From: Prolixibacteraceae bacterium
GTDB lineage: Bacteria; Bacteroidota; Bacteroidia; Bacteroidales; Prolixibacteraceae
Direction: 5' to 3'
Length of the DNA: 64,000 bases
Assembly (NCBI GenBank): GCA_028683385.1
Contig: JAQUIJ010000021.1
Span: forward strand, 1 to 64,000
Positions within the stretch are counted from its first letter, which is position 1. Each line of letters begins with the position of its first letter. Under the pieces are notes generated by a model that saw nothing but the letters and a program-made list of their open reading frames with translations, searched no databases and had not been told where the DNA came from. Shown in pieces: positions 1 through 64,000 of the stretch. The translations under genes and the position numbers were made by a program.

Positions 1-30
1 ACGTTTTTTTTGATTTTTTCATAAACATAA

Positions 31-62
31 AAAGTTTGATGAAACTAAGTTCATCAAACTTT
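31..62. terminator. Palindrome at left edge, probable terminator
   Basis: Two 13-base arms (31-43 and 50-62) are perfectly complementary around a 6-base loop. The + strand is A-rich just before the hairpin, so a minus-strand transcript would run into a short U tract after it. It lies beyond the stronger hairpin at 135-175 and may serve transcription arriving from either side of the window edge. Confidence 0.5.
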
Positions 63-134
63 CTACAATCCCAAATAAAACTAGGGGTTCAGAGCTTTTT
101 ACCAACCATTTTTCAGTAATATGCCTTAAAAGAA

Positions 135-175
135 AAAGAGTCAACCCAGAGCGAAATGCTGTCGGTTGACTCTTT
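135..175 (-). terminator. Terminator of the GH26 gene group
   Basis: Arms 135-146 and 164-175 are perfectly complementary (12 bp) around a 17-base loop. Read on the minus strand the hairpin is followed at once by a T-rich run. It begins 7 bases past the stop codon of the GH26 gene, as expected for an intrinsic terminator of the minus-strand genes at 182-3918. Confidence 0.75.
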
Positions 176-181
176 CTTGTT

Positions 182-1264
182 TTATTGAATATCTTTCAGG
201 AACAAGGTTTTTGGGTCGTTGTAAAACTTGACAAAATCCTGTTCGCTGGGGCTGCCTTTGTATGGACCAAAAGGTACATCTTTCGTTTTCGTAAACGAAT
301 TTCTCCACACCAAAACATACGAAAGATTAAACTGACGTAGGTTTTCAAGTATGGCTTTAGTCCACCATTCTGTTTTTTTACCTGTTGGATCACCTGCTTC
401 GGTAACTGCAGCAATTTTGCCTTTTTGTGTGGCTATCTGTGTAACAATTCGGGCACAATTACTCAACGTGGTTTGATAATCAGGTCCGTTGTCGTATAAG
501 TCAAATCCGAGCAAATCAATCAGGTCGTCACCTGGATAGCGTTCCAGATATTCGTCGGCTGTTGCGAAACGGTCGGTTGAATAAGAGAAAAGCAGTTGAT
601 GAATGTTTTTCTGATTTCGGAGGTAGTTCACTGTAAACCGCCACAATGCTTTGTATTCATCGACAGTACACAGGTTTTTACCCCACCAGAACCAACTTCC
701 GGTATGTTCGTGAAAAGGCCTGAATAAAATCGGAATGTATTTCCCCTCATCGGTTTTCAGGCTAAGCATAAAACTGGCAAGTTTATTGAGGTATTCCAGA
801 TACTGCTGGTGTTTTTCGCCACCAGGCAGAATGGAAGCAACAGTTTTATTCGAACTCACATCCCAGGCAGTTCCTCCGGTCAATAAATTGCGGAAGTGCC
901 AGCTAATTGTATTGATTGCCCCAATTTTGTTGGCATAGTTTACTCCTTTCCGGATGTTGTCGAAATAGACCGAATCGAGGCTGTAAGCGCCTCCGAGTTC
1001 CAAATGACCCAGTTCCCAGCCGATGATCGCCGGATGGTCGCCGCAAACGTCTTTCACGTCCGAACGGCCTTCCTGCGCATACCAGGTTGTTCCGTAAGCA
1101 AAGGCATCCTGATGTCCAAACATCACTCCTTTAGACTCCAGTTTTAGCATTTTTTGGTAGAGCTTAACCGCTTCCGGAGTTGCTTTCGGGTCTGAAGGTA
1201 CTGGTTTCGCGGCCCATGTTGCTAATCCGGAAAGCAAGAATAGAAAGACTAATAAATTTTTCAT
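182..1264 (-). CDS. GH26 endo-beta-1,4-mannanase
   Basis: Predicted secreted glycoside hydrolase of family 26, which cleaves internal beta-1,4-mannosidic bonds of mannan, glucomannan or galactomannan by a retaining mechanism. Residues 1-19 form a type I signal peptide ending in WAA. The (beta/alpha)8 domain fills the rest. RPFHEHTGSWFWWG at 182-195 carries the expected acid/base Glu186, and VTEAG at 287-291 the nucleophile Glu289. At 360 residues it is a normal single-domain length. Unlike the GH44 and GH5 enzymes next to it, it has no T9SS sorting domain and no lipobox, so it is probably periplasmic or released by another route. The gap to the upstream gene is 17 bp, indicating co-transcription with the DUF1349-like and GH44 genes. 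Substrate preference within GH26 (mannan versus mixed-linkage glucan) cannot be read from sequence alone. Confidence 0.9.
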   Translation of the reverse strand: MKNLLVFLFLLSGLATWAAKPVPSDPKATPEAVKLYQKMLKLESKGVMFGHQDAFAYGTTWYAQEGRSDVKDVCGDHPAIIGWELGHLELGGAYSLDSVYFDNIRKGVNYANKIGAINTISWHFRNLLTGGTAWDVSSNKTVASILPGGEKHQQYLEYLNKLASFMLSLKTDEGKYIPILFRPFHEHTGSWFWWGKNLCTVDEYKALWRFTVNYLRNQKNIHQLLFSYSTDRFATADEYLERYPGDDLIDLLGFDLYDNGPDYQTTLSNCARIVTQIATQKGKIAAVTEAGDPTGKKTEWWTKAILENLRQFNLSYVLVWRNSFTKTKDVPFGPYKGSPSEQDFVKFYNDPKTLFLKDIQ

Positions 1265-1281
1265 GGTTTTCGTGTTATTCC

Positions 1282-1959
1282 TTATAATTCTGAAATGTTT
1301 TTAAATATGGCAGTGGCCGCTTTTTTTGTGTTGTGTGAGGTAACAGCAAAACCCAGGTAAACTTTCTCCGAAATTTCCATATTGAAGGTTGTATATTGCT
1401 TCCACGTTTTTCCATCGGCACTGTAAAATCCGATAAAATCATTTCCAACTCGTTTCAATCTGATCCAGGTATTTGGGTAATTAACGGGAGATTCTGGAAT
1501 TCCATCGAATTTGGCAGGATAAATGGCTTTCATTTCGCCAGCTTTATCTTTCCGGTATTGAAACTCGTATCCTCCATTGTTTTTGTTTCGCGGATTGTTG
1601 TTTGGAAATACCTGAAAAAAGATGTGACGACTATTATCCGAGAGATCTTCACGCGCCATCAGTCCAGCTTTGGTGTACAGGTGCGGATCTGAAAGACTTT
1701 CGATTTGAGCAACCAAATCAAAATCGCCGGTTTGCTCCATGTAAACAAACCGAAATTCATCCTCAACGCCCCAAACATCGGCTCCACCGGCAGTAATGGT
1801 GATGCTGTTATCCTGAATACGCGATGAACCGGAAATGTCTGGATTCCCGATGTCGGTGGATTTGAATTTCTTGAGAGAAAGGTTTTTTTCTTTTGCTGAG
1901 AGTGAAAGTCCTGTTGTTAAAAGAATAATCAGTAATAACGAAATGTTTTTTTTAAGCAT
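1282..1959 (-). CDS. Secreted DUF1349-like concanavalin-fold protein
   Basis: Small exported protein with a signal peptide (residues 1-22, ending SLSA) followed by one beta-sandwich domain of about 200 residues resembling DUF1349 and laminin-G/concanavalin-like folds. Features typical of that family are the stretch LYTKAGLMARED near residue 95, a late NTWIRLKRVGNDFIGFYSADG segment in which a tryptophan and glycine-rich turns recur, and a closing VYLGFAVTSHN. No catalytic residues are recognisable. The gene lies between GH26 and GH44 genes with short gaps (17 and 36 bp), so it is probably a carbohydrate-binding or accessory protein for the same polysaccharide. A weak glycosidase activity cannot be excluded. 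Confidence 0.65.
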   Translation of the reverse strand: MLKKNISLLLIILLTTGLSLSAKEKNLSLKKFKSTDIGNPDISGSSRIQDNSITITAGGADVWGVEDEFRFVYMEQTGDFDLVAQIESLSDPHLYTKAGLMAREDLSDNSRHIFFQVFPNNNPRNKNNGGYEFQYRKDKAGEMKAIYPAKFDGIPESPVNYPNTWIRLKRVGNDFIGFYSADGKTWKQYTTFNMEISEKVYLGFAVTSHNTKKAATAIFKNISEL

Positions 1960-1995
1960 GACAGTTTGGTTTAGTGATTTTTGTGTTTGGCTAAT

Positions 1996-3918
1996 TTACT
2001 GGTTTTTAGTTTTAATCAGTTTAATGGTCTCAACATTAGTTTCAGAATTGAATCTTATCCAATAAATTCCATCCGGATATCTGCTGGAGTCCAAATTAAG
2101 TTGATGATTTCCGGCCTCAAAAACCGAATTGATAATCGTTTCCAGGATTTGTCCGTTTGAATTGAAAACCGTAATATTCATTCGACTCTTTTCAGGAATT
2201 GAAAAATTTAGAACGGTTTGTTCGCTCGCCGGATTTGGATAAACAGATGCATTGAACGGATTCTTTTGCAGTGTCGGAGTTAAACCTGTTACGAGCGACT
2301 GCATGGTTATTGTATTTACCGACAAGGGCGCAAGCTCAATACTGATATGGGTTGCTAGAGCCTGAACTACTGCTTTTTTTAGTGCATTGTTTGGATGCGA
2401 AATAAAAGTTTCGGTGGAGCCAAGGCCTGAAATCGAATACATCGGGCAGGAGCCCGGATTTATCTGAAATCCTGAAAAGTTCAGATCGACAGTTTGTTTT
2501 TCGGTCAACGATCGGTTAACCAGAACAACAGTCATTGAATCGGAAGCCGTATTTATAGTTGGATAAGCCGAGATCAGGGTTTCGTTCTGAGAGGCAGCTT
2601 GTATATAGTTTTTCTGGTTGTAGCGGCTGAATAAATGAAGCGTTTCCCACATGCCAATATCCCAACTCCACGGAGTGAAAACTTCAACACCGTTTTTCAT
2701 GAATTCGCCCATGGTGGAGGCGTACCAAACTGCCTGAACATTCGCATTGGTTGATTTCATTCCGGTTTCAGTAACTGCCAAACCTACTCCATGATTGGCA
2801 CCCATGTATTGTGTCAGCCAATCGGAGCATCGACCTAAAATATATTCCTTGTTGATATTTGAATCCCAACCTCCGTTTACAGTATGAACTCCATTCGCTT
2901 CAGGATAATCATAGTTGCGATCGAAAAATACGCGATGCAATTGGACACATTTGGCGGCATCAGTTGATTCAGGATAATAATGAATATCAAGTAAATCAAG
3001 TAATCGGATGCCACTTGCTTTTTCTTCTTCAGCAATTCGTTTAATGAAAAATTCGAGCCAGCAATATTTTTTTCCATCCGATGGTATGCCATCATTGCCA
3101 TATCGGTACCATTGCCATTCGTTTGCCGGAACTGGTCCTGAAAGTTTGATGTCCGGGTATTTGGCACGAGCAGCTTTGGCTACTTTAAAATAGAGTTGCA
3201 TAAATTCCTCAGCCGAGCACTGGGTTTTCATGACATCGTCGTGCGTGCCAGACCATATTTCAGGCTCATTGTCCATGCTCCAATATTGGATTTTGCTTTT
3301 GTCGTATCCCAATCCTTTGGCGCCGAACCATTTATCGAGAATCCCTACAGTTGAATCGGCTGTCCAGGCCATCAGGTAAAGGTTTGGATTGCCTTCGACT
3401 GAAGCTTTTGATCCACCAGCTTTGTTTGGCGTACCACCACCGGCAAGATTCTGAGTGATTCCGCTCCACCACTGCGATTGATTGTACGACCAGTCGTTGA
3501 AATTATTATTCGCATTTGAGGCGGCTTTACCAAGAAGCTGAAACGACCACATTCCCTGAACTCCAGGTAGTTCTTCGAACATGGTTTTTGCAGCAATATC
3601 CCAGTCGTTTGCATACACATTGTTGTACCAATCGGGGTGACTCGAAAGCTTCAATCGCCAATTGTATTTGGTGCTGTTGTTCCCACCACCCTGGCGAATG
3701 AACCGGACTCCGGCTTCTTTGGCTTTGGTAACTTCTTCAGATGTTCCGGATGTTAAAAAGGTGTTTGGCAGAACATTATTTTTGCCGTAGATGTACGGAG
3801 AAACTGGCTTGGTGGGCTTAGTTAAATCAATGTCAACCCGAATTGGGTTTTGTGCAAAACCAGGATTGCCAACAATTAGCAAAAGGAATAAAATTGTAAG
3901 AGACGATGATATTCTCAT
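1996..3918 (-). CDS. GH44 endoglucanase/xyloglucanase with T9SS sorting domain
   Basis: Family 44 glycoside hydrolase, expected to cut beta-1,4-glucan backbones such as xyloglucan, carboxymethylcellulose or glucomannan. A signal peptide (1-22) precedes the catalytic region, which opens with the characteristic SPYIYGKN (40-47). MDNEPEIW at 215-222 supplies the predicted acid/base Glu218; AVTETGM at 381-387 supplies the nucleophile Glu384. A beta-rich domain follows to about residue 545. The last 80 or so residues are a type A T9SS C-terminal domain (VYPNPASEQT, then GNHQLNL and GIYWIRF), so the enzyme should cross the outer membrane and be attached to the surface or released. It is the promoter-proximal gene of the minus-strand trio and is divergent from the GH5 gene 124 bp away, so the two probably share a control region. 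Confidence 0.88.
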   Translation of the reverse strand: MRISSSLTILFLLLIVGNPGFAQNPIRVDIDLTKPTKPVSPYIYGKNNVLPNTFLTSGTSEEVTKAKEAGVRFIRQGGGNNSTKYNWRLKLSSHPDWYNNVYANDWDIAAKTMFEELPGVQGMWSFQLLGKAASNANNNFNDWSYNQSQWWSGITQNLAGGGTPNKAGGSKASVEGNPNLYLMAWTADSTVGILDKWFGAKGLGYDKSKIQYWSMDNEPEIWSGTHDDVMKTQCSAEEFMQLYFKVAKAARAKYPDIKLSGPVPANEWQWYRYGNDGIPSDGKKYCWLEFFIKRIAEEEKASGIRLLDLLDIHYYPESTDAAKCVQLHRVFFDRNYDYPEANGVHTVNGGWDSNINKEYILGRCSDWLTQYMGANHGVGLAVTETGMKSTNANVQAVWYASTMGEFMKNGVEVFTPWSWDIGMWETLHLFSRYNQKNYIQAASQNETLISAYPTINTASDSMTVVLVNRSLTEKQTVDLNFSGFQINPGSCPMYSISGLGSTETFISHPNNALKKAVVQALATHISIELAPLSVNTITMQSLVTGLTPTLQKNPFNASVYPNPASEQTVLNFSIPEKSRMNITVFNSNGQILETIINSVFEAGNHQLNLDSSRYPDGIYWIRFNSETNVETIKLIKTKNQ

Positions 3919-4042
3919 TTCAGGAATTTGTTAGGTCGTTCGATTAAAAGTCAAAATGTAAAAAGTACAATTACAAATTAACTCAATTTTTCGATACTTT
4001 AGTGGATCAGATTTTAGTATTCGTTTATCAACTCAGAAAAGT

Positions 4043-5992
4043 ATGAAGTGCCTGTTTAAAATAGTATCAATCCTTGTATTCGTTTTTAGTTTGTCATCGC
4101 TTCATGCACAAACTTTCTTTTCGAAGGGAGTAAACCTGACAAATTGGTTCCAAACGGGGAGTGCCCGTCAAATACAATTTACCAAATATACCAAACAGGA
4201 TTTAGTCCGGATAAAAAGTCTGGGTTGCGATGTTATTCGCTTACCGATTAATCTGCACTTCATGACCAATGGTTCACCCGATTACGTGATCGATCCATTG
4301 TTCTTTGATTTTCTGGACCAGGTGGTTGATTGGGCCGAAGAATTGCAGATTCATCTTTTGCTCGACAATCATACGTTCGATCCGAATGCGGATACACAAC
4401 CGTCAATCGAATCTGTTCTTCTGAAAGTTTGGCCGCAAATGGCTGCTCACTATAAAAACCGGTCGAATTACGTGTATTACGAAATATTGAACGAACCACA
4501 CGGAATTACAACTGCTCTCTGGTGCCAGATTCAGCAAAAAGTGATTGACGCCATCCGGGCAATCGACACCAAACATACCATCGTTGTTGGAGCTTCAGGA
4601 TACAACAGCTACACCGAATTGAACAACATGCCGGTTTATACCGATACGAACCTGATTTACACGTTTCATTTTTACGATCCGTTTATGTTCACGCATCAGG
4701 GAGCGACATGGACCAACTACATGCAGGATGTGTCGGGAGTGCCTTTCCCGTATGATGCCACCCGAATGCCGGCAACCCCGGCCAGCGCAAAAGGAACCTG
4801 GGTTGAAAGTTCGCTGAATAATTATAAAAATGAAGGTACAGTAGCCAAAGTAAAACAATTGCTCGATGTTGCGGTAAATTTTAAGACCAGTAGAAACGTA
4901 AAATTGTTTTGTGGCGAATTTGGTGTTTACATTCCCAACAGTCCGCATGCTGACCGGGTTTATTGGTACGATGCGGTACGCAAATACCTGGAAGAAAAAG
5001 GAATTTCGTGGACAACCTGGGATTACCAGGGAGGATTTGGTCTGTTTAAAAAAGGAAGTAACGATTTGTTTGATTACGATTTGGATACCGAAATTCTGAA
5101 GAGTTTGAATTTTACGGTTCCCGCACAAAGTGTATTTGTAATCACTCCTGAAACAAAGCCATTCGATATTTATACCGACTACATCGGTCAGTCGATTTTT
5201 GAATCTGGAAATGCCGGAAACGGAACCATCGACTATTATTCTTCCGCCGCACAGACAGGCAAATATTCCATTTACTGGACTGGCAGCAATCAGTATGCTG
5301 GTCTGGGCTTCGATTTCAAGCCAGATAAGGACTTTTCGCAACTGGTTACCAACAATTATGAACTTGATTTTTGGGTGAAGGGTGATACGCCGGGCACAAA
5401 ATTCCAGATCAGGTTTCTGGATACCAAATCTACCGTTGTGGGCGATCATCCCTGGCGAATGAGTTGCGACATTGACCAAACAAAAGTGACCTTTAACGGA
5501 ACCTGGCAGCATTTGAAAATACCACTAAAAAGCTTTACCGAAACTGGGTCGTGGGACGGTTCGTGGTTCAATCCGGAAGGAAAGTTCGACTGGAAAGCGG
5601 TTGACCGCCTGGAGATTATTACTGAAACCGGAGCGCTGGGAACACAAAAAATCTGGTTCGACGAAATCCGAATCAATGGCTCGCCCATCACCTCTGCTGC
5701 GGAACAGTTGGAAATAAGCGGATTCAATGCCAAAGCTTACCCCAATCCATTCACATCAGAAACAGTCGTTGAATACAATCTTCAGCAATCGGGTAATGTT
5801 GATTTGAGTATTTATGATCTGACAGGCCGGAAGATTGCCACTTTGTTTGCTGACCGACAAACACAGGGGAAGCATCAGGTACAATGGGTTCCGGGGCAAA
5901 ACGGGTCTGTAAAAGCCATTGCCGGAGTTTATGTTTGCCGGATTTCATGTTCAGGAAAAACAGAGGTGCTGAAACTAGTAATGAAAGGTTAA
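4043..5992 (+). CDS. GH5 endoglucanase with carbohydrate-binding and T9SS domains
   Basis: Secreted endo-beta-1,4-glucanase or mannanase of family 5. Order of parts: signal peptide 1-23; (beta/alpha)8 domain about 25-355; a beta-sandwich binding module about 370-550 resembling CBM11-type modules (DIYTDYIGQSIFES at its start, KIWFDEIRING at its end); and a T9SS type A sorting domain from about 565 (AYPNPFTSET). ILNEPHG at 148-154 gives acid/base Glu151, and CGEFGVY at 290-296 gives nucleophile Glu292; HFYDPFMFTHQG near 210 is a usual GH5 substrate loop. It is the only plus-strand member of the polysaccharide group, and converges on the GT-C gene with 20 bp between them. Family membership is firm; the subfamily is not assigned. 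Confidence 0.88.
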   Translation: MKCLFKIVSILVFVFSLSSLHAQTFFSKGVNLTNWFQTGSARQIQFTKYTKQDLVRIKSLGCDVIRLPINLHFMTNGSPDYVIDPLFFDFLDQVVDWAEELQIHLLLDNHTFDPNADTQPSIESVLLKVWPQMAAHYKNRSNYVYYEILNEPHGITTALWCQIQQKVIDAIRAIDTKHTIVVGASGYNSYTELNNMPVYTDTNLIYTFHFYDPFMFTHQGATWTNYMQDVSGVPFPYDATRMPATPASAKGTWVESSLNNYKNEGTVAKVKQLLDVAVNFKTSRNVKLFCGEFGVYIPNSPHADRVYWYDAVRKYLEEKGISWTTWDYQGGFGLFKKGSNDLFDYDLDTEILKSLNFTVPAQSVFVITPETKPFDIYTDYIGQSIFESGNAGNGTIDYYSSAAQTGKYSIYWTGSNQYAGLGFDFKPDKDFSQLVTNNYELDFWVKGDTPGTKFQIRFLDTKSTVVGDHPWRMSCDIDQTKVTFNGTWQHLKIPLKSFTETGSWDGSWFNPEGKFDWKAVDRLEIITETGALGTQKIWFDEIRINGSPITSAAEQLEISGFNAKAYPNPFTSETVVEYNLQQSGNVDLSIYDLTGRKIATLFADRQTQGKHQVQWVPGQNGSVKAIAGVYVCRISCSGKTEVLKLVMKG

Positions 5993-6012
5993 TGATAAGG
6001 AATCTTTAAACC

Positions 6013-7800
6013 TTACTTTTCAGAGTCCGTCATGTAAATGGCATCCAGTAAAATCATCGAATCGAGCGGAATATTCTTTTGTACAGCTTTCTGTTTTACT
6101 TTTTCGAGCCACTCGGGAGTGCTTTTGATTGAACGGACGTATTCTTCGATCTTTTGTTGTCGGGTATTGGTTAAAATACTATTCGGAGTCCACCGTGAGT
6201 TTGAATTCATGGCTTTTATTTTGATAATTTCGTTTTGTGTTTCCCTGTCAGAGAAAACGGTATCAATCGACAGCTCAAGGTTGTTTCGGCTGGCGGCATC
6301 TTTCACCATTTGCACCAATATCGAAGCATGTCTTCCCGGTGTGGAATAGATGTGAATGTTTTTTCCGGTAGCTACGATACTATCAAGGCTCACTGATTCG
6401 CCACGCCAAAGTTTTACCTGCTCCGTGTTATCTTCATAAGTAATTACATTCGGGTTAACTGACATCAGTTGAGGTAAATAATCATCCCGGTGTCCGCAAT
6501 AACTTAACCCATAAACGATGGCATTCTCTACATTCGGACCGCTTTCCCACGTGGGCTCAATAAACCAGTAATCGGCTTTCGTAATCTTCGTGTCAACAAA
6601 TGCGCTGATTTTATTGCGATGGTCAATTTGCTGGGAAATCAGGGGATAATCGTTTATAACTTTTGTCACAGTGGCCAGAATAAATAACAGTGGCAGTATG
6701 TTGGATACCAGAATTAGATGGTTTTGTTTCTTCATGACTCCGGAAAGAAAATTCGAAATCGTAAAAAACATAAAGCCATAAATGATAAAAGTAGGTGCCA
6801 GGTAATAGTTTTTGAAATGCTTCGAAACCATCAGGATTTGCAAGGCAATGATGAAAAGATAACCGGCAAAAAGAAAGCTGAATTTTCGTATTCCCTTATT
6901 CTTTTTTCGGATAGCGATTACAATTAGAACGATCAGAACTATGATTAGCACAAGAAGTTCCGGATTCAATCTGAAAATTTCGAAAGTGCTGTCTGTCATT
7001 TTCTGAAAGTTCAACACCTTCGATTCTCCGCCGCCATAAAGGCCGTCGTGCTTGAAAATGCTGGTTAGAAAACGGAAATATTCATCAAACTTAGTGATGA
7101 TTGGAGCTATGAATATGAAAAAAGAAACCATGCCCGATCCAATGTAAATCAACCGATTTTTGTTGGTATCGATTAATAACAGAGGAAGTATAAGTACCGG
7201 AAGAAAGTTGAATTTGGTGGCCAAACCCAATGCCATAGCCGTACCACTCCACAGTGCAAATTTTCGCGGCGAACGGTTTTCGTAGCCGTGTTTCAAGTAA
7301 ATTAAGATAAAAATATACACTACAATCTCAAAAAAACGGTCTGGGTTGACCCGGCAAAACAGCCACATCAAAAGTTCATTAAAGAATAAACTTGCCTGCA
7401 AGAATGCAACTTGCCAAAATGGGATTTTTCGCTTGAACCCCAAAAGTCCAATGCCAAACATTAATGCAGACTGAAGTAGTATCAGTGAATTTGAAATTGC
7501 ATTCAGGTAGTGTTCCGGACGGGCAAAAACATCACGGGCAATATTTCCTTTTCCTGAAACGAAATGGGTGATTCGAATTATAATCCCGTTATAAACCTGA
7601 AACGGTGTTCCCGGATGATCGATGTGCCCAATGTAATTGAATTTAAGAGTCGCGCAATTTAAACCATTTACCAGATACGGAAATTCAGGATCGGACGATT
7701 TCGAATAAAACGGATCGAAGAACGTCAGCATGAATATTCCCCAAATAATAACCAGAAAAGGAAAAATAGAAACGATTAGTTTTTGTTTGAACGACTTCAT
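6013..7800 (-). CDS. GT-C (GT39/ArnT-like) membrane glycosyltransferase
   Basis: Polytopic membrane protein of about 595 residues with many hydrophobic helices over residues 8-420 and a soluble C-terminal part. It looks like a GT-C transferase that uses polyprenyl-phosphate-linked sugars. The first loop carries DPE (Asp37, Glu39), the acidic pair expected near the active site, and DHPGTP follows at 61-66. The start used is the ATG at 7798-7800, 10 bp after the previous stop; a longer reading frame would need a TTG start inside that gene. It is the last gene of a three-gene minus-strand run with two GT2-type transferases, the usual arrangement in which a GT2 enzyme loads a polyprenyl phosphate and a GT-C enzyme moves the sugar to an acceptor outside. 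Acceptor and sugar are unknown. Confidence 0.7.
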   Translation of the reverse strand: MKSFKQKLIVSIFPFLVIIWGIFMLTFFDPFYSKSSDPEFPYLVNGLNCATLKFNYIGHIDHPGTPFQVYNGIIIRITHFVSGKGNIARDVFARPEHYLNAISNSLILLQSALMFGIGLLGFKRKIPFWQVAFLQASLFFNELLMWLFCRVNPDRFFEIVVYIFILIYLKHGYENRSPRKFALWSGTAMALGLATKFNFLPVLILPLLLIDTNKNRLIYIGSGMVSFFIFIAPIITKFDEYFRFLTSIFKHDGLYGGGESKVLNFQKMTDSTFEIFRLNPELLVLIIVLIVLIVIAIRKKNKGIRKFSFLFAGYLFIIALQILMVSKHFKNYYLAPTFIIYGFMFFTISNFLSGVMKKQNHLILVSNILPLLFILATVTKVINDYPLISQQIDHRNKISAFVDTKITKADYWFIEPTWESGPNVENAIVYGLSYCGHRDDYLPQLMSVNPNVITYEDNTEQVKLWRGESVSLDSIVATGKNIHIYSTPGRHASILVQMVKDAASRNNLELSIDTVFSDRETQNEIIKIKAMNSNSRWTPNSILTNTRQQKIEEYVRSIKSTPEWLEKVKQKAVQKNIPLDSMILLDAIYMTDSEK

Positions 7801-7810
7801 TAACTTGATT

Positions 7811-9220
7811 CTATTTAAACTTGATTTTTCGTGCAGCAAACAGGCTCATTTTGATCAGTAACCATCCGTGACTAAAACGGCTGATTTGCGTTGATCCGTA
7901 TTCGCGGTCGCGGTATCGCACAATCACTTCTGTGATCTTTAGGTTTAGTTTGGCCGCACCAAAAAGCAGGTCGAAATCGCCAAATGGGTCGAAATCGCCA
8001 AAATATTTCCGGTTGGCAATAATTTTTTCATAGTCGTTGCGGAAGAGTACCTTGGTGCCGCACAATGTGTCTTTCAGCCGTTGACCCAGCAGATACGAGA
8101 AAAACCATCCAAAGAATTTGTTGCCCAGGTAATTCAGAAAACGCATCGCCTCTTTTTCCATTGGGTAAACCAACCGGCAACCGTTGATGAATTCGCCTTT
8201 GTTATCGCGCAAAGCATCGTAAAATTTGGGCATATCTTCAGGCGGTGTGGTTAGGTCGGCATCGAGTATCATCAGAATGTCGCAGGTAGCAGCATCGAAA
8301 GCCTCGCGAACCGCATTTCCCTTTCCTTTTCCGGTTTGTCTCATCACTTTCATGTCCACTTCAGGATATGCTTTTTGCACCCGAAGCATTTCTTCGTAGG
8401 TACCGTCGCTTGAATGTCCTTCAATAAAAATAAACTCCTGATGCGACCCGAATTGAGGAGTTCGTTTGATGGCATTCTCCATGTTCCCTTTTTCGTTTCG
8501 GGCAGGAACTACTATGGTGACCGAAAAATCTTCAGGCTCGGAATAAACTGGTCTGGCGCTGATGAATTGGATCAGGTCGAGACTGTTAAATCCGGGTAGG
8601 TTGGCCAGAAATTTATTGAAAATGAGGTTAAAAATGGGAATGTATTTGGGAAGCAGTAGCTTTCTCTCTACTTTAATGATTTCAAAGTTTTCGAGATGAA
8701 GCACATTCTCAATGTCTTTAATTGTCAGCCAATTTGGAAGTGGCTGCTTGGCTTTTAGTCCAAAAGTTTCGCCCAGTTTTACAACGGGTTCCCAGATGTA
8801 ATTGAAGCTCGAAATAATGATTTTGGTTCTTGGATTAACATAGCTTCTCAGTTTCCGAAAGAAGGCCTGTACATCCCACAACGAGGTAATTAAATCGGAA
8901 ACAATTATATAGTCGATTGCTAATTCCGGAGTAAAATCAAGTGCGTCAGCCACCTGAAATTCGAGGTGTGGATATTTTTGTTTGGCAATTTCAATGACTG
9001 ATGGCGCAAAATCGACTCCAATTCCTTTCCCCGGCTTAACGGCGTTCAGCAAATCGCCGGTTGAACAGCCAAGTTCCAATACTGTTGCGCCTTCCGGGAT
9101 GATAAAAGCAAATTGCCTTTCGATGGTTCTCTGGTAAAAACGGTTTCTTTTTTTTAACTTATCACGTTTGTGCGCCGTGGTCTCGAAATAATCAAGGATA
9201 ATTTGTTGTCCTTTTTCCAT
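7811..9220 (-). CDS. Methyltransferase-GT2 glycosyltransferase fusion
   Basis: Two enzymes in one chain. Residues about 1-200 form a class I SAM-dependent methyltransferase: motif I is LELGCSTGD (48-56), with an acidic residue ending the next strand at GVD (68-70). Residues about 231-469 form a family 2 glycosyltransferase: TIVVPARNE at 235-243, then LDADLT (319-324) with the DxD-type nucleotide-sugar and metal site, and a DTLCGTKVLF motif of the dolichol-phosphate mannosyltransferase-like branch. No clear membrane helices follow the GT2 part. It sits between another GT2 gene and the GT-C gene. The fusion suggests that methylation and sugar transfer act on the same glycan or lipid carrier; substrates are unknown. 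Confidence 0.75.
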   Translation of the reverse strand: MEKGQQIILDYFETTAHKRDKLKKRNRFYQRTIERQFAFIIPEGATVLELGCSTGDLLNAVKPGKGIGVDFAPSVIEIAKQKYPHLEFQVADALDFTPELAIDYIIVSDLITSLWDVQAFFRKLRSYVNPRTKIIISSFNYIWEPVVKLGETFGLKAKQPLPNWLTIKDIENVLHLENFEIIKVERKLLLPKYIPIFNLIFNKFLANLPGFNSLDLIQFISARPVYSEPEDFSVTIVVPARNEKGNMENAIKRTPQFGSHQEFIFIEGHSSDGTYEEMLRVQKAYPEVDMKVMRQTGKGKGNAVREAFDAATCDILMILDADLTTPPEDMPKFYDALRDNKGEFINGCRLVYPMEKEAMRFLNYLGNKFFGWFFSYLLGQRLKDTLCGTKVLFRNDYEKIIANRKYFGDFDPFGDFDLLFGAAKLNLKITEVIVRYRDREYGSTQISRFSHGWLLIKMSLFAARKIKFK

Positions 9221-9303
9221 TATAAAATCAGGTTATTATTATGAATCTCGATATGCTGATTGAGTGTGCAAATTTGAGATATTCCTTACGAAAACGATAA
9301 AAT

Positions 9304-10239
9304 CTAAACTTTGATGTTCGTTTCTGAGATCAAATAATTGGGTCTTCTTTTATTCTCGATGAAGAGTTTTCCGAGGTATTCACCAATGATGCCAAGCATC
9401 AGCAGGTTGATGCCACCAATAAATAAAACGCTGATAATCATAGAAGTCCATCCGGTAACTGCACGATCAGTAAAAAGGTGTGTGTAAACAGCGTACAATC
9501 CGTAACTAAACGATAGAACCGCAATTACAGAACCCAGGTAAATGGAAATTCGAAGTGGTTTTACGCTAAACGCGGTCAATCCGGTGGATGCGAACTTCAG
9601 CATTTTACGGAAGGTATATTTGGTTGTGCCCGCAAAACGTTCGTTGGCAACGAAAGTGACGGTGGTTTGTTTAAATCCCATCCATGGAATTATTCCCCGG
9701 AAGAACAAAAAATTCTCCGGAAAAAGTTTCAATTGTTTCAATACTTTTTTGTCGATCAGACGGAAGTCGGCCATCCCGTTTTCGATGTTTACATCCGATA
9801 GACTCTTCATGAGTTTGTAGAATAATCCGGAGGACATCTTTTTTGCGTATGAAATACTTTGATGGTCGTTTCGGATGGTATTCACAATTTCAAAACCTTC
9901 TTCCCATTTCCTGATCAATTCAGGAATAACAGCAGGTGGATGCTGCAAGTCTGCATCTAGGCTGATGGCACAATCGCCTGTAGCAAAATCGTAACCTGCT
10001 TTTAGTGCATTCTGGTGCCCGAAATTACGTGAAAATGAAATGTATCGGATGTTTGGATTGTCTTGGGCAAGGCTCAATATAACCTGAAAAGTATTGTCTT
10101 TACTGCCATCATTGATATAGATAATCTCGTAGGCATAACTTTTAGGGATAAACTGAATCAACGTTTGGTTGAATGTTGCCAGACCTTCTTCTTCGTTAAA
10201 ACAAGGTACAATAACGGATATTTTCTTTCCTGATTCCAT
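9304..10239 (-). CDS. GT2 polyprenyl-phosphate glycosyltransferase (GtrB/DPM1-like)
   Basis: Family 2 glycosyltransferase that probably transfers a sugar from a nucleotide donor to undecaprenyl phosphate at the inner membrane face. The N-terminal GT-A domain has SVIVPCFNEEEG (8-19), YINDGSKDNT (41-50) and LDADLQHPP (94-102), the standard donor and metal motifs. Two hydrophobic helices lie near 232-255 and 265-290, the topology of GtrB and ArnC-type enzymes, and the tail ends with the common GEYLGKLFIENK box. It is first in the minus-strand run with the fusion protein and the GT-C transferase, 83 bp upstream of the former. The lipid-linked product could be the donor for the GT-C enzyme. Confidence 0.85.
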   Translation of the reverse strand: MESGKKISVIVPCFNEEEGLATFNQTLIQFIPKSYAYEIIYINDGSKDNTFQVILSLAQDNPNIRYISFSRNFGHQNALKAGYDFATGDCAISLDADLQHPPAVIPELIRKWEEGFEIVNTIRNDHQSISYAKKMSSGLFYKLMKSLSDVNIENGMADFRLIDKKVLKQLKLFPENFLFFRGIIPWMGFKQTTVTFVANERFAGTTKYTFRKMLKFASTGLTAFSVKPLRISIYLGSVIAVLSFSYGLYAVYTHLFTDRAVTGWTSMIISVLFIGGINLLMLGIIGEYLGKLFIENKRRPNYLISETNIKV

Positions 10240-10512
10240 TAACTAGCTTTATTTTGTAAATATACTGTATTTTGTATAACAATAATCCTGCGAAATATGG
10301 AAGATTACTGGAAGTGCTATGGCATGTTTGTCTTTCTTTTCTATGTTGAGAAGTCTTAATTCGATTTAAATTATCCTTTCGGAAATTCATCCTTTGAATA
10401 ATAAACTGGTTTTTATTTATGTCTATTGTTCCAATGGTCATTTTACCCTATTTTCACCAATTGCCATTAAAAACTAATTTAGAATCTTTGGTTTTGTTAA
10501 TTTTACCCATTC

Positions 10513-11937
10513 ATGATAACCAAGCACATTCAGTCGGAAATAATCAGGTATTTAGGGAAAGAGCCAACCAAAGGGCAAGAGGAACTCTCGCTGCGGTTCG
10601 CCGATTTTATTGCCGGATCGGACTTGGATTCTGTATTTCTGCTGAAGGGCTATGCAGGAACGGGTAAAACCACAATGTTGAGTGCACTGGTCGCGACTTT
10701 TACTGCGTTTAAATTCAGGTCGGTTTTGCTCGCGCCAACCGGACGAGCTGCAAAAGTTCTGTCGGGATATACCGGACAAAATGCTTATACCATTCATAAA
10801 AACATCTATCGCCAGCAATCGTCGAGCGACGGATTTGGACGATTTGTGCTGAACAAGAACCTTTTTAAAGACACTTTCTTTATTGTTGACGAAGCTTCGA
10901 TGGTTCCCAATTCAAATGCCGAATCGTCTATTTTTGGCTCCGGACGTTTGCTCGAAGACTTGATTGAATATGTATATTCCGGTTCAAATTGCCGACTCAT
11001 TTTGGTTGGCGATACGGCACAGCTTCCACCGGTTGGGCTCGATATTAGCCCAGCATTGTCGAAAGTGGAACTTGAGTTTTATGATCGGTCAGTTTTCGAA
11101 TATGAGTTGACTGATGTGGTTCGGCAAAATCAAAACTCCGGAATTTTGCACAATGCTACGATGATCCGGAACCTGATTACCGATACCTATTTTTCTCCGG
11201 GTTATTTCCCTCTGGAATTGAACGGTTTTGATGATATTCGCCGAATTGGCGGCGCCGATCTGATTGAAGAGATTTCGACTTGTTACGACCGTTTCGGGCT
11301 GTTTGAGACCATTGTGGTTACCCGATCGAACAAACGTGCCAATAAATTCAACGAAGGAATACGCAGCACGATTTTGTACAAAGAAGCCGACATCTCCGTT
11401 GGCGACCTGATAATGGTGGTGAAGAACAACTATTTCTGGCTCGAAGCGAATGAGAAGATCGATTTTATAGCCAATGGTGACATTGCCGAAATCATTTCGA
11501 TTGGGAAATACGAAGATTTGTATGGTTTCCGGTTTGCCAACGTGAGCCTCCGTTTGATCGACTATCCGGATATTGAATTTGACTGCAAAATTATTTTAGA
11601 TACACTAGCCATTGAATCTGCATCGTTAACCAGCGATCAAAACCGTAAATTATACGATGCTGTTTCAGAAGATTATATGGATATCCGGAGCAAGAAAAAG
11701 CGATGGGAGAAGGTTCGGGAAAATCCGTATTTTAACGCGCTTCAGGTGAAATTTGCGTATGCCGTTACCTGCCACAAGGCGCAGGGCGGACAATGGAAAG
11801 CTGTTTTTGTCGATCAGGGCTACCTGACTGAGGAAATGATCAACATTGAATTTATGCGTTGGTTATATACAGCCTTTACCCGCCCCACGGAAAGATTATA
11901 TCTGGTGAATTTCAATAAAGAGTTTTTTGAGGAGTAG
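10513..11937 (+). CDS. RecD-like ATP-dependent DNA helicase
   Basis: Superfamily 1 helicase resembling exodeoxyribonuclease V alpha (RecD) and related AAA proteins of Bacteroidota. Walker A is GYAGTGKTT (46-54); Walker B is IVDEAS (124-129); LAPTGRAAK (73-81) is motif Ia, and ILVGDTAQLPPV is motif III. The C-terminal UvrD-like domain contains AVTCHKAQGGQW and TAFTRPTERLYLV, the usual motifs V and VI. At 474 residues it is a stand-alone helicase with no RecB or RecC partner nearby. It is monocistronic. The 3' end has been partly copied: the 17 bases at 11917-11933, which encode its last residues, recur exactly at 11988-12004 beyond a hairpin. Confidence 0.85.
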   Translation: MITKHIQSEIIRYLGKEPTKGQEELSLRFADFIAGSDLDSVFLLKGYAGTGKTTMLSALVATFTAFKFRSVLLAPTGRAAKVLSGYTGQNAYTIHKNIYRQQSSSDGFGRFVLNKNLFKDTFFIVDEASMVPNSNAESSIFGSGRLLEDLIEYVYSGSNCRLILVGDTAQLPPVGLDISPALSKVELEFYDRSVFEYELTDVVRQNQNSGILHNATMIRNLITDTYFSPGYFPLELNGFDDIRRIGGADLIEEISTCYDRFGLFETIVVTRSNKRANKFNEGIRSTILYKEADISVGDLIMVVKNNYFWLEANEKIDFIANGDIAEIISIGKYEDLYGFRFANVSLRLIDYPDIEFDCKIILDTLAIESASLTSDQNRKLYDAVSEDYMDIRSKKKRWEKVRENPYFNALQVKFAYAVTCHKAQGGQWKAVFVDQGYLTEEMINIEFMRWLYTAFTRPTERLYLVNFNKEFFEE

Positions 11938-12004
11938 TTGGGCTTATTGAGCGGGTGACTCCAAGTCACCTGCTCAATAAAAACCACAAAGAGTTTTTTG
12001 AGGA
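11917..12004. repeat. Hairpin bracketed by a 17-bp direct repeat
   Basis: The palindrome has 17-base arms, 11944-11960 and 11964-11980, complementary except for one G-T pair, around a CCA loop with the centre GACTCCAAGTC. It is bracketed by two exact copies of AAAGAGTTTTTTGAGGA at 11917-11933 (the end of the helicase gene) and 11988-12004. There is no T tract on either side, so it is a poor intrinsic terminator. A close relative of the hairpin lies at 20684-20720. Confidence 0.7.
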
Positions 12005-12085
12005 ACGTCATCAGGAAACAGTCATTGCTCATTAGGGAAAAGATAGCCAAATTTTTCTAACAATTTTTTTGATAGTCGTTTATAT

Positions 12086-12093
12086 TAGTTTTG
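12086..12093 (+). promoter_or_regulatory. Candidate -7 promoter element of the C10 protease gene
   Basis: TAGTTTTG fits the Bacteroidota -7 consensus TAnnTTTG and lies 66 bases before the chosen ATG at 12160. No well-spaced TTTG -33 box was found upstream, only a T run ending in G with a spacing of 14, so this is a half match. Confidence 0.4.
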
Positions 12094-12159
12094 TTGGTCA
12101 TAATAAAATTAAATGTTATATTTAGAAAATCGTTGTTTCTGACTCCTAACAGACTTTCT

Positions 12160-15100
12160 ATGAAACCAAAAATCAAACTCTTGTTTACGGTTTTCTTATG
12201 CTCAATTAGCAGTGTTTTAATTGCACAACCAGTTAATATCAATACTGCAAAAGCCATTGCTGAACATCATCTGGCTGCCATTCATGGATCATCACTGAAA
12301 TCAGCAGGAAGCAAAATAAAGAACTTCCAATTTACTTCGGTAAAGGCGACTGTTGAAAATAAGGATACCCTATACTATATCCTGAACGACACCATTAACA
12401 AAGGGTTTGTGATCGTTTCGGCCGATAAGCGTGCCTGGCCAATTCTAGGGTATTCAACCGAAGGAAGTTTCAATGAAAAAAAACAACCCGAAGCCTTCAC
12501 TGCCTGGATGGAAAGCCGGAAGAAGGAAATTGAATCCATCAAAAAGAACAATATTAAACCCGATCAAGAAACAAGCGAATATTGGAATAATTTAAGCCTT
12601 AAAAGTGCGGTAATTGAAACACCATCAGTCGAACCACTTCTCAAGACAAAATGGAACCAAGGCTGTTATTATAATGAATTGTGTCCATCTGACGCCAGAA
12701 GTTTCTATTGTGGCCATACCCCAACTGGCTGTGTTGCGACAGCCATGGCTCAAATTATGAAATATTGGAACTACCCTACCAATGGGAAAGGATCAAATTC
12801 ATACTTAAGTTCAATTTATGGTAAATTTATGGCTGATTTCGGATCAACCACTTACCAATGGAGCCAAATGCCTGATAAACTTACTACTTACAATGATGCA
12901 GTTGCTAAGTTGATGCTTCATTGTGGAATTTCAAATAATATGAGATATGGTCCCAAAGAGTCTGGGGCTTTGATTTCAACAGATAAGTTTGTGAATTACT
13001 TCAATTATTCATCTGAAGCCGAGTATGTCGATAAAAAAGCCTATTTGTATAGTGATTGGGTAAATCTATTGAAAACAGAACTCGATCTGAGGCGCCCGAT
13101 TTATTACTGGGGAACAGACCAACTTTGCGGTGGAGGTCATGTTTTTATTTGCGACGGATATCAAGATATAGATTACTTTCATTTTAACTGGGGATGGGGT
13201 GGTATTGCAGATGGATACTTTTACCTTAATAACTTAAATCCAAACTTAATCTTTTCGTTTTCAACTTTTCAACGTGCTATAATTAAAATATTTCCTGATA
13301 AGATGCCTGATGGCTACAAAGGATTATTCCTCTCTACCAACACAATTGGCGTTGGAAATAAGGGAGGCACTACCGATACAAAAATAATCTCAAGTTCAGA
13401 ATGGTCGGCCTCAACAGATCAATCCTGGTTGAACATTAATTCTGGTTCTGGGGCTATAGGAAGCAATAAGATCTCATTAACAGCCTCTGCAAATCCAACT
13501 ACAAAAGTTCGTAAAGCTATTGTTACGATATCGGCTTTGGGTTTAACACCGAGAACGATTGAAGTAACGCAGTATGGTATTATTGAAACTTCCGCTGGAA
13601 ATCTGAAAACCGTTCTTGGGGGGCAATTATCTTTAATTACACATCTTAGTCTTACCGGTACTATCGATGCTCGCGATTTTAAAACTATGCGTGATGAAAT
13701 GCCTGCATTAACAGATATCGATTTGAGTAATGTTAGGATTGATTCATATACTGGAACTGAAGGAACAATCATTAAAAATTATAGCTGGACATATCCGGCA
13801 AATGCTATTCCAAATTTTGCATTTTTACTTCCAGAGTCGACACTTTCAAAAACCCGGCTTAAATCAATTATTCTTCCTCCCTCGATTACATCTATTAATG
13901 ATTATGCTTTTTTAGGATGTAAAAATTTAACAATTGAATCAATTCCTCCATTAGTAACTTCGATAGGCGATGGCGCTTTTTTAGAATGTAGTTGTTTATC
14001 CTCCTTAATTATTCCTGCAGCCACTGCATCTATTGGAAGTGATGCATTTGAAAGTTTTAAGGGAATAATAATCGTGGACAACAAGAATCCTAATTATTCA
14101 AGCGCAGATGGAGTTTTGTATAATAAAACGCAAACAAGATTGATTCAGTGTCCGATTTCAAAAACTGGAGACGTCACGATTCCTTCAACAGTAACTTCTA
14201 TTAGAAATAATGCCTTTTTTGGTTGTAGCGTCTTAACAAAAGTGATGATTCCATCATCAGTTAAATCAATTGAAGCATATGCGTTTAATAATTGTACCGG
14301 ATTGGCTGCAATTACAATTCCATCATCGATAACATCACTTGGACAAAGAGTATTTGGCGGATTTAAGGGTTCAATCGACGTAGATTCCAACAATCCTAAT
14401 TATTCGAGTTTAGATGGAGTGTTATTTGATAAAAAACAAAACGAATTAATAGAGTGTCCGGTTTCAAAAGCTGGAGTCTATACAATTCCTTCAGCAACTA
14501 CAATGGTCGATGAGGAGGCTTTTCATTCCTGTACAGATATTGCATCTTTAATAATTCCACAATCGGTAAAGAACATTGGTTCTTCTTCTTTTTTTAATTG
14601 TGAAGGCTTAAGTTCTATTTATTTATATACCCCTATACCTCCAAATATTATGAATTCGCCCTTGATTTTTTTTGGTACTGTTGATACATTAAACTGTATT
14701 TTGAATGTTCCTTTGGGTACAAAGTCAATATATCAGGCCAACAAACAGTGGAAGGTTTTCTCGAACATTGTTGAAATGACAGGAGATGGCCTATACGTTT
14801 CGGATAAAAATATTAGTATTGGATTCAGTGGGGGAACAGCCCAGGTAAGCCTTTCTTCAAGCACAAATTGGATAGCCTCTTCTGATCAACCATGGTTAAC
14901 GATAACACCGGGATCAGGTAAAATAGGTAGTAGTTCAATTCTATTTACTGCGAAAGCAAATCCAACCACATCAGGACGTAAAGCTATTGTCACCATATCG
15001 GCAACTGGTTTTGAATCCCAAACAATCGAAGTTATTCAGTACGGTAGTGTTGAAGTTACAGCGGGAAATTTGAAATCTATACTTGGGAGTCAATTGACCA

Positions 15101-16461
15101 ATATTTCAGAACTAACTCTCACGGGAACCATCGATGCCCGTGATTTTAAGACTATGCGAGACTTTATGCCAGCATTAACCTCAATAAATATGAAAGACAT
15201 AGCAATTGTCTCATATTCAGGCACTGATGGCCCCGCTGTTGACTATTTATCTAGCTATCCTTCCAATGAAATTCCTTCGGAGGCTTTTTACAATGGGAGC
15301 ATTAGTGTCGGAAAAGAAACACTTAAATCAATAGTCCTTCCCACTTCGGCAGTTTCAATAGGTAGTTTTGCATTTGGGAGATGTTCAGGTCTAAATTCAA
15401 TAAATATATCCTCTTCTATTACTTCTATCGGGTATCATGCGTTTACATATTTTAAGGGTTTGATGGTTGTTGATGTTGATAATCCCCAATTCTCCTCATT
15501 GGATGGTATACTTTTCAATAAAGATAGATCAACACTGATACAATGTTCCTGTTCGAAAGAGGGAGAGTATATTATCCCATCCTCAGTGAAAATGATTGAA
15601 GCAACTGCGTTCCGCGGATGTAATGTACTATCAAGTATCACTATTCCTTCATCAGTTACTTCGATTGAGGAAGGAACCTTTTCATATTGTACTGGTTTGA
15701 AATCAATAATTATCTCATCTTCTGTTATTTCTATCGGCCGATTTGCCTTTACGGGATGCAATGGATTAACAGCCATAACTGTTTATTCAAAATCTCCTGT
15801 TAATTTAGATAATTCGAGGGATGTTTTTTCGAATGTAAGCCAAAATACTTGCATATTAAATGTACCATATGGCTCTGGATCACTTTATCGTACTGCAAAC
15901 CAATGGAAAGATTTTACAAATATTGTTGAAATGCCGGGCTTAACTCTAAGTACTATGGAAGCCAAAGTGGCTGCCCTAGCAAACAGTACCACCTCGGTTA
16001 CCATCAAAAGTAATGTGGTTTGGACTGCCGATTCTGACCAAGCCTGGCTAACCTTAGATAAGACATCGGGTAGCGGAGACCAAACACTAACTTTTACAGC
16101 CCAGGAAAATGCTTCTGCAGGACAACGTACAGCGATAGTTACTGTTTTGGCGAGCAATGTGCCTCAAACCATTACCGTAATACAGGAGGCAAAAAATACC
16201 ACTGGAATTGACCAGTTATCGATAGACCCTGAATTCATTCTATATCCCAATCCAACAACAGGAAAGATAAAGCTTTTGTTTGATCAGGTTCCTTTAAGCA
16301 GCATATCAGTAACAATAAATGATATTGTCGGGAAGAATTGTTTCAAACAACTGATGCACGATAAAGAATCATGGATCGATTTAAGTGGAAATGTTCCTGG
16401 TATTTACATTATCAAAACAGATCAGGGAAACATTAAAGCGCAAAAAGTGATATTGAAATAG
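12160..16461 (+). CDS. C10 cysteine protease with BACON and BspA-type LRR domains, T9SS cargo
   Basis: Large secreted protein of 1433 residues. Parts in order: signal peptide 1-22; streptopain-type propeptide about 23-150; C10 peptidase domain about 155-380 with catalytic Cys191 in TPTGCVATAMAQ and His327 in CGGGHVFICDGY; BACON domain about 388-472; BspA-type LRR_5 block about 476-885, made of repeats ending in SSVTSIxxxAFxxC-like units; second BACON; second LRR block; third BACON; T9SS type A sorting domain (LYPNPTTGK to the end). Each LRR block opens with GTIDARDFKTMRD. The start is the ATG at 12160: an upstream in-frame TTG exists, but the ATG places a perfect signal peptide at the N terminus and matches the paralogue. 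It probably acts as a surface protease with an adhesin-like tail. Whether the LRR parts bind host, glycan or protein substrate is unknown. Confidence 0.85.
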   Translation: MKPKIKLLFTVFLCSISSVLIAQPVNINTAKAIAEHHLAAIHGSSLKSAGSKIKNFQFTSVKATVENKDTLYYILNDTINKGFVIVSADKRAWPILGYSTEGSFNEKKQPEAFTAWMESRKKEIESIKKNNIKPDQETSEYWNNLSLKSAVIETPSVEPLLKTKWNQGCYYNELCPSDARSFYCGHTPTGCVATAMAQIMKYWNYPTNGKGSNSYLSSIYGKFMADFGSTTYQWSQMPDKLTTYNDAVAKLMLHCGISNNMRYGPKESGALISTDKFVNYFNYSSEAEYVDKKAYLYSDWVNLLKTELDLRRPIYYWGTDQLCGGGHVFICDGYQDIDYFHFNWGWGGIADGYFYLNNLNPNLIFSFSTFQRAIIKIFPDKMPDGYKGLFLSTNTIGVGNKGGTTDTKIISSSEWSASTDQSWLNINSGSGAIGSNKISLTASANPTTKVRKAIVTISALGLTPRTIEVTQYGIIETSAGNLKTVLGGQLSLITHLSLTGTIDARDFKTMRDEMPALTDIDLSNVRIDSYTGTEGTIIKNYSWTYPANAIPNFAFLLPESTLSKTRLKSIILPPSITSINDYAFLGCKNLTIESIPPLVTSIGDGAFLECSCLSSLIIPAATASIGSDAFESFKGIIIVDNKNPNYSSADGVLYNKTQTRLIQCPISKTGDVTIPSTVTSIRNNAFFGCSVLTKVMIPSSVKSIEAYAFNNCTGLAAITIPSSITSLGQRVFGGFKGSIDVDSNNPNYSSLDGVLFDKKQNELIECPVSKAGVYTIPSATTMVDEEAFHSCTDIASLIIPQSVKNIGSSSFFNCEGLSSIYLYTPIPPNIMNSPLIFFGTVDTLNCILNVPLGTKSIYQANKQWKVFSNIVEMTGDGLYVSDKNISIGFSGGTAQVSLSSSTNWIASSDQPWLTITPGSGKIGSSSILFTAKANPTTSGRKAIVTISATGFESQTIEVIQYGSVEVTAGNLKSILGSQLTNISELTLTGTIDARDFKTMRDFMPALTSINMKDIAIVSYSGTDGPAVDYLSSYPSNEIPSEAFYNGSISVGKETLKSIVLPTSAVSIGSFAFGRCSGLNSINISSSITSIGYHAFTYFKGLMVVDVDNPQFSSLDGILFNKDRSTLIQCSCSKEGEYIIPSSVKMIEATAFRGCNVLSSITIPSSVTSIEEGTFSYCTGLKSIIISSSVISIGRFAFTGCNGLTAITVYSKSPVNLDNSRDVFSNVSQNTCILNVPYGSGSLYRTANQWKDFTNIVEMPGLTLSTMEAKVAALANSTTSVTIKSNVVWTADSDQAWLTLDKTSGSGDQTLTFTAQENASAGQRTAIVTVLASNVPQTITVIQEAKNTTGIDQLSIDPEFILYPNPTTGKIKLLFDQVPLSSISVTINDIVGKNCFKQLMHDKESWIDLSGNVPGIYIIKTDQGNIKAQKVILK

Positions 16462-16546
16462 GTTTATTGTTGTTCATATTTTATTGGTCCTAATTTGGAA
16501 GATATTGTACTCGACAAGTGATATAGTTATTTCTTAGAGACATTTT

Positions 16547-19500
16547 ATGAAGCCCAAAATCAAACTCCTTGTTACCGCTTTCCTATGCTCAATTAGCAGC
16601 GTTTTAATTGCCCAACCTGTCGACATCATTACGGCTAAGGCCATTGCCGAAAATCATCTGGCAGCCATTAGTGGGCCATCACTGAAATCGGCAGGAAGCA
16701 AAGGGAAAAATTTTCAATTTACCTCGGTAAAGGCAACTGTTGAAAATAACGATACGCTTTACTATATCCTGAACGATACGATCAATAAGGGGTTTGTGAT
16801 CGTTTCGGCTGACAAGCGTGCATGGCCAATTCTGGGGTATTCAACCGAAGGAAGCTTCAACGAAAAAAAACAGCCAGAAGCCTTTACTGCATGGATGGAA
16901 AACCGGAAAAAAGAAATTGAATCCATCAAAAGGAACAATCTTCAACCTGGTAGTACAACAGTAGCTTCATGGCAAAACCTAAGCCTTAAAAGTGCTTCAA
17001 CAAGTTCAACATCAGTTGAACCCCTTCTGAAGACAAAATGGGGACAAGGCTGTTATTACAACGAGATGTGTCCATCTGATGGTAGGAGTAGCTATTGTGG
17101 TCATGTTCCTACAGGCTGTGTTGCGACAGCCGTGGCTCAAATCATGAAATATTGGAACTACCCAACTAAAGGTAAAGGCTCAAATTCTTATTTAAGTTCA
17201 AGTTATGGTACAATAATGGCTGATTTTGGAGCTACCACTTATCAATGGAGCCAAATGCCGAATGAACTTACAGGTCAGAATGAAGCAGTAGCTACCTTGA
17301 TGTATCATTGTGGGGTTGCTACAAATATGGATTATAGCTTGTGCAGTTCAGCAACCAATTTGTTGCCTAGTGTGATGGTTGATCTTTTCGACTATTCCTC
17401 AAATATTAAGCGCATAAACCGTAAAGATTATACCACGAATGAATGGACTACTCTTTTAAAATCAGAATTAGATCTTAGTCATCCCATATATTACTCAACT
17501 AAACTACCATCCGAGACTTCACATGCCCTTGTATGTGATGGATATCAGGGAGAGGATTTTTTTCATTTTAATTGGGGATGGGAAGGTGCAAATGATGGAT
17601 ACTATTATTTAGAAAGTTTGAATGCTGATTCGCAAACCTTCGATGGCTCCCCAAGCGCCATATTAAAGATAACCCCCAATCATTTACCAGATGGATACAA
17701 AGGGATTATCCTTTCTACCAATACGTTGCTTCTAAATGCCAAAGAAGGTGTTTCAGACCCGGTTCAGGTAACTGTTGCATCAAGTTCCAATTGGACGGCT
17801 ACGAGTAGCCAGTCGTGGCTTAGCTTAAGTTCAGGAACTGGCACTTCAGGTACTTCAATATTAAACCTTCATACTATCGAAAATTCAACAAATCTCGACC
17901 GCATAGCAACAGTAGCCCTTGCTGCTGATGGCTATGCCTCACAACAGATAACAATAAAACAATTTCACAGATATGATGTAACAGCAGGTGGGCTGAGCAA
18001 AATTTTGGGTAATGATTTGACATCGTTAACCAACTTAAGCCTGAAGGGAACCATTGATGCACGCGATTTTAAGACCATGCGCGACCTGATGACATCACTG
18101 GAATCTATAGATTTAAGCGAGGCCGCAATTGTTGCTTACTCAGGTGATGAAGGAACTTCCCGAAACAACAATTTTTATTCTGCCAATACTATACCGGAGA
18201 ATGCTTTTGCATTCGGCATAAGGTTTGAAAGTTCGAGACTAAGCTCCTTCATATTTCCAATTTCTACTAAATCAATTGGAGATGCTGCTTTCAATGCTTG
18301 TCTGAGTTTAACCAACTTTTTGCTTCCACCCTCGCTTCAATCAATCGGTAATTCTGTCTTCAATAATTGTATCAGTCTAAGAAGCATTTTTATACCTTCC
18401 TCTGTATTAACAATTGGTAAACAAATCTATTATAATGGGACATCGATAAACGTTGATGGTGATAACCCAAACTATTTGAGCCTCGATGGGGTGCTTTATA
18501 ACAAGACAAAAACAGTACTACTATATTGCCCCAATACCTATAATGGTAATTTTAAAATACCCGAAACTGTTAAAACAATTGGATATAGTGCTTTTACTAA
18601 TTGTATGAAAATCAACTCATTTTCTGTTTCTTCATCAGTAAACACCATTGAAGCCTTGGCTTTTAGTGGTTGTACTGCTTTGACTTCAATTTCTATACCC
18701 TCATCGGTTAATGTGATTGAAGACGCACCATTTTTTGGTTGTAGAAGCTTAACTTCCATTACTGTTGGTAGTCCGACTCCAGTTGATTTAAAAGCATCCA
18801 ATGATGCTTTTTTAACTGTTGATAAAGATAAATGTACACTGAACATACCATACAAAACAGCCGCACTTTACAGGGCTGCTTACCAATGGGGCGATTTTAA
18901 AAATATTGTTGAGGCACAAAATGGGTTTTGTTTAGGAGCTACCGAAGTTAATCTAGCATCGGCAGCCAACAGTACTACTAACATTTCGGTAAAAAGCAAT
19001 GTGGATTGGTCAGCTTCATCCGATCAATCCTGGTTATCTGTAAGTCCGGCATCGGGTACAGGTGATAATACGCTCACTTTAGTCGTACAGGGAAAAACAT
19101 CGGAAGGTTCGCGCATTGCCAAAATAACGGTTTCATCGGTCGGTTTCAAAAATCAGTATGTTACCGTAATACAGGATGGTGCTGCGATTAAAGTTACTGC
19201 AGGAAACCTGGCAAACCTGTTTACGTCTGAAGAATTACGAAACATGACAATGCTCAAACTCGCCGGAACTATTGATGCACGTGATTTTAAGACCATGCGC
19301 GATTTGATGCCCAGACTGACATCGATTGATTTAAGCGCAACAAATATAGTAGCTTATAGTGGGAAAGAAGGAACTTCGCTCCAAGGCAACATTCAATATC
19401 AGGCCAATGTCATACCTGAATCTGCTTTTAATTTGGGCAATTATCAAAATACGAAACTTAGCTCTTTTATTTTTCCTGCTTCGACCAGATCAATTGATGA

Positions 19501-20596
19501 TTATGCTTTTTTGAAATGTGTTGGTCTGACAAGTGTGACTTTATCTTCTTCCCTCCAAAATATTGATTCTTCTGCTTTCTCAGGATGTAAAAATCTATCC
19601 AGTATTTTCATACCATCGTCGGTTACAATCATATATGAGGAAGCTTTCACGGGAACTTCTGCTCTCTTCAATGTGGATACTGCCAACCTAAATTATTCAA
19701 GTTTAGATGGAGTTTTATACAACAAAACCAAAACCACACTTATCCAATACCCTACTTCTAAAACCGGAAGTTTTATCATTCCGGAAACAGTGACTTCGAT
19801 TGGACAAGAAGCTTTCTATTTTTGTTCGAATATAACCTCCGTTATAATCCCATCTTCAGTTAAACAAATACAACGGTTGGCATTTGGGTTATGCAAGAAC
19901 CTATCTTCAATAAGTGTAAGAGGGCTTGTTCCAGCCGTTCTTTATTCCGCAGATGATCCTTTTTGGCTCGTTGATAAATCTACCTGCACGCTTTATGTAC
20001 CTTATGGCACTTCCTCGTTATATAAAGCTGCCAACCAATGGAAAGATTTTACGAACATTGTTGAAATGCCTGACTTAACCTTAAATGCATTAGAAACCAA
20101 AGTGGCGGCCAAAGCGAACAGTACCACCTCGGTTACCATAAAAAGCACAGTTACCTGGACTGCAGTTTCCGACCAAGCTTGGCTAACCATAGATAAGTCA
20201 TCGGGTAGTGGAGATCAAACACTAACTTTTACAGCCCAGGAAAATGCTTCTGCAGGACAACGTACAGCGATAGTTACTGTTTTGGCGACCAATGTGCCTC
20301 AAACCATTACGGTTACCCAAGAGGGGAAAAACATTACCGGGATCGACCAACTATCGATCAACACGGAATTCAAGGTGTATCCGAATCCAACAACCGGAAA
20401 GATATTACTTGTATTTGACAAGGTTCCACAAAATGGAATATCTATAACCGTAAATGATATTATGGGGAAGAGTTTTTTTAAACAGTTGATATACGAAAAG
20501 GAATCGTGGATTGATTTAAGTGGAAATGTTCCGGGTATATACATTATAAAAACAGATCAGAAGAATATCAAAGCACAAAAAGTAATTTTGAAATAG
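16547..20596 (+). CDS. Tandem paralogue: C10 protease-BACON-LRR protein, T9SS cargo
   Basis: Second copy of the same architecture (1349 residues), 85 bp downstream. The signal peptide and propeptide are about nine in ten identical to the first copy. The C10 domain keeps Cys191 (VPTGCVATAVAQ) and a catalytic His326 (ETSHALVCDGY), but the residues before the histidine have changed from GGG to ETS and the segment 255-300 is strongly diverged, so substrate choice may differ. BACON, LRR, BACON, LRR, BACON and the YPNPTTGK sorting domain follow. The LRR blocks also begin with GTIDARDFKTMRD. A 73-base stretch near the 3' end (20216-20288) is identical to 16081-16153 in the first copy, within regions that otherwise differ. 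Transcription may continue from the first gene, as no hairpin separates them. Confidence 0.85.
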   Translation: MKPKIKLLVTAFLCSISSVLIAQPVDIITAKAIAENHLAAISGPSLKSAGSKGKNFQFTSVKATVENNDTLYYILNDTINKGFVIVSADKRAWPILGYSTEGSFNEKKQPEAFTAWMENRKKEIESIKRNNLQPGSTTVASWQNLSLKSASTSSTSVEPLLKTKWGQGCYYNEMCPSDGRSSYCGHVPTGCVATAVAQIMKYWNYPTKGKGSNSYLSSSYGTIMADFGATTYQWSQMPNELTGQNEAVATLMYHCGVATNMDYSLCSSATNLLPSVMVDLFDYSSNIKRINRKDYTTNEWTTLLKSELDLSHPIYYSTKLPSETSHALVCDGYQGEDFFHFNWGWEGANDGYYYLESLNADSQTFDGSPSAILKITPNHLPDGYKGIILSTNTLLLNAKEGVSDPVQVTVASSSNWTATSSQSWLSLSSGTGTSGTSILNLHTIENSTNLDRIATVALAADGYASQQITIKQFHRYDVTAGGLSKILGNDLTSLTNLSLKGTIDARDFKTMRDLMTSLESIDLSEAAIVAYSGDEGTSRNNNFYSANTIPENAFAFGIRFESSRLSSFIFPISTKSIGDAAFNACLSLTNFLLPPSLQSIGNSVFNNCISLRSIFIPSSVLTIGKQIYYNGTSINVDGDNPNYLSLDGVLYNKTKTVLLYCPNTYNGNFKIPETVKTIGYSAFTNCMKINSFSVSSSVNTIEALAFSGCTALTSISIPSSVNVIEDAPFFGCRSLTSITVGSPTPVDLKASNDAFLTVDKDKCTLNIPYKTAALYRAAYQWGDFKNIVEAQNGFCLGATEVNLASAANSTTNISVKSNVDWSASSDQSWLSVSPASGTGDNTLTLVVQGKTSEGSRIAKITVSSVGFKNQYVTVIQDGAAIKVTAGNLANLFTSEELRNMTMLKLAGTIDARDFKTMRDLMPRLTSIDLSATNIVAYSGKEGTSLQGNIQYQANVIPESAFNLGNYQNTKLSSFIFPASTRSIDDYAFLKCVGLTSVTLSSSLQNIDSSAFSGCKNLSSIFIPSSVTIIYEEAFTGTSALFNVDTANLNYSSLDGVLYNKTKTTLIQYPTSKTGSFIIPETVTSIGQEAFYFCSNITSVIIPSSVKQIQRLAFGLCKNLSSISVRGLVPAVLYSADDPFWLVDKSTCTLYVPYGTSSLYKAANQWKDFTNIVEMPDLTLNALETKVAAKANSTTSVTIKSTVTWTAVSDQAWLTIDKSSGSGDQTLTFTAQENASAGQRTAIVTVLATNVPQTITVTQEGKNITGIDQLSINTEFKVYPNPTTGKILLVFDKVPQNGISITVNDIMGKSFFKQLIYEKESWIDLSGNVPGIYIIKTDQKNIKAQKVILK

Positions 20597-20683
20597 ATTC
20601 GATTATTGCTTCTATCTTCAATAGACTCACGAAATGATTTTGCCATCCCAAAGCAATGAAAAAAATTTCAACAGTAGCATGAC

Positions 20684-20720
20684 TTAGGGAGCGGGAGACT
20701 CCAAGTTACCTGCTCACTAA
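20684..20720. repeat. Diverged copy of the 11944-11980 palindrome
   Basis: This 37-base segment matches 11944-11980 at 32 of 37 positions, including the central GACTCCAAGT and TGCTCA. Its arms have several mismatches, so it folds less well. It lies 87 bp past the second C10 gene, as the first copy lies past the helicase gene. GTCATTATTGACCATTAG-like degenerate sequence follows up to the rnz stop. Confidence 0.55.
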
Positions 20721-20783
20721 AAACTAAAAGTTACCGTAGTCATTATTGACCATTAGACTTTCCTGTTACTTTTTCCCCAATGA

Positions 20784-21728
20784 CTATTGACCTTTTTCAT
20801 CCACACGGAATACTTCCCCTTCAGTAATTGCTTCAGTATTCTGAAAAATTGCCTGAGCTTCATTCAGAATAACTGTGTGATCTTTGTACCGGGCAGAGAA
20901 ATGCCCGATAATTAACTTGCCAACATCTGCTTTTAAGGCAGCCCGGGCGGCATCTTCTCCTGTGGAGTGATAGGTGCTTTGTGCTAAATCTTTATTGTCG
21001 TTGGCAAAGGTGGCTTCGTGGTAAAGCAAATCCACGTTCCGAACCGATTCGATATACGATTCGTTATAACGGGTGTCGCTGCAAAAGGCGAATGTTCGTG
21101 CGCGATGTTTATTCGTTGTCAGTTCTGAATGGGAAATAATGCGACCATCGCTGGTAGTAAAATCTCCGCCTTCTTTGATTCGCTGCCGGTCTCGAATGGG
21201 GATTTGGTATTCTTTAATCTTTTCAGGTAATAAATTAGGCAAAGCCGGTTTTTCTTCGAATCGGAATCCACAGGTCGAAATCCGGTGATCTAAAGGAAAC
21301 GAGTACACGTTAACCTTCGAATCTTCATAGATTTTCTGTTCTTTCTTGAAATTCAAAGGGTGAAAGATTATTTTGAAAGGGAGTTCTGTGGCATACAAAA
21401 ACTCAACCTGAGGTGAAAGAAATTTCTGTAATTCAGAATGTGAATAGATGTGCAAATCGTTTTCGCGGCCAATTAGTGCAAAGGTCGAAATGAGCCCGAT
21501 CAATCCAAAAATATGGTCGCCATGAAGGTGGGAAATGAAAATGTGGTTGATTCGGGAGAATCCAATCTTGTATTTCCGCATTTGAGTTTGCGTGCCTTCT
21601 CCGCAATCGATCAAAAAAAACCGCCCGGATACATTAAGTACCTGGGCGGTTGGATATCTGTTTGATGTAGGTAATGCAGAACTTGTTCCGAGAATTGTCA
21701 GTTGAAAAGGCATTGTTATACCTGACAT
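20784..21728 (-). CDS. rnz: Ribonuclease Z
   Basis: Metallo-beta-lactamase-fold endonuclease that trims the 3' end of tRNA precursors. The zinc-binding motif SHLHGDHIFG lies at 66-75, preceded by LGTSSALPT (13-21) and FLIDCGEGTQ (38-47), all typical of RNase Z. FCSDTRY near 216 and IIGHFSARY near 275 supply later metal and substrate motifs. The 314-residue length is that of the short RNase Z form. Two ATG codons are possible: 21728 as given, and 21713, which gives MPFQLTILG and is closer to family N termini. It is 7 bp from the upstream STAS gene and probably co-transcribed with it. Confidence 0.93.
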   Translation of the reverse strand: MSGITMPFQLTILGTSSALPTSNRYPTAQVLNVSGRFFLIDCGEGTQTQMRKYKIGFSRINHIFISHLHGDHIFGLIGLISTFALIGRENDLHIYSHSELQKFLSPQVEFLYATELPFKIIFHPLNFKKEQKIYEDSKVNVYSFPLDHRISTCGFRFEEKPALPNLLPEKIKEYQIPIRDRQRIKEGGDFTTSDGRIISHSELTTNKHRARTFAFCSDTRYNESYIESVRNVDLLYHEATFANDNKDLAQSTYHSTGEDAARAALKADVGKLIIGHFSARYKDHTVILNEAQAIFQNTEAITEGEVFRVDEKGQ

Positions 21729-21735
21729 GGTCAGA

Positions 21736-22089
21736 CTAAAGTTTTTCCTTTTCGATCAGAAGGTTTACTGCTTCATCAACTGTTTTGGTAATAATCAAAA
21801 CAGTATGTAACATCGAAATCCTGATAATCTGTTCAACATCGGGCTGAAGGCCAGTCAAAATAAATGTTCCGATTGCATCTTCACAAAGCCGGTTCGCCAC
21901 CAAAATGGCGCTTAAGCCGGAAGAATCACAATATTCACAATTACTGACATCCAGAATGATGTTTTTCTCGCCATTCGCATTTACCGCTACAAGTTCTGAT
22001 TTCAGATCCGGAGCATTGCTGGTATCCAGTCTGTCATTCAGCACTTTTATGCGTGTATAGTCTGCTATTTTTACTATTTCGAAATCCAT
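21736..22089 (-). CDS. STAS-domain anti-sigma factor antagonist
   Basis: Single STAS domain of 117 residues, similar to SpoIIAA/RsbV. The conserved DSSGLSAI (55-62) holds Ser56, the position phosphorylated by a partner kinase in this family. ILDVSNCEYCDSSG is the usual strand-turn, though the two cysteines are less common. No anti-sigma kinase or phosphatase is nearby. The gene lies between rpsA and rnz on the same strand, 48 bp from rpsA, so it may be expressed together with translation and RNA-processing genes. Its target is unknown. Confidence 0.85.
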   Translation of the reverse strand: MDFEIVKIADYTRIKVLNDRLDTSNAPDLKSELVAVNANGEKNIILDVSNCEYCDSSGLSAILVANRLCEDAIGTFILTGLQPDVEQIIRISMLHTVLIITKTVDEAVNLLIEKEKL

Positions 22090-22137
22090 AGATGCAATTT
22101 AAGGAATTCTCATGGATTTATTTATACTAAAAACAGA

Positions 22138-24165
22138 CTAATTTTCTTTCTGCTCGTCGGCTTCCATTTGAGATCTCAAAGCAGCCAATTCAGAAATATC
22201 TCCAAGTGTAGTCTTTTCAGCACTATTGGTTTCTTTCACTTGTTTTACGGCTTTAGTTGTAGCTTTAGCCTGAGTTTTCCGTTTTGCTGTTTCTTCAGCT
22301 TTTTTCTCATCTTCGAATACTCTTGAGTGAGAAAGGATGATGCGTTTAGCAGCTTTAGAGAATTCAATGACTTTGAATTCCATTTTTTCTTCGAGCTGAG
22401 CCTGACTTCCGTCTTCTTTTACCAAGTGACGTGGAGTGGCAAAACCTTCAACACCATAAGGAAGAGCGATAGTTGCACCTTTGTCGAATAATTCAACAAC
22501 GGTTCCTTCGTGAATTGAATCAACTGAGAAAATAGTTTCAAATACATCCCATGGATTTTCTTCCAATTGTTTGTGGCCTAAGCTCAAACGACGGTTGTCT
22601 TTGTCGATGTCCAAAACAACAACATCAATTTCAGAACCGATTGAAGTGAATTCAGATGGATGTTTGATTTTCTTAGTCCAGCTTAAATCTGAAATGTGGA
22701 TCAAGCCGTCAACGCCTTCCTGAATTTCAACGAATACGCCGAAATTGGTGAAGTTGCGAACGGTTGCTTTGTGTTTTGTTCCAACACCAAATACAGTGTC
22801 AATTTCCTGCCATGGATCAGATTTCAATTGTTTGATGCCCAATGACATTTTGCGTTCGTCGCGGTCTAATGTTAAGATCTGAGCTTCGATTTCGTCGCCA
22901 ACTTTCAGGAAGTCCTGAGCGCTGCGTAGGTGCTGTGACCATGACATTTCAGAAACGTGGATCAAACCTTCAACGCCGGCGGCGATTTCAACAAATGCAC
23001 CGTAGTCGGCCATAACCACTACTTTACCTTTAACTGAATCACCAACTTTTAATTCAGCGCCAAGGCTATCCCATGGGTGAGGAGTTAATTGTTTCAATCC
23101 AAGAGCGATACGTTTTTTGTCATCATCGAAGTCGAGAATTACAACGTTCAATTTCTGATCCAATTCAACGATTTCGTTTGGATGAGTAATACGGCCCCAA
23201 GAAAGGTCAGTAATATGGATTAATCCATCTACGCCACCAAGGTCGATAAATACACCGTATGAGGTGATATTTTTAACAGTACCTTCAAGTACTTGTCCTT
23301 TTTCAAGTTTAGAGATAATTTCTTTTTTCTGCAGTTCGAGTTCAGCCTCGATCAATGCTTTGTGAGAAACTACTACGTTACGGAATTCGTGATTGATTTT
23401 AACCACTTTGAATTCCATAGTTTTGCCAACATACATGTCGTAATCGCGGATTGGTTTCACATCAATTTGTGAACCTGGAAGGAATGCTTCGATTCCGAAT
23501 ACGTCAACGATCATACCGCCTTTAGTACGACATTTGATGTAACCTTTGATTACTTCATCTTTGTCAAGAGCTTCGTTTACACGATCCCATGAGCGTAATG
23601 CTCTTGCTTTTTTGTGTGAAAGGATCATTTGGCCTTTTAAATCTTCAAGGCTTTCGATGTAAACTTCAACTAAATCTTTTGGTTTTAATTCTGGGTTGTA
23701 ACGGAATTCGTTTAAGCTGACGATACCATCTGATTTGTAACCGATGTCAACAACAACTTCACGTTTGTTCATTGAAATAACGCGTCCTTCAACCACTTCT
23801 TTTTCCTGAACAGTTGTCAGGGTTTTTTCATAAAGAGTTTCAAGATCTTTTTTTGTTCTTCCACTAAAACCTTTGTCTTCTTCTTCCAAAGCATCCCAGT
23901 CAAAATCAGCTGGTTCTGCAACAACAACTTTAGGCGCTTTTGCCTTTTTTTCTACTGGAATAACTACGGACTCAGCAAATTCTGCTGCTTTTTCTTCAGC
24001 CTGAGCAACAACTTCTTCTTTTGCAGCTTCAACTGGAGCTACAACTTCTTCAGCTACTTCTACTGGTGCAACAGTTTCTTCAACTGCTACAGATTGTGTT
24101 TCAACAGTTTCCTGTTGTTCGAGTTCAACCTTTGGATCAAGGTTCTCTGAATTGTTTTCTACCAT
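22138..24165 (-). CDS. rpsA: 30S ribosomal protein S1
   Basis: Ribosomal protein S1, which brings mRNA to the 30S subunit, a key role in a phylum that rarely uses Shine-Dalgarno pairing. Six S1 RNA-binding modules can be counted from about residue 115 to 615; several contain the repeated GVDGLIHITDLSW or GVEGLIHVSEMSW turn followed by KRIALGLKQL-type closings. The first 90 or so residues form an acidic low-complexity extension rich in Glu, Val and Ala, and the last 60 form a charged Lys/Ala/Glu tail. At 675 residues it is longer than the roughly 560-600 usual for S1. A strong promoter match lies at 24217-24247. Confidence 0.95.
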   Translation of the reverse strand: MVENNSENLDPKVELEQQETVETQSVAVEETVAPVEVAEEVVAPVEAAKEEVVAQAEEKAAEFAESVVIPVEKKAKAPKVVVAEPADFDWDALEEEDKGFSGRTKKDLETLYEKTLTTVQEKEVVEGRVISMNKREVVVDIGYKSDGIVSLNEFRYNPELKPKDLVEVYIESLEDLKGQMILSHKKARALRSWDRVNEALDKDEVIKGYIKCRTKGGMIVDVFGIEAFLPGSQIDVKPIRDYDMYVGKTMEFKVVKINHEFRNVVVSHKALIEAELELQKKEIISKLEKGQVLEGTVKNITSYGVFIDLGGVDGLIHITDLSWGRITHPNEIVELDQKLNVVILDFDDDKKRIALGLKQLTPHPWDSLGAELKVGDSVKGKVVVMADYGAFVEIAAGVEGLIHVSEMSWSQHLRSAQDFLKVGDEIEAQILTLDRDERKMSLGIKQLKSDPWQEIDTVFGVGTKHKATVRNFTNFGVFVEIQEGVDGLIHISDLSWTKKIKHPSEFTSIGSEIDVVVLDIDKDNRRLSLGHKQLEENPWDVFETIFSVDSIHEGTVVELFDKGATIALPYGVEGFATPRHLVKEDGSQAQLEEKMEFKVIEFSKAAKRIILSHSRVFEDEKKAEETAKRKTQAKATTKAVKQVKETNSAEKTTLGDISELAALRSQMEADEQKEN

Positions 24166-24216
24166 TTAATAATCAATTAATTAATGAGTTAGACTATATA
24201 TTAAATAAATGCGCCG

Positions 24217-24247
24217 CAAAATTAAGACTATTCCACTATAAACCAAA
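24217..24247 (-). promoter_or_regulatory. Promoter of rpsA
   Basis: On the minus strand TTTG (24247-24244) is followed after 19 bases by TAATTTTG (24224-24217). This fits the Bacteroidota TTTG-N19..21-TAnnTTTG consensus fully. The rpsA ATG is about 50 bases downstream. Confidence 0.75.
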
Positions 24248-24371
24248 GGTTTTTAAGTGATTTTTTGGATGTCAGGATAAAGTTACGTTGCAGAATTAAC
24301 TGACGGTTTGTTTTTTATTTTCAATAGATGAATCTTCATTAATATGTAAAATTTGAAATTCACTAATGTTT

Positions 24372-24404
24372 TTTGTTCCGGTTAAGTAATAATCCTTATT
24401 TTTG
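24372..24404 (+). promoter_or_regulatory. Promoter of the rfbACD genes
   Basis: TTTG (24372-24375) and TATTTTTG (24397-24404), 21 bases apart, match the Bacteroidota promoter consensus. The rfbA ATG is 41 bases downstream. Confidence 0.75.
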
Positions 24405-24445
24405 ATTGTTTTCTCTGTAGGAAATAAAATTAAAACTTACGCTCG

Positions 24446-25327
24446 ATGAAGGGAATTATTCTGGCAGGTGGATCAGGCACACGTCTGTATCCAATAACTA
24501 AAAGCATTTCGAAACAAATTATACCAATTTACGATAAGCCAATGATTTATTATCCGTTATCGGTTTTAATGTTGGCCGGCATTCGTGAAATCCTGATCAT
24601 TTCAACTCCAAAAGATATTCATTTATATCAGGATTTGTTGGAAGATGGCAGTCAGTTGGGAATAAAACTCGAATATGCCATTCAACCTTCGCCCGATGGA
24701 TTAGCACAGGCTTTTACCATTGGCGAAAAATTTATCGGCGACGATTCGGTTTGTATGGTTTTAGGTGATAATATTTTCTACGGATATAATTTTAGTTCAA
24801 TCCTTGAAGAAGCAGCAGCCTTAAAAGATGGCGCCATTGTGTTTGGGTATTATGTGAATGACCCTGAACGCTATGGGGTTGCCGAATTCGATGATACAGG
24901 GAAAGTGCTGTCGATTGAAGAAAAACCACTGCAACCGAAATCCAATTATGCCGTTACTGGTTTGTATTTTTACAGTAACGATGTGGTCAAGAAGGCACTT
25001 GCATTAAAGCCTTCGAAAAGAGGTGAATTGGAGATAACAGACCTTAACCGGTTGTATCTGGAAGAAGGACGATTAAATATGAAATTGCTTGGGCGTGGCT
25101 TTGCCTGGCTCGATACCGGTACCCATGAAAGTTTGATGCAGGCTTCGAATTTTATTCATACCATCGAAGAACGCCAGGGTTTAAAAGTGTCGTGTATCGA
25201 AGAAATCGCCTATTTGAAGGGATACATTACAAAAGAACAATTGCTTAAGTTGGCTGATCCGTTGAGGAAGAATCAGTATGGTGAATATTTAATTAACCTC
25301 GCCAACCGTAAATTTTTATCATTTTAA
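24446..25327 (+). CDS. rfbA: Glucose-1-phosphate thymidylyltransferase
   Basis: First enzyme of dTDP-L-rhamnose synthesis: joins glucose-1-phosphate and dTTP to dTDP-glucose in the cytoplasm. The nucleotide-binding signature [11 protein letters not shown] lies at 8-18, followed by KPMIYYPL and [26 protein letters not shown] is the usual sugar-binding segment. Length (293) is standard. It starts a tight cluster with rfbC (17 bp gap) and rfbD (1 bp gap). The second-step gene rfbB is not in the window. Confidence 0.95.
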
Positions 25328-25344
25328 CAGAAGTAAATTTAAGA

Positions 25345-25902
25345 ATGAAGATAATTGAAACACCTATCCCGGGTCTCTTAATTATAGAGCCTCGGGTTTT
25401 TGCTGATGAACGGGGATATTTTTTTGAAAGTTTCAGCGCAACCAAATTTGCCGAAAATGGATTGATTTCTGATTTTGTACAGGATAATGAGTCAAAATCG
25501 CATTACGGCGTTATTCGTGGGTTACATTATCAGCTTGCGCCCTATGCGCAAACAAAACTGATACGGGTTGTGCGAGGAACTGTTTATGATGTTGCTGTTG
25601 ATTTACGTACAGGTTCTCCAACATTTGGCCAATGGTATGGTGTAATTGTAAGTGCAAGCAATAAAAGGCAATTTTATATTCCTAAAGGATTTGCACATGG
25701 TTTCTCAGTATTGAGCGAATATGCTATATTCTCGTATAAATGCGATGCATTTTATAATCCAAAGGCAGAGCGCGGAATCCGATACGATGATCCGGCGTTG
25801 AAAATTGATTGGAGACTTCCGGATGAACTCTCTTTAATTTCTGATAAGGATAAAGTACATCCTTTTTTGGCTGATGCTGAAATGAACTTCAAATTCGCAT
25901 AA
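25345..25902 (+). CDS. rfbC: dTDP-4-dehydrorhamnose 3,5-epimerase
   Basis: Cupin-fold epimerase acting on dTDP-4-keto-6-deoxyglucose. GVIRGLHYQ holds the catalytic histidine, and IPKGFAHGFSVLSE is the second signature. The 185-residue length is normal. It lies 17 bp after rfbA and 1 bp before rfbD, clearly the same operon. Confidence 0.95.
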   Translation: MKIIETPIPGLLIIEPRVFADERGYFFESFSATKFAENGLISDFVQDNESKSHYGVIRGLHYQLAPYAQTKLIRVVRGTVYDVAVDLRTGSPTFGQWYGVIVSASNKRQFYIPKGFAHGFSVLSEYAIFSYKCDAFYNPKAERGIRYDDPALKIDWRLPDELSLISDKDKVHPFLADAEMNFKFA

Positions 25903-25903
25903 A

Positions 25904-26770
25904 ATGGTTAAAATATTAATTACCGGGGCAAATGGACAGTTAGGATCGGAGATCAGAAAAATTTCAGGAACATTTCCAGAAATGGAGTTCGCTTTTACTG
26001 ATGTAGATGAACTTGATATTACAGATCCTTGGAAAGTGGCTGATTATCTGACCAAAAATAAGCCACAATTTCTGGTTAATTGTGCCGCATATACTGCTGT
26101 TGACAAGGCTGAAACAGATATTGAAACAGCAACTTTGCTAAATGCAACCGCTGTTGGTATTATGGCCGAGCAATCTGCTGATATTGGCTGTAAAATGATT
26201 CACATTTCTACTGATTATGTCTTTAATGGCCGTGGACCGAGACCATACAAGGAAGAAGACAGGGTTGATCCGAGGTCAGTGTATGGAAGTACGAAGTTGG
26301 AAGGCGAGGTTTTATGTCAGCAGAATAATCCTGAAAGCATGATTATTCGAACTTCCTGGTTGTATTCGGCTTTCGGCAATAATTTCGTGAAAACTATGGT
26401 TAGGTTGGGCGGCGAAAAAACAGAGATTGGTGTTATTGCCGATCAGATTGGTTCTCCAACCAATGCTGCCGATTTGGCTCTTGCAATTTTAACGATAATC
26501 TCATCTGACATAAGCGCCGAAAAACCTTTTGTTCCCGGAATATACCATTATTCTAATGAGGGCGTTGCTTCTTGGTACGATTTTACAAAAGCAATTTTCG
26601 ACATTGCAAAAATCGATTGTTTGGTGAAACCGATTGCAACGGAAGATTATCCCTCACCGGTTCAACGGCCTGCATATAGTGTCATGAATAAATCGAAAAT
26701 TAAACTTATTTTTGGCTTGCAAATTCCACATTGGAGAGACAGCCTGACTGGATATTTCCAAGAATTGTAA
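25904..26770 (+). CDS. rfbD: dTDP-4-dehydrorhamnose reductase
   Basis: Short-chain reductase that makes dTDP-L-rhamnose with NAD(P)H. The nucleotide-binding loop ITGANGQLGSE is at the N terminus, and YGSTKLEGE holds the catalytic Tyr-xxx-Lys. NCAAYTAVDKAE and STDYVFNG are further RmlD motifs. It follows rfbC by 1 bp. dTDP-rhamnose could serve O-antigen-like surface glycans or the T9SS-associated A-LPS to which cargo is attached; that link is inference. Confidence 0.93.
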   Translation: MVKILITGANGQLGSEIRKISGTFPEMEFAFTDVDELDITDPWKVADYLTKNKPQFLVNCAAYTAVDKAETDIETATLLNATAVGIMAEQSADIGCKMIHISTDYVFNGRGPRPYKEEDRVDPRSVYGSTKLEGEVLCQQNNPESMIIRTSWLYSAFGNNFVKTMVRLGGEKTEIGVIADQIGSPTNAADLALAILTIISSDISAEKPFVPGIYHYSNEGVASWYDFTKAIFDIAKIDCLVKPIATEDYPSPVQRPAYSVMNKSKIKLIFGLQIPHWRDSLTGYFQEL

Positions 26771-26803
26771 ATTGTAAAATAGTTAAATTGTAAATAGTTT
26801 GAT

Positions 26804-28552
26804 ATGGCAACGAATCAGGAAGTATTAGAAAGTGTGAAACTAAGGGCAACTGAATGGTTGACTGATGTTTATGATGAAACAACAAAAGCAGAAGTTCGCA
26901 GGATGCTCAACAATGAAGATCCGACGGAACTTATCGATTCTTTCTACCGCGATCTCGAATTTGGAACCGGTGGCTTACGCGGCATAATGGGTGCTGGAAC
27001 CAACCGCATGAATATTTATACTGTTGGAGCTGCAACTCAGGGATTAAGTAATTACCTGAAAAAAGAATTTGCCAACCTTCCTGAAATTAAAGTCGCCATT
27101 GGCTACGATTGTCGCAATAACAGCCAATTATTCTCTGAAACCAGCGCTGATATTTTCTCTGCAAATGGCATCAAAGTTTATCTGTTCGAGGATTTACGGC
27201 CAACTCCGGAATTGTCTTTTGCTATTCGTGAATTGGGTTGCCAGAGTGGAATAATCCTGACTGCATCCCACAATCCAAAGGAATACAATGGCTATAAAGC
27301 ATATTGGAACGATGGTTCACAGATCGTATCGCCTCACGACGAAAACATCATTGACGAAGTGCTTAAAGTAAAAGCTACCGACATCAAATTCAAGGGCAAT
27401 AAAAACCTGATTACTATTTTGGGCGCTGATATGGATAACCGTTTCCTTGAAAAAGTGAAAAGTGTTTCAATTTCTCCGGAAGTTGTTCAGCGGCAAAAAG
27501 ATTTAAAAATAGTTTATACGCCAATTCACGGAACTGGCGTTCGCATGATTCCAGCCGCCTTGCGTGCTTTTGGATTCACCAATATCATCCATGTTCCTGA
27601 ACAGGATGTGGTAAGTGGCGATTTCCCAACAGTTGTTTCTCCAAATCCGGAAGAAACTGCAGCGCTTTCAATGGCGATTGCAAAAGCCGTTGAAACCGAT
27701 GCAGATGTGGTACTGGCTTCCGATCCTGATGCTGACCGGATTGGAGTTGCCGTTAAAAATGACAAGGGCGAATTCGTGATTCTGAACGGAAATCAAACAG
27801 CCCTGGTATTTATATATTACATTATCAGTAAGCGTAAAGAAAGCGGTAAACTTTCAGGTAACGAGTTCATTGTAAAAACCATAGTAACCACCGAACTGAT
27901 TGCAAAAATTGCCGAACGCAACAACGTTGATTTTTACGATGTATTTACGGGCTTTAAATACATTGCTGAGGTCATTCGCGATTTGGAAGGGCAGAAAGTT
28001 TACATCGGAGGTGGAGAAGAAAGCTTCGGGTTCATGCCTGCCGATTTTGTTCGGGATAAAGATGCCGTTTCGTCGTGTGCATTGATGGCCGAAATAGTTG
28101 CATGGGCGAAAGATCAGGGCAAATCGTTGTACGAAATGCTTTTGGATATTTATCTGGAATATGGCTATTCACGCGAAAAAATGAAATATGTGGTGCGCAA
28201 AGGAAAAACAGGCGCCGAAGAAATTCAGCAGATGATGGTTAATTTCCGCACCAACCCACCAAAAGAACTGGGTGGCTCAAAACTGAAGATTGTAAAAGAC
28301 TACGAAACTTTAATTGCAAAGAATCTTCTTTCCCGGGAAGAGACTAAGATCAATCAAAAAACTACCTCGAATGTTCTGCAATTCTTTACCGAGGATGGAA
28401 CAAAAATATCTGTTCGTCCTTCAGGAACTGAGCCAAAGATTAAATTCTATTTTGAGGTTTCTGGTGAGTTTAACAAACGTGCCGATTACGATGCTGTTGA
28501 AAAACTAGCCGATGAGAAGATTGAGGCCATCATGCAAGAGCTCGATTTGTAG
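26804..28552 (+). CDS. Phosphoglucomutase/phosphomannomutase
   Basis: Alpha-D-phosphohexomutase interconverting hexose-1- and hexose-6-phosphates. TASHNPKEYNGYK at 153-165 holds the phosphoserine Ser155; DPDADR at 307-312 is the magnesium loop; GGGEESFGF is the sugar-binding loop; and RPSGTEPKIKFYFE is the phosphate-binding C-terminal motif. At 582 residues it belongs to the long PgcA/PGM2-like branch. It lies 33 bp behind rfbD and could supply glucose-1-phosphate to RfbA. Confidence 0.92.
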   Translation: MATNQEVLESVKLRATEWLTDVYDETTKAEVRRMLNNEDPTELIDSFYRDLEFGTGGLRGIMGAGTNRMNIYTVGAATQGLSNYLKKEFANLPEIKVAIGYDCRNNSQLFSETSADIFSANGIKVYLFEDLRPTPELSFAIRELGCQSGIILTASHNPKEYNGYKAYWNDGSQIVSPHDENIIDEVLKVKATDIKFKGNKNLITILGADMDNRFLEKVKSVSISPEVVQRQKDLKIVYTPIHGTGVRMIPAALRAFGFTNIIHVPEQDVVSGDFPTVVSPNPEETAALSMAIAKAVETDADVVLASDPDADRIGVAVKNDKGEFVILNGNQTALVFIYYIISKRKESGKLSGNEFIVKTIVTTELIAKIAERNNVDFYDVFTGFKYIAEVIRDLEGQKVYIGGGEESFGFMPADFVRDKDAVSSCALMAEIVAWAKDQGKSLYEMLLDIYLEYGYSREKMKYVVRKGKTGAEEIQQMMVNFRTNPPKELGGSKLKIVKDYETLIAKNLLSREETKINQKTTSNVLQFFTEDGTKISVRPSGTEPKIKFYFEVSGEFNKRADYDAVEKLADEKIEAIMQELDL

Positions 28553-28594
28553 TCTGAACCAAGTATTAATAAATAAAAACTAAAACCAAATCAA

Positions 28595-29350
28595 ATGAAA
28601 AGTGTATTGATTACAGCGGTTGGCGTATTAGCCATAACTGCAACTTTTGCTCAGGGAAGAACTGATTTCCCTATGAAACCTGAAATGACTGAAATCTGGG
28701 ATCCGGAAATTTCAGTAGTTACTCCCGGTGCAACACCTCAGGATGCCCCGGCGGATGCCATTGTGCTTTTTGATGGGAAAGTAATTACTTCGGAGTGGAC
28801 CAATGATGCAGGCGCAGAACCCGGCTGGAAAGTTGCCGATGGTTGTGTTACAGTGGCTAAAGGTTCAGGAGTTATTAAAACAAAAAGGCAATTCAACGAT
28901 TTCCAGCTTCATATCGAATGGAGAACTCCTGCTGAAGTAGTTGGCGAAAGTCAGGGACGTGGAAATAGTGGTATTTTCCTTCAGGGATTGTATGAATTAC
29001 AGGTATTAGACAACTATAATAATCGCACTTACCGTAATGGTCAGGCCGGAAGTTTCTACAAACAATATCCACCTTTGGTAAATGTTTGCAAAGGTCCTGG
29101 TGTATGGCAGGTTTATGATGTTATTTACACTGCACCTCGCTTTAATGCCAATGGCACTTATTTTACCCCCCCAACTGTAACTGTTTTGCAGAATGGTGTA
29201 TTGGTTCAGAATCATGTGGCGTTACGCGGACCAACCGAGTATATTGGTATTCCTGAGTATTTCGTGAAACCTCACGGAGCAGGGCCAATTATTCTTCAGG
29301 ATCACGGGAATCCGGTTAGCTACCGCAATATTTGGATACGAGAATTGTAA
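28595..29350 (+). CDS. Secreted DUF1080 (3-keto-disaccharide hydrolase-like) protein
   Basis: Exported protein with a signal peptide (1-19) and one DUF1080 domain, a concanavalin-like beta sandwich. Family marks are VLFDGKVITSEWTN, FQLHIEWRTP, GRGNSGIFLQGLYELQVLDNY (in the region 111-131) and PIILQDHGNPVSYRNIWIREL at the end. Some DUF1080 proteins hydrolyse 3-keto-glycosides; no partner 3-dehydrogenase is seen here. A perfect intrinsic terminator follows directly, so it ends the rfbA-to-DUF1080 transcript. Confidence 0.85.
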   Translation: MKSVLITAVGVLAITATFAQGRTDFPMKPEMTEIWDPEISVVTPGATPQDAPADAIVLFDGKVITSEWTNDAGAEPGWKVADGCVTVAKGSGVIKTKRQFNDFQLHIEWRTPAEVVGESQGRGNSGIFLQGLYELQVLDNYNNRTYRNGQAGSFYKQYPPLVNVCKGPGVWQVYDVIYTAPRFNANGTYFTPPTVTVLQNGVLVQNHVALRGPTEYIGIPEYFVKPHGAGPIILQDHGNPVSYRNIWIREL

Positions 29351-29362
29351 TTTATATCTTGG

Positions 29363-29398
29363 CAAAGCTTTCTGAAATCAGAAAGCTTTGTTTTTTTT
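29363..29398 (+). terminator. Intrinsic terminator
   Basis: Two perfect 13-base arms (29363-29375 and 29378-29390) with a 2-base loop are followed by eight T residues. It closes the transcript ending with the DUF1080 gene. Confidence 0.92.
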
Positions 29399-29421
29399 GA
29401 TCTAACGATAACCACAAACAA

Positions 29422-31035
29422 ATGACTTCTAAGCTGAGGTGCGCCTTCTTTTTTGTATTTTTTTCTTTCTTTTCGTCCTCTGTCTTTTCTCAGATCTATT
29501 TTACTTCATCAGATCTTCCTTTGGTTGTAATCAATACAAATGGAAAACAAATAATTGACGATCCAAAGATTATCGCAGATATGGGAATCATTTGGAATGG
29601 ATCAGGTAAACGCAATTCGCTGAGCGACCCAAAGAATAATTACAATGGTAAAATTGGGATCGAACTCAGGGGGTCATCGTCGCAAATGTTCCCCAAAAAA
29701 AGCTATGGATTTGAAACGAAATCCAACGATTTGGTAACAACCGATTTTCCATTGCTTGATATGCCTGAAGAAAATGATTGGATACTTTATGCTCCGTATA
29801 CCGATAAAACGATGATTCGTAATGTTCTCACCTATACACTCGACGCTTCATTTGGGCATTGGGCACCCCGATGTAGGTTTGTTGAACTCTTTCTGAACGG
29901 AAGTTATGAAGGCGTTTATGTTTTGATGGAAAAAATCAAGCGAAATAAGAACCGGGTTGATATTGCAAAATTAACTACGACTGATAATTCCGGAGAAGAC
30001 CTGACAGGCGGCTACATTATCAAAATTGATAAAACCACTGGTAGTTCTGGAACTGGTTGGTATTCAAATTATTCAAATGTATCGGGATATACTTATTATC
30101 AATATGATTATCCGAAATCAGACGTAATAACTTCGTCACAACGAACATATATTCAGAATTATACAAGGAGCATGGAGACTGCTTTGTACCTGGGAAAATA
30201 TACCGGGACGGGAAGTTATCATGATTTTCTGAATGACTCGTCGTTTATCGATTTTATGATTATCAATGAACTTTCTAAGAATGTGGATGGATATCGATTG
30301 AGTTCCTATTTATATAAAGGGAAAAATGACCGGATGAATTGTGGCCCAATCTGGGATTTTAATCTGGGCTATGGAAATGCTGATTATTACAATGCCTGGA
30401 CACCATATGGATTTCAATATCAGGCTAATCTAGGTGCCGATAATTGGCAAAATCCATTTTGGTGGGACAAATTAATTCGCGACCAGTCGTATGTCAATAA
30501 TCTGAAGAAAAGGTGGACCTCTTTGCGTAAAAAGGAGCTTTCTAATCAACGCGTCACTTTTGTGATCGATAGTTTGGTTGTTGTAATTTCGGAAGCCAAA
30601 GACAGAAATTACCAACGATGGAACAATGTTATTGGTCAGAAGATATGGCCTAATTATTATGTAGGATATTCATACGCTTCGGAAGTTGACTGGATGAAAA
30701 ATTGGATTGCCGATCGTTTGTCATACCTGGACTATCAGTGGCCTTACAACTTTACCGGTACTGATAATAATTTGATTTCACAATCACAATCAATTTACCC
30801 AAACCCATTTTCCGATCAATTAACTATTCATCTTTCTCCGGATAATAATGGTGCCGGTTGTGCCGAAATTTACAGTACGAGCGGATCTTTATTACTGAAA
30901 TCAAATGTAATAATTCAGAATGGTGTAATTCGGCTTGAGTTTTCAGGAAGAAATACCTTGAGTAGTGGTTTTTATGTGTTAAAGATTAGCCAAAGCAACC
31001 GCATTTTATTGACAGAGAAGGTGGTGAGGCGATAA
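29422..31035 (+). CDS. CotH-like kinase protein with T9SS sorting domain
   Basis: Secreted CotH-family protein, related to the spore-coat kinase CotH and to proteins found with cellulosomal or cell-wall systems. Signal peptide 1-23; CotH domain about 60-430 with IELRGSSSQMFPKKSYGFE, NDWILYAPYTDKTMIRN, EGVYVLMEKIKRNKNRV (around the nucleotide-contacting lysine) and GPIWDFNLGYGN, which contains the conserved Asp. The last 80 residues form a T9SS sorting domain (SIYPNPFSDQ). It therefore should work outside the cell, where ATP is scarce, so its role may be structural or cell-wall related. It stands alone behind the terminator at 29363. Confidence 0.82.
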   Translation: MTSKLRCAFFFVFFSFFSSSVFSQIYFTSSDLPLVVINTNGKQIIDDPKIIADMGIIWNGSGKRNSLSDPKNNYNGKIGIELRGSSSQMFPKKSYGFETKSNDLVTTDFPLLDMPEENDWILYAPYTDKTMIRNVLTYTLDASFGHWAPRCRFVELFLNGSYEGVYVLMEKIKRNKNRVDIAKLTTTDNSGEDLTGGYIIKIDKTTGSSGTGWYSNYSNVSGYTYYQYDYPKSDVITSSQRTYIQNYTRSMETALYLGKYTGTGSYHDFLNDSSFIDFMIINELSKNVDGYRLSSYLYKGKNDRMNCGPIWDFNLGYGNADYYNAWTPYGFQYQANLGADNWQNPFWWDKLIRDQSYVNNLKKRWTSLRKKELSNQRVTFVIDSLVVVISEAKDRNYQRWNNVIGQKIWPNYYVGYSYASEVDWMKNWIADRLSYLDYQWPYNFTGTDNNLISQSQSIYPNPFSDQLTIHLSPDNNGAGCAEIYSTSGSLLLKSNVIIQNGVIRLEFSGRNTLSSGFYVLKISQSNRILLTEKVVRR

Positions 31036-31162
31036 TTTATTTACAATTTCAACGGGTAATAGTTAAATCGGAAATAAGTAAACTGTAAATTGTTTAGATG
31101 GTCAAATGGTTAAATGGTCAGTGATAGATGCGTAAAAGGTAAATGGCAAATTGTAAATTAAT

Positions 31163-31170
31163 TATCTTTG
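31163..31170 (+). promoter_or_regulatory. Candidate -7 promoter element of guaA
   Basis: TATCTTTG matches TAnnTTTG and lies 21 bases before the guaA ATG. The expected TTTG box 19-21 bases further upstream is not present; the region before it is degenerate A/T-rich repeat. Confidence 0.45.
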
Positions 31171-31191
31171 GCGCAATTAAAAATTATCTTC

Positions 31192-32721
31192 ATGCAGGAA
31201 AAAATTCTAATCCTCGATTTTGGTTCGCAGTACACTCAATTGATTGGCCGTCGTGTCAGAGAGTTAAATGTTTACTGCGAAATATATCCATATAATCATT
31301 ATCCAGCTATTGATGAGACTGTTAAAGGTGTCATTCTTTCCGGAAGCCCGTTTTCAGTTCGCGATGCCAATGCTCCAAAACCCGATTTATCGCTAATCAA
31401 AGGAAAAATGCCTTTGCTGGGTGTTTGTTACGGAGCGCAGTATTTGGCACATTATTTTGGTGGCGAAGTTGCACCTTCGAATTCACGCGAATACGGGCGT
31501 GCAAACCTCGGATTTGTTGATAATTCAAATTCGTTGCTTAAAAGTATCAGTCAGCACACACAAGTCTGGATGTCGCATGGCGACACCATTGTTCGTATTC
31601 CTGAAAACTATAAAGTAATTGCCAGTACTGCCGATGTGGAGTATGCAGCCTATCAGATTGAAGGCGAAGAAACATTTGCCATTCAGTTTCATCCTGAAGT
31701 TTATCATACCACAGAAGGTACTCAGCTTTTGCAGAATTTTGTGGTTGATATTTGTGGTTGCAAACAGGACTGGACACCCGATTCGTTTATTGAAACAACA
31801 GTAAAAGAATTGAAAGCCAAACTGGGCGATGACCGGGTGGTTCTTGGCCTTTCTGGCGGAGTTGATTCTTCTGTCGCCGGAGTGCTTTTACATCGTGCAA
31901 TTGGCAAGAACCTGACCTGTATCTTTGTTGATAATGGCTTGTTGCGAAAGGACGAGTTTCAACAGGTACTCGACTCGTATCAGCACATGGGATTGAATGT
32001 CATTGGAGTTGATGCCAGCCAGAAATTTTGGGATGACCTGGCCGGAGTTAGGGATCCGGAAGCTAAACGTAAAATTATTGGTCGCGACTTCATCGAAGTG
32101 TTCGATGTGGAAGCACACAAAATACGAGATGTAAAATGGTTAGCACAGGGTACTATTTATCCGGATGTTATTGAATCTGTTTCGGTGAACGGACCATCGG
32201 CAACAATCAAATCTCACCACAATGTGGGCGGATTACCCGAGAAAATGCACCTGAAAGTGGTTGAACCATTGAAGTTGCTTTTCAAGGACGAAGTTCGCAG
32301 GGTAGGGAAGGCTTTGGATATGAAACCTGAGCTCTTAGGTCGTCATCCATTTCCTGGGCCAGGATTGGGCATCCGGATTTTGAGTGATGTGACTCCCGAA
32401 AAAGTTCGCATTCTTCAGGAAGCTGATGCCATTTTTATTGAAGGTTTGAAAGAATGGGGTTTGTACGACAAAGTTTGGCAGGCTGGCGTAATGTTACTTC
32501 CGGTACAGTCAGTTGGTGTAATGGGCGATGAACGCACTTACGAAAATGTTGTTGCGCTGCGTGCTGTTGCTTCAACCGACGGAATGACTGCCGACTGGGT
32601 ACATTTGCCTTACGAATTTCTGGCCAAGATGTCGAACGAAATCATAAACAAAGTGCGTGGAATCAACCGCGTAGTTTACGACATCAGCTCAAAACCACCG
32701 GCAACTATTGAGTGGGAATAG
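31192..32721 (+). CDS. guaA: GMP synthase (glutamine-hydrolysing)
   Basis: Converts XMP to GMP with glutamine and ATP. The class I glutamine amidotransferase domain is first: GVCYGAQ with nucleophile Cys79 and IQFHPEV with the catalytic His and Glu. The ATP-pyrophosphatase domain follows with the PP-loop [10 protein letters not shown], and the dimerisation domain ends at KPPATIEWE, the universal GuaA C terminus. The start is the ATG giving [17 protein letters not shown]; a longer frame would begin at a TTG within the promoter. Length 509 is standard. Confidence 0.97.
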
Positions 32722-32751
32722 AAAGTCCGAAGTCCGAAGATGGAAGACAGA

Positions 32752-32799
32752 AATGTTGCTCCGATGACTTCAAGTCATCGGAGCAACATTTGTTTTTTT
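32752..32799 (+). terminator. Terminator of guaA, ACT-TCA-AGT hairpin
   Basis: Perfect arms of 18 bases (32752-32769 and 32773-32790; the loop can close to one base) with centre GACTTCAAGTC are followed by TTTGTTTTTTT. Outside them, AGTCCGAAGTCCGA and TCGGACTTCTGTCTCCGGACT form a second, looser layer of inverted repeat. Confidence 0.85.
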
Positions 32800-32837
32800 C
32801 GGACTTCTGTCTCCGGACTTCCGTCTACTGACTCAAG

Positions 32838-33632
32838 CTAAAAATCGGAATAATCGGTTGGGTGCAGAAGCAATTTGACCGATTTGGAAACCGTATTTTG
32901 ATATTCCGGCAAAGCCGACAAGGCTTTCCATTCAGGATGTGCCCTGAAAGCATCCCAACGCTCGTCGTGGGTTGTCATGTCAGCAAAAGTAGTGAGGTAC
33001 ATCAGGTTGGGCATGGTACTACCCGAAATCACTTCAGCATAAAACACAGCATTAAAATCAAGGCTTTTAAAAAGTTTGATTTCTCCACCAGCATTAAACA
33101 TTTTTACTTTCTGCCTGAATAAGTTTTCAGTAGGCCCCTCGTAGCTTCGCAGTTCGTAAATCCGCTCTGATGGCGCGGTTTTGTGGTTTGGAATAAAATA
33201 GTTTGGGGCATCCGGAAAGGCTCTCAGAAGTATGGATTCTTTACGTATAAATGGCCTTTGGTCAAATGGTGCTCCCAGGAAACCAATTCCTTTGGCTTGG
33301 TATTCCTGATCCTGAGCCAGAACATCCTGAATTTTTACAAAATGATCGGGCGAGGTAAAAGGGATCCAAATGTAAACGTATTTGCCTGAAGTTGTGTCGC
33401 TTTCTAGGGGTTTAAACACGCCCACTTTTTGAATTCCGGCGCGATGTAAAGCGGGTAAATAGGAGTTCTTTAGGAAATTATCAATCTTTTCTTCCTGAGC
33501 TTTCCCGGTTAGTCGGTAAACCTGAATCTGGTAATAATCGGGTGAGGCGGCAAAAATTGAGGCCGAAAAGGACAAAATGAAAATAATAATCAAGATTGAT
33601 GTTCGTTCGAGTCTTTTGGTAAGTTGGTTCAT
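32838..33632 (-). CDS. Secreted NIPSNAP-family protein
   Basis: Protein of 264 residues with a signal peptide or N-terminal anchor (hydrophobic 11-28, ending FAAS) and two NIPSNAP/dimeric alpha-beta-barrel modules: YYQIQVYRLTGKAQEE (about 31-130) and IYELRSYEGPTENLF (about 160-260). The ATG at 33632 is chosen because the longer frame starts with TTG and would put 26 residues before the signal peptide. Function of this family is unclear; several Bacteroidota copies lie near sugar-acid metabolism genes, but here its neighbours give no clue. Confidence 0.8.
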   Translation of the reverse strand: MNQLTKRLERTSILIIIFILSFSASIFAASPDYYQIQVYRLTGKAQEEKIDNFLKNSYLPALHRAGIQKVGVFKPLESDTTSGKYVYIWIPFTSPDHFVKIQDVLAQDQEYQAKGIGFLGAPFDQRPFIRKESILLRAFPDAPNYFIPNHKTAPSERIYELRSYEGPTENLFRQKVKMFNAGGEIKLFKSLDFNAVFYAEVISGSTMPNLMYLTTFADMTTHDERWDAFRAHPEWKALSALPEYQNTVSKSVKLLLHPTDYSDF

Positions 33633-33882
33633 GATTTTGTATTTTGGTTTAGAAACCCTAAAGGTATAAATTATCTGATGTTTAATCATTCCACAAACCT
33701 GTAACTTCAATTTTTTGAATAGAATGATTCAGTGATTTATTGGTGAGTTTTTCTGATTTCGTTCTATTTAGAAAAGTCTTTGAATGACTGAATAAAATCA
33801 TGTATTTCCTTTTTATTTGTAATCATTTTTGAATTGGAGTACAAATATGAGCACTGAACATTTATAATTTATAATTTGAAAC

Positions 33883-35907
33883 ATGGGAAATTTGAACCGA
33901 TTTGTATTGATTTCGTTGCTATTGACTAGTCTGTCCTGTCGACAGGAACCTCCCAAATCAAAGGCAATCGACCTGGCTGATATGGATAAATCATATAGTC
34001 CGGCTACCGATTTTGATAATTATGCCAACGGCGGCTGGAAAAAGCGATTCCCAATTCCGGATGAGAAAAGCCGGTTTGGATCTTTCGATTTGCTTGCTGA
34101 TACAGGCGAGGTACAAGTACAAAAACTGATAATTGACATTGCTTCCAAAAAACAGGAGCCAGGATCAATTGCGCTTAAAATTGCCGATTTCTACAATACC
34201 GGAATGGATACCGCTAAAATTGAAGCAGATGGATTGGCTCCTGTTCAGCCACTCTTTGATGAGATCGAAGGTATTCAAAATAAGGAAGATGTATTAAAAG
34301 TGGTTGCTGATTTGCAAACGAAAGGAATTCGCCCGCTGTACTCGATATTTTCCGATGCCGATCAGAAAAATTCGGAGATGGTGGTTGCCTATCTTTACCA
34401 GGGTGGACTTGGAATGCCTGACCGTGATTACTATATGAATGACGATGAACGAAGCAGAAGTGTCCAGGCTGCTTACGAAGAGCATCTCCGGAAGGTGTTT
34501 GCTTTAGCAGGTTCGGATGAAGTAACTTCGAAAACAGATGCTTCAGTAGTTTACAGTTTAGAAAAACGACTTGCGTCAAAGTCAATGACAAAACTCGAAC
34601 AGCGCGACCCACACAAGATTTACCACAAAATAAATCTGGAAGGATTGCAGAAGATTTCTCCTGAAATTGACTGGTCATCGCAATTTCAAAGTTTAGGACT
34701 TGCAAATCCTGGTGATTTCATTGTTGGTCAGCCCGATTTTTTTGCTGAATTGGGAAAAATGCTGAAAGAGGTTTCGGTTGACGATTGGAAAATTTATCTG
34801 AAATGGCAAGTGTTGCGAAGTACAAGTTCTTATTTGTCAACTGCTTTCGTGAATCAGAATTTTGATTTCTTTGGGAAGACCCTCACTGGACAAATGGCTC
34901 AGCGTCCACGTTGGAAAAGAGTTCAGGAAGCCACGGATAATGCGCTGAGTGAAGCTATCGGGCAATTGTATGTGAAAAAATATTTTCCGGCTGAATCCAA
35001 AAAAAGGATGGTTGAATTAGTCGAGAACTTACGGATTTCATTGGGCGAACGCATTAAACAACTGGCATGGATGAGCGATGAAACAAAAGCAAAGGCTCTT
35101 GAAAAATTGGACGCTATTACCGTAAAAGTTGGCTATCCTGATAAATGGCGCGATTATTCATCCCTCGAAGTTTCAACCGATTCGTATTTAACTAATGTTT
35201 TACGTGCCAGCCAGTTCGATTTTAATTTCATGATCTCGAAAGTAAATAAGCCGGTTGATCGCTTTGAATGGCAAATGCCACCGCAGCAAGTGAATGCTTA
35301 TTATAACCCAACAATGAATGAAATTGTATTTCCGGCAGCTATTCTTCAACCACCATTCTTTTATGTCGATGCTGACGATGCTGTGAATTATGGCGCTATT
35401 GGAGTGGTTATTGGCCACGAAATGACCCATGGTTTTGATGATCAAGGTTGCCAGTACGACAAAGTTGGAAATCTTTCAAACTGGTGGACCGACAATGATG
35501 CGAAATTGTTTGCTGAACGGACAAAAGTGCTGGCCAATCAGTTTAATAATTATACAGTGCTCGATACCTTGAAAGCCAATGGTGAACTTTGTTTGGGTGA
35601 AAATATTGCCGATTTGGGTGGTTTAAATGTCGCCTATGGCGCGATGAAAAAAGCATCAACTGGTAACGAGCAGCCGATTGATGGTTTCACGCCCGATCAA
35701 CGCTTTTTCCTGGCGTACGCGCACCTTTGGGCTCAGAATATTCGCGACAAGGAAATTATTCGCCGTACTAAAGAAGATCCGCATTCGCTCGGGCGTTTCC
35801 GGGTTTTAGGGCCACTTCGCAATATGCCCGAATTCTACAAGGCTTTTGATGCAAAAGAAGGTGATTACATGTATCTGAAAGAAGCCGATAGAGCTGTGAT
35901 TTGGTAA
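33883..35907 (+). CDS. M13 family zinc metallopeptidase (PepO/neprilysin-like), lipoprotein
   Basis: Membrane-anchored peptidase that cuts small peptides. The N terminus is a lipoprotein signal with lipid-bound Cys19 (TSLSC). Peptidase_M13_N covers about 35-415 and the catalytic M13 domain 465-674. VIGHEMTHGFDD holds zinc ligands His512 and His516 and catalytic Glu513; GENIADLGG holds the third ligand Glu573; RVLGPLRNMPEF is the substrate-binding end motif. Length 674 is typical. It is monocistronic and convergent with the NADH dehydrogenase gene across a shared terminator. Confidence 0.93.
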   Translation: MGNLNRFVLISLLLTSLSCRQEPPKSKAIDLADMDKSYSPATDFDNYANGGWKKRFPIPDEKSRFGSFDLLADTGEVQVQKLIIDIASKKQEPGSIALKIADFYNTGMDTAKIEADGLAPVQPLFDEIEGIQNKEDVLKVVADLQTKGIRPLYSIFSDADQKNSEMVVAYLYQGGLGMPDRDYYMNDDERSRSVQAAYEEHLRKVFALAGSDEVTSKTDASVVYSLEKRLASKSMTKLEQRDPHKIYHKINLEGLQKISPEIDWSSQFQSLGLANPGDFIVGQPDFFAELGKMLKEVSVDDWKIYLKWQVLRSTSSYLSTAFVNQNFDFFGKTLTGQMAQRPRWKRVQEATDNALSEAIGQLYVKKYFPAESKKRMVELVENLRISLGERIKQLAWMSDETKAKALEKLDAITVKVGYPDKWRDYSSLEVSTDSYLTNVLRASQFDFNFMISKVNKPVDRFEWQMPPQQVNAYYNPTMNEIVFPAAILQPPFFYVDADDAVNYGAIGVVIGHEMTHGFDDQGCQYDKVGNLSNWWTDNDAKLFAERTKVLANQFNNYTVLDTLKANGELCLGENIADLGGLNVAYGAMKKASTGNEQPIDGFTPDQRFFLAYAHLWAQNIRDKEIIRRTKEDPHSLGRFRVLGPLRNMPEFYKAFDAKEGDYMYLKEADRAVIW

Positions 35908-35920
35908 TGAATAGTTGAAT

Positions 35921-35966
35921 AAAAGAGATGCCGGCTAAAAAGTGATTTAGCTGGCATCTCTTTTTT
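35921..35966. terminator. Bidirectional terminator
   Basis: Arms 35925-35939 and 35946-35960 pair with one G-T exception and are flanked by AAAA on the left and TTTTTT on the right, so both convergent genes can end here. The right end overlaps the stop codon of the minus-strand gene. Confidence 0.85.
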
Positions 35967-37275
35967 ATTTTCTGTCGAGAGGCGATATGATTTTGTTCGG
36001 ATCTTTTTTTGCAGCCCATAAAATGAGGCGCAACGACTGATCGTAAGTCAGGTAATTCCACATCCAGTTGATGAAAATCAGTAGACGGTTTTTAACACCA
36101 ACAATGGCCATTAAATGAACAAACATCCAGGTAAGCCACGCAATAAAACCGCTGAATTTCACGAACGAAAGGTCGGCAACAGCCCGGTTACGGCCAATGG
36201 TAGCCATCGAGCCGCGATCAACGTATTTGAATGGTTTTAATTCGCCATTTCTCTTCAGTGATAATAAATTTTTAGCCAGATTCCTTCCTTGCTGAATGGC
36301 GACTTGCGCAACTTGCGGATGCCCGTTCGGATAATCCGGAGTTGGCATTATTGAGACATCGCCAATGGCATAAACATCGTTCAATCCATTGATTTGGTTA
36401 TAGCGATCAACTAAAATCCGTTTTCCCCAGCCAATTGCCTCATCCGGAAGTCCTTCAGGAACAACCGGACTGATGCCGGCCGCCCAGATTACTGTTTTGG
36501 TTTCGATATGAGTGCCATCGCCAATACTGAGGATACTCCCGTCAAAATCGGTCACCCGGGTATTCAAATGAACCGTAATTCCCAGTCGTTGAAGATAAAA
36601 TTTGGCCTTTTCTGATGCATGTTTCGACATTCCCCCTAAAAGTCCCGGAGAACCCTCGATCAACGTTATCTGCATCACATCAAAATTCAGATCAGGATAA
36701 TCTTTGGGAAGAACAAATTTTTTCATTTCAGCAATGGCTCCGGCAACCTCAACTCCGGTTGGTCCGCCACCAACTACAATTACATTTAGCAAAGCTTTTC
36801 TTTCGTTTTGGTCGCGCAGTGTAACTGCTTTTTCGAAGCTTTGAAGTAAACGGTTGCGAAGCGCCATCGCTTCCGAAGCTGATTTCATGGGTATTGCATA
36901 TTCTTCCATGTTTTTCATTCCGAAGAAATTTGAATTCACTCCGGAAGAAATAATCAGATAATCATACCACACTGTGCTGAGGCTGGTTTGAAGTTCTTTT
37001 TTCTTTGGGTCGACCGAATAAACTTCAGCCACACGGATATAGACATCCTTTTGATTCTGGAAAATTTTCCGAAGTGGAAATAGGATCGAACTTGGCTCGA
37101 TTCCGGCACTGGCAACCTGATAGAATAAGGGCTGAAACTGGTGGTAATTGTTCTTGTCAATCAAAACAATCTGATACCCCGATCCGATGAGTTTCTGGGC
37201 GACTTTCAATCCACCAAAGCCTGCTCCAATAATTACAATTCGCTTTTGGGCTGTTTCAGGAATATTTACTGGCAT
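35965..37275 (-). CDS. Type II NADH:quinone oxidoreductase (NDH-2)
   Basis: Single-subunit flavoprotein that passes electrons from NADH to quinone without pumping. FAD-binding IIGAGFGG at 15-22, NADH-binding VVVGGGPTGVEVAG near 158, and a late VYAIGDVS FAD motif are all in place; the C terminus has hydrophobic stretches (FSGFIAWLTWMFVHLMAIVG) that attach it to the membrane. The ATG at 37275 (MPVNIPETAQ) is preferred, since the longer frame starts at TTG; the upstream A-rich stretch fits local start sites. 436 residues is usual for NDH-2. Confidence 0.88.
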   Translation of the reverse strand: MPVNIPETAQKRIVIIGAGFGGLKVAQKLIGSGYQIVLIDKNNYHQFQPLFYQVASAGIEPSSILFPLRKIFQNQKDVYIRVAEVYSVDPKKKELQTSLSTVWYDYLIISSGVNSNFFGMKNMEEYAIPMKSASEAMALRNRLLQSFEKAVTLRDQNERKALLNVIVVGGGPTGVEVAGAIAEMKKFVLPKDYPDLNFDVMQITLIEGSPGLLGGMSKHASEKAKFYLQRLGITVHLNTRVTDFDGSILSIGDGTHIETKTVIWAAGISPVVPEGLPDEAIGWGKRILVDRYNQINGLNDVYAIGDVSIMPTPDYPNGHPQVAQVAIQQGRNLAKNLLSLKRNGELKPFKYVDRGSMATIGRNRAVADLSFVKFSGFIAWLTWMFVHLMAIVGVKNRLLIFINWMWNYLTYDQSLRLILWAAKKDPNKIISPLDRK

Positions 37276-37642
37276 TTTAGTTTTTTTTTGATTCTTGGCC
37301 GAAACCAACGAAGTGTCTGTTTTTGTGTTTTACGACATACTTTAAACGTTTAGATCAGGTCGAAAGTTTGTCATCTGCGAAAATAAATGTCTGGTAAAGT
37401 AGCGTCATTTTTTATATAAATCAGTTAATTTCAGCATTTATTAATTGCACCGGAGTTATTTGGAATGGCACTTATTTGGTTGATTTTTAACTTTAAAATA
37501 TAGCGTGAAAGCCTGGAAAATGAGTTGAATAAAAACTCATGGTTTTGAGATGTAAAGATAAGTGTTAAATTTACATTTTATACGCTAAGGTGAATCTCAG
37601 ACCTGATAATAATTGTGCTTAAACGACTAAACTATTCAGCAA
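37276..37642. other. Divergent intergenic region, no gene seen
   Basis: This 367-bp A/T-rich region separates the divergent NDH-2 and GH97 genes and must hold both promoters, but no full TTTG/TAnnTTTG match was found. A small hairpin (ATGAGTT and AACTCAT arms near 37519-37540) is the only structure noticed. Confidence 0.4.
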
Positions 37643-39580
37643 ATGAAACGACTTTTATTAATATCATGTTGTCTTTTGGCTTTTATCGGAGCTACAAAGG
37701 CTCAGTTTTCGGTGGTATCGCCACATTTGGGCGTTGAAGCTAAAGTTGAAATTGGTAGTCAGATTCTCTATAGTGTTTATTTCAATGGAAAGCCAGTGGT
37801 TACCAACTCCTCGGTACGTTTCGAATTCAGGCAGGCGCCACCTTTGGGCGACGATCTGATTGTTCTGAAAAGCTCGTCAGTTGAAATTAACGAAACATGG
37901 ACTCCGGTCTTAAAGCGGAAAGCAACAATCCTGAACAATTGCAATGAGCTGACTTTACAACTTCAGGAGAAAAATTTTCCACGTCGACTGATTAATGTTG
38001 TATTTCGTGCATACGACGATGGAGTTGCTTTTCGCACAGAGTTTGTCGGGCCTGATAACAAACACGAATATGTGATGACCGAAGAACTCACTACTTTCAA
38101 TTTTACTTCGGATCATACTTGTTGGGCGGCAAACCACGGATCGTACCGTTCTTCTCAGGAAAATGAATTTTTCAAGCGTAAACTTTCTGACATTACCGAT
38201 CAAATGGTGATTGGATTGCCGATGACAGTTAAAGTTGCCGACGACTGTTATGCCGCCATTACTGAAGCTGAGATAACCGATTACGCCGGAATGTACCTGA
38301 AACCTGGCCATTCAGCATCCGGATTTTCAGTACGTTCGAGCCTTTCGCCACTTCCAAAACAACCCGATAACGGCGATAAAGTCAAATTTAATTTTCCGCA
38401 TAAAACACCGTGGCGGGTGATCATGTTGGGCGATTCGCCTGGTAAACTGCTTGAATCGGAAATCGTGATGAACCTGAATGAACCTTGCGCCATTGCCTAT
38501 CCATCGTGGATTAAACCTGGCATGTGCGCCTGGGATCATTGGTGGAGTGGCGAAGTAAAAATGGACAATGAAACCAATAAAAAATACATAGACCTGGCTT
38601 CCGAAATGGGTTGGCCATACCAGTTAATCGACTGGCAATGGTACGGAAAGTTCAATTCTCCGGACGCCGACATTACCAAAGTGGCGCCTCAGCTCGATAT
38701 GCCCGGAATTCTGGCTTATGCCAAGAGCAAAAATGTAAAATGCTGGGTTTGGCTTTACAATACCGATGTCGATCGTGCCGATTGGGATAAAGCTTGTGCG
38801 ACCTACGAAAGCTGGGGCGTTGCAGGTGTTAAAATCGATTTTATGGACAGCGACGATCAGCAAATGGTAAATTGGTATCACCGTATCGTAAAAACAGCCG
38901 CCGCGCATCATTTGATGGTTGATTTCCATGGAGCATACAAACCCGATGGTTTCCGCCGCACCTATCCAAACCTGGTTACCCGCGAAGGTGTGATGGGCAA
39001 CGAATACAATAAATGGTCGCTTCGGGTTACTCCTGAACACATGGTTACTTTGCCTTTTACGCGAATGCTGGCCGGACCGATGGATTTTACTCCCGGAGGT
39101 TTCCTGAGCCGTACGCCTGAAAAATTTCAGAACGGAACGCCTGCACAGGTTTTGGGAACACGGGCGCTCCAATTGGCTCAGTTTGTGGTTTACGATAGTC
39201 CGTTTATGGTGGCTTGCGATGCTCCTGAAAATTATAAAGGACAATTGGGATCCGAATTCCTCCAGAAAGTCAAAACCATGTGGGATGATACTCGTATTTT
39301 GAACGGACAAGTTGGCGAATACATCACTTCGGCACGCCGTTCAGGAAACGAATGGTTTATTGGCTCGATGACCAACAGTGATGCCCGTTCGCTCGAAATC
39401 AAACTTGATTTTCTGGATAAAGGAAAGTATAAGCTGGTTTCTTTTGAAGATATTCCTGAATCAGCCATTGACGCTGAAAAGGTAGTGCGCAATTCGAAAG
39501 ATGTGGTCAAAGGCGATATCCTGAAAATTACGATGGTGTCGGGTGGGGGCTTTGCCGCTTATCTGGTGCCTATGAAATAA
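37643..39580 (+). CDS. GH97 alpha-glycosidase, retaining type
   Basis: Family 97 glycoside hydrolase acting on alpha-linked galactose or glucose, probably in the periplasm (signal peptide 1-20, no sorting domain). The N-terminal beta-sandwich spans about 21-280, the (beta/alpha)8 domain about 281-560, and a C-terminal beta domain follows. CAWDHWWSGE and QLIDWQWYG are family signatures. GVKIDFMDSDDQ puts Asp399 where retaining GH97 alpha-galactosidases keep their nucleophile; inverting SusB-type enzymes have glycine there. A retaining alpha-galactosidase-like activity is therefore the best guess, which would fit galactomannan debranching beside the GH26 mannanase. It precedes araD and araB on the same strand but with a 175-bp repeat-filled gap. 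Confidence 0.88.
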   Translation: MKRLLLISCCLLAFIGATKAQFSVVSPHLGVEAKVEIGSQILYSVYFNGKPVVTNSSVRFEFRQAPPLGDDLIVLKSSSVEINETWTPVLKRKATILNNCNELTLQLQEKNFPRRLINVVFRAYDDGVAFRTEFVGPDNKHEYVMTEELTTFNFTSDHTCWAANHGSYRSSQENEFFKRKLSDITDQMVIGLPMTVKVADDCYAAITEAEITDYAGMYLKPGHSASGFSVRSSLSPLPKQPDNGDKVKFNFPHKTPWRVIMLGDSPGKLLESEIVMNLNEPCAIAYPSWIKPGMCAWDHWWSGEVKMDNETNKKYIDLASEMGWPYQLIDWQWYGKFNSPDADITKVAPQLDMPGILAYAKSKNVKCWVWLYNTDVDRADWDKACATYESWGVAGVKIDFMDSDDQQMVNWYHRIVKTAAAHHLMVDFHGAYKPDGFRRTYPNLVTREGVMGNEYNKWSLRVTPEHMVTLPFTRMLAGPMDFTPGGFLSRTPEKFQNGTPAQVLGTRALQLAQFVVYDSPFMVACDAPENYKGQLGSEFLQKVKTMWDDTRILNGQVGEYITSARRSGNEWFIGSMTNSDARSLEIKLDFLDKGKYKLVSFEDIPESAIDAEKVVRNSKDVVKGDILKITMVSGGGFAAYLVPMK

Positions 39581-39639
39581 AGTTCGGAGTGTCTGGAATG
39601 CGCTAAAGTGTCTAATGTGCTTTTGGTCATTTACTTTGT

Positions 39640-39746
39640 GTCATTTGTTGTCATTCGCTTTGCGTATGATCCTTCAAGGTTTTACAATTAATGACCATCT
39701 AATGACCACAATGACAATAAATGACTTGGAATTTGGAACTTGAAAC
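39640..39746 (-). repeat. Degenerate intergenic repeat, copy 1
   Basis: The region is full of GTCATT-like units. Its 27 bases at 39720-39746 are identical to the reverse complement of 55055-55081, and 39640-39657 is identical to the reverse complement of 55159-55176. The order and rough spacing (62 versus 77 bases) are kept, so the two regions are copies of one element in opposite orientation. Confidence 0.75.
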
Positions 39747-39755
39747 TGAAAATAT

Positions 39756-40442
39756 ATGCTCGAAAAATTAAAAGAAGAAGTTTGCAAAGCCAATCTGGAT
39801 TTGGTAAAACACGGATTGGTAATTTTTACCTGGGGAAATGTAAGTGCCATCGACCGCGAAAGTGGCTTGGTGGTTATCAAGCCCAGCGGTGTTTCATACG
39901 ACACCATGAAACCATCGGACATGGTGGTGCTGAATCTGAAAGGAGAAGTGGTTGAAGGCAACCTGAAACCATCGAGCGATGCGCCAACTCACCTCGAATT
40001 ATACCGCCAGTTCCCGAATATTGGAGGGGTTGTACATACTCATTCCGAATGGGCAACAAGCTGGGCTCAGGCTGGCCGTGGCATTCCTGCTGTCGGAACT
40101 ACTCATGCCGATTATTTTTATGGCGAAATCCCGTGCACCCGTAAAATGACCGAAGCTGAAATCAAAGGCGAATATGAACTGGAAACCGGGAAAGTCATTG
40201 TCGAAACTTTCAAAGGGTTGGATCCGGATATGATTCCCGGTGTCTTAGTCAACAATCATGCGCCGTTTACCTGGGGAAAGAACGCCGACGATGCCGTTCA
40301 CAATGCTGTGGTAATCGAAGAAGTGGCAAAAATGACCTTCCGGAGTTTGCAGTTAAATGCGGCAACCAGCATGGATCAGGTTTTGCTGGATAAACATTTT
40401 CTCCGGAAACACGGTAAGAATGCGTATTACGGACAGAAATAG
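39756..40442 (+). CDS. araD: L-ribulose-5-phosphate 4-epimerase
   Basis: Zinc-dependent class II aldolase-fold enzyme converting L-ribulose-5-phosphate into D-xylulose-5-phosphate. [11 protein letters not shown] (Asp75), [16 protein letters not shown] (His94, His96) and NNHAPFTWG (His168) give the expected metal site; FTWGNVS and KPSGVSYD bind phosphate. Length 228 is typical. It lies 88 bp before araB, with a 32-bp palindrome between them. The isomerase araA is not in the window. Confidence 0.93.
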
Positions 40443-40457
40443 ATTGTAAATACCGAA

Positions 40458-40489
40458 TTTTAGAGACGCACGATCGTGCGTCTCTAAAA
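40458..40489. repeat. Perfect 32-bp palindrome between araD and araB
   Basis: Arms 40458-40473 and 40474-40489 are exact reverse complements with no loop; the centre is GCACGATCGTGC. It begins 15 bases after araD. Without a T tract it is not a classic terminator; it could attenuate read-through, be an operator, or be a dispersed repeat. Confidence 0.8.
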
Positions 40490-40530
40490 CCCAACCCATT
40501 ATAATTAAACGTTTAACAAAACTGATAAAA

Positions 40531-42204
40531 ATGAGTCAACCCAAATTTACCATCGGATTGGATTATGGATCCGATTCGGTTCGTTCACTGATAGTGAATG
40601 TTGAAACTGGCGAAGAAGTTGCCAGCGTAGTTTTTGAATATCCACGTTGGAAGAAAGGCATGTATTGTGATGCCCCAAACAACCAGTTTCGTCAGCACCC
40701 GAAAGATTACCTGGAAGGTATGGAATACACCATTGTTGAGGCTTTAAAATTAGCTCCTGCCGGAGTCGCCCAAAATGTAGTTGGTATCTCCATCGACACT
40801 ACCGGATCGACTCCAATTGCCGTGGATGAAAAAGGTACACCGCTTTCATTAACTCCTGGCTTCGAAGAAAACCCCAACGCCATGTTTGTACTTTGGAAAG
40901 ACCATACCGGAGTGAAAGAAGCCGACGAAATTAACGAGCTATCGAAAGAATGGAACATCGATTTTACCAAATTTGAAGGCGGAGTTTATTCTTCGGAATG
41001 GTTTTGGGCCAAGTTGTTGCATGTAATCCGCGAAGATGCTGGTGTTTACCGTGCTGCTTATTCGTGGGTGGAGCATTGCGACTGGATTCCTGCCATCCTT
41101 ACCGGAAATACAAATCCAAAAACGCTGAAACGCTCGCGCTGTGCTGCAGGTCACAAAGCCATGTGGCACGAAGCTTTTGGCGGTTTACCAACTGAAGAAT
41201 ATCTCGTAAAACTTGATCCGCTGTTGAGTGGGTTGAAAGATCGTTTGTTCAAAGAAACGTTCACCTGCGACGTTTCTGCCGGAACTATAACTCCGGAATG
41301 GGCTGCCAAATTAGGTTTGCCCGCCGATGTGAAGATTGGGGTAGGGGCTTTCGATGCTCATCTTGGAGCTGTTGGCGCCGAAATTGAACCATATTACCTA
41401 AGCAAGGTGATGGGAACTTCAACCTGCGACATGTTAATTGCGCCAATGGAAGAAGTGGGTGACAAACTTATCGCTGGTATTTGCGGACAGGTTGACGGTT
41501 CAATCATTCCGGGCATGTTGGGAATGGAAGCCGGACAATCGGCTTTTGGCGATATTTATGCATGGTTTAAAAATGTGCTGACCTGGCCAACCGAACAGAT
41601 TATTGCCAGCAGTACCCTGATTGACGAAGAAACAAAGGTGAAAATGATCAATGAAATTTCATCGAAAATCATTCCTGAACTGACCCGGGCTGCTGAACTC
41701 ATTCCAATTGAAGAAAGCAGTATCGTGGCTCTCGACTGGATGAATGGCCGTCGTACTCCGGATGCCAACCAGAATCTGAAAGGCGTTATTTCAGGCCTTA
41801 ATCTGGGATCGGATGCGCCACGAATTTTCCGTGCTTTGGTTGAAGCAACAGCCTTTGGTTCGAAAGCCATTGTCGATCGTTTTGTTCGCGAAGGTGTTCG
41901 CATTGACGGTGTAATTGCGTTGGGTGGTGTGGCTAAAAAATCGCCTTTCGTGATGCAGATTGTTTGCGATGTGCTGAATATGCCAATTAAAGTGGCTCGT
42001 TCGGAACAGGCCTGTGCATTGGGCACAGCTATGGCTGCAGCCGTTGTTGCAGGAGTTTATCCGAACATTTCTGAAGCACAGAAGAAAATGGGTGGTGGTT
42101 TCGAAAAGACTTATACTCCCGATGCCAAAAATGCAGCCAAATACCAGGTTTTGTATGCCAAATACCTGAAATTAGGCGAACTGATAGAGTTTGGAATGAA
42201 ATAA
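40531..42204 (+). CDS. araB: Ribulokinase
   Basis: FGGY-family sugar kinase that phosphorylates L-ribulose at O-5, the step before AraD. GLDYGSDSVRSLIV is the N-terminal phosphate-binding motif, DTTGSTPIAVD follows, and LGGVAKKSPFVMQIVCDVL is the C-terminal ATP-site motif. MNGRRTPDANQNLKG is characteristic of AraB rather than xylulokinase. At 557 residues it has normal length. A strong terminator follows. Confidence 0.93.
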   Translation: MSQPKFTIGLDYGSDSVRSLIVNVETGEEVASVVFEYPRWKKGMYCDAPNNQFRQHPKDYLEGMEYTIVEALKLAPAGVAQNVVGISIDTTGSTPIAVDEKGTPLSLTPGFEENPNAMFVLWKDHTGVKEADEINELSKEWNIDFTKFEGGVYSSEWFWAKLLHVIREDAGVYRAAYSWVEHCDWIPAILTGNTNPKTLKRSRCAAGHKAMWHEAFGGLPTEEYLVKLDPLLSGLKDRLFKETFTCDVSAGTITPEWAAKLGLPADVKIGVGAFDAHLGAVGAEIEPYYLSKVMGTSTCDMLIAPMEEVGDKLIAGICGQVDGSIIPGMLGMEAGQSAFGDIYAWFKNVLTWPTEQIIASSTLIDEETKVKMINEISSKIIPELTRAAELIPIEESSIVALDWMNGRRTPDANQNLKGVISGLNLGSDAPRIFRALVEATAFGSKAIVDRFVREGVRIDGVIALGGVAKKSPFVMQIVCDVLNMPIKVARSEQACALGTAMAAAVVAGVYPNISEAQKKMGGGFEKTYTPDAKNAAKYQVLYAKYLKLGELIEFGMK

Positions 42205-42227
42205 AATTTCAGCGTTTTATCTGTCTT

Positions 42228-42267
42228 AAGTCAGGGTTTCACTCCAAGTGAAGCCCTGACTTTTTTT
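42228..42267 (+). terminator. Terminator of araB, ACT-CCA-AGT hairpin
   Basis: Arms 42228-42243 and 42247-42262 pair with one G-T exception around a CCA loop and lead into seven T residues. The 35-base hairpin differs by one loop base from the minus-strand hairpin at 43367-43333. Confidence 0.9.
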
Positions 42268-42352
42268 ACAGTATATGGCTATCGCAAAGTCAAAATAAAG
42301 AATTCTGAGACTAGGTGCTCTTCCGTTGTTATTGTTCGGGCAAGGGCGGTTT

Positions 42353-42829
42353 CTATAAAGAAATGGATTGAAAATTTGAAACAAATTCCCAGTTGTATAG
42401 CCTCGCATTTTTCTCCAGCAAACGGAATCCATTGGAAGATAAGTCGTAGATAGCCGCAAAATGCTTAACCATTAGTTTTTTCGCTTTTAAATGAACGGCC
42501 TCTCCGAAATCGTTATACTCTTTTTCCTGAAATAAATTTAGCGTAATCCGATTCATCGATTCAAGCTCTTCTTCTAACCGGTAAAAAGGATAATTACGAT
42601 CTTTATCGATTACCGACTCCGTTGAATTTAAAATCGCAACCGAATAGGCCAGCAACAGGTTTTCTATTTCTTCGCCAATCGAGGTTTCAGGATAAAACTT
42701 CCGAATGATCTTCAGGAGTAACTCTGAAAACTCTTTCTGGAAGGAGTGGTAAAAAGTGTCAGCTTTTTTGATTTCCTCCAAAATGAACTTCATATTTCCT
42801 TCGCTGTCAAATGAATCCATGTCCGACAT
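42353..42829 (-). CDS. Hypothetical helical protein
   Basis: Unrecognised 158-residue protein without signal peptide or membrane segment. It is acidic in its first half and appears mostly alpha-helical, with regularly spaced leucines in the region 15-60 and a Phe/Tyr-rich C terminus (LYNWEFVSNFQSISL). No domain or motif was identified. It lies on the same strand as the Rop-like gene, 115 bp away, and could be transcribed with it. Codon use looks like that of the neighbours, which favours a real gene. Confidence 0.6.
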   Translation of the reverse strand: MSDMDSFDSEGNMKFILEEIKKADTFYHSFQKEFSELLLKIIRKFYPETSIGEEIENLLLAYSVAILNSTESVIDKDRNYPFYRLEEELESMNRITLNLFQEKEYNDFGEAVHLKAKKLMVKHFAAIYDLSSNGFRLLEKNARLYNWEFVSNFQSISL

Positions 42830-42944
42830 TTAATTGGGTTTCATGTAAACTATAACAGTTGTGTTGCCAAAAAGATTAGTTGACTGACCTAAAAATCATC
42901 GAATAATGCTTGAATTCCTGAATTGTTACTAAAAGCAATTCTTT

Positions 42945-43166
42945 TCAGATTTTTATCTGATTCTGCCTGGCTGCCAATAGCTCTTTGTTTTTAGTGCTCC
43001 ATTCGTTGCAAGCTTGATAAGCCATTTCAGCAAATGAAGGGATGTCTTCAAAATCGGTTAATAGCCTGTCTTCAATTAAATCGTGCAGGTCGCTTGCTTT
43101 TTGGCTGGCTTTAAATTTCAGTTTATTGACTAAAACTTCGAGTTCACTTATTTCTTTCGCATCCAT
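42945..43166 (-). CDS. Rop-like (CCE_0567-type) small protein
   Basis: Small 73-residue helical protein. The pattern ELEVLVNKLKFKASQKASDL, then HDLIEDRL and DIPSFAEMAYQACNEW, resembles the Rop-like family (CCE_0567 type), which forms a helical hairpin and is found mostly in nitrogen-fixation gene clusters. The ATG at 43166 is chosen; a longer frame adds 19 residues without family likeness. There are no nif genes nearby. If the match is right, the genome may code for a nitrogenase elsewhere, consistent with the molybdate uptake genes at 53-59 kb. Confidence 0.55.
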   Translation of the reverse strand: MDAKEISELEVLVNKLKFKASQKASDLHDLIEDRLLTDFEDIPSFAEMAYQACNEWSTKNKELLAARQNQIKI

Positions 43167-43327
43167 AGTTTTTGATTTTAGCTTTTTCAATGGGAAAAAA
43201 CAAAAACTTTGCCATTCGATCAAGTCGCTGATAATGAGTTTTAGCTATTTCTCTAAACCTACATTTTTGTAGCGATAAACCTGCTGGACTACGTAAATGT
43301 ATGATTTCGGATGGATGGTAATGCTAT

Positions 43328-43367
43328 CAAAAAAGTCAGGGCTTCACTTCGAGTGAAACCCTGACTT
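43328..43367 (-). terminator. Terminator of the potABCD genes
   Basis: On the minus strand the arms (43367-43352 and 43348-43333) pair with one G-T exception around a 3-base loop and run into a T tract. It lies 24 bp after potD and is nearly identical to the araB terminator. Confidence 0.88.
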
Positions 43368-43391
43368 ATCCACAGAATATCTTGGGAGGTT

Positions 43392-44627
43392 TTAATTCAC
43401 ATTATTGCCTTTTACGCGACTCCACATTTCGAGTATCTGATCGTTTTTATCGAGGAAGTCGTGAAGCAATACGCAGCGGTCAACTACGCTGCTGTCGGGG
43501 TACTGAACAGAGTTAATGTGCAATTTGGCATTGCCCGGACCGAAGAAATAATTCAGGTTAACGGTTTCAGTAATTGTTGAATCTGACTGTGCTTCAATGA
43601 TTTTTGGAGTTGCAACTGCGCTGCAATAACCACTTACATCCATGTTACGCAAGGCAATCTGCGCCTGACAAAGGTAATCGAGAAAATAACTTGCAGCTTT
43701 TACGTTGCGTGCATATTTCGGGATAACCCAACCATCGAACCAGATGTTGCTACCTTCTTTAGGAACAGTATAATCGAGATTAACACCCACTTTTGATGCT
43801 TCATCAATGGCCCAAACGGCATCGCCACTCCAGGCATAATCCATCCAAACCTCGCCCTTTGTCATCATTTCCTTGCCAAAATCGGCTTCCCAGCCGGCAA
43901 GGTTAGGTTTCAAAGCTTTCAACTGTTTTTCAACCATGGCTATATCTTCGTCGGTGTGGTCGTTCGAAACATCGTAGCGCGTGCGTTTACCCGAAACAAT
44001 GTCAGGATAAAAACCATAAGTCGCTGCCATGTTGTAAACGTCCCAATAATGATCTTTCATCAGGATTTTGCCTTTATTTTTGGCATCCCACAGGCAAGCC
44101 CACGACTGAACCTCGTCTTTCGATACTTTATCGGTATTGTATAATATTCCTGAAGTTCCCCACATGTATGGAACCATGTAATCTTCGGCTTTTTTGCCCG
44201 GAACGCTAAAGGCATCCATCCGGTTACGTAAGAACGGTGAAACATTATCGAGGAAGCTTCCTGTTTTGCCAAAATTGCGATCGATTGGTAACAACAAGTC
44301 GTTTTTGAGCATTTTTTCAATCACATATTGGGTAGGGCAAGTCAGGTCGAAATCTTCTTTTCCCATGGCGATTTTGGTGTACATTACTTCAGGCATATCA
44401 AAAACCTGGTACACAATCTTTACATCTTCGCCAGTCTGCTCTTTGTACCAAACCGGAAATTCTTTCAACAAATCTTCGTCGATGTAATCTGACCAGTTGT
44501 AAATTTTCAGGACTTTTTTACGCGAATCGTCACTTTGCTTACAGGCATTAAATGCGATTGACGCAGTTGCGAGAAGCAACAGAACAACCAGTTTGCTCAT
44601 GAATTTGGATTGGATGATCTTTTTCAT
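43392..44627 (-). CDS. potD: Spermidine/putrescine-binding lipoprotein
   Basis: Substrate-binding protein of a polyamine ABC transporter. The N terminus has a lipoprotein-like signal with a cysteine after SIAFNA. The mature part begins KVLKIYNWSDYIDEDLL, the classic PotD opening, and continues with FDLTCPTQYVIEKM, YMVPYMWGTSGILYN and DYAWSGDAVWA. The ATG at 44627 gives a normal signal; the longer frame begins with GTG. Order on the minus strand is potA-potB-potC-potD. A ligand distinction between putrescine and spermidine is not attempted. Confidence 0.92.
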   Translation of the reverse strand: MKKIIQSKFMSKLVVLLLLATASIAFNACKQSDDSRKKVLKIYNWSDYIDEDLLKEFPVWYKEQTGEDVKIVYQVFDMPEVMYTKIAMGKEDFDLTCPTQYVIEKMLKNDLLLPIDRNFGKTGSFLDNVSPFLRNRMDAFSVPGKKAEDYMVPYMWGTSGILYNTDKVSKDEVQSWACLWDAKNKGKILMKDHYWDVYNMAATYGFYPDIVSGKRTRYDVSNDHTDEDIAMVEKQLKALKPNLAGWEADFGKEMMTKGEVWMDYAWSGDAVWAIDEASKVGVNLDYTVPKEGSNIWFDGWVIPKYARNVKAASYFLDYLCQAQIALRNMDVSGYCSAVATPKIIEAQSDSTITETVNLNYFFGPGNAKLHINSVQYPDSSVVDRCVLLHDFLDKNDQILEMWSRVKGNNVN

Positions 44628-44650
44628 AGATATCATTTTAAGGGTTAGAG

Positions 44651-45439
44651 TCACAGTTTCTTTTTTGCTGCACGCTGGTTAATAATCAGCAGCAGTAAAA
44701 GAACGGCAATAAAAATTATGGCCGAAAGTGGCCGAAGTTCAGGAGTCAGTCCGCCCCGGCGGGCATCGGCATAAATATAGGTTGAAAGCGTTTCGAGCCC
44801 TTCATTCCCGATGGTAAACAATGTCACCACAAAGTCGTCAATCGAAAGGGTGAACGCCAGAATAAAACCACTGATCATTCCTGGTTTTAGTTCAGGAAGT
44901 AAAATTCGCCATACTGCCCGAAAAGGTGTGGCTCCCAAATCGAGAGCTGCTTCGTAAAGGTTCGGGTTCATGCGGCGCAAACGTGGCAAAACGCTCAGAA
45001 CCACGTATGGCGTGCAGAACGTGATGTGTGCCAGAATGACTGTGGTATATCCTTGCGAAATGCCCAAACTGACAAAGAGCAGGAACAACGAGATCGCTGT
45101 TATGATATCGGGATTCAAAATCGGAATGGTATTAACCATTTGCATAGCCTTTTGCGCGCGCGGCATCAGGTTGTAAATTCCAATGGCAGCCATTGTTCCC
45201 AATACCGTTGATGCTGCTGCGGCAATCAACCCGATAATGAGTGTATTCCACAATGCACTGGTGAGCGAGTGATGTATTCCTCCGTGAAAAATAGAAGAGT
45301 ACAGTTTCAGTGAGAATCCTGTCCAGTTGCCCAGAACTTTGGCTTCGGTAAACGAGAAAATAATGATAATCAGGATTGGTGCATAAAGCATCACCAGCAA
45401 AATGCCCAGGTACGAAGAGGAAAGTATTCGCTTAATCAT
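44651..45439 (-). CDS. potC: Spermidine/putrescine ABC transporter permease PotC
   Basis: Inner-membrane permease with six predicted helices. YEAALDLGATPFRAVWRILLPELKPG is the EAA loop that contacts the ATPase (written here only by its start YEAALDLGA and end LPELKPG). The start overlaps the potB stop by 4 bases (ATGA), typical of translational coupling. Length 262 is standard. Confidence 0.92.
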   Translation of the reverse strand: MIKRILSSSYLGILLVMLYAPILIIIIFSFTEAKVLGNWTGFSLKLYSSIFHGGIHHSLTSALWNTLIIGLIAAAASTVLGTMAAIGIYNLMPRAQKAMQMVNTIPILNPDIITAISLFLLFVSLGISQGYTTVILAHITFCTPYVVLSVLPRLRRMNPNLYEAALDLGATPFRAVWRILLPELKPGMISGFILAFTLSIDDFVVTLFTIGNEGLETLSTYIYADARRGGLTPELRPLSAIIFIAVLLLLLIINQRAAKKKL

Positions 45440-46236
45440 ATCAGGTTGCCCTCCTCTGCAGCTTTCGAACTTCCTTCACCGTTAAACAAAACGGTAATTC
45501 CGATAAAAAACAGCATGACCAGCGACAGCGCTGCTCCGTAATTCCACGTTCCGTTGTATATATTCTCCTGAAGGGTGGTTCCGAACAGTTTGATGTTGTT
45601 GATGGTAAGCAGTTCGGCAATGGCGAAAGTTGAAATAACCGGCATAAAAACCATGATAACTCCGCTGGTAATTCCGGGAATCGACAATGGAAAAATGGTT
45701 TTAATAAATACCTGTCGCGGATTGGCGCCAAGGTCTTGTGCCGCCTCAATCAAATTTTGATCGGTCTTTTGCAATATGTTGTAGATCGGGTAGATTATAA
45801 AAGGCAGGAAATTGTACACCATCCCAAAGATGAGGGCGCCTTCGCCCAGCGGAATCTTGAAAAAATCGAACAAAGCCACTGTTGCCAAAGTCCTGATCAG
45901 AAAATTAATCCACATCGGAAGGATAAAAAGAATGACCAGCAATTTAGCTTTTCGTGGCTCCATTTTGCTCAGGATATAAGCTGCCGGATAACCAATGAGA
46001 ATACAAATAACAGTAGTAATCAGCGCCACGACAACCGAATACAAGAAAGTTTGCATGGCTTCCGGGTGCACCCAAAACTTCTGAATGTTGGCAAATGTAA
46101 ATGCACCATCGGCATTGGTAAAGGCATAAAACACGATAAGCGCCAAGGGCATCAGCACAAAAAAAGCAAGAAAAAGCACATAAGGTATGGTCCAGTTCCT
46201 TCTTCGCCCCAAAAATGACAAAACTTTCCGTTGCAC
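45436..46236 (-). CDS. potB: Spermidine/putrescine ABC transporter permease PotB
   Basis: Second permease, with six helices and the EAA loop LIEAAQDLGANPRQVF followed by LPLSIPG-like closing. The reading frame has no early ATG; GTG at 46236 gives the expected PotB N terminus (QRKVLSFLGRRRNW before the first helix) and lies 12 bp after potA, so a GTG start is accepted. Confidence 0.9.
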   Translation of the reverse strand: MQRKVLSFLGRRRNWTIPYVLFLAFFVLMPLALIVFYAFTNADGAFTFANIQKFWVHPEAMQTFLYSVVVALITTVICILIGYPAAYILSKMEPRKAKLLVILFILPMWINFLIRTLATVALFDFFKIPLGEGALIFGMVYNFLPFIIYPIYNILQKTDQNLIEAAQDLGANPRQVFIKTIFPLSIPGITSGVIMVFMPVISTFAIAELLTINNIKLFGTTLQENIYNGTWNYGAALSLVMLFFIGITVLFNGEGSSKAAEEGNLI

Positions 46237-46248
46237 GATTCTGTGGTT

Positions 46249-47628
46249 TTAGATAGGTTCGATTTGAATGCTATTGGGCGAAATGCTTATCCCGACCTGG
46301 TCGCCATCGTCCCACACATCTTGTGTATCCAGAAAAATCTGTTCGTTGTTGCTGGTCGAAATGGTCAGGTGATAATGATTCCCTTTGTACAAAATGAAAC
46401 TCACCACACCGCTAAGCATACCATCTTCCTGGTTATCCTGAAGAATTACATTCCTGAACTCAACTTTCACATTCACTTCAGTGCCATTGGCTAAAGCGGT
46501 ATTTGCACATTCGAATGTAGTGCCAAGAAAGCGAACATGCGTTTTGTCGACGATCGTACCTTCGAACGTATTGCAATGCCTTTCTTTTTTCATCACCTGA
46601 ATATCGAACGGTTTTACGAGCATGCCCACTGTTTTGCCCACCTCGAAACAATGGTAATCCTGAATCAGAAATTCGTAACCTTCAGGTGTCGTAACCATCA
46701 TTTCGTAGTGTACTCCCTTGAAAATACTGGAAGTTACCTGTCCGGTAAATTGCGCGGCATCCGATAACTCGAAAATGTAAATATCCTCGGGCCGAACCAC
46801 CACATCAACCGGTTCGTTCGAGGCGAACCCTTTGTCAACGCATTCAAACCGATGACCGGCAAATTCGACCAGCTCGTCTTCAATCATTATTCCATTCAAA
46901 ATGTTGCTTTCGCCAATAAAATCGGCAACAAACGAGTTGGCCGGTTCGTTGTATATTTCAATCGGAGAGCCAATTTGCTGAATCTTTCCTTCGCTCATCA
47001 CTACAATGCGGTCACTCAGCGTTAGGGCTTCTTCCTGATCGTGAGTGACATACAGGAAGCTGATCCCCAATTTTTTGTGCATCGCTTTAATTTCCATCTG
47101 CATGTCTTTGCGCATTTTCAGGTCGAGCGCAGCCAGAGGTTCATCCAAAAGCAAAACCTCAGGTTTATTCACAATGGCGCGGGCAATGGCCACCCTTTGC
47201 TGTTGTCCTCCTGAAAGCGAATCCACATCGCGTTCCTCGTAGTCGGTCATGGTTACGATTTTCAGTACTTTCTTCACTTGCTTTTTGATTTCGTCTTTCG
47301 GAAGTTTTTTCAACTGAAGCCCAAAGGCAATGTTTTCGAAAACATTCAGGTGAGGGAAAAGCGCATACCGTTGAAAGACTGTATTAACCGGGCGAAGGTG
47401 AGGTGGAGTCTGGGTCATGTCTTGACCTCCGATGGTAATTTTCCCATTTTTTGCTTTCAGAAAGCCACCGATTAGTCGCATCAATGTTGTTTTGCCACAA
47501 CCCGATGGTCCCAAAATAGTAACGAATTCGCCTTTCCCGATGGAAAGATTTATGTCCTGAAGAACGGTTTTATCACCAAAAGTATGTGATAATTGTTCTA
47601 CAGTGATGATGTCAGTCTTTTGATGCAT
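46249..47628 (-). CDS. potA: Spermidine/putrescine ABC transporter ATPase with duplicated C-terminal domain
   Basis: ATP-binding subunit. Walker [10 protein letters not shown], signature [13 protein letters not shown] and Walker [12 protein letters not shown] lie in the first 230 residues. The remaining 230 residues are about twice the usual regulatory part: two TOBE-like halves are visible, one with [13 protein letters not shown] then GVHYEMMV, the other with [10 protein letters not shown] then KGNHYHLTI. The ATG at 47628 is used instead of a TTG two codons earlier. CAAAAATA at 47682-47689 (TATTTTTG on the minus strand) is a possible -7 promoter box. Confidence 0.92.
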
Positions 47629-47748
47629 TAGCAAATAAGATGGTCTTTTTTTTCTATTTTTTAATTACATATTGTCAAAATCAAAAATAAAAATTTATAT
47701 CACTAATGACGCAGTAATAACTAATTGTTTTCAGTCAAAAGTGAACAG

Positions 47749-48489
47749 TTATTTTTTGATTTTTAATCCTGAAATCAAATCTTTTTTTGTTCCCATCAGT
47801 ATCGAAGGTTTTAATTCAGGATTCATCCATTTGATTAACTGTTCCATGTCTTTCTGAAGGATTACCACACAGCCTGAAGATGAATTGATTTCCTGTCCTT
47901 CACTCAGATGAAGGAAAATCGCGCTGCCATTGCCTTTTACAACCGGATGCGTATTGTATTCAATCACCATGCAATACCGGTAATCATTTCCGTTCAGCAG
48001 AAGTTTTTCGTACGATTTAGCGTTTGTCGTTCCCCTGATGTACCGATTGTAGTCAGGCGAATTGGGGTCGTCAATCCATTTATCTTCCGGAGTGGATTGT
48101 ATGAATGGCATTTTTGTATCAACCTCTTTTTCGTAGCAAAACATTTTACCCAAACGGAAAAAACCGGTTGGCGATTGATTGTCGCCTTCTCGTTTTGCAT
48201 TGGGTGCTGCAAAGCCTTTGCGCCCGATACCTGCCTGCATTGGAGCCGAAGCGACATGCCATTGGCTGCCTTTTTTCTCCATTGCTACCAATGTCGCCAA
48301 ATTACGCTCAGCCGTTTCATTAAAAACAACGAGAAGCTGATTGATGCTGTCCAAAAGAGCTGCGTTCTGTTTTACGATACGAAATGCTTTCTTTTCCTGA
48401 GTTTCGGGATCTATTCCGCTTGCCGAAACATTGAATATGCAAACGACAAAACTTTGAAAAAGGAAGAAGTATATAATTGATTTGATCAT
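47749..48489 (-). CDS. L,D-transpeptidase-fold (YkuD) protein
   Basis: Exported 246-residue protein (signal peptide 1-23) with a YkuD-like catalytic domain. HLSEGQEINSSSGCVVI contains the His and Cys expected for an L,D-transpeptidase or carboxypeptidase acting on peptidoglycan; GFFRLGKMFCYEKEV and SPTG precede it as in related proteins. The S-S-S-G-C-V spacing is that of the family. It is separated from potA by 120 bp and is likely an independent gene. Enzymatic direction (cross-linking versus trimming) is uncertain. Confidence 0.8.
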   Translation of the reverse strand: MIKSIIYFFLFQSFVVCIFNVSASGIDPETQEKKAFRIVKQNAALLDSINQLLVVFNETAERNLATLVAMEKKGSQWHVASAPMQAGIGRKGFAAPNAKREGDNQSPTGFFRLGKMFCYEKEVDTKMPFIQSTPEDKWIDDPNSPDYNRYIRGTTNAKSYEKLLLNGNDYRYCMVIEYNTHPVVKGNGSAIFLHLSEGQEINSSSGCVVILQKDMEQLIKWMNPELKPSILMGTKKDLISGLKIKK

Positions 48490-48656
48490 GTCGTTGTATA
48501 ATTGTTTTTCTTACCGATCAAATATATGTATTTCGTTGGCTATCAAAATCTATTTCATAAAACATTTAAATTTTTGATAATGATTGTTCCAGAGCTAACA
48601 GGCTATCAGAATTTATAGACTGTTTAAATTTAATCTGATTTATTCCAGAAGCAATT

Positions 48657-48853
48657 CAACCCTTTCAGGGTTGTCATATTATTAGTCTCATTTTCCGTGG
48701 GTTAACACCCGCGGTTATTCAAATTAAATCCCTGCCCGCGGCCGGCAGGCAGGGATTTCCATAGAACAAAAGTCCGTAGGACTTGAATCAGAATAACCTC
48801 CGGTGAAACCGGAGGCAAATGAATAGAATAAAATGGAACCCCGAAGTGGGTTC
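48657..48853. repeat. String of six different hairpins upstream of galM
   Basis: Six compact palindromes occur in 197 bases, with stems of 6 to 11 pairs and mostly short loops: 48657-48673, 48695-48714, 48726-48758, 48770-48784, 48797-48815 and 48836-48853. Their stems are unrelated in sequence. The GC-rich third one holds CCTGCC and GGCAGG runs. No ORF spans the region. The whole gap 48490-49028 (539 bp) holds nothing else except a promoter candidate near 48964. Confidence 0.8.
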
Positions 48854-48963
48854 AATATAGTTTTAATTGAAATTTAACCAGTTTCTTAATGGTTTGTACT
48901 TTTCGCATGTTTCACAAATTCTGAATGGTGTTACTTTTTACCCGCGTCGCGAAGCATTTTTAC

Positions 48964-48993
48964 TTTGATGTGTCGCATAAACACTTATCTTTA
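48964..48993 (+). promoter_or_regulatory. Candidate promoter of galM
   Basis: TTTG (48964-48967) and TATCTTTA (48986-48993), 18 bases apart, nearly fit the consensus; the final G is A and the spacing is one short. It lies 35 bases before the ATG. Confidence 0.4.
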
Positions 48994-49028
48994 CCTTTCT
49001 AAATCTATTAATCACAAATCACAACTGT

Positions 49029-50174
49029 ATGAAGAAATTAATCGGTTCATTGGTTATTGCCGGAATGATTGTTTCGTGTTCGGCTCCCAAAAAAGAGTTT
49101 ACTCCTATTTATTCGAAGGCTGATTTTGAAAAGGAAGTAAATGGCAAAAAGACCACTTTATTTACGTTGAAAAATGAAGGCGGAATTATCGTAACCCTTA
49201 CTAATTACGGTGCAAAAATTGTTTCAGTATTTACTCCCGATAAGAATGGGGCAATGGAAGACGTTGTGCTGGGATATAAATCCATTGACGGATATGTTGC
49301 CGGAGATGCCGGACAGGGTGCTGTTGTTGGCCCATATGCCAACCGTATTGCAAACGGTCAGTTCGAAATCGATGGTCAGGTTTATCAGTTACCGGTAAAC
49401 AACCACAAAGCCTGTTTACATTCAGGTCCTGAAAGTTTTTATCGTCAGGTGTACGATGCCAAAGAAATTCAAACCGCTGATGGTCCTGCTGTTGAAATGA
49501 CCTTGCAGAGCCCGGATGGACAGTGGGGTTTTCCTGGAAATAAAAATGTAAAAGTGACTTACACTTTGACCAAAGACAATGGTTTGAAGATTGATTACGA
49601 AGCTACTACTGATAAATCTTGTTTTTTCAATTTAACCAACCACGTTTATTTTAACCTGAAAGGTGAAGGAATGGGCGATATTCTGGATCACGTATTGGTT
49701 GTTGATGCTAACTCATCGACTGCTGTTGGCGATTCTACTTTAATCCCAACAGGCGAAATTGTTGATATTCGCGGAACGGCCATGGATTTCACGACTCCTC
49801 ATACTGTGGGCGAACGCATCAACGATCCGATGCCTCAATTGAAAATGGGTGGAGGTTACGACCATAACTACATCCTCAATAAAGATCAGGATGGCCACGA
49901 AATGACTTTCTGTGCCAGTATTCTGGAACCAGTTTCTGGCCGCTTTTTAGAATGTTTCACTACCGAACCAGCCGTTCAGCTTTATACCGGGAATTTTTTG
50001 ACTGGAAATATCATCGGAAAACGTGGAAATGCTTACAATTATCGCAATGGCATGTGTTTGGAAACTCAGCATTATCCAGATTCCCCACATCACGCCAATT
50101 TCCCGAATACCCTGCTGAAGCCGGGTGAAACCTTAAAATCGACCACGATTTACAAGTTTTCGGTAAAGAAATAA
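49029..50174 (+). CDS. galM: Aldose 1-epimerase, lipoprotein
   Basis: Mutarotase interconverting alpha and beta anomers of galactose, glucose and related sugars. Catalytic His205 lies in NLTNHVYFNL, and Glu345 in GMCLETQHYPDSPHH. GPYANRIANGQF and DHNYIL are further family motifs. The N terminus is a lipoprotein signal with Cys17 (MIVSC), so the enzyme is anchored in the envelope and should work on sugars released outside the cytoplasm. Length 381 is normal for the secreted Bacteroidota form. A terminator follows at 50271. Confidence 0.93.
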   Translation: MKKLIGSLVIAGMIVSCSAPKKEFTPIYSKADFEKEVNGKKTTLFTLKNEGGIIVTLTNYGAKIVSVFTPDKNGAMEDVVLGYKSIDGYVAGDAGQGAVVGPYANRIANGQFEIDGQVYQLPVNNHKACLHSGPESFYRQVYDAKEIQTADGPAVEMTLQSPDGQWGFPGNKNVKVTYTLTKDNGLKIDYEATTDKSCFFNLTNHVYFNLKGEGMGDILDHVLVVDANSSTAVGDSTLIPTGEIVDIRGTAMDFTTPHTVGERINDPMPQLKMGGGYDHNYILNKDQDGHEMTFCASILEPVSGRFLECFTTEPAVQLYTGNFLTGNIIGKRGNAYNYRNGMCLETQHYPDSPHHANFPNTLLKPGETLKSTTIYKFSVKK

Positions 50175-50270
50175 ATGACGAAAAAAATCAGGAAAAAGGG
50201 TCATTAGTCATTAGAAAAAACGGTTTTCCTCTTTCCTGATGACTATTGACTTTTTTCTGGTCATTAAAGG

Positions 50271-50310
50271 AGAATCCCGGTTGTGAAGAGCAGCCGGGAT
50301 TCTTTGTTTT
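50271..50310 (+). terminator. Terminator after galM
   Basis: Arms AGAATCCCGG (50271-50280) and CCGGGATTCT (50294-50303) are followed by TTGTTTT. The preceding 95 bases contain degenerate GTCATTAG-type repeat. The rest of the 313-bp gap up to 50487 shows no further feature. Confidence 0.8.
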
Positions 50311-50487
50311 AAACCTTTGGGTTGGAGCTTAGTCTATGGTTTTGAAAAACGATTCAGTTTATACGGTATTTTTATCTTTTATTTTAGCACTTTCCGGAAT
50401 AAAATGATTCATTTATTTAAATTTAGGTTTTTAAAACATCTGATTCGTTTTTGTTGTTTCTCCTGAAAATAATTAAAAACTCAAACT

Positions 50488-51156
50488 ATGGCTCACAATG
50501 ACATTTCCTCCAATTCTGAAACTTCCATTTTTATTCAATCGCATTCAGCGGCATTAAGAATCTGGCATTGGTTAACCTTTTTATTTATAATGGGTTCAAT
50601 TGTCACCGTGCTGTTTAATTCAACTTTGCTGTCGCCCCGCGATAATGTCAAATTGGTTCAGGAACAACTTTCAAAGAAAGGAGCCACAGTTACGGAAGAG
50701 CAAGCTTTTGCTGTTTCGCACGAGTACGAAGATAAAATGTGGGATGTACATAAACTGTTTGGTTATGGATTGGCTTTTTTGTTTCTGGCTCGAATTGTAA
50801 TTGAATTTACGCAACCTGAAGAAGAAAAAATTAGCCACAAACTGCGAAAAGTGTCCGCAATGATCAAACAAAATGATAAAAATGTGGCCGAATACAAGCA
50901 TTACTATATGGTGCGACGTAGCTATATGGCTTTTTTCCTATTGCTTTTCTGTATGGTGCTCACCGGGTTGGGCATGGCTTTTGGCCGTGATTTGGGTTTC
51001 CCCCGTGAAGTGTTTCGTAGCTTGAAAAACATTCATGCCTTCATTCAATATTTCATGTATGCGTTTATTGTCATTCATTTAGCGGGTGTTATTATTGCCG
51101 AAAATGGTAAAATAAAAGGTATTGTTTCAGGAATGATTAATGGGAATCGTTCCTGA
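50488..51156 (+). CDS. Cytochrome b561-type membrane protein
   Basis: Di-heme cytochrome b of the b/b6 or Ni-hydrogenase cytochrome subunit type. Four membrane helices are predicted near 24-44, 86-106, 144-166 and 182-204. His27 (IWHWLTF), His88 (DVHKLFG), His183 (NIHAFIQ) and His197 (VIHLAG) are well placed as axial heme ligands. A soluble loop of about 40 residues between helices 1 and 2 is rich in charged residues. No dehydrogenase partner is adjacent, so the electron donor is unknown; a role moving electrons between quinones and a periplasmic protein is inference. Confidence 0.8.
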   Translation: MAHNDISSNSETSIFIQSHSAALRIWHWLTFLFIMGSIVTVLFNSTLLSPRDNVKLVQEQLSKKGATVTEEQAFAVSHEYEDKMWDVHKLFGYGLAFLFLARIVIEFTQPEEEKISHKLRKVSAMIKQNDKNVAEYKHYYMVRRSYMAFFLLLFCMVLTGLGMAFGRDLGFPREVFRSLKNIHAFIQYFMYAFIVIHLAGVIIAENGKIKGIVSGMINGNRS

Positions 51157-51210
51157 TAAACGTTAAAACCGGGCGTTCCAAATCATAACTCATTGTTTAA
51201 AAATCGCTTC

Positions 51211-52128
51211 ATGCAAAATAGGACTTCATTTCTGTTATTTGGTATTTTCCTTTCCATATCAGTTTCCGCGCAGAGACTGAATACGGATGATATTCAGCAG
51301 AAATGGCTGGATGTTCCTTACGCAAAAGCATCCAGAGCCCAAAAGTTGGACATCTATTTGCCGAATGATGGAAACGGACCTTTCCCGGTCATCGTTTCGA
51401 TACACGGTGGTGCCTTTAAGGGAGGTGATAAAGCAGACAATCAGCTAATTCCCATGTTGGAAGGCTTGAAGAGAGGATATGCTGTTGTTTCAGTAAACTA
51501 CCGGTTAAGTCCCGAAGCTATTTTCCCGGCCCAGATTTATGATGTTAAAGCTGCTGTTCGTTGGATTAAGGCAAATGCCAGGCATTACAAACTAAATCAG
51601 GATAAAATTGCAGCATGGGGTGGTTCTGCAGGTGGTCATCTTTCTGCTTTGCTTGGAACTTCGGGCGGCGTTTTGGATTTGGAAGACTTAACAATGGGAA
51701 ATCCGGGAAAAACAAGCCGCATTCAGGCGGTTGTCGATTGGTTTGGCCCGACTGATTTTCTGAAAATGGATGAACAACTGAAGGAAAGTAAGGTGAAGAA
51801 CCCTCAGGTACATTCAATTCCTGATTCGCCCGAATCTGAATTAATTGGGAAAAATCTGGTGGATGCTCCGGATCTTGTTCGAAAAGTCAATCCCGAAACC
51901 TATATTACTGTTTATGATCCCCCGTTTTTTATTCAACATGGCAAACTCGATCATTTGGTTCCCTATCAGCAATCTGCAAATCTGGCGTCAAAGCTCGAAG
52001 CTGTTATTGGGGAAGAGAAAGTTACTTTCGAATTGCTTGAAAATGATGATCATGGTGGCCCCGGTTTTACTACCGGGGAAAACATTAACAAGGTGTTTGC
52101 ATTTCTGGATAAATACTTAAAACATTAA
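51211..52128 (+). CDS. Secreted alpha/beta hydrolase (BD-FAE-like esterase)
   Basis: Exported serine esterase (signal peptide 1-20). IHGGAFKGG (64-72) is the oxyanion-hole motif; WGGSAGGHLSAL holds nucleophile Ser139; QHGKLDHLVPY and NDDHGGPGF supply the Asp and His of the triad. The family includes esterases that remove acetyl or feruloyl groups from hemicellulose, which would suit this genome. The ATG at 51211 is preferred over an upstream TTG. It is 54 bp behind the cytochrome gene. Confidence 0.85.
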   Translation: MQNRTSFLLFGIFLSISVSAQRLNTDDIQQKWLDVPYAKASRAQKLDIYLPNDGNGPFPVIVSIHGGAFKGGDKADNQLIPMLEGLKRGYAVVSVNYRLSPEAIFPAQIYDVKAAVRWIKANARHYKLNQDKIAAWGGSAGGHLSALLGTSGGVLDLEDLTMGNPGKTSRIQAVVDWFGPTDFLKMDEQLKESKVKNPQVHSIPDSPESELIGKNLVDAPDLVRKVNPETYITVYDPPFFIQHGKLDHLVPYQQSANLASKLEAVIGEEKVTFELLENDDHGGPGFTTGENINKVFAFLDKYLKH

Positions 52129-52249
52129 GATGCTGTTTAAACTTATTCCGTAGAGAAAATCGGTTGGTAGAAACATGAAACCCAATCATAAGGATTGTTC
52201 CGTATAGGTAATTCAGTTTAGTAAAGCTTAAAGCGCCCTCCATTATTTC

Positions 52250-52393
52250 GGTGCGTTGCACCTCACCGACAGACACATAAATTTTTCTACAAATATCATG
52301 GTGCTCCGCACCTTTTCGATCAATTAAAAGCAGCAGTGCTGCGAAATAGTTGTAGAAATTGAATAATCAGGACTTTTATAGGTGCAGTGCACC
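52250..52393. repeat. Mini-hairpin array with 5-bp stems and 3-base loops
   Basis: Four tiny palindromes of the same design lie in this gap: GGTGC-GTT-GCACC (52251-52263), GGTGC-TCC-GCACC (52300-52312), GCAGC-AGT-GCTGC (52330-52342) and GGTGC-AGT-GCACC (52381-52393). The middle two are enclosed by inverted AATTTTTCTACAA (52280-52292) and TTGTAGAAATT (52350-52360). No ORF is present in 52129-52426 apart from shadows. Confidence 0.75.
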
Positions 52394-52426
52394 GAAATAT
52401 AACTTGTGAATCGCGAATTAAAAATT

Positions 52427-52819
52427 TCAGGAAATAATTAAAACAAGTTTGGGAAAGAATATAATCAATCCGCAAATTAAGGCTGCTATAGCGCAAACCA
52501 AAACAGCGCCAGCCGAAATATCTTTGGCAATCCGGGCGGTTTCGTGATACTCCGGGAATAAATGATCGACGAGTTTTTCGATTACTGTATTGAAAGCTTC
52601 GGCGGCCCAAACAAGCGCAATAGCAATTGAAATAATGCACCATTCGGCATTCGTTATCCGAAGGATGAACCCGCCCAATACTGCAAAGATTGTAGCAATT
52701 AAATGAATCCGGGCATTGGGTTCCGATTTAACTAACTCGTATAAGCCGGTAAATGCAAAACCAAAACTTTTTATGCGTTTTTTGAATCCGGTTTTCTCGT
52801 TATTCATGTTTCCTTGCAT
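52427..52819 (-). CDS. dgkA: Diacylglycerol/undecaprenol kinase
   Basis: Small membrane kinase of the DgkA family, here 130 residues with three predicted helices. EAFNTVIEKLVDHLFPEYH holds the catalytic Glu and metal-binding residues, and ARIAKDISAGAVLVCA follows as usual. Many such enzymes outside proteobacteria phosphorylate undecaprenol. It overlaps the PAP2 phosphatase gene by 8 or 20 bp depending on which of two ATG codons is used, and the pair could act on the same lipid carrier in opposite directions. Confidence 0.88.
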   Translation of the reverse strand: MQGNMNNEKTGFKKRIKSFGFAFTGLYELVKSEPNARIHLIATIFAVLGGFILRITNAEWCIISIAIALVWAAEAFNTVIEKLVDHLFPEYHETARIAKDISAGAVLVCAIAALICGLIIFFPKLVLIIS

Positions 52820-53405
52820 ACGATTTATTGATCCATTTATTCAATTTATAGGTGAGGTAAGCGCTGCCGGCTCCTGTAATCATTCCACCCAAAACATCGC
52901 CCGGATAATGCACACCAAGTTGCATTCGAGAGTAACCAACAGTTCCGGCCCACATATAAGATGGAACTATGACATACCATTTCGGGAAGGCTAAACTTAA
53001 CGATGTTGCTGTTGCAAAAGCACTTGAAGTATGGCCGGAAGGAAAGGAAGGACTATCTTCATTAACTTTATTTCTGATGTCGGGATAAGTTAAAAATGGG
53101 CGGTCGCGGTTGATGGTGTATTTTAACGTATAGGTTGCCCCAAGGTTAATGGCATTGGCAACAACGATTTGACAAGCACTGTTAATCCATTTTTCGTCAT
53201 GCTTAATAAGACCAACAATTCCAACGGTAATTGGGATTCCTACGACCATATAGTTATTCGAATTGGAGACGAACTTCATGAACGGATCACTTTTTAAATC
53301 GTGCGGAGAATAAACAGATCGCAGGATTCTGATGTCGATATTCTGTGCAAATACCGAGGTTGAAATAAGTAAAAGTAATAAGGTCAGAATTCTGTTTCTC
53401 ATCAT
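52800..53405 (-). CDS. PAP2-family lipid phosphatase
   Basis: Membrane phosphatase of the PAP2 type (201 residues, signal or first helix at 1-20). The three motifs are KYTINRDRPF, PSGHTSSAFATA and SRMQLGVHYPGDVLGG, the last with the catalytic histidine. It may dephosphorylate undecaprenyl pyrophosphate or a phospholipid. It overlaps dgkA, which indicates joint translation, and lies 87 bp after modC. Confidence 0.88.
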   Translation of the reverse strand: MMRNRILTLLLLLISTSVFAQNIDIRILRSVYSPHDLKSDPFMKFVSNSNNYMVVGIPITVGIVGLIKHDEKWINSACQIVVANAINLGATYTLKYTINRDRPFLTYPDIRNKVNEDSPSFPSGHTSSAFATATSLSLAFPKWYVIVPSYMWAGTVGYSRMQLGVHYPGDVLGGMITGAGSAYLTYKLNKWINKSYARKHE

Positions 53406-53492
53406 CAGTAATTTTAATAGCGGACTTTGCCAGTAAATTATGCCAAAATTAGCATAATTTTTAATTGCTATTGAAGTCCAAAATTACAAGAT

Positions 53493-54380
53493 TTACCTTA
53501 ATTTACTGATTATTGGGTTGAATGCTTTTGAGAATACCATCACACGATCGCCAATTTTTAGGTTTTCGAGGTCACTTTCAAAGGCTATGACTTTAATGAT
53601 CTGGTTATTTCCGGAGATAACTGTCACAACATTAATGGTATCCTGCTTTTCAATCCGAGCTATTTGACCAGTTATCTGCACTTTCCCGCTGATGCTGTTG
53701 TCAGAAAATACTTCTTCCGGTTTCCCGGTGCGGGTAATCGAGCCGTTTTCAATGCAAAGCACCTGAGTGGCCAACCTGAAAACTTCGTTTAAATCGTGAC
53801 TCACCATGATTGTAGTAACACCTAATAATTGGTGTGCCTGCGCAATTTCATCCTGAAGCGCAATTCGCATTTCAGCGTCCAAAGCCGAGAGTGGCTCGTC
53901 GAGTAACAACAATTGCGGTTTTCGGGCCAGGGCGCGAGCTAAAGCTACCCGTTGCTTCTGTCCGCCTGATAACCCTGTCGGTTTTCTTTTCCTGAATTCA
54001 GTTAAACCAAATAAGGCCAGCAATTCATTCACTTTCGACTGATCTTTTTCAGGTTGGGCAAACTGAATGTTTTGTTCCACGGTCATGTTCGGAAATAAGG
54101 CATAATCCTGAAACATCAGGCTGATATTCCGAAGCTGTGGAGGAATATTAATCTTCTTTTCTGAATCGAACCAAATGGTTGAACCAAATTTAATCAGCCC
54201 TTTATCCGGAGTTACCAAACCTGCCAGGATTCGCAGCAGCGTGGTTTTTCCTGCTCCTGATTCACCAAACAAAGCGACCAACTCACCTGCCGGAATCGTT
54301 GTGTGAATGGATAGATTCATAGGGCCATTGGCGGTCAACATCCGCTTTTCAATATCAATAAAGATTACACTATTTTCCAT
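53493..54380 (-). CDS. modC: Molybdate ABC transporter ATP-binding protein
   Basis: ATPase of the molybdate importer. Walker A GESGAGKTT, signature LSGGQKQRVALAR and Walker B LLLLDEPLSALD are intact; the last 65 residues form one TOBE/Mop-type domain that could bind molybdate. It overlaps modB by 16 bp. 295 residues is a little shorter than ModC with a full regulatory part. Confidence 0.9.
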   Translation of the reverse strand: MENSVIFIDIEKRMLTANGPMNLSIHTTIPAGELVALFGESGAGKTTLLRILAGLVTPDKGLIKFGSTIWFDSEKKINIPPQLRNISLMFQDYALFPNMTVEQNIQFAQPEKDQSKVNELLALFGLTEFRKRKPTGLSGGQKQRVALARALARKPQLLLLDEPLSALDAEMRIALQDEIAQAHQLLGVTTIMVSHDLNEVFRLATQVLCIENGSITRTGKPEEVFSDNSISGKVQITGQIARIEKQDTINVVTVISGNNQIIKVIAFESDLENLKIGDRVMVFSKAFNPIISKLR

Positions 54381-55045
54381 GTATCGTATTTTTTATTGAC
54401 ACTGTAAATGGTTGTTAGCAGGATTAGCGAAATCAGGAATAAAATTAAGGCATACCGGTTGGCTGCTTCGAAATTGAGCGACTGAACTTCGTCGTAAATG
54501 GCGATAGAAGCCACCCGCGTTTCGCCCGGCATATTGCCGCCAACCATCAGCACAACCCCAAATTCGCCGATGCTATGAGCAAAAGTAAGCGCCACCGCAG
54601 TGATAATTGATGGCTTGATGTTGGGCAGCAAAACCTTGAAAAAAGTGCGCACTTTTGATTTTCCGAGGGTGTACGATGCTTCACGCAAACTGTCGGGCAA
54701 CGAGCGTAACCCGTTCTGCAACGGCTGAATCATAAATGGCAAGCTGAAAATGACCGATGCAATGAGCACCCCTTCAAAAGAAAAGGCCAGCCGAACATTG
54801 AAAATCTGCCCCAACCATTCGCCAAACCAATTGTGCGGACTGTAAATGACCAGCATGTAATAGCCAATTACCGAAGGTGGGAGTACCATGGGCATACTGA
54901 CCAGCGCCTCGATCAACGGTTTTATTTTGATTCGTGTATAGGCAAGCCATCCCGAAAAAGGCAGGCCGATGATGATCAAAATAACTGTCGTCGAAACGGC
55001 CAGTTTTAAGGTGATCCAAAGCGTTTGTGCAAATTGAGCATCCAT
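54365..55045 (-). CDS. modB: Molybdate ABC transporter permease
   Basis: Inner-membrane permease with five or six helices. PMVLPPSVIGYYML and the EAA loop REASYTLGKSKVRTF, then FAHSIGEFGVVLMVGGNMPG, are diagnostic for ModB. It overlaps modC and lies 140 bp after the di-Mop gene, a gap filled by the second copy of a dispersed repeat. Confidence 0.93.
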   Translation of the reverse strand: MDAQFAQTLWITLKLAVSTTVILIIIGLPFSGWLAYTRIKIKPLIEALVSMPMVLPPSVIGYYMLVIYSPHNWFGEWLGQIFNVRLAFSFEGVLIASVIFSLPFMIQPLQNGLRSLPDSLREASYTLGKSKVRTFFKVLLPNIKPSIITAVALTFAHSIGEFGVVLMVGGNMPGETRVASIAIYDEVQSLNFEAANRYALILFLISLILLTTIYSVNKKYDTWKIV

Positions 55046-55054
55046 ATTTAGATA

Positions 55055-55176
55055 GTTTCAAGTTCCAAATTCCAAGTCATTCATAGTCAATCGTGGACAT
55101 TCAATTGTCATTCATAGTAAAAACAAGCATAACCAAACGCGAAGCTAATGACAAGGTACGAATGACAACAAATGAC
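55055..55176 (+). repeat. Degenerate intergenic repeat, copy 2
   Basis: Shares exact blocks of 27 and 18 bases with 39640-39746 in opposite orientation and in the same order. Here it separates modB from the di-Mop gene inside an apparent operon. GTCATT-like units recur between the two exact blocks. Confidence 0.75.
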
Positions 55177-55185
55177 GATATACAA

Positions 55186-55587
55186 CTACTTCTTCATCAG
55201 CGAAACCTCGTTGGCTTTTACCAGCGCTTCCACTTCATCGCCAAGGGCCAGTTGGAGCGAATCAACGGCGCGGGTGGTGATGGCCGAGGTAACTAAATAT
55301 TCCTGAAATTTCAGGCTGATTTTGCTCAGCAACTCGCCTCGTTCTATACGCTGAACCGTGCATTTCATCCGGTTTCGCATGCTGATTATTCCTGAAAGAT
55401 TCTTGGCCAGCGTAACTTCGGTTTCTTTAAACACAAGGTCAATGGTGTTACCAACCTGCAACCATTCCGGATGCGTCGCCGATTCGATGAGCAAGGCTGA
55501 AAAACCATGCCCATCCACATCCACGTCGACCAGAAGAATCGCTCCCGATTGCTGTACTTTGGATATCTTTCCTGGTAATTTGTTCAT
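55186..55587 (-). CDS. Di-Mop (double TOBE) molybdate-binding protein
   Basis: Cytoplasmic protein of 133 residues made of two Mop/TOBE units: 1-65 (LPGKISKVQQSGAILLV) and 67-133 (SMRNRMKCTVQRIERGELLS, then TSAITTRAVDSLQLALGD and a closing VKANEVSLM). This is the arrangement of the C-terminal half of ModE or of molbindins, which bind molybdate as oligomers. There is no DNA-binding domain, but a ModE-type HTH protein is encoded in the same cluster, so the two may form a split regulator or this one may store molybdate. A 15-base direct repeat (CTTGTATCTCGAAAC at 55615 and 55694) lies just upstream. Confidence 0.85.
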   Translation of the reverse strand: MNKLPGKISKVQQSGAILLVDVDVDGHGFSALLIESATHPEWLQVGNTIDLVFKETEVTLAKNLSGIISMRNRMKCTVQRIERGELLSKISLKFQEYLVTSAITTRAVDSLQLALGDEVEALVKANEVSLMKK

Positions 55588-55741
55588 ATTCTTTGGTAGC
55601 TTCTTTATTCTTTACTTGTATCTCGAAACGCTTTTGTAAAATGTGATATATATGATGCGAGTTCCGAGTTTCAGGTTCCGCGTTTCCCCGTAACTTGTAT
55701 CTCGAAACTCGTAACATTTTACCTTTCCCCTTTTCCTTTTA

Positions 55742-56476
55742 TTACGGTACAATATAGCCGTATTTTTCGAAAATGGGTCTGCATTGGTCGCTCAATACAA
55801 ATTTCATGAATTTTGCTGCTTCCGGATTTGTCTTCCAGCTTTTAACCTGCACCATAGCCTGTTCAACGGGCTTATACGATTTGGGATCGATAACATACAC
55901 CGAGCCTTTCATTTCAGGAGTTAAAGTGAGTGACATTGCCAGAAACCCAATCTCGGCATTCCCGGTTTGGGCAAACTGTGCGGTTTGCGAAATGTTATCG
56001 GCATAAATAATTTTGTCTTTCACTTTTTCATACAAGCCTGATGACTTTAATACTTCGATTGCACGATCGCCATAAGGAGCGAGTTCTGGCTTGGCAATGG
56101 CAATGCGCTTTACCGACGGATCAGTCAGCATTTCCAAGCCTTTCGATACATCAACGGTATTGCTCCAAAGCACGAGTTTTCCCAGTGCATACGTTTTTAT
56201 TTCGCCCGAAGCTGCCCCCTGATCTTTCAATTTTACCGGGAATGAATTGTCGGCAGCCATAAAAATATCGAATTCGGCGCCATTCAGGATTTGTTGAAGC
56301 AATGCACCCGACGAACCAAAGTTTGGGGCAATCGTGACTTTCGGATTTGCACTGCTGTAGCTCGATTTAATTTCGTCGAAAACAAACCGGAGATTAGCTG
56401 CGGCAGCAACTTTTACTGTTTGAGCCTGAGTTGTCAGAGCCACAAATAGGGCTATAATTGTTAATATTCTTTTCAT
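55742..56476 (-). CDS. modA: Molybdate-binding periplasmic protein
   Basis: Substrate-binding protein of the molybdate importer. A type I signal peptide (1-18, TTQAQ) precedes VKVAAAANLRFVFDEI; NFGSSGALLQQI and FDIFMAADNSFPVKL are the oxyanion-contacting motifs of ModA. No lipobox is visible. It lies 23 bp after the porin gene and 154 bp before the di-Mop gene. Tungstate binding is equally possible from sequence. Confidence 0.92.
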   Translation of the reverse strand: MKRILTIIALFVALTTQAQTVKVAAAANLRFVFDEIKSSYSSANPKVTIAPNFGSSGALLQQILNGAEFDIFMAADNSFPVKLKDQGAASGEIKTYALGKLVLWSNTVDVSKGLEMLTDPSVKRIAIAKPELAPYGDRAIEVLKSSGLYEKVKDKIIYADNISQTAQFAQTGNAEIGFLAMSLTLTPEMKGSVYVIDPKSYKPVEQAMVQVKSWKTNPEAAKFMKFVLSDQCRPIFEKYGYIVP

Positions 56477-56499
56477 ATTCGAGTTTTAAAATTAATGGA

Positions 56500-57801
56500 T
56501 TATTTGTTTTCAGCAACCGCCGGGGTTTTATATAACTTGGGCTTGATGGTCAGCATAACGTAGGCGTATTGCGGAAATTTAGTATCGATGGACGTGCTTT
56601 TGTATTTGAGCATTTTAGTGCCGTCGTTTACAAAATAAGTACACCAGGCAAACTGGATGGCTGTTTCAGCCGAAAATTTGTAATTCAGCACCAAATCCAA
56701 TTCCGAACCGATGTTTTTCTGAATATCGGTTGTTCCCGATTTCATAGTCTTTGCCAGTTTAAACGCGTAATAGGTGATGTCAGAACTTAGCCTTTTATTT
56801 ATTTTCAGGTTCACTCCCCCGAAATAGTTAAACAAGCCGCCTTTGGGCAACGACGCCCAGTATTCCATATACCCGTTGAACGAATGGTTTACGCCATAGG
56901 GCAGTTTGCTGAACGTATTGGTTTTTGTGGCCGCAATGGTACTTTCCGATCCCGAATAATAATCGGCTCCCAGCAACCCGCCAATTTTATCGTTGAACGA
57001 ATAGGCGACTTTTGAAGCCAGTAAATACGCATCAAGGTCAACTGTGGCGGCATTTTTCCCTGATTGGTAATACCCTGTCAGCAGGAATCCGAGAGGCATT
57101 TTGTCGTTTTTTAGTTGTAAAGTTCCTCCGGTAGTATTGCGGTGATACAAACTAAGGTCGGTTTTACTTTTATTAAAACCTTCGCTCACATGAAGCAAAC
57201 TCAAATCAAGCCCTTTTGCAAGCGTTTTGGTAAGGTGAATAAAAGCCAACTCCTTGTACATTTTGCTTACGGAGTAATACGAAGTATCAGCATTATAGGC
57301 TTTCTGATTGCCATAGGCATAACCAAGCTGAATGTCAAATCCGGGAGCCGAGTATTTGAGCTGAGCCAAATCGTGCGAATTTCCTGTGTTGCTCCAAGGC
57401 GAAAGACTGAAAAGCCTGCCATCTTCAAATTGTATGCCTTGGCGGCCAATCTTAAAGCTGGTTCCTGAATAAAGTAGCAATTCGGTCCATGCCTCATAAA
57501 CGCCAACGCTTCCGTTCGAAGCTGTTGATGGCTGCTTGGTATCGGTTTCACCAAATATTCTGGAATCTTGCAATACCAATCGTGCACTGACGACACCTCC
57601 CTGGTAGTTAAAATTCAACCGGGTTCGCTGAAGTGTAATCAGTGCTGATTTTGTGCCGTCGGTTAGTGGTTGGTTAAAACCCTGGCGAAACTCCGACCGG
57701 GGCCTGAATTCGGCATCAATGGTCGTTTGCCCATAACTTTTCCCGGGTAAACTAAGCAAAACGATTAATCCGAAGACTGCTAATGTGTAAACCTTTCTCA
57801 T
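56500..57801 (-). CDS. Outer-membrane porin in the molybdate cluster
   Basis: Predicted beta-barrel of 433 residues with a signal peptide (1-24) and the look of alginate-export-type porins: TTIDAEFRPRSEFRQGF near the start, LILQDSR-like RLVLQDSRIFGET, then FKIGRQGIQFEDGRLF, and alternating hydrophobic strands to the end. It lacks a TonB box or plug domain. It sits between trmO and modA on the same strand, 23 bp from modA, so it may give molybdate or another oxyanion passage across the outer membrane. That role is inference from position only. Confidence 0.75.
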   Translation of the reverse strand: MRKVYTLAVFGLIVLLSLPGKSYGQTTIDAEFRPRSEFRQGFNQPLTDGTKSALITLQRTRLNFNYQGGVVSARLVLQDSRIFGETDTKQPSTASNGSVGVYEAWTELLLYSGTSFKIGRQGIQFEDGRLFSLSPWSNTGNSHDLAQLKYSAPGFDIQLGYAYGNQKAYNADTSYYSVSKMYKELAFIHLTKTLAKGLDLSLLHVSEGFNKSKTDLSLYHRNTTGGTLQLKNDKMPLGFLLTGYYQSGKNAATVDLDAYLLASKVAYSFNDKIGGLLGADYYSGSESTIAATKTNTFSKLPYGVNHSFNGYMEYWASLPKGGLFNYFGGVNLKINKRLSSDITYYAFKLAKTMKSGTTDIQKNIGSELDLVLNYKFSAETAIQFAWCTYFVNDGTKMLKYKSTSIDTKFPQYAYVMLTIKPKLYKTPAVAENK

Positions 57802-57890
57802 TTTTTGTACTTTTAAGCGTTAAAATTATAGTGAATTTTAATAGTCCGGAATTCTTGATCATTTGCAGCGATTGAGTTCCGGACTTTTTG

Positions 57891-58379
57891 TTATTCGAAT
57901 CTGTTGTCCGATTTTATTTTTGCAATATTAATGTGACTTTTCTCTTCCAGCCATCCGGCTTTCGCATCTGTTCGGTTGTCATATTTGGTGAAAAATGGTT
58001 TAATGTCGAGCAAGGGTGTGCCATTTACCATATCAACTCCTGAAATATGGATGAAATTATTCTCGATTTTCCGGAGTTCAACAATTGATATTCCAATGGC
58101 ATTTGGGCGGGAAGGCGCCCGGGTGGCGAAAATTCCATGTGGCTGATCGTCCATAAACGGTATCACGGAAAGCTTATGTTCCTTGATCAAATGAAAATGA
58201 TAGATTAAAATAAGGTGCGAAAAGCCTTCGAGATCTAAAAGACCGGGAACTAAATCGGGATTCAATTCAATGATTCCTTCCGCACAATTGGCACCACTTG
58301 GCTGAATTGGCATATCCGAAATAGTCATGAACGGAGTTTGAATGTAGCCAATGGGTTGATAACTGATTTCTGAACTCAT
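57891..58379 (-). CDS. TrmO-family SAM-dependent tRNA methyltransferase (YaeB)
   Basis: Member of the TrmO/YaeB family, whose studied members methylate the N6-threonylcarbamoyladenosine at position 37 of some tRNAs. YQPIGYIQTPF, LEGFSHLILIYHFH, GIFATRAPSRPNAIG and GTPLLDIKPF are the family blocks. The ATG at 58379 is chosen over a TTG further up. Archaeal and bacterial relatives often lie beside molybdate genes, as here, which suggests some act on a molybdenum-linked substrate. A hairpin at 57843-57885 separates it from the porin gene. Confidence 0.82.
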   Translation of the reverse strand: MSSEISYQPIGYIQTPFMTISDMPIQPSGANCAEGIIELNPDLVPGLLDLEGFSHLILIYHFHLIKEHKLSVIPFMDDQPHGIFATRAPSRPNAIGISIVELRKIENNFIHISGVDMVNGTPLLDIKPFFTKYDNRTDAKAGWLEEKSHINIAKIKSDNRFE

Positions 58380-58428
58380 AATCCTAAATTTCGATATAAA
58401 CAAAATTAGATAACGGTATTTAAAAAAA

Positions 58429-58773
58429 TTAAAGGTTGATTTCGACGTTGATCTGATCGACCACTTTTTGGATTTCAGCCTGTATTAAGAGGTATTCCTG
58501 AAGCATTCGTTCTCCATAGCCCGAAATGACAGTACCACCACCATTGGCACCACCACGTTGCTTTTGTACCAATGGCGACGGGGCTATTCGGTTCATTTCG
58601 TCAATCATAGTCCAGACGTGCTGATAGGAGATATCCATTTCTTTAGCAGCACCGCTTAGGCTACCACTCTTTTTAATCTCTTGTAGTAATTGGGTTTTCA
58701 ATGGATTTAAAAACATAACACCGTCTTTTTTGATTGAAATGTGACATTCGACTTCGATCATGGTTAATGACAT
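58429..58773 (-). CDS. ModE-type winged helix-turn-helix regulator, HTH part only
   Basis: DNA-binding protein of 114 residues similar to the N-terminal half of ModE. LLQEIKKSGSLSGAAKEMDI followed by SYQHVWTMIDEMN is the winged HTH, and GGANGGGTVISGYGERML is the wing. The C-terminal Mop domains of classical ModE are missing, so it cannot sense molybdate by itself unless it pairs with the di-Mop or Mop protein of the cluster. It sits between the Mop gene and trmO. The first ATG overlaps the Mop stop by 10 bases; a second ATG at 58761 would not. Confidence 0.85.
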   Translation of the reverse strand: MSLTMIEVECHISIKKDGVMFLNPLKTQLLQEIKKSGSLSGAAKEMDISYQHVWTMIDEMNRIAPSPLVQKQRGGANGGGTVISGYGERMLQEYLLIQAEIQKVVDQINVEINL

Positions 58774-59006
58774 TTGCAGTTATCGCTTTTGCAATCGCAT
58801 GGAGTTCCGATGATCACTTCAGTTGATTTGATGATTGCAAAAGCTGTATCGCCTGTCTTTAGATCTAAATCAGCAATTGCGTCTTTCGAAATAATGGCTG
58901 AAATAATGTTTCCGTTGCCCAAATCGAGCACTACCTTTGAGGTAATTAAACCTTCGTCAACTTTCAGGATTTTACCTTTTAACTGATTTCTTGCACTTAG
59001 TTTCAT
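58764..59006 (-). CDS. Single-Mop molybdate-binding protein with Cys/His tail
   Basis: Small 80-residue protein: one Mop domain (1-66, KLSARNQLKGKILKVDEGLI then SAIISKDAIADLDLKTGD and AFAIIKSTEVIIG) of the type found in molbindins. The tail TPCDCKSDNCKCH adds four cysteines and a histidine in a C-x-C-x4-C-x-C-H pattern, which could bind a metal. The ATG at 59006 gives a normal Mop N terminus, while the longer frame starts with TTG. It is first in the molybdate cluster. Confidence 0.82.
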   Translation of the reverse strand: MKLSARNQLKGKILKVDEGLITSKVVLDLGNGNIISAIISKDAIADLDLKTGDTAFAIIKSTEVIIGTPCDCKSDNCKCH

Positions 59007-59228
59007 TTTCTTTAATTTAAAAGATGAATAATTTCTGTGCAATTTACCAATAAATGCAAAATGTAGTTTAAAATGTATCAAATGGATTATAACTGTTTAC
59101 AAAATATTCATATTGCTAGAATAAATTTTAAAATAATAGCAATTTGAATTTGGTGTTTATGAGCTAATTTTTACTGGCAAACAATCCTGAAATTTTTTCT
59201 ATCTTTCGGTTTTACAGAACAATCGCTA

Positions 59229-59957
59229 ATGGCTGAAAAGAATATTCGTTACCGTTTCCTGTTTTTATTTCGCAGTTTATTTGGTGGTTTGGGAGTGCTG
59301 TTTTTACTCGCTTTGATCATTAGTTTCACAACCTTGCCTTTCTGGGGTTATTACTGGTTGGGTACCAGCAAGTCGAAGATCACCGAAAAGCCTGATTTTA
59401 TTGTGTTGCTTAGCGGAGGTGGGATGCCAAGCGAATCGAACCTGATGCGTGCATTTTTTGTGTTTAAGGCTGCTCAGGAATCACCGGAAAGTCGCATTGT
59501 GATTGCATGTCCGGGTGATACGGCAGATTCAAACAGCGCTGCCCGGTTGATAGCAGCCGAACTCACCAGTAAAGGAATTGACCCCAAGCGAATTCTTTAT
59601 GAGCAAACCGGAACCAATACTCGCATGGAGGCTCTTTGCATGCAAAAGCTCAATGGCGAACAGATGACATCCAAAGCGATTTTACTGGTCACGTCTCCGG
59701 AGCACATGCGACGTGCCGTATTGGTATTCAGAAAGGCCGGATTCACCCGAATCAGCGCACTTCCTGCCTTCGAAAATGCTCTTGAAGCTGATTTAATTTT
59801 TAAGGATGATGAATTGGGTGGCAATAAAACACTGATCCCTAATGTTGGAAGCCATACTTCTGTTCGGTACCAATTCTGGAACCACCTGAAATACGAAATT
59901 TTGATTGCCCGCGAAATGACTGCATTGGGTTATTACAAATTGCGGGGATGGATCTGA
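59229..59957 (+). CDS. YdcF/SanA-like DUF218 membrane protein
   Basis: Inner-membrane-anchored protein of the DUF218 family. One hydrophobic helix at about 16-42 is followed by the domain: FIVLLSGGGMPSESNLMRAF, VIACPGDTADSNSAARLIAA, YEQTGTNTRMEAL and LLVTSPEHMRRAVLVFRKAG. E. coli relatives (SanA, ElyC, YdcF) affect envelope barrier function and lipid-carrier metabolism; the exact reaction is unproven. It converges on the DUF5916 gene with a 4-bp gap. Confidence 0.82.
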   Translation: MAEKNIRYRFLFLFRSLFGGLGVLFLLALIISFTTLPFWGYYWLGTSKSKITEKPDFIVLLSGGGMPSESNLMRAFFVFKAAQESPESRIVIACPGDTADSNSAARLIAAELTSKGIDPKRILYEQTGTNTRMEALCMQKLNGEQMTSKAILLVTSPEHMRRAVLVFRKAGFTRISALPAFENALEADLIFKDDELGGNKTLIPNVGSHTSVRYQFWNHLKYEILIAREMTALGYYKLRGWI

Positions 59958-59961
59958 AAAG

Positions 59962-62112
59962 TTAAAATCGGATGTTGTATTTCAGTTTCAGGCGCAGGGC
60001 GCTATCGTTCATGATCCACTGACTGCCAGGTTGCGACCAACCCGATGTCCAAGCCAGAATAATTTCATTTCCTGGTTTCAGTATCCATTGAAACCGCGAT
60101 TGCCAACCCATTTTTTCTGAAGCATTGTCGTACTGAAAATAATTGTAAAGTGTTACGGTTGGGCTAACCAATATATTCAGGTTCATTTGATAGACGCGAG
60201 CCGTAAAGTCACCTTCAGGCAAAAATACATGACTTTGTGTATAATTGCCTCCTACATACAAAGGCACGGCGACTTTGTAATTAATCGTAAGTTTCATGTC
60301 ATGTCGCCGTCCGTTGTAAAAGTTGCCGGTGCTGAAATTCGCAATTCCGGCCAGGTTACGACTGCCTGCCGATGTGAGTTGGATATTTTGCCTCCAGAAA
60401 GTATATTGGTTTACTGGAATACTGAATCCGGGGTAGATCAAAAAGTCTTTTGCCAAAAATTCGTATTGCTGGTTGATTGAATATGAAAATTCTTCTCCCG
60501 ATTTGAACCGGATTCCGAGTGGCGAAATATTCAATTCGCGGGTAACCATCACATTGTTAAAGTTAGTCAGGTAATTAAATCCAGCTCCTGATTTTATCTG
60601 GAGGATTCCCCATTTATCAGGTCGTGGGCCTAGCGAAAAGCTTCCGTACGATGCTTTAATGTTGTTCCGGGGAACAAACCCAATACCTGCAACAAAATTT
60701 TCACCCACCTCATAGTGACCCAGGCTAAAATACAGAAAGTCATTTGGATAGGCGATGTCGGCACCCCATGATGAGTTTTTATCGTTCAATCCCGGAGTTC
60801 GCGAAAGCATTCCAAACATGGTAAAGGCCAGATTTTTATTTTTCTGAAATCTGGAAGTTGCCAGTTTCATGTCGAATCCACCAACCATGTTTTCTGTGTT
60901 CGAAACCGCATTTCCCCATGTTCCAATGACTCCAATTGACGATTGTTTCCCGAGATTATGACTGATGCGCCCAACCGAAAGGTTTGAGTTCCCATAGCTG
61001 CGCTCATCACTGACGTACATCATACCGATGTTCCAACTCTTTTGAGTTCCGGTAATTTTAGCGGCATACCTCACCGGGATCATATTGCCAGCATCATCGA
61101 GACCTAACCTTCGGGAAAAATATGGCGACACCGAATTTCGGTATGGATTGTTATCGTCGCCTTCAATCCCGAATTTGAAATAGTTTGAGCCATCCAAAAA
61201 GAAGTCGCGTTTTTCGGGGAAATACAAACTGAACCGGGTGAGGTTGATTTGCCGGTCATCCACTTCAGTTTCAGCAAAATCGGTATTGACCGAAAGAGAA
61301 GCTTTTAACTGAGGAGTGATCTGATAAAACATATCTAATCCGCCATCGAAGTGGTATTTATCTTTCTCACCTCTTTTTGTGTTCATTCCACCGATTACAT
61401 AGGGCGAAAGATCGAGTCCGATTCCTTGGGTAATTCCTTCAAGTCCTTCAAGTAATCCTGAATCGGAAATCTGGAAACGATAAGTATTTAGGTTGGCAAC
61501 CGGCCAGTATGAAGCTTCGAGCTTTCGTTTGATGTTGCGGATTAGTTTCATTCCCCAAACCGTGTTTTTAGGATCGAAGCCTATGGTCTTAAATGGAATG
61601 GCCAGTTCGGCTTCCCATCCTTCGCTGTTAATGCTCGATTTACCGGTCCAGAGGGCATCCCATTCCTTGTTCATAGATGCGCCGTTTTCGCTGATGAGTG
61701 CATCGCCAATGGATCCGCGTGGTCCGATCTGAAACCAATAGCCATTTCGGTGATCGAGATAGGTATCCAGAATGATCTGAACACGGTCGTCATTTCCCAA
61801 ACTTACATCGCGTGCCATTTCTTTGGCGGTTATTTTCTTCGGATCATCGTAACATTTTACAGCAAAATACAGGTAGTTGTTGTCGTAACAAACCGAAATA
61901 ATGGTTTTTTCGGATACTGCTTGTCCTGGATTTGGTTCGCGCTGAACAAACTGATCGATTTTAAAGGCTTCGTCCCAGACCGCATCGTTAATGTGTCCGT
62001 CTATATTTGGTGGTGTGGTAACTCGTATCGCTTTTGCAGAAATTTGGGCGAATGAATGGTTCACTGCCAAAAGCAAAAAAAGGCAGGTTGATAAAATATA
62101 AGTATTTTTCAA
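59962..62112 (-). CDS. DUF5916 outer-membrane protein with CBM9-like N terminus
   Basis: Exported 716-residue protein. After a signal peptide (1-22) comes a CBM9-like beta sandwich (about 25-215: PPNIDGHINDAVWDEA, VCYDNNYLYFAVKCYD, WEAELAIPFKTIGFD) and then DUF5916, which reads as a large beta barrel (FPEKRDFFLDGSNYF, many aromatic alternating strands, ending LRLKLKYNIRF with the aromatic C terminus of outer-membrane proteins). The start codon is TTG: the signal peptide begins exactly there and no ATG is better placed. Function is unknown; the family is common in Bacteroidota and may handle glycans or peptides at the surface. Confidence 0.82.
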   Translation of the reverse strand: MKNTYILSTCLFLLLAVNHSFAQISAKAIRVTTPPNIDGHINDAVWDEAFKIDQFVQREPNPGQAVSEKTIISVCYDNNYLYFAVKCYDDPKKITAKEMARDVSLGNDDRVQIILDTYLDHRNGYWFQIGPRGSIGDALISENGASMNKEWDALWTGKSSINSEGWEAELAIPFKTIGFDPKNTVWGMKLIRNIKRKLEASYWPVANLNTYRFQISDSGLLEGLEGITQGIGLDLSPYVIGGMNTKRGEKDKYHFDGGLDMFYQITPQLKASLSVNTDFAETEVDDRQINLTRFSLYFPEKRDFFLDGSNYFKFGIEGDDNNPYRNSVSPYFSRRLGLDDAGNMIPVRYAAKITGTQKSWNIGMMYVSDERSYGNSNLSVGRISHNLGKQSSIGVIGTWGNAVSNTENMVGGFDMKLATSRFQKNKNLAFTMFGMLSRTPGLNDKNSSWGADIAYPNDFLYFSLGHYEVGENFVAGIGFVPRNNIKASYGSFSLGPRPDKWGILQIKSGAGFNYLTNFNNVMVTRELNISPLGIRFKSGEEFSYSINQQYEFLAKDFLIYPGFSIPVNQYTFWRQNIQLTSAGSRNLAGIANFSTGNFYNGRRHDMKLTINYKVAVPLYVGGNYTQSHVFLPEGDFTARVYQMNLNILVSPTVTLYNYFQYDNASEKMGWQSRFQWILKPGNEIILAWTSGWSQPGSQWIMNDSALRLKLKYNIRF

Positions 62113-62260
62113 TTTTATTGACTTTCAGTTGGTTTAGGTCTACGGCTAATTTCTTTTGAAAGTGTTGAAAATAGTAAATAAAAACCTGAATCCAAATTTC
62201 TGAGGCGAATCGGAGGAACTAACTGAATTTTCCTATCTTCGTTTCAATCAAATCCTTAAT

Positions 62261-62377
62261 ATGAAACGAGACATGAGAGATAACCTCACACACAGGAGTA
62301 TGACTATGATGGCGAATTGTAGCGAAGCGGAAATCCCCGAAGGGAATTCCATCTGGCAATTAAAAATCAAATTATAG
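62261..62377 (+). CDS. Small ORF of 38 codons, possible leader peptide
   Basis: An ATG at 62261 opens a frame of 38 residues (MKRDMRDNLTHRSMTMMANC, then 18 more) ending with TAG at 62375-62377, 4 bases before the ATG of the barrel gene. TATCTTCG at 62234-62241 resembles a -7 promoter box 19 bases upstream. The sequence has no known domain. The DNA GGAAATCCCCGAAGGGAATT inside the ORF can form a hairpin, so the stretch may instead be an intergenic repeat or an attenuator. Support for a real peptide is weak. Confidence 0.3.
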   Translation: MKRDMRDNLTHRSMTMMANCSEAEIPEGNSIWQLKIKL

Positions 62378-62381
62378 ACAG

Positions 62382-63719
62382 ATGAAAAAAAATCTCCTTT
62401 CTGTAGCATGCTTTTTCCTTTCGTTGGTGGTATTTGGTCAAACCGAAAAAAAGGATGAGTTAATCAAGAAAAACTGGAATTTCGGTGGTTTACCAACCAT
62501 TACGTTTGATACCGATTTGGGTTTTCAATATGGTGCGTTGGTTAATTTATATGACTATGGCGATGGAACCCGGTTTCCCAAATACAATCATTCGCTCTAT
62601 TTTGAAGTATCGAGATATACAAAGGGTAGTGGAATAAACCGCTTCTATTACGATTCCGATCAATTGATTAAAGGATTGCAAACTTCGGTTGACTTAAGTT
62701 ATCTTTCCGATCAGGCCTATGATTTCTATGGATTTAATGGTTATGATGCGGTTTATAATGCCGATTGGGTAGATACAGAAGCTTCAAACTATAAAACTCG
62801 GATGTTTTACAAGTACGATCGGAAATTATTCAGGTTCAAAGTTGATCTTCAGGGAAAACTTGCGGGCAACCATGTTCGTTGGGCTGCGGGTTTTAATCTT
62901 CAGAATTTTGCCATTAAAAGTGTAAACCTCGACAAACTGAATAAAGGGAAAAAAGGAAATGATGTTTTGCCTGTAGTTGATGGTTTATTTGAGAAATATC
63001 AACAATGGGGCATTATAAATATAAAAGAAGCCAATGGCGGATTTGTTCCAACAATCAAAGGAGGAATTGTATTTGACAGCCGGGACAACCGTCCAAATCC
63101 AATGAAGGGAATCTGGACGGAGGCTGTTCTGGAAGGTGCTCCATCTTTTTTAGGCGCTGAAAGCTCCTTTCTAAAACTCAGTTTAATTCATCGGCAGTAT
63201 TTCACACTGGTTCCTAAAAATCTTTCGTTTGTTTATCGGCTGGCTTATCAGACAACAGTTGCAGGGCATACTCCTTTTTATTACCAGTCGCAGGTCATTA
63301 CTTCAGTTTTGACTGGTGCTTTATCCGAAGGATTGGGAGGAGGAAAGACTCTTCGCGGTGTTCTCCGCAACAGGGTTGTTGGCGATGGATTTTTGTATGG
63401 AAATGCAGAAGTGCGCTGGAAAGTGGTTCGCTTTAACTGGATCAACAACAATTTTTACATTGGTTTAAATTCCTTCCTCGATTTTGGTAAGGTAACCAAT
63501 AAAATCCCAGTTGCGTTCAGTTTTGCCGGCTCATCGGGGTTTACCAATTCAGATCCTGACTATAACAAAATTGATGCTGAAAAAATGCACACATCTTATG
63601 GTGGAGGTCTGCGGGTTGTGATGAATGAGAATTTTGTAATCGCAGTTGATTATGGTGTAGCAGCGAATAAGCAGGATGGAACTTCAGGAATGTATATCGG
63701 ATTAAACTATTTGTTTTAG
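62382..63719 (+). CDS. BamA/TamA-like outer-membrane barrel protein
   Basis: Exported protein of 445 residues: signal peptide 1-19, then a beta-barrel resembling the Omp85 surface-antigen domain without POTRA repeats. Opening WNFGGLPTITFDTDLGFQYG, the central GIVFDSRDNRPNPMKGIW, LRGVLRNRVVGDGFLYGNAE (the conserved R-G/R-F turn of the family), and the final VDYGVAANKQDGTSGMYIGL with aromatic terminus are as expected. It may insert or export a partner protein or serve as a porin. It converges on the SusD fragment with 4 bp between. Confidence 0.75.
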   Translation: MKKNLLSVACFFLSLVVFGQTEKKDELIKKNWNFGGLPTITFDTDLGFQYGALVNLYDYGDGTRFPKYNHSLYFEVSRYTKGSGINRFYYDSDQLIKGLQTSVDLSYLSDQAYDFYGFNGYDAVYNADWVDTEASNYKTRMFYKYDRKLFRFKVDLQGKLAGNHVRWAAGFNLQNFAIKSVNLDKLNKGKKGNDVLPVVDGLFEKYQQWGIINIKEANGGFVPTIKGGIVFDSRDNRPNPMKGIWTEAVLEGAPSFLGAESSFLKLSLIHRQYFTLVPKNLSFVYRLAYQTTVAGHTPFYYQSQVITSVLTGALSEGLGGGKTLRGVLRNRVVGDGFLYGNAEVRWKVVRFNWINNNFYIGLNSFLDFGKVTNKIPVAFSFAGSSGFTNSDPDYNKIDAEKMHTSYGGGLRVVMNENFVIAVDYGVAANKQDGTSGMYIGLNYLF

Positions 63720-63723
63720 CTTG

Positions 63724-64000
63724 CTAATACCCTGGATTTTGGGTCATTCTTGGATTTAAATCAAGTTCGTCCTGAGGGATCGGAAATACTTCGTTGATGT
63801 TTTTCCTGAATTGGCTGCCTTTGCCAGTCTTCCATTTTTCAGCAAAATTGTGAAAATGGGTTTCAGGTTCTCCCCATCTGATGATGTCGTAAAACCGTTT
63901 GTTTTCCATCGCCAGTTCAACACGTCGTTCGTGCCTGATGGCTTGTAGAAGCGTTGATTGATTATTCGTAGTGATGTCTGGCAGCAAGTTTTGATGGTCG
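63724..64000 (-). CDS. SusD/RagB family outer-membrane lipoprotein, C-terminal part
   Basis: C-terminal 92 residues of a SusD-like glycan-binding lipoprotein; the frame stays open to the window edge. AIRHERRVELAMENKRFYDI followed by IRWG and the closing FPIPQDELDLNPRMTQNPGY are hallmarks of SusD C termini. A susC partner should lie beyond position 64000, marking the start of another polysaccharide utilisation locus. Confidence 0.93.
   Translation of the reverse strand, partial: DHQNLLPDITTNNQSTLLQAIRHERRVELAMENKRFYDIIRWGEPETHFHNFAEKWKTGKGSQFRKNINEVFPIPQDELDLNPRMTQNPGY

Follow-up and report, generated by a model that had tools for sequence, protein, structure and literature searches.

C10 proteases are familiar mostly as small enzymes of pathogens. 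Interpain A and streptopain (SpeB) share their protease family and propeptide type with the two proteins described here, but their solved chains of 251-380 aa lack LRR_5 and BACON domains. Among the closest described systems are PrtT and periodontain of Porphyromonas gingivalis, which are also C10 proteases; prtT is reportedly, by the title of a 1995 paper, a protease/hemagglutinin gene. PrtT is a T9SS-tailed protein of 841 aa with a propeptide and a C10 domain of 195 aa, of which two catalytic-domain alleles are known (PMC5266723, accessible sections). It resembles our proteins in kind, although it is shorter and is described in those sections without mention of LRR_5 or BACON. The gingipains RgpA and Kgp (C25) are likewise T9SS cysteine proteases having a propeptide and repeated C-terminal adhesin domains, and their catalytic and adhesin variants have been attributed to recombination (same sections of PMC5266723). 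However, they belong to a different protease family with different adhesin domains, and they vary between strains, whereas the variation reported below lies between two genes of one genome. Finally, Tannerella BspA is a leucine-rich protein with a T9SS tail (PMC5445135, in part) and is comparable to the scaffold of our proteins, but BspA-type LRR proteins with such a tail carry no protease head.

The locus lies in a window of 64,000 nucleotides, the whole stretch of DNA analysed, from a Prolixibacteraceae bacterium (contig JAQUIJ010000021.1). Profile searches show two neighbouring genes, both on the + strand, which encode the same order of I69 propeptide, C10 protease, BACON, LRR_5, BACON, LRR_5, BACON and T9SS tail. 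In gene A (12160..16461; 1433 aa) the layout can be written I69-C10-BACON-[cap-LRR_5-BACON]x2-T9SS tail: the I69-type propeptide (residues 25-125; 12232..12534) is followed by the Peptidase_C10 domain with Cys191 and His327 (12652..13221), BACON 1 (13366..13578), LRR cap and LRR_5 block 1 (13594..14607), BACON 2 (14833..15045), LRR cap and LRR_5 block 2 (15061..15765), BACON 3 (15985..16191) and a T9SS type A sorting domain (16234..16458). Gene B (16547..20596; 1349 aa) repeats this layout with the propeptide at 16619..16921, the C10 domain with Cys191 and His326 at 17039..17605, BACON 1 at 17759..17965, the first cap and LRR_5 block at 17984..18745, BACON 2 at 18971..19180, the second cap and block at 19199..19900, BACON 3 at 20120..20326 and the sorting domain at 20369..20593. 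Coordinates, frames and domain order agree throughout with the initial annotation, which had overlooked the LRR cap, a segment of about 73 aa that precedes each LRR_5 block and falls inside the region matching PDB 3sb4. An artefact of frame or start is ruled out: both frames are uninterrupted, the tails are in place and signal peptides, assessed by eye, are present.

The family matches all exceed the Pfam cut-offs. Peptidase_C10 is matched at 1.1e-57 in A and 1.3e-58 in B (195.9 and 198.9 bits against a cut-off of 26), Inhibitor_I69 at 2.7e-21 and 7.8e-21, LRR_5 at 6.2e-68 and 6.7e-63 (227 and 210.7 bits against 27.7), BACON at 8.2e-34 and 1.8e-26 in three stretches per protein, and Por_Secre_tail at 3.7e-09 and 1.4e-08; besides, TIGR04183 matches both C-termini with 35.6 (A) and 36 (B) bits, the cut-off being 23. 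The combination of papain-like protease, long repeat scaffold and T9SS tail that had been proposed is thus supported. The LRR_5 repeats are of the BspA type, and the LRR blocks also match PDB 4gt6 and 3sb4, while LRR_EndoS remains below its cut-off (18.5 against 27.9 bits, in B only), so an EndoS-type LRR is not assigned. With Pfam matches listed up to an E-value of 0.1, no C25 catalytic domain appears, and the proteins are not assigned to the gingipains. Gene A matches the solved sequences of interpain A and streptopain at 1.2e-42 and 1.1e-43. In the alignment, Cys191, which the initial annotation had correctly named as catalytic, and His327 (A) or His326 (B) are in register with the residues that we take to be catalytic in streptopain. 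Both residues are retained in all 125 aligned C10 domains, and A and B as dead enzymes are ruled out by this retention. A and B look like secreted C10 proteases of the streptopain type, mounted on an adhesin scaffold built of repeats. They are the sole C10 matches of their genome and hold all nine of its LRR_5 matches. The same genome encodes a SprA-type translocon gene, judged on a SprA_N match alone (599 bits), and contains 43 T9SS-tail matches, 39 of them above the cut-off.

The exact domain set was found in none of the papers listed by searches of the open-licence literature, where nothing useful on Prolixibacteraceae proteases or T9SS was found either. The remark that no described system has this layout holds to that extent. 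Cysteine proteases that combine T9SS export with adhesin domains are, as a kind, well known from gingipains, and PrtT is a C10 protease with a T9SS tail (PMC5266723, in part); the layout represents a rare form of an established design.

What is new here is a mosaic between A and B. Their likeness is mainly confined to the ends of the genes, a point that the initial annotation had missed: in a comparison of eight segments, the ends share 76-88% identity but the core only 33-57%, and in A this core extends over about residues 250-1240 (12907..15879, + strand). On the other hand, a related genome has a single gene at this site, and B matches that gene through the core, with 72-88% identity in all eight segments. 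Synonymous codons show the same step. They are identical in 234 of 349 cases at the ends and in 146 of 371 in the core (0 of 10000 shuffles), so that from mid-protease to the last BACON agreement is only at the chance level of 0.38, and a segment test gave a chi2 of 107.5 (0 of 300 shuffles). Because the step is present in synonymous codons, a tighter constraint on the protein at the ends is ruled out as its cause, and so is a simple tandem duplication, since synonymous divergence differs between ends and core. Gene A has the look of a recombinant whose middle part was exchanged. Between the core of B and that of the one-gene relative, dN is well below dS, which indicates a protein under purifying selection.

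The pair is bordered on the left by an AAA_30/UvrD-type helicase gene (10513..11937, + strand) and on the right by an RNase Z-like hydrolase gene (20784..21728, - strand), and the site between them is variable. As to conservation in related genomes, a check proposed by the initial annotation, 20 relatives carry both border genes on a single contig, and 19 of these leave too little room between them for a gene of this kind; one relative has the single gene mentioned above, and 16 of 22 genus relatives give no C10 match at all.

The wider survey of the family gave 97 C10 match rows, of which 76 were window genes or lay in fetched loci, four were added later and 17, which were fragments or had open frames no longer than 541 aa, were left out. 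The sample of the class comprised 40 regions and six more, with shorter automatic loci for some others. The resulting 129 frames are distinct by C10 core, some being clipped by contig or locus ends; among them, the gene of locus L003 merges with that of L004/L122 and the decayed gene of L199 is counted twice. Locus L194, without a C10 match to our own profile, was excluded, and the ten loci added later (four family rows and six class regions) lie outside the 129. The C10-BACON-LRR_5 architecture, which the initial annotation had proposed to search for, is rare (6 of 129 frames) but not unique, as it is spread over three genera of one family and a shorter C10-LRR_5 design occurs in another bacterial family. 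A C10 head followed by one to six BACON domains and a tail is found in 12 of the 129; such C10-BACON proteins of other Bacteroidia share head, BACON and tail with A and B but lack LRR_5, and some have GEVED. Two of the four relatives with the A/B-type layout (L148 and L150) show no T9SS-tail match, so T9SS export need not accompany this layout. Within the family, open frames with C10 reach 2053 aa, and published candidates span 269-1656 aa (PMC2873492, in part); the initial view of C10 proteases as mostly far shorter is consequently only partly right.

LRR/BACON scaffolds without a protease are common in the same family. The unit was found without C10 in 21 frames of 20 hand-chosen loci (18 from the family, two from the class), an absence that is partly by choice because these loci were picked as places not already known as C10 frames. 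In a tree of 87 hand-selected C10 domains, the six LRR-bearing heads form one side of a branch (support 93/76), and a single change suffices in 92% of the 200 bootstrap trees, so that a single origin for them is likely; the position of A in this whole-domain tree is blurred since A is a mosaic.

The best explanation, which we consider fairly probable, is a protease secreted as a zymogen, which uses the scaffold to hold its protein substrate and whose core can be exchanged. A and B would be pre-pro C10 cysteine proteases that cross the inner membrane via the signal peptide, are kept inactive by the I69 propeptide and use the T9SS to pass the outer membrane. Outside the cell, where the mature protein may be tethered, as initially proposed, or released, the propeptide would be removed and the C10 head would cut proteins; the BACON and LRR_5 repeats that follow the head would bind the substrate or the surface bearing it. 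The scaffold would be the LRR/BACON adhesin that is standard in the family, with a C10 head added to it. In gene A, whose ends match B, the core, from the catalytic-His half of the protease through both LRR blocks, would have a separate history; from this divergence, A and B probably cut or hold different proteins. T9SS-tailed GH44 and GH5 genes near A and B would fit a free-living polymer degrader, and we would favour a role in digesting proteins as food or in loosening them over one directed at a host.

That the protease has a defined target, as initially proposed, is a reasonable expectation from the LRR scaffold. BACON may be a mere spacer, and no binding was seen for the BACON domain of a different enzyme (PMC12853789, accessible part). 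It is possible, although unlikely, that the whole LRR/BACON part is only a stalk, which places a nutritional protease of no particular specificity at a distance from the cell without target recognition. Two related C10 heads of the same genus are in fact mounted on quite different scaffolds of PKD and Ig domains (in one also fn3) and others on BACON, in some cases together with GEVED, as though the nature of the stalk did not matter; a plain stalk, however, is at odds with an LRR_5 block that occurs twice in both A and B, with C10-LRR_5 in at least two designs, and with a scaffold divergence between A and B that far exceeds that of the ends.

A surface protease directed against other cells (prey, competitor or eukaryote), its core varying under an arms race, is considered improbable. 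A mosaic core between like ends and a patchy presence among relatives would suit it, and gingipain K and PrtT vary in a similar way (PMC5266723, in part), but selection between B and the one-gene relative is purifying rather than diversifying, and toxin or immunity families were matched by none of the eight other window genes scanned, one of which had no match of any kind. The cutting of gingipain precursors is presumably done by the gingipains themselves. These precursors are cleaved, and the resulting domains remain associated at the cell surface (PMC5266723, in part), a precedent for a protease that matures the cell's own T9SS cargo; for A and B such a part in T9SS assembly, also suggested initially, is very improbable and was rejected, because most genus relatives have no C10 match and because nearly all of the 20 relatives compared at the site lack room for such a gene.

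The reading of a substrate-holding protease with an exchangeable core might be extended, tentatively and with considerable doubt, to the C10 proteases of the family as modular, recombining targeted proteases, in which constant ends, comprising the secretion and zymogen parts, the first protease half, the final BACON and the sorting tail, flank an exchangeable cassette that combines the substrate-binding protease half with the LRR targeting part. If this is true, one chromosomal site could take up new specificities. A and B show that environmental Bacteroidota have C10 proteases equipped with large scaffolds of repeats. As their ends are alike and their cores differ, they constitute a natural pair in which truncation and comparison could locate the part that sets the targeting of the protease.

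Genes A (12160-16461, forward strand, 1433 aa) and B (16547-20596, forward strand, 1349 aa) follow one another in the window at a distance of 85 bases. In each, Pfam finds a complete C10 protease together with an I69 propeptide, three BACON domains, LRR_5 blocks and, as tail, Por_Secre_tail, every one above its curated cut-off; NCBIfam assigns the tail to T9SS type A. Profiles built from A and B themselves gave the same order in both: propeptide, C10, BACON, cap, LRR_5, BACON, cap, LRR_5, BACON and tail. Ahead of each LRR block stands the cap, some 73 residues long; it falls inside a stretch matching PDB 3sb4 and, in B, inside a weak match to the EndoS LRR profile of Pfam, under the cut-off. 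Cys191 of both proteins, His327 of A and His326 of B align with streptopain, and the catalytic Cys and His are retained in all 125 aligned C10 domains.

The architecture is real and rare. C10 matches were obtained in 44 of 140 family genomes and in 76 of 396 genomes of the class sample, the source genome being included in both counts. Among 129 distinct C10 frames with readable layout, C10-BACON-cap-LRR_5 was found in six: A, B, a gene of the genus relative G021 (965 aa, with a single LRR block), plus one gene apiece from G118, G134 and G136, which belong to two other genera. BACON without LRR_5 is present in 12 frames and neither domain in 111. Pfam bears out C10, I69, BACON and LRR_5 in all four relatives with the layout (L148, L149, L150 and L004, the G021 locus); it matched a T9SS tail in L149 and L004 and none in L148, which has PKD, or L150. 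The near C10 heads L130 and L136, from the same genus as A and B, carry PKD and Ig scaffolds, plus fn3 in L136. A 453-codon frame from a different family of the order (L348 1513-2871) encodes C10 followed by LRR_5, with I69, BACON and tail matches absent. Besides, L199 (G019) holds a C10 gene split into two frames, a decayed copy, and a gene nearly identical to the Prolixibacteraceae gene of L004 occurs on L003, whose contig is assigned to a Methylobacter MAG, probably through mis-binning.

LRR/BACON scaffolds as such are common. The LRR block of B is matched by 39 of the 140 family genomes and by 20 of the 396 in the class sample, and in at least five genomes, among the matches listed in the family search, the match lies inside a C10 frame. 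In 20 selected loci, 21 frames have cap and/or LRR_5 units, most with BACON; none of these gave a C10 or propeptide match, the C10 absence being partly due to the choice of these loci among places outside C10 frames. Nor is it unusual for a C10 gene to have a second one on the same strand within 10 kb: six genomes of the class sample showed this on inspection by eye (G182, G219, G318, G339, G375 and G524).

A and B constitute a variant, not known before, of an already known design. The gingipains RgpA and Kgp are likewise T9SS cysteine proteases bearing adhesin domains, and PrtT is likewise a C10 protease with a T9SS tail; variants in their catalytic and adhesin parts have been attributed to recombination and allelic exchange (PMC5266723). 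A 2010 paper had already remarked on larger C10 proteins whose C-terminal domains were unexplained (PMC2873492). Among the matches listed in a search of titles and abstract starts of open-licence literature, no paper on a C10-BACON-LRR_5 protein was found.

The source genome (5.9 Mb, 54 contigs) yields two C10 matches, which are A and B; all nine LRR_5 matches and six of the seven BACON matches also lie within them. It has a SprA_N match and 43 T9SS-tail matches (39 above the cut-off), and T9SS-tailed GH44, GH5 and CotH proteins are encoded near the pair.

On its left the pair is bordered by a helicase gene (10513-11937), on its right by an RNase Z-like gene (20784-21728). Strong matches to both lie on one contig in 20 of 22 genus relatives searched; in G011 they are on separate contigs and G020 has a strong match to neither. 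Nineteen of the 20 have no more than 1686 bases between the two border genes, which leaves no room for a gene of this kind; the gap sequence was inspected in seven of them (G001, G013, G007, G002, G008, G016 and G006). Only in G021 does the gap reach 5042 bases, with one such gene. Since G001 and G013 are nearer to the source genome by helicase identity (98% and 97%) than G021 (86%), there has been more than one gain of these genes, or loss. The G021 gap also holds an ATPase gene (L004 2017-3159, reverse strand), presumably resembling a DUF4143-type AAA protein, so the gap receives other genes as well.

A palindromic repeat (GAGCGGGTGACT..AGTCACC..GCTC) flanks the pair on both sides (11949-11975 and 20689-20715) and occurs at 18 distinct genomic places with at most three mismatches (control, 0). 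G013, without the proteases, has one copy at the site too. In 11916-12010, the final bases of the helicase gene (AAAGAGTTTTTTGAGGA) recur directly past this hairpin, as though by duplication of a 17-base target; G001 lacks both hairpin and second copy.

The likeness between A and B is mainly confined to their ends. Identity between them is 84% in signal and propeptide and 81% in the first half of C10, falls to 45% in its second half, 33% in BACON1, 57% in the cap and 43% in LRR block 1, and is 88% in the last BACON and 76% in the tail; between B and the G021 gene, the values for the same segments are 81, 77, 77, 72, 88, 84, 84 and 76%. Where A and B encode the same residue, the codon is identical at 234 of 349 positions in the ends vs 146 of 371 in the divergent core (chance level from their codon usage, 0.38), a step attained in none of 10000 shuffles; for B and the G021 gene the core gives 335 of 427 and the ends give 217 of 335. 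At 314 positions where B matches only one of the other two, the best segment was A 250-1268 (chi2 107.5; none of 300 shuffles attained it, the highest reaching 24.7). A 901-1225 contributes no columns to this three-way test, because the G021 gene has only one block, and the break in that region is drawn from the A-B comparison, in which identity climbs from 0.42 (A 1211-1230) to 0.80 (A 1241-1260).

By the identity, codon and segment results, A and B have mosaic histories; the breaks fall close to A residues 250 and 1240, within the protease and ahead of the last BACON. On the three genes compared, the simplest direction would be that A took in a core, and the alternative is an exchange of ends. 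The core of A has no close source, its protease C-half being nearest to G118 and G008 (52%; B, 44%). In the first half of C10, the lower synonymous divergence of A-B (pS 0.46, against 0.72 for B-G021) gives a hint that A and B exchanged sequence there; in the sorting tail A-B divergence is higher (0.59, B-G021 0.45), and in signal and propeptide it is about equal for all three pairs (0.47-0.54). Of the features of the locus, this recombinant core holds the greatest interest, and it was absent from the initial annotation, which reported tandem C10 proteases on a BACON/LRR scaffold.

By what is established for C10 proteases and for the T9SS, the signal peptide of A and B would export the protein and the propeptide would inhibit the protease; the tail would then take it across the outer membrane, and the propeptide would be removed outside. 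If the scaffold acts as BspA-type LRR proteins usually do, it would hold a substrate or surface. BACON may serve just as a spacer (PMC12853789). The scaffold changes along with the protease half that carries the catalytic His, so the targets of A and B are probably different proteins.
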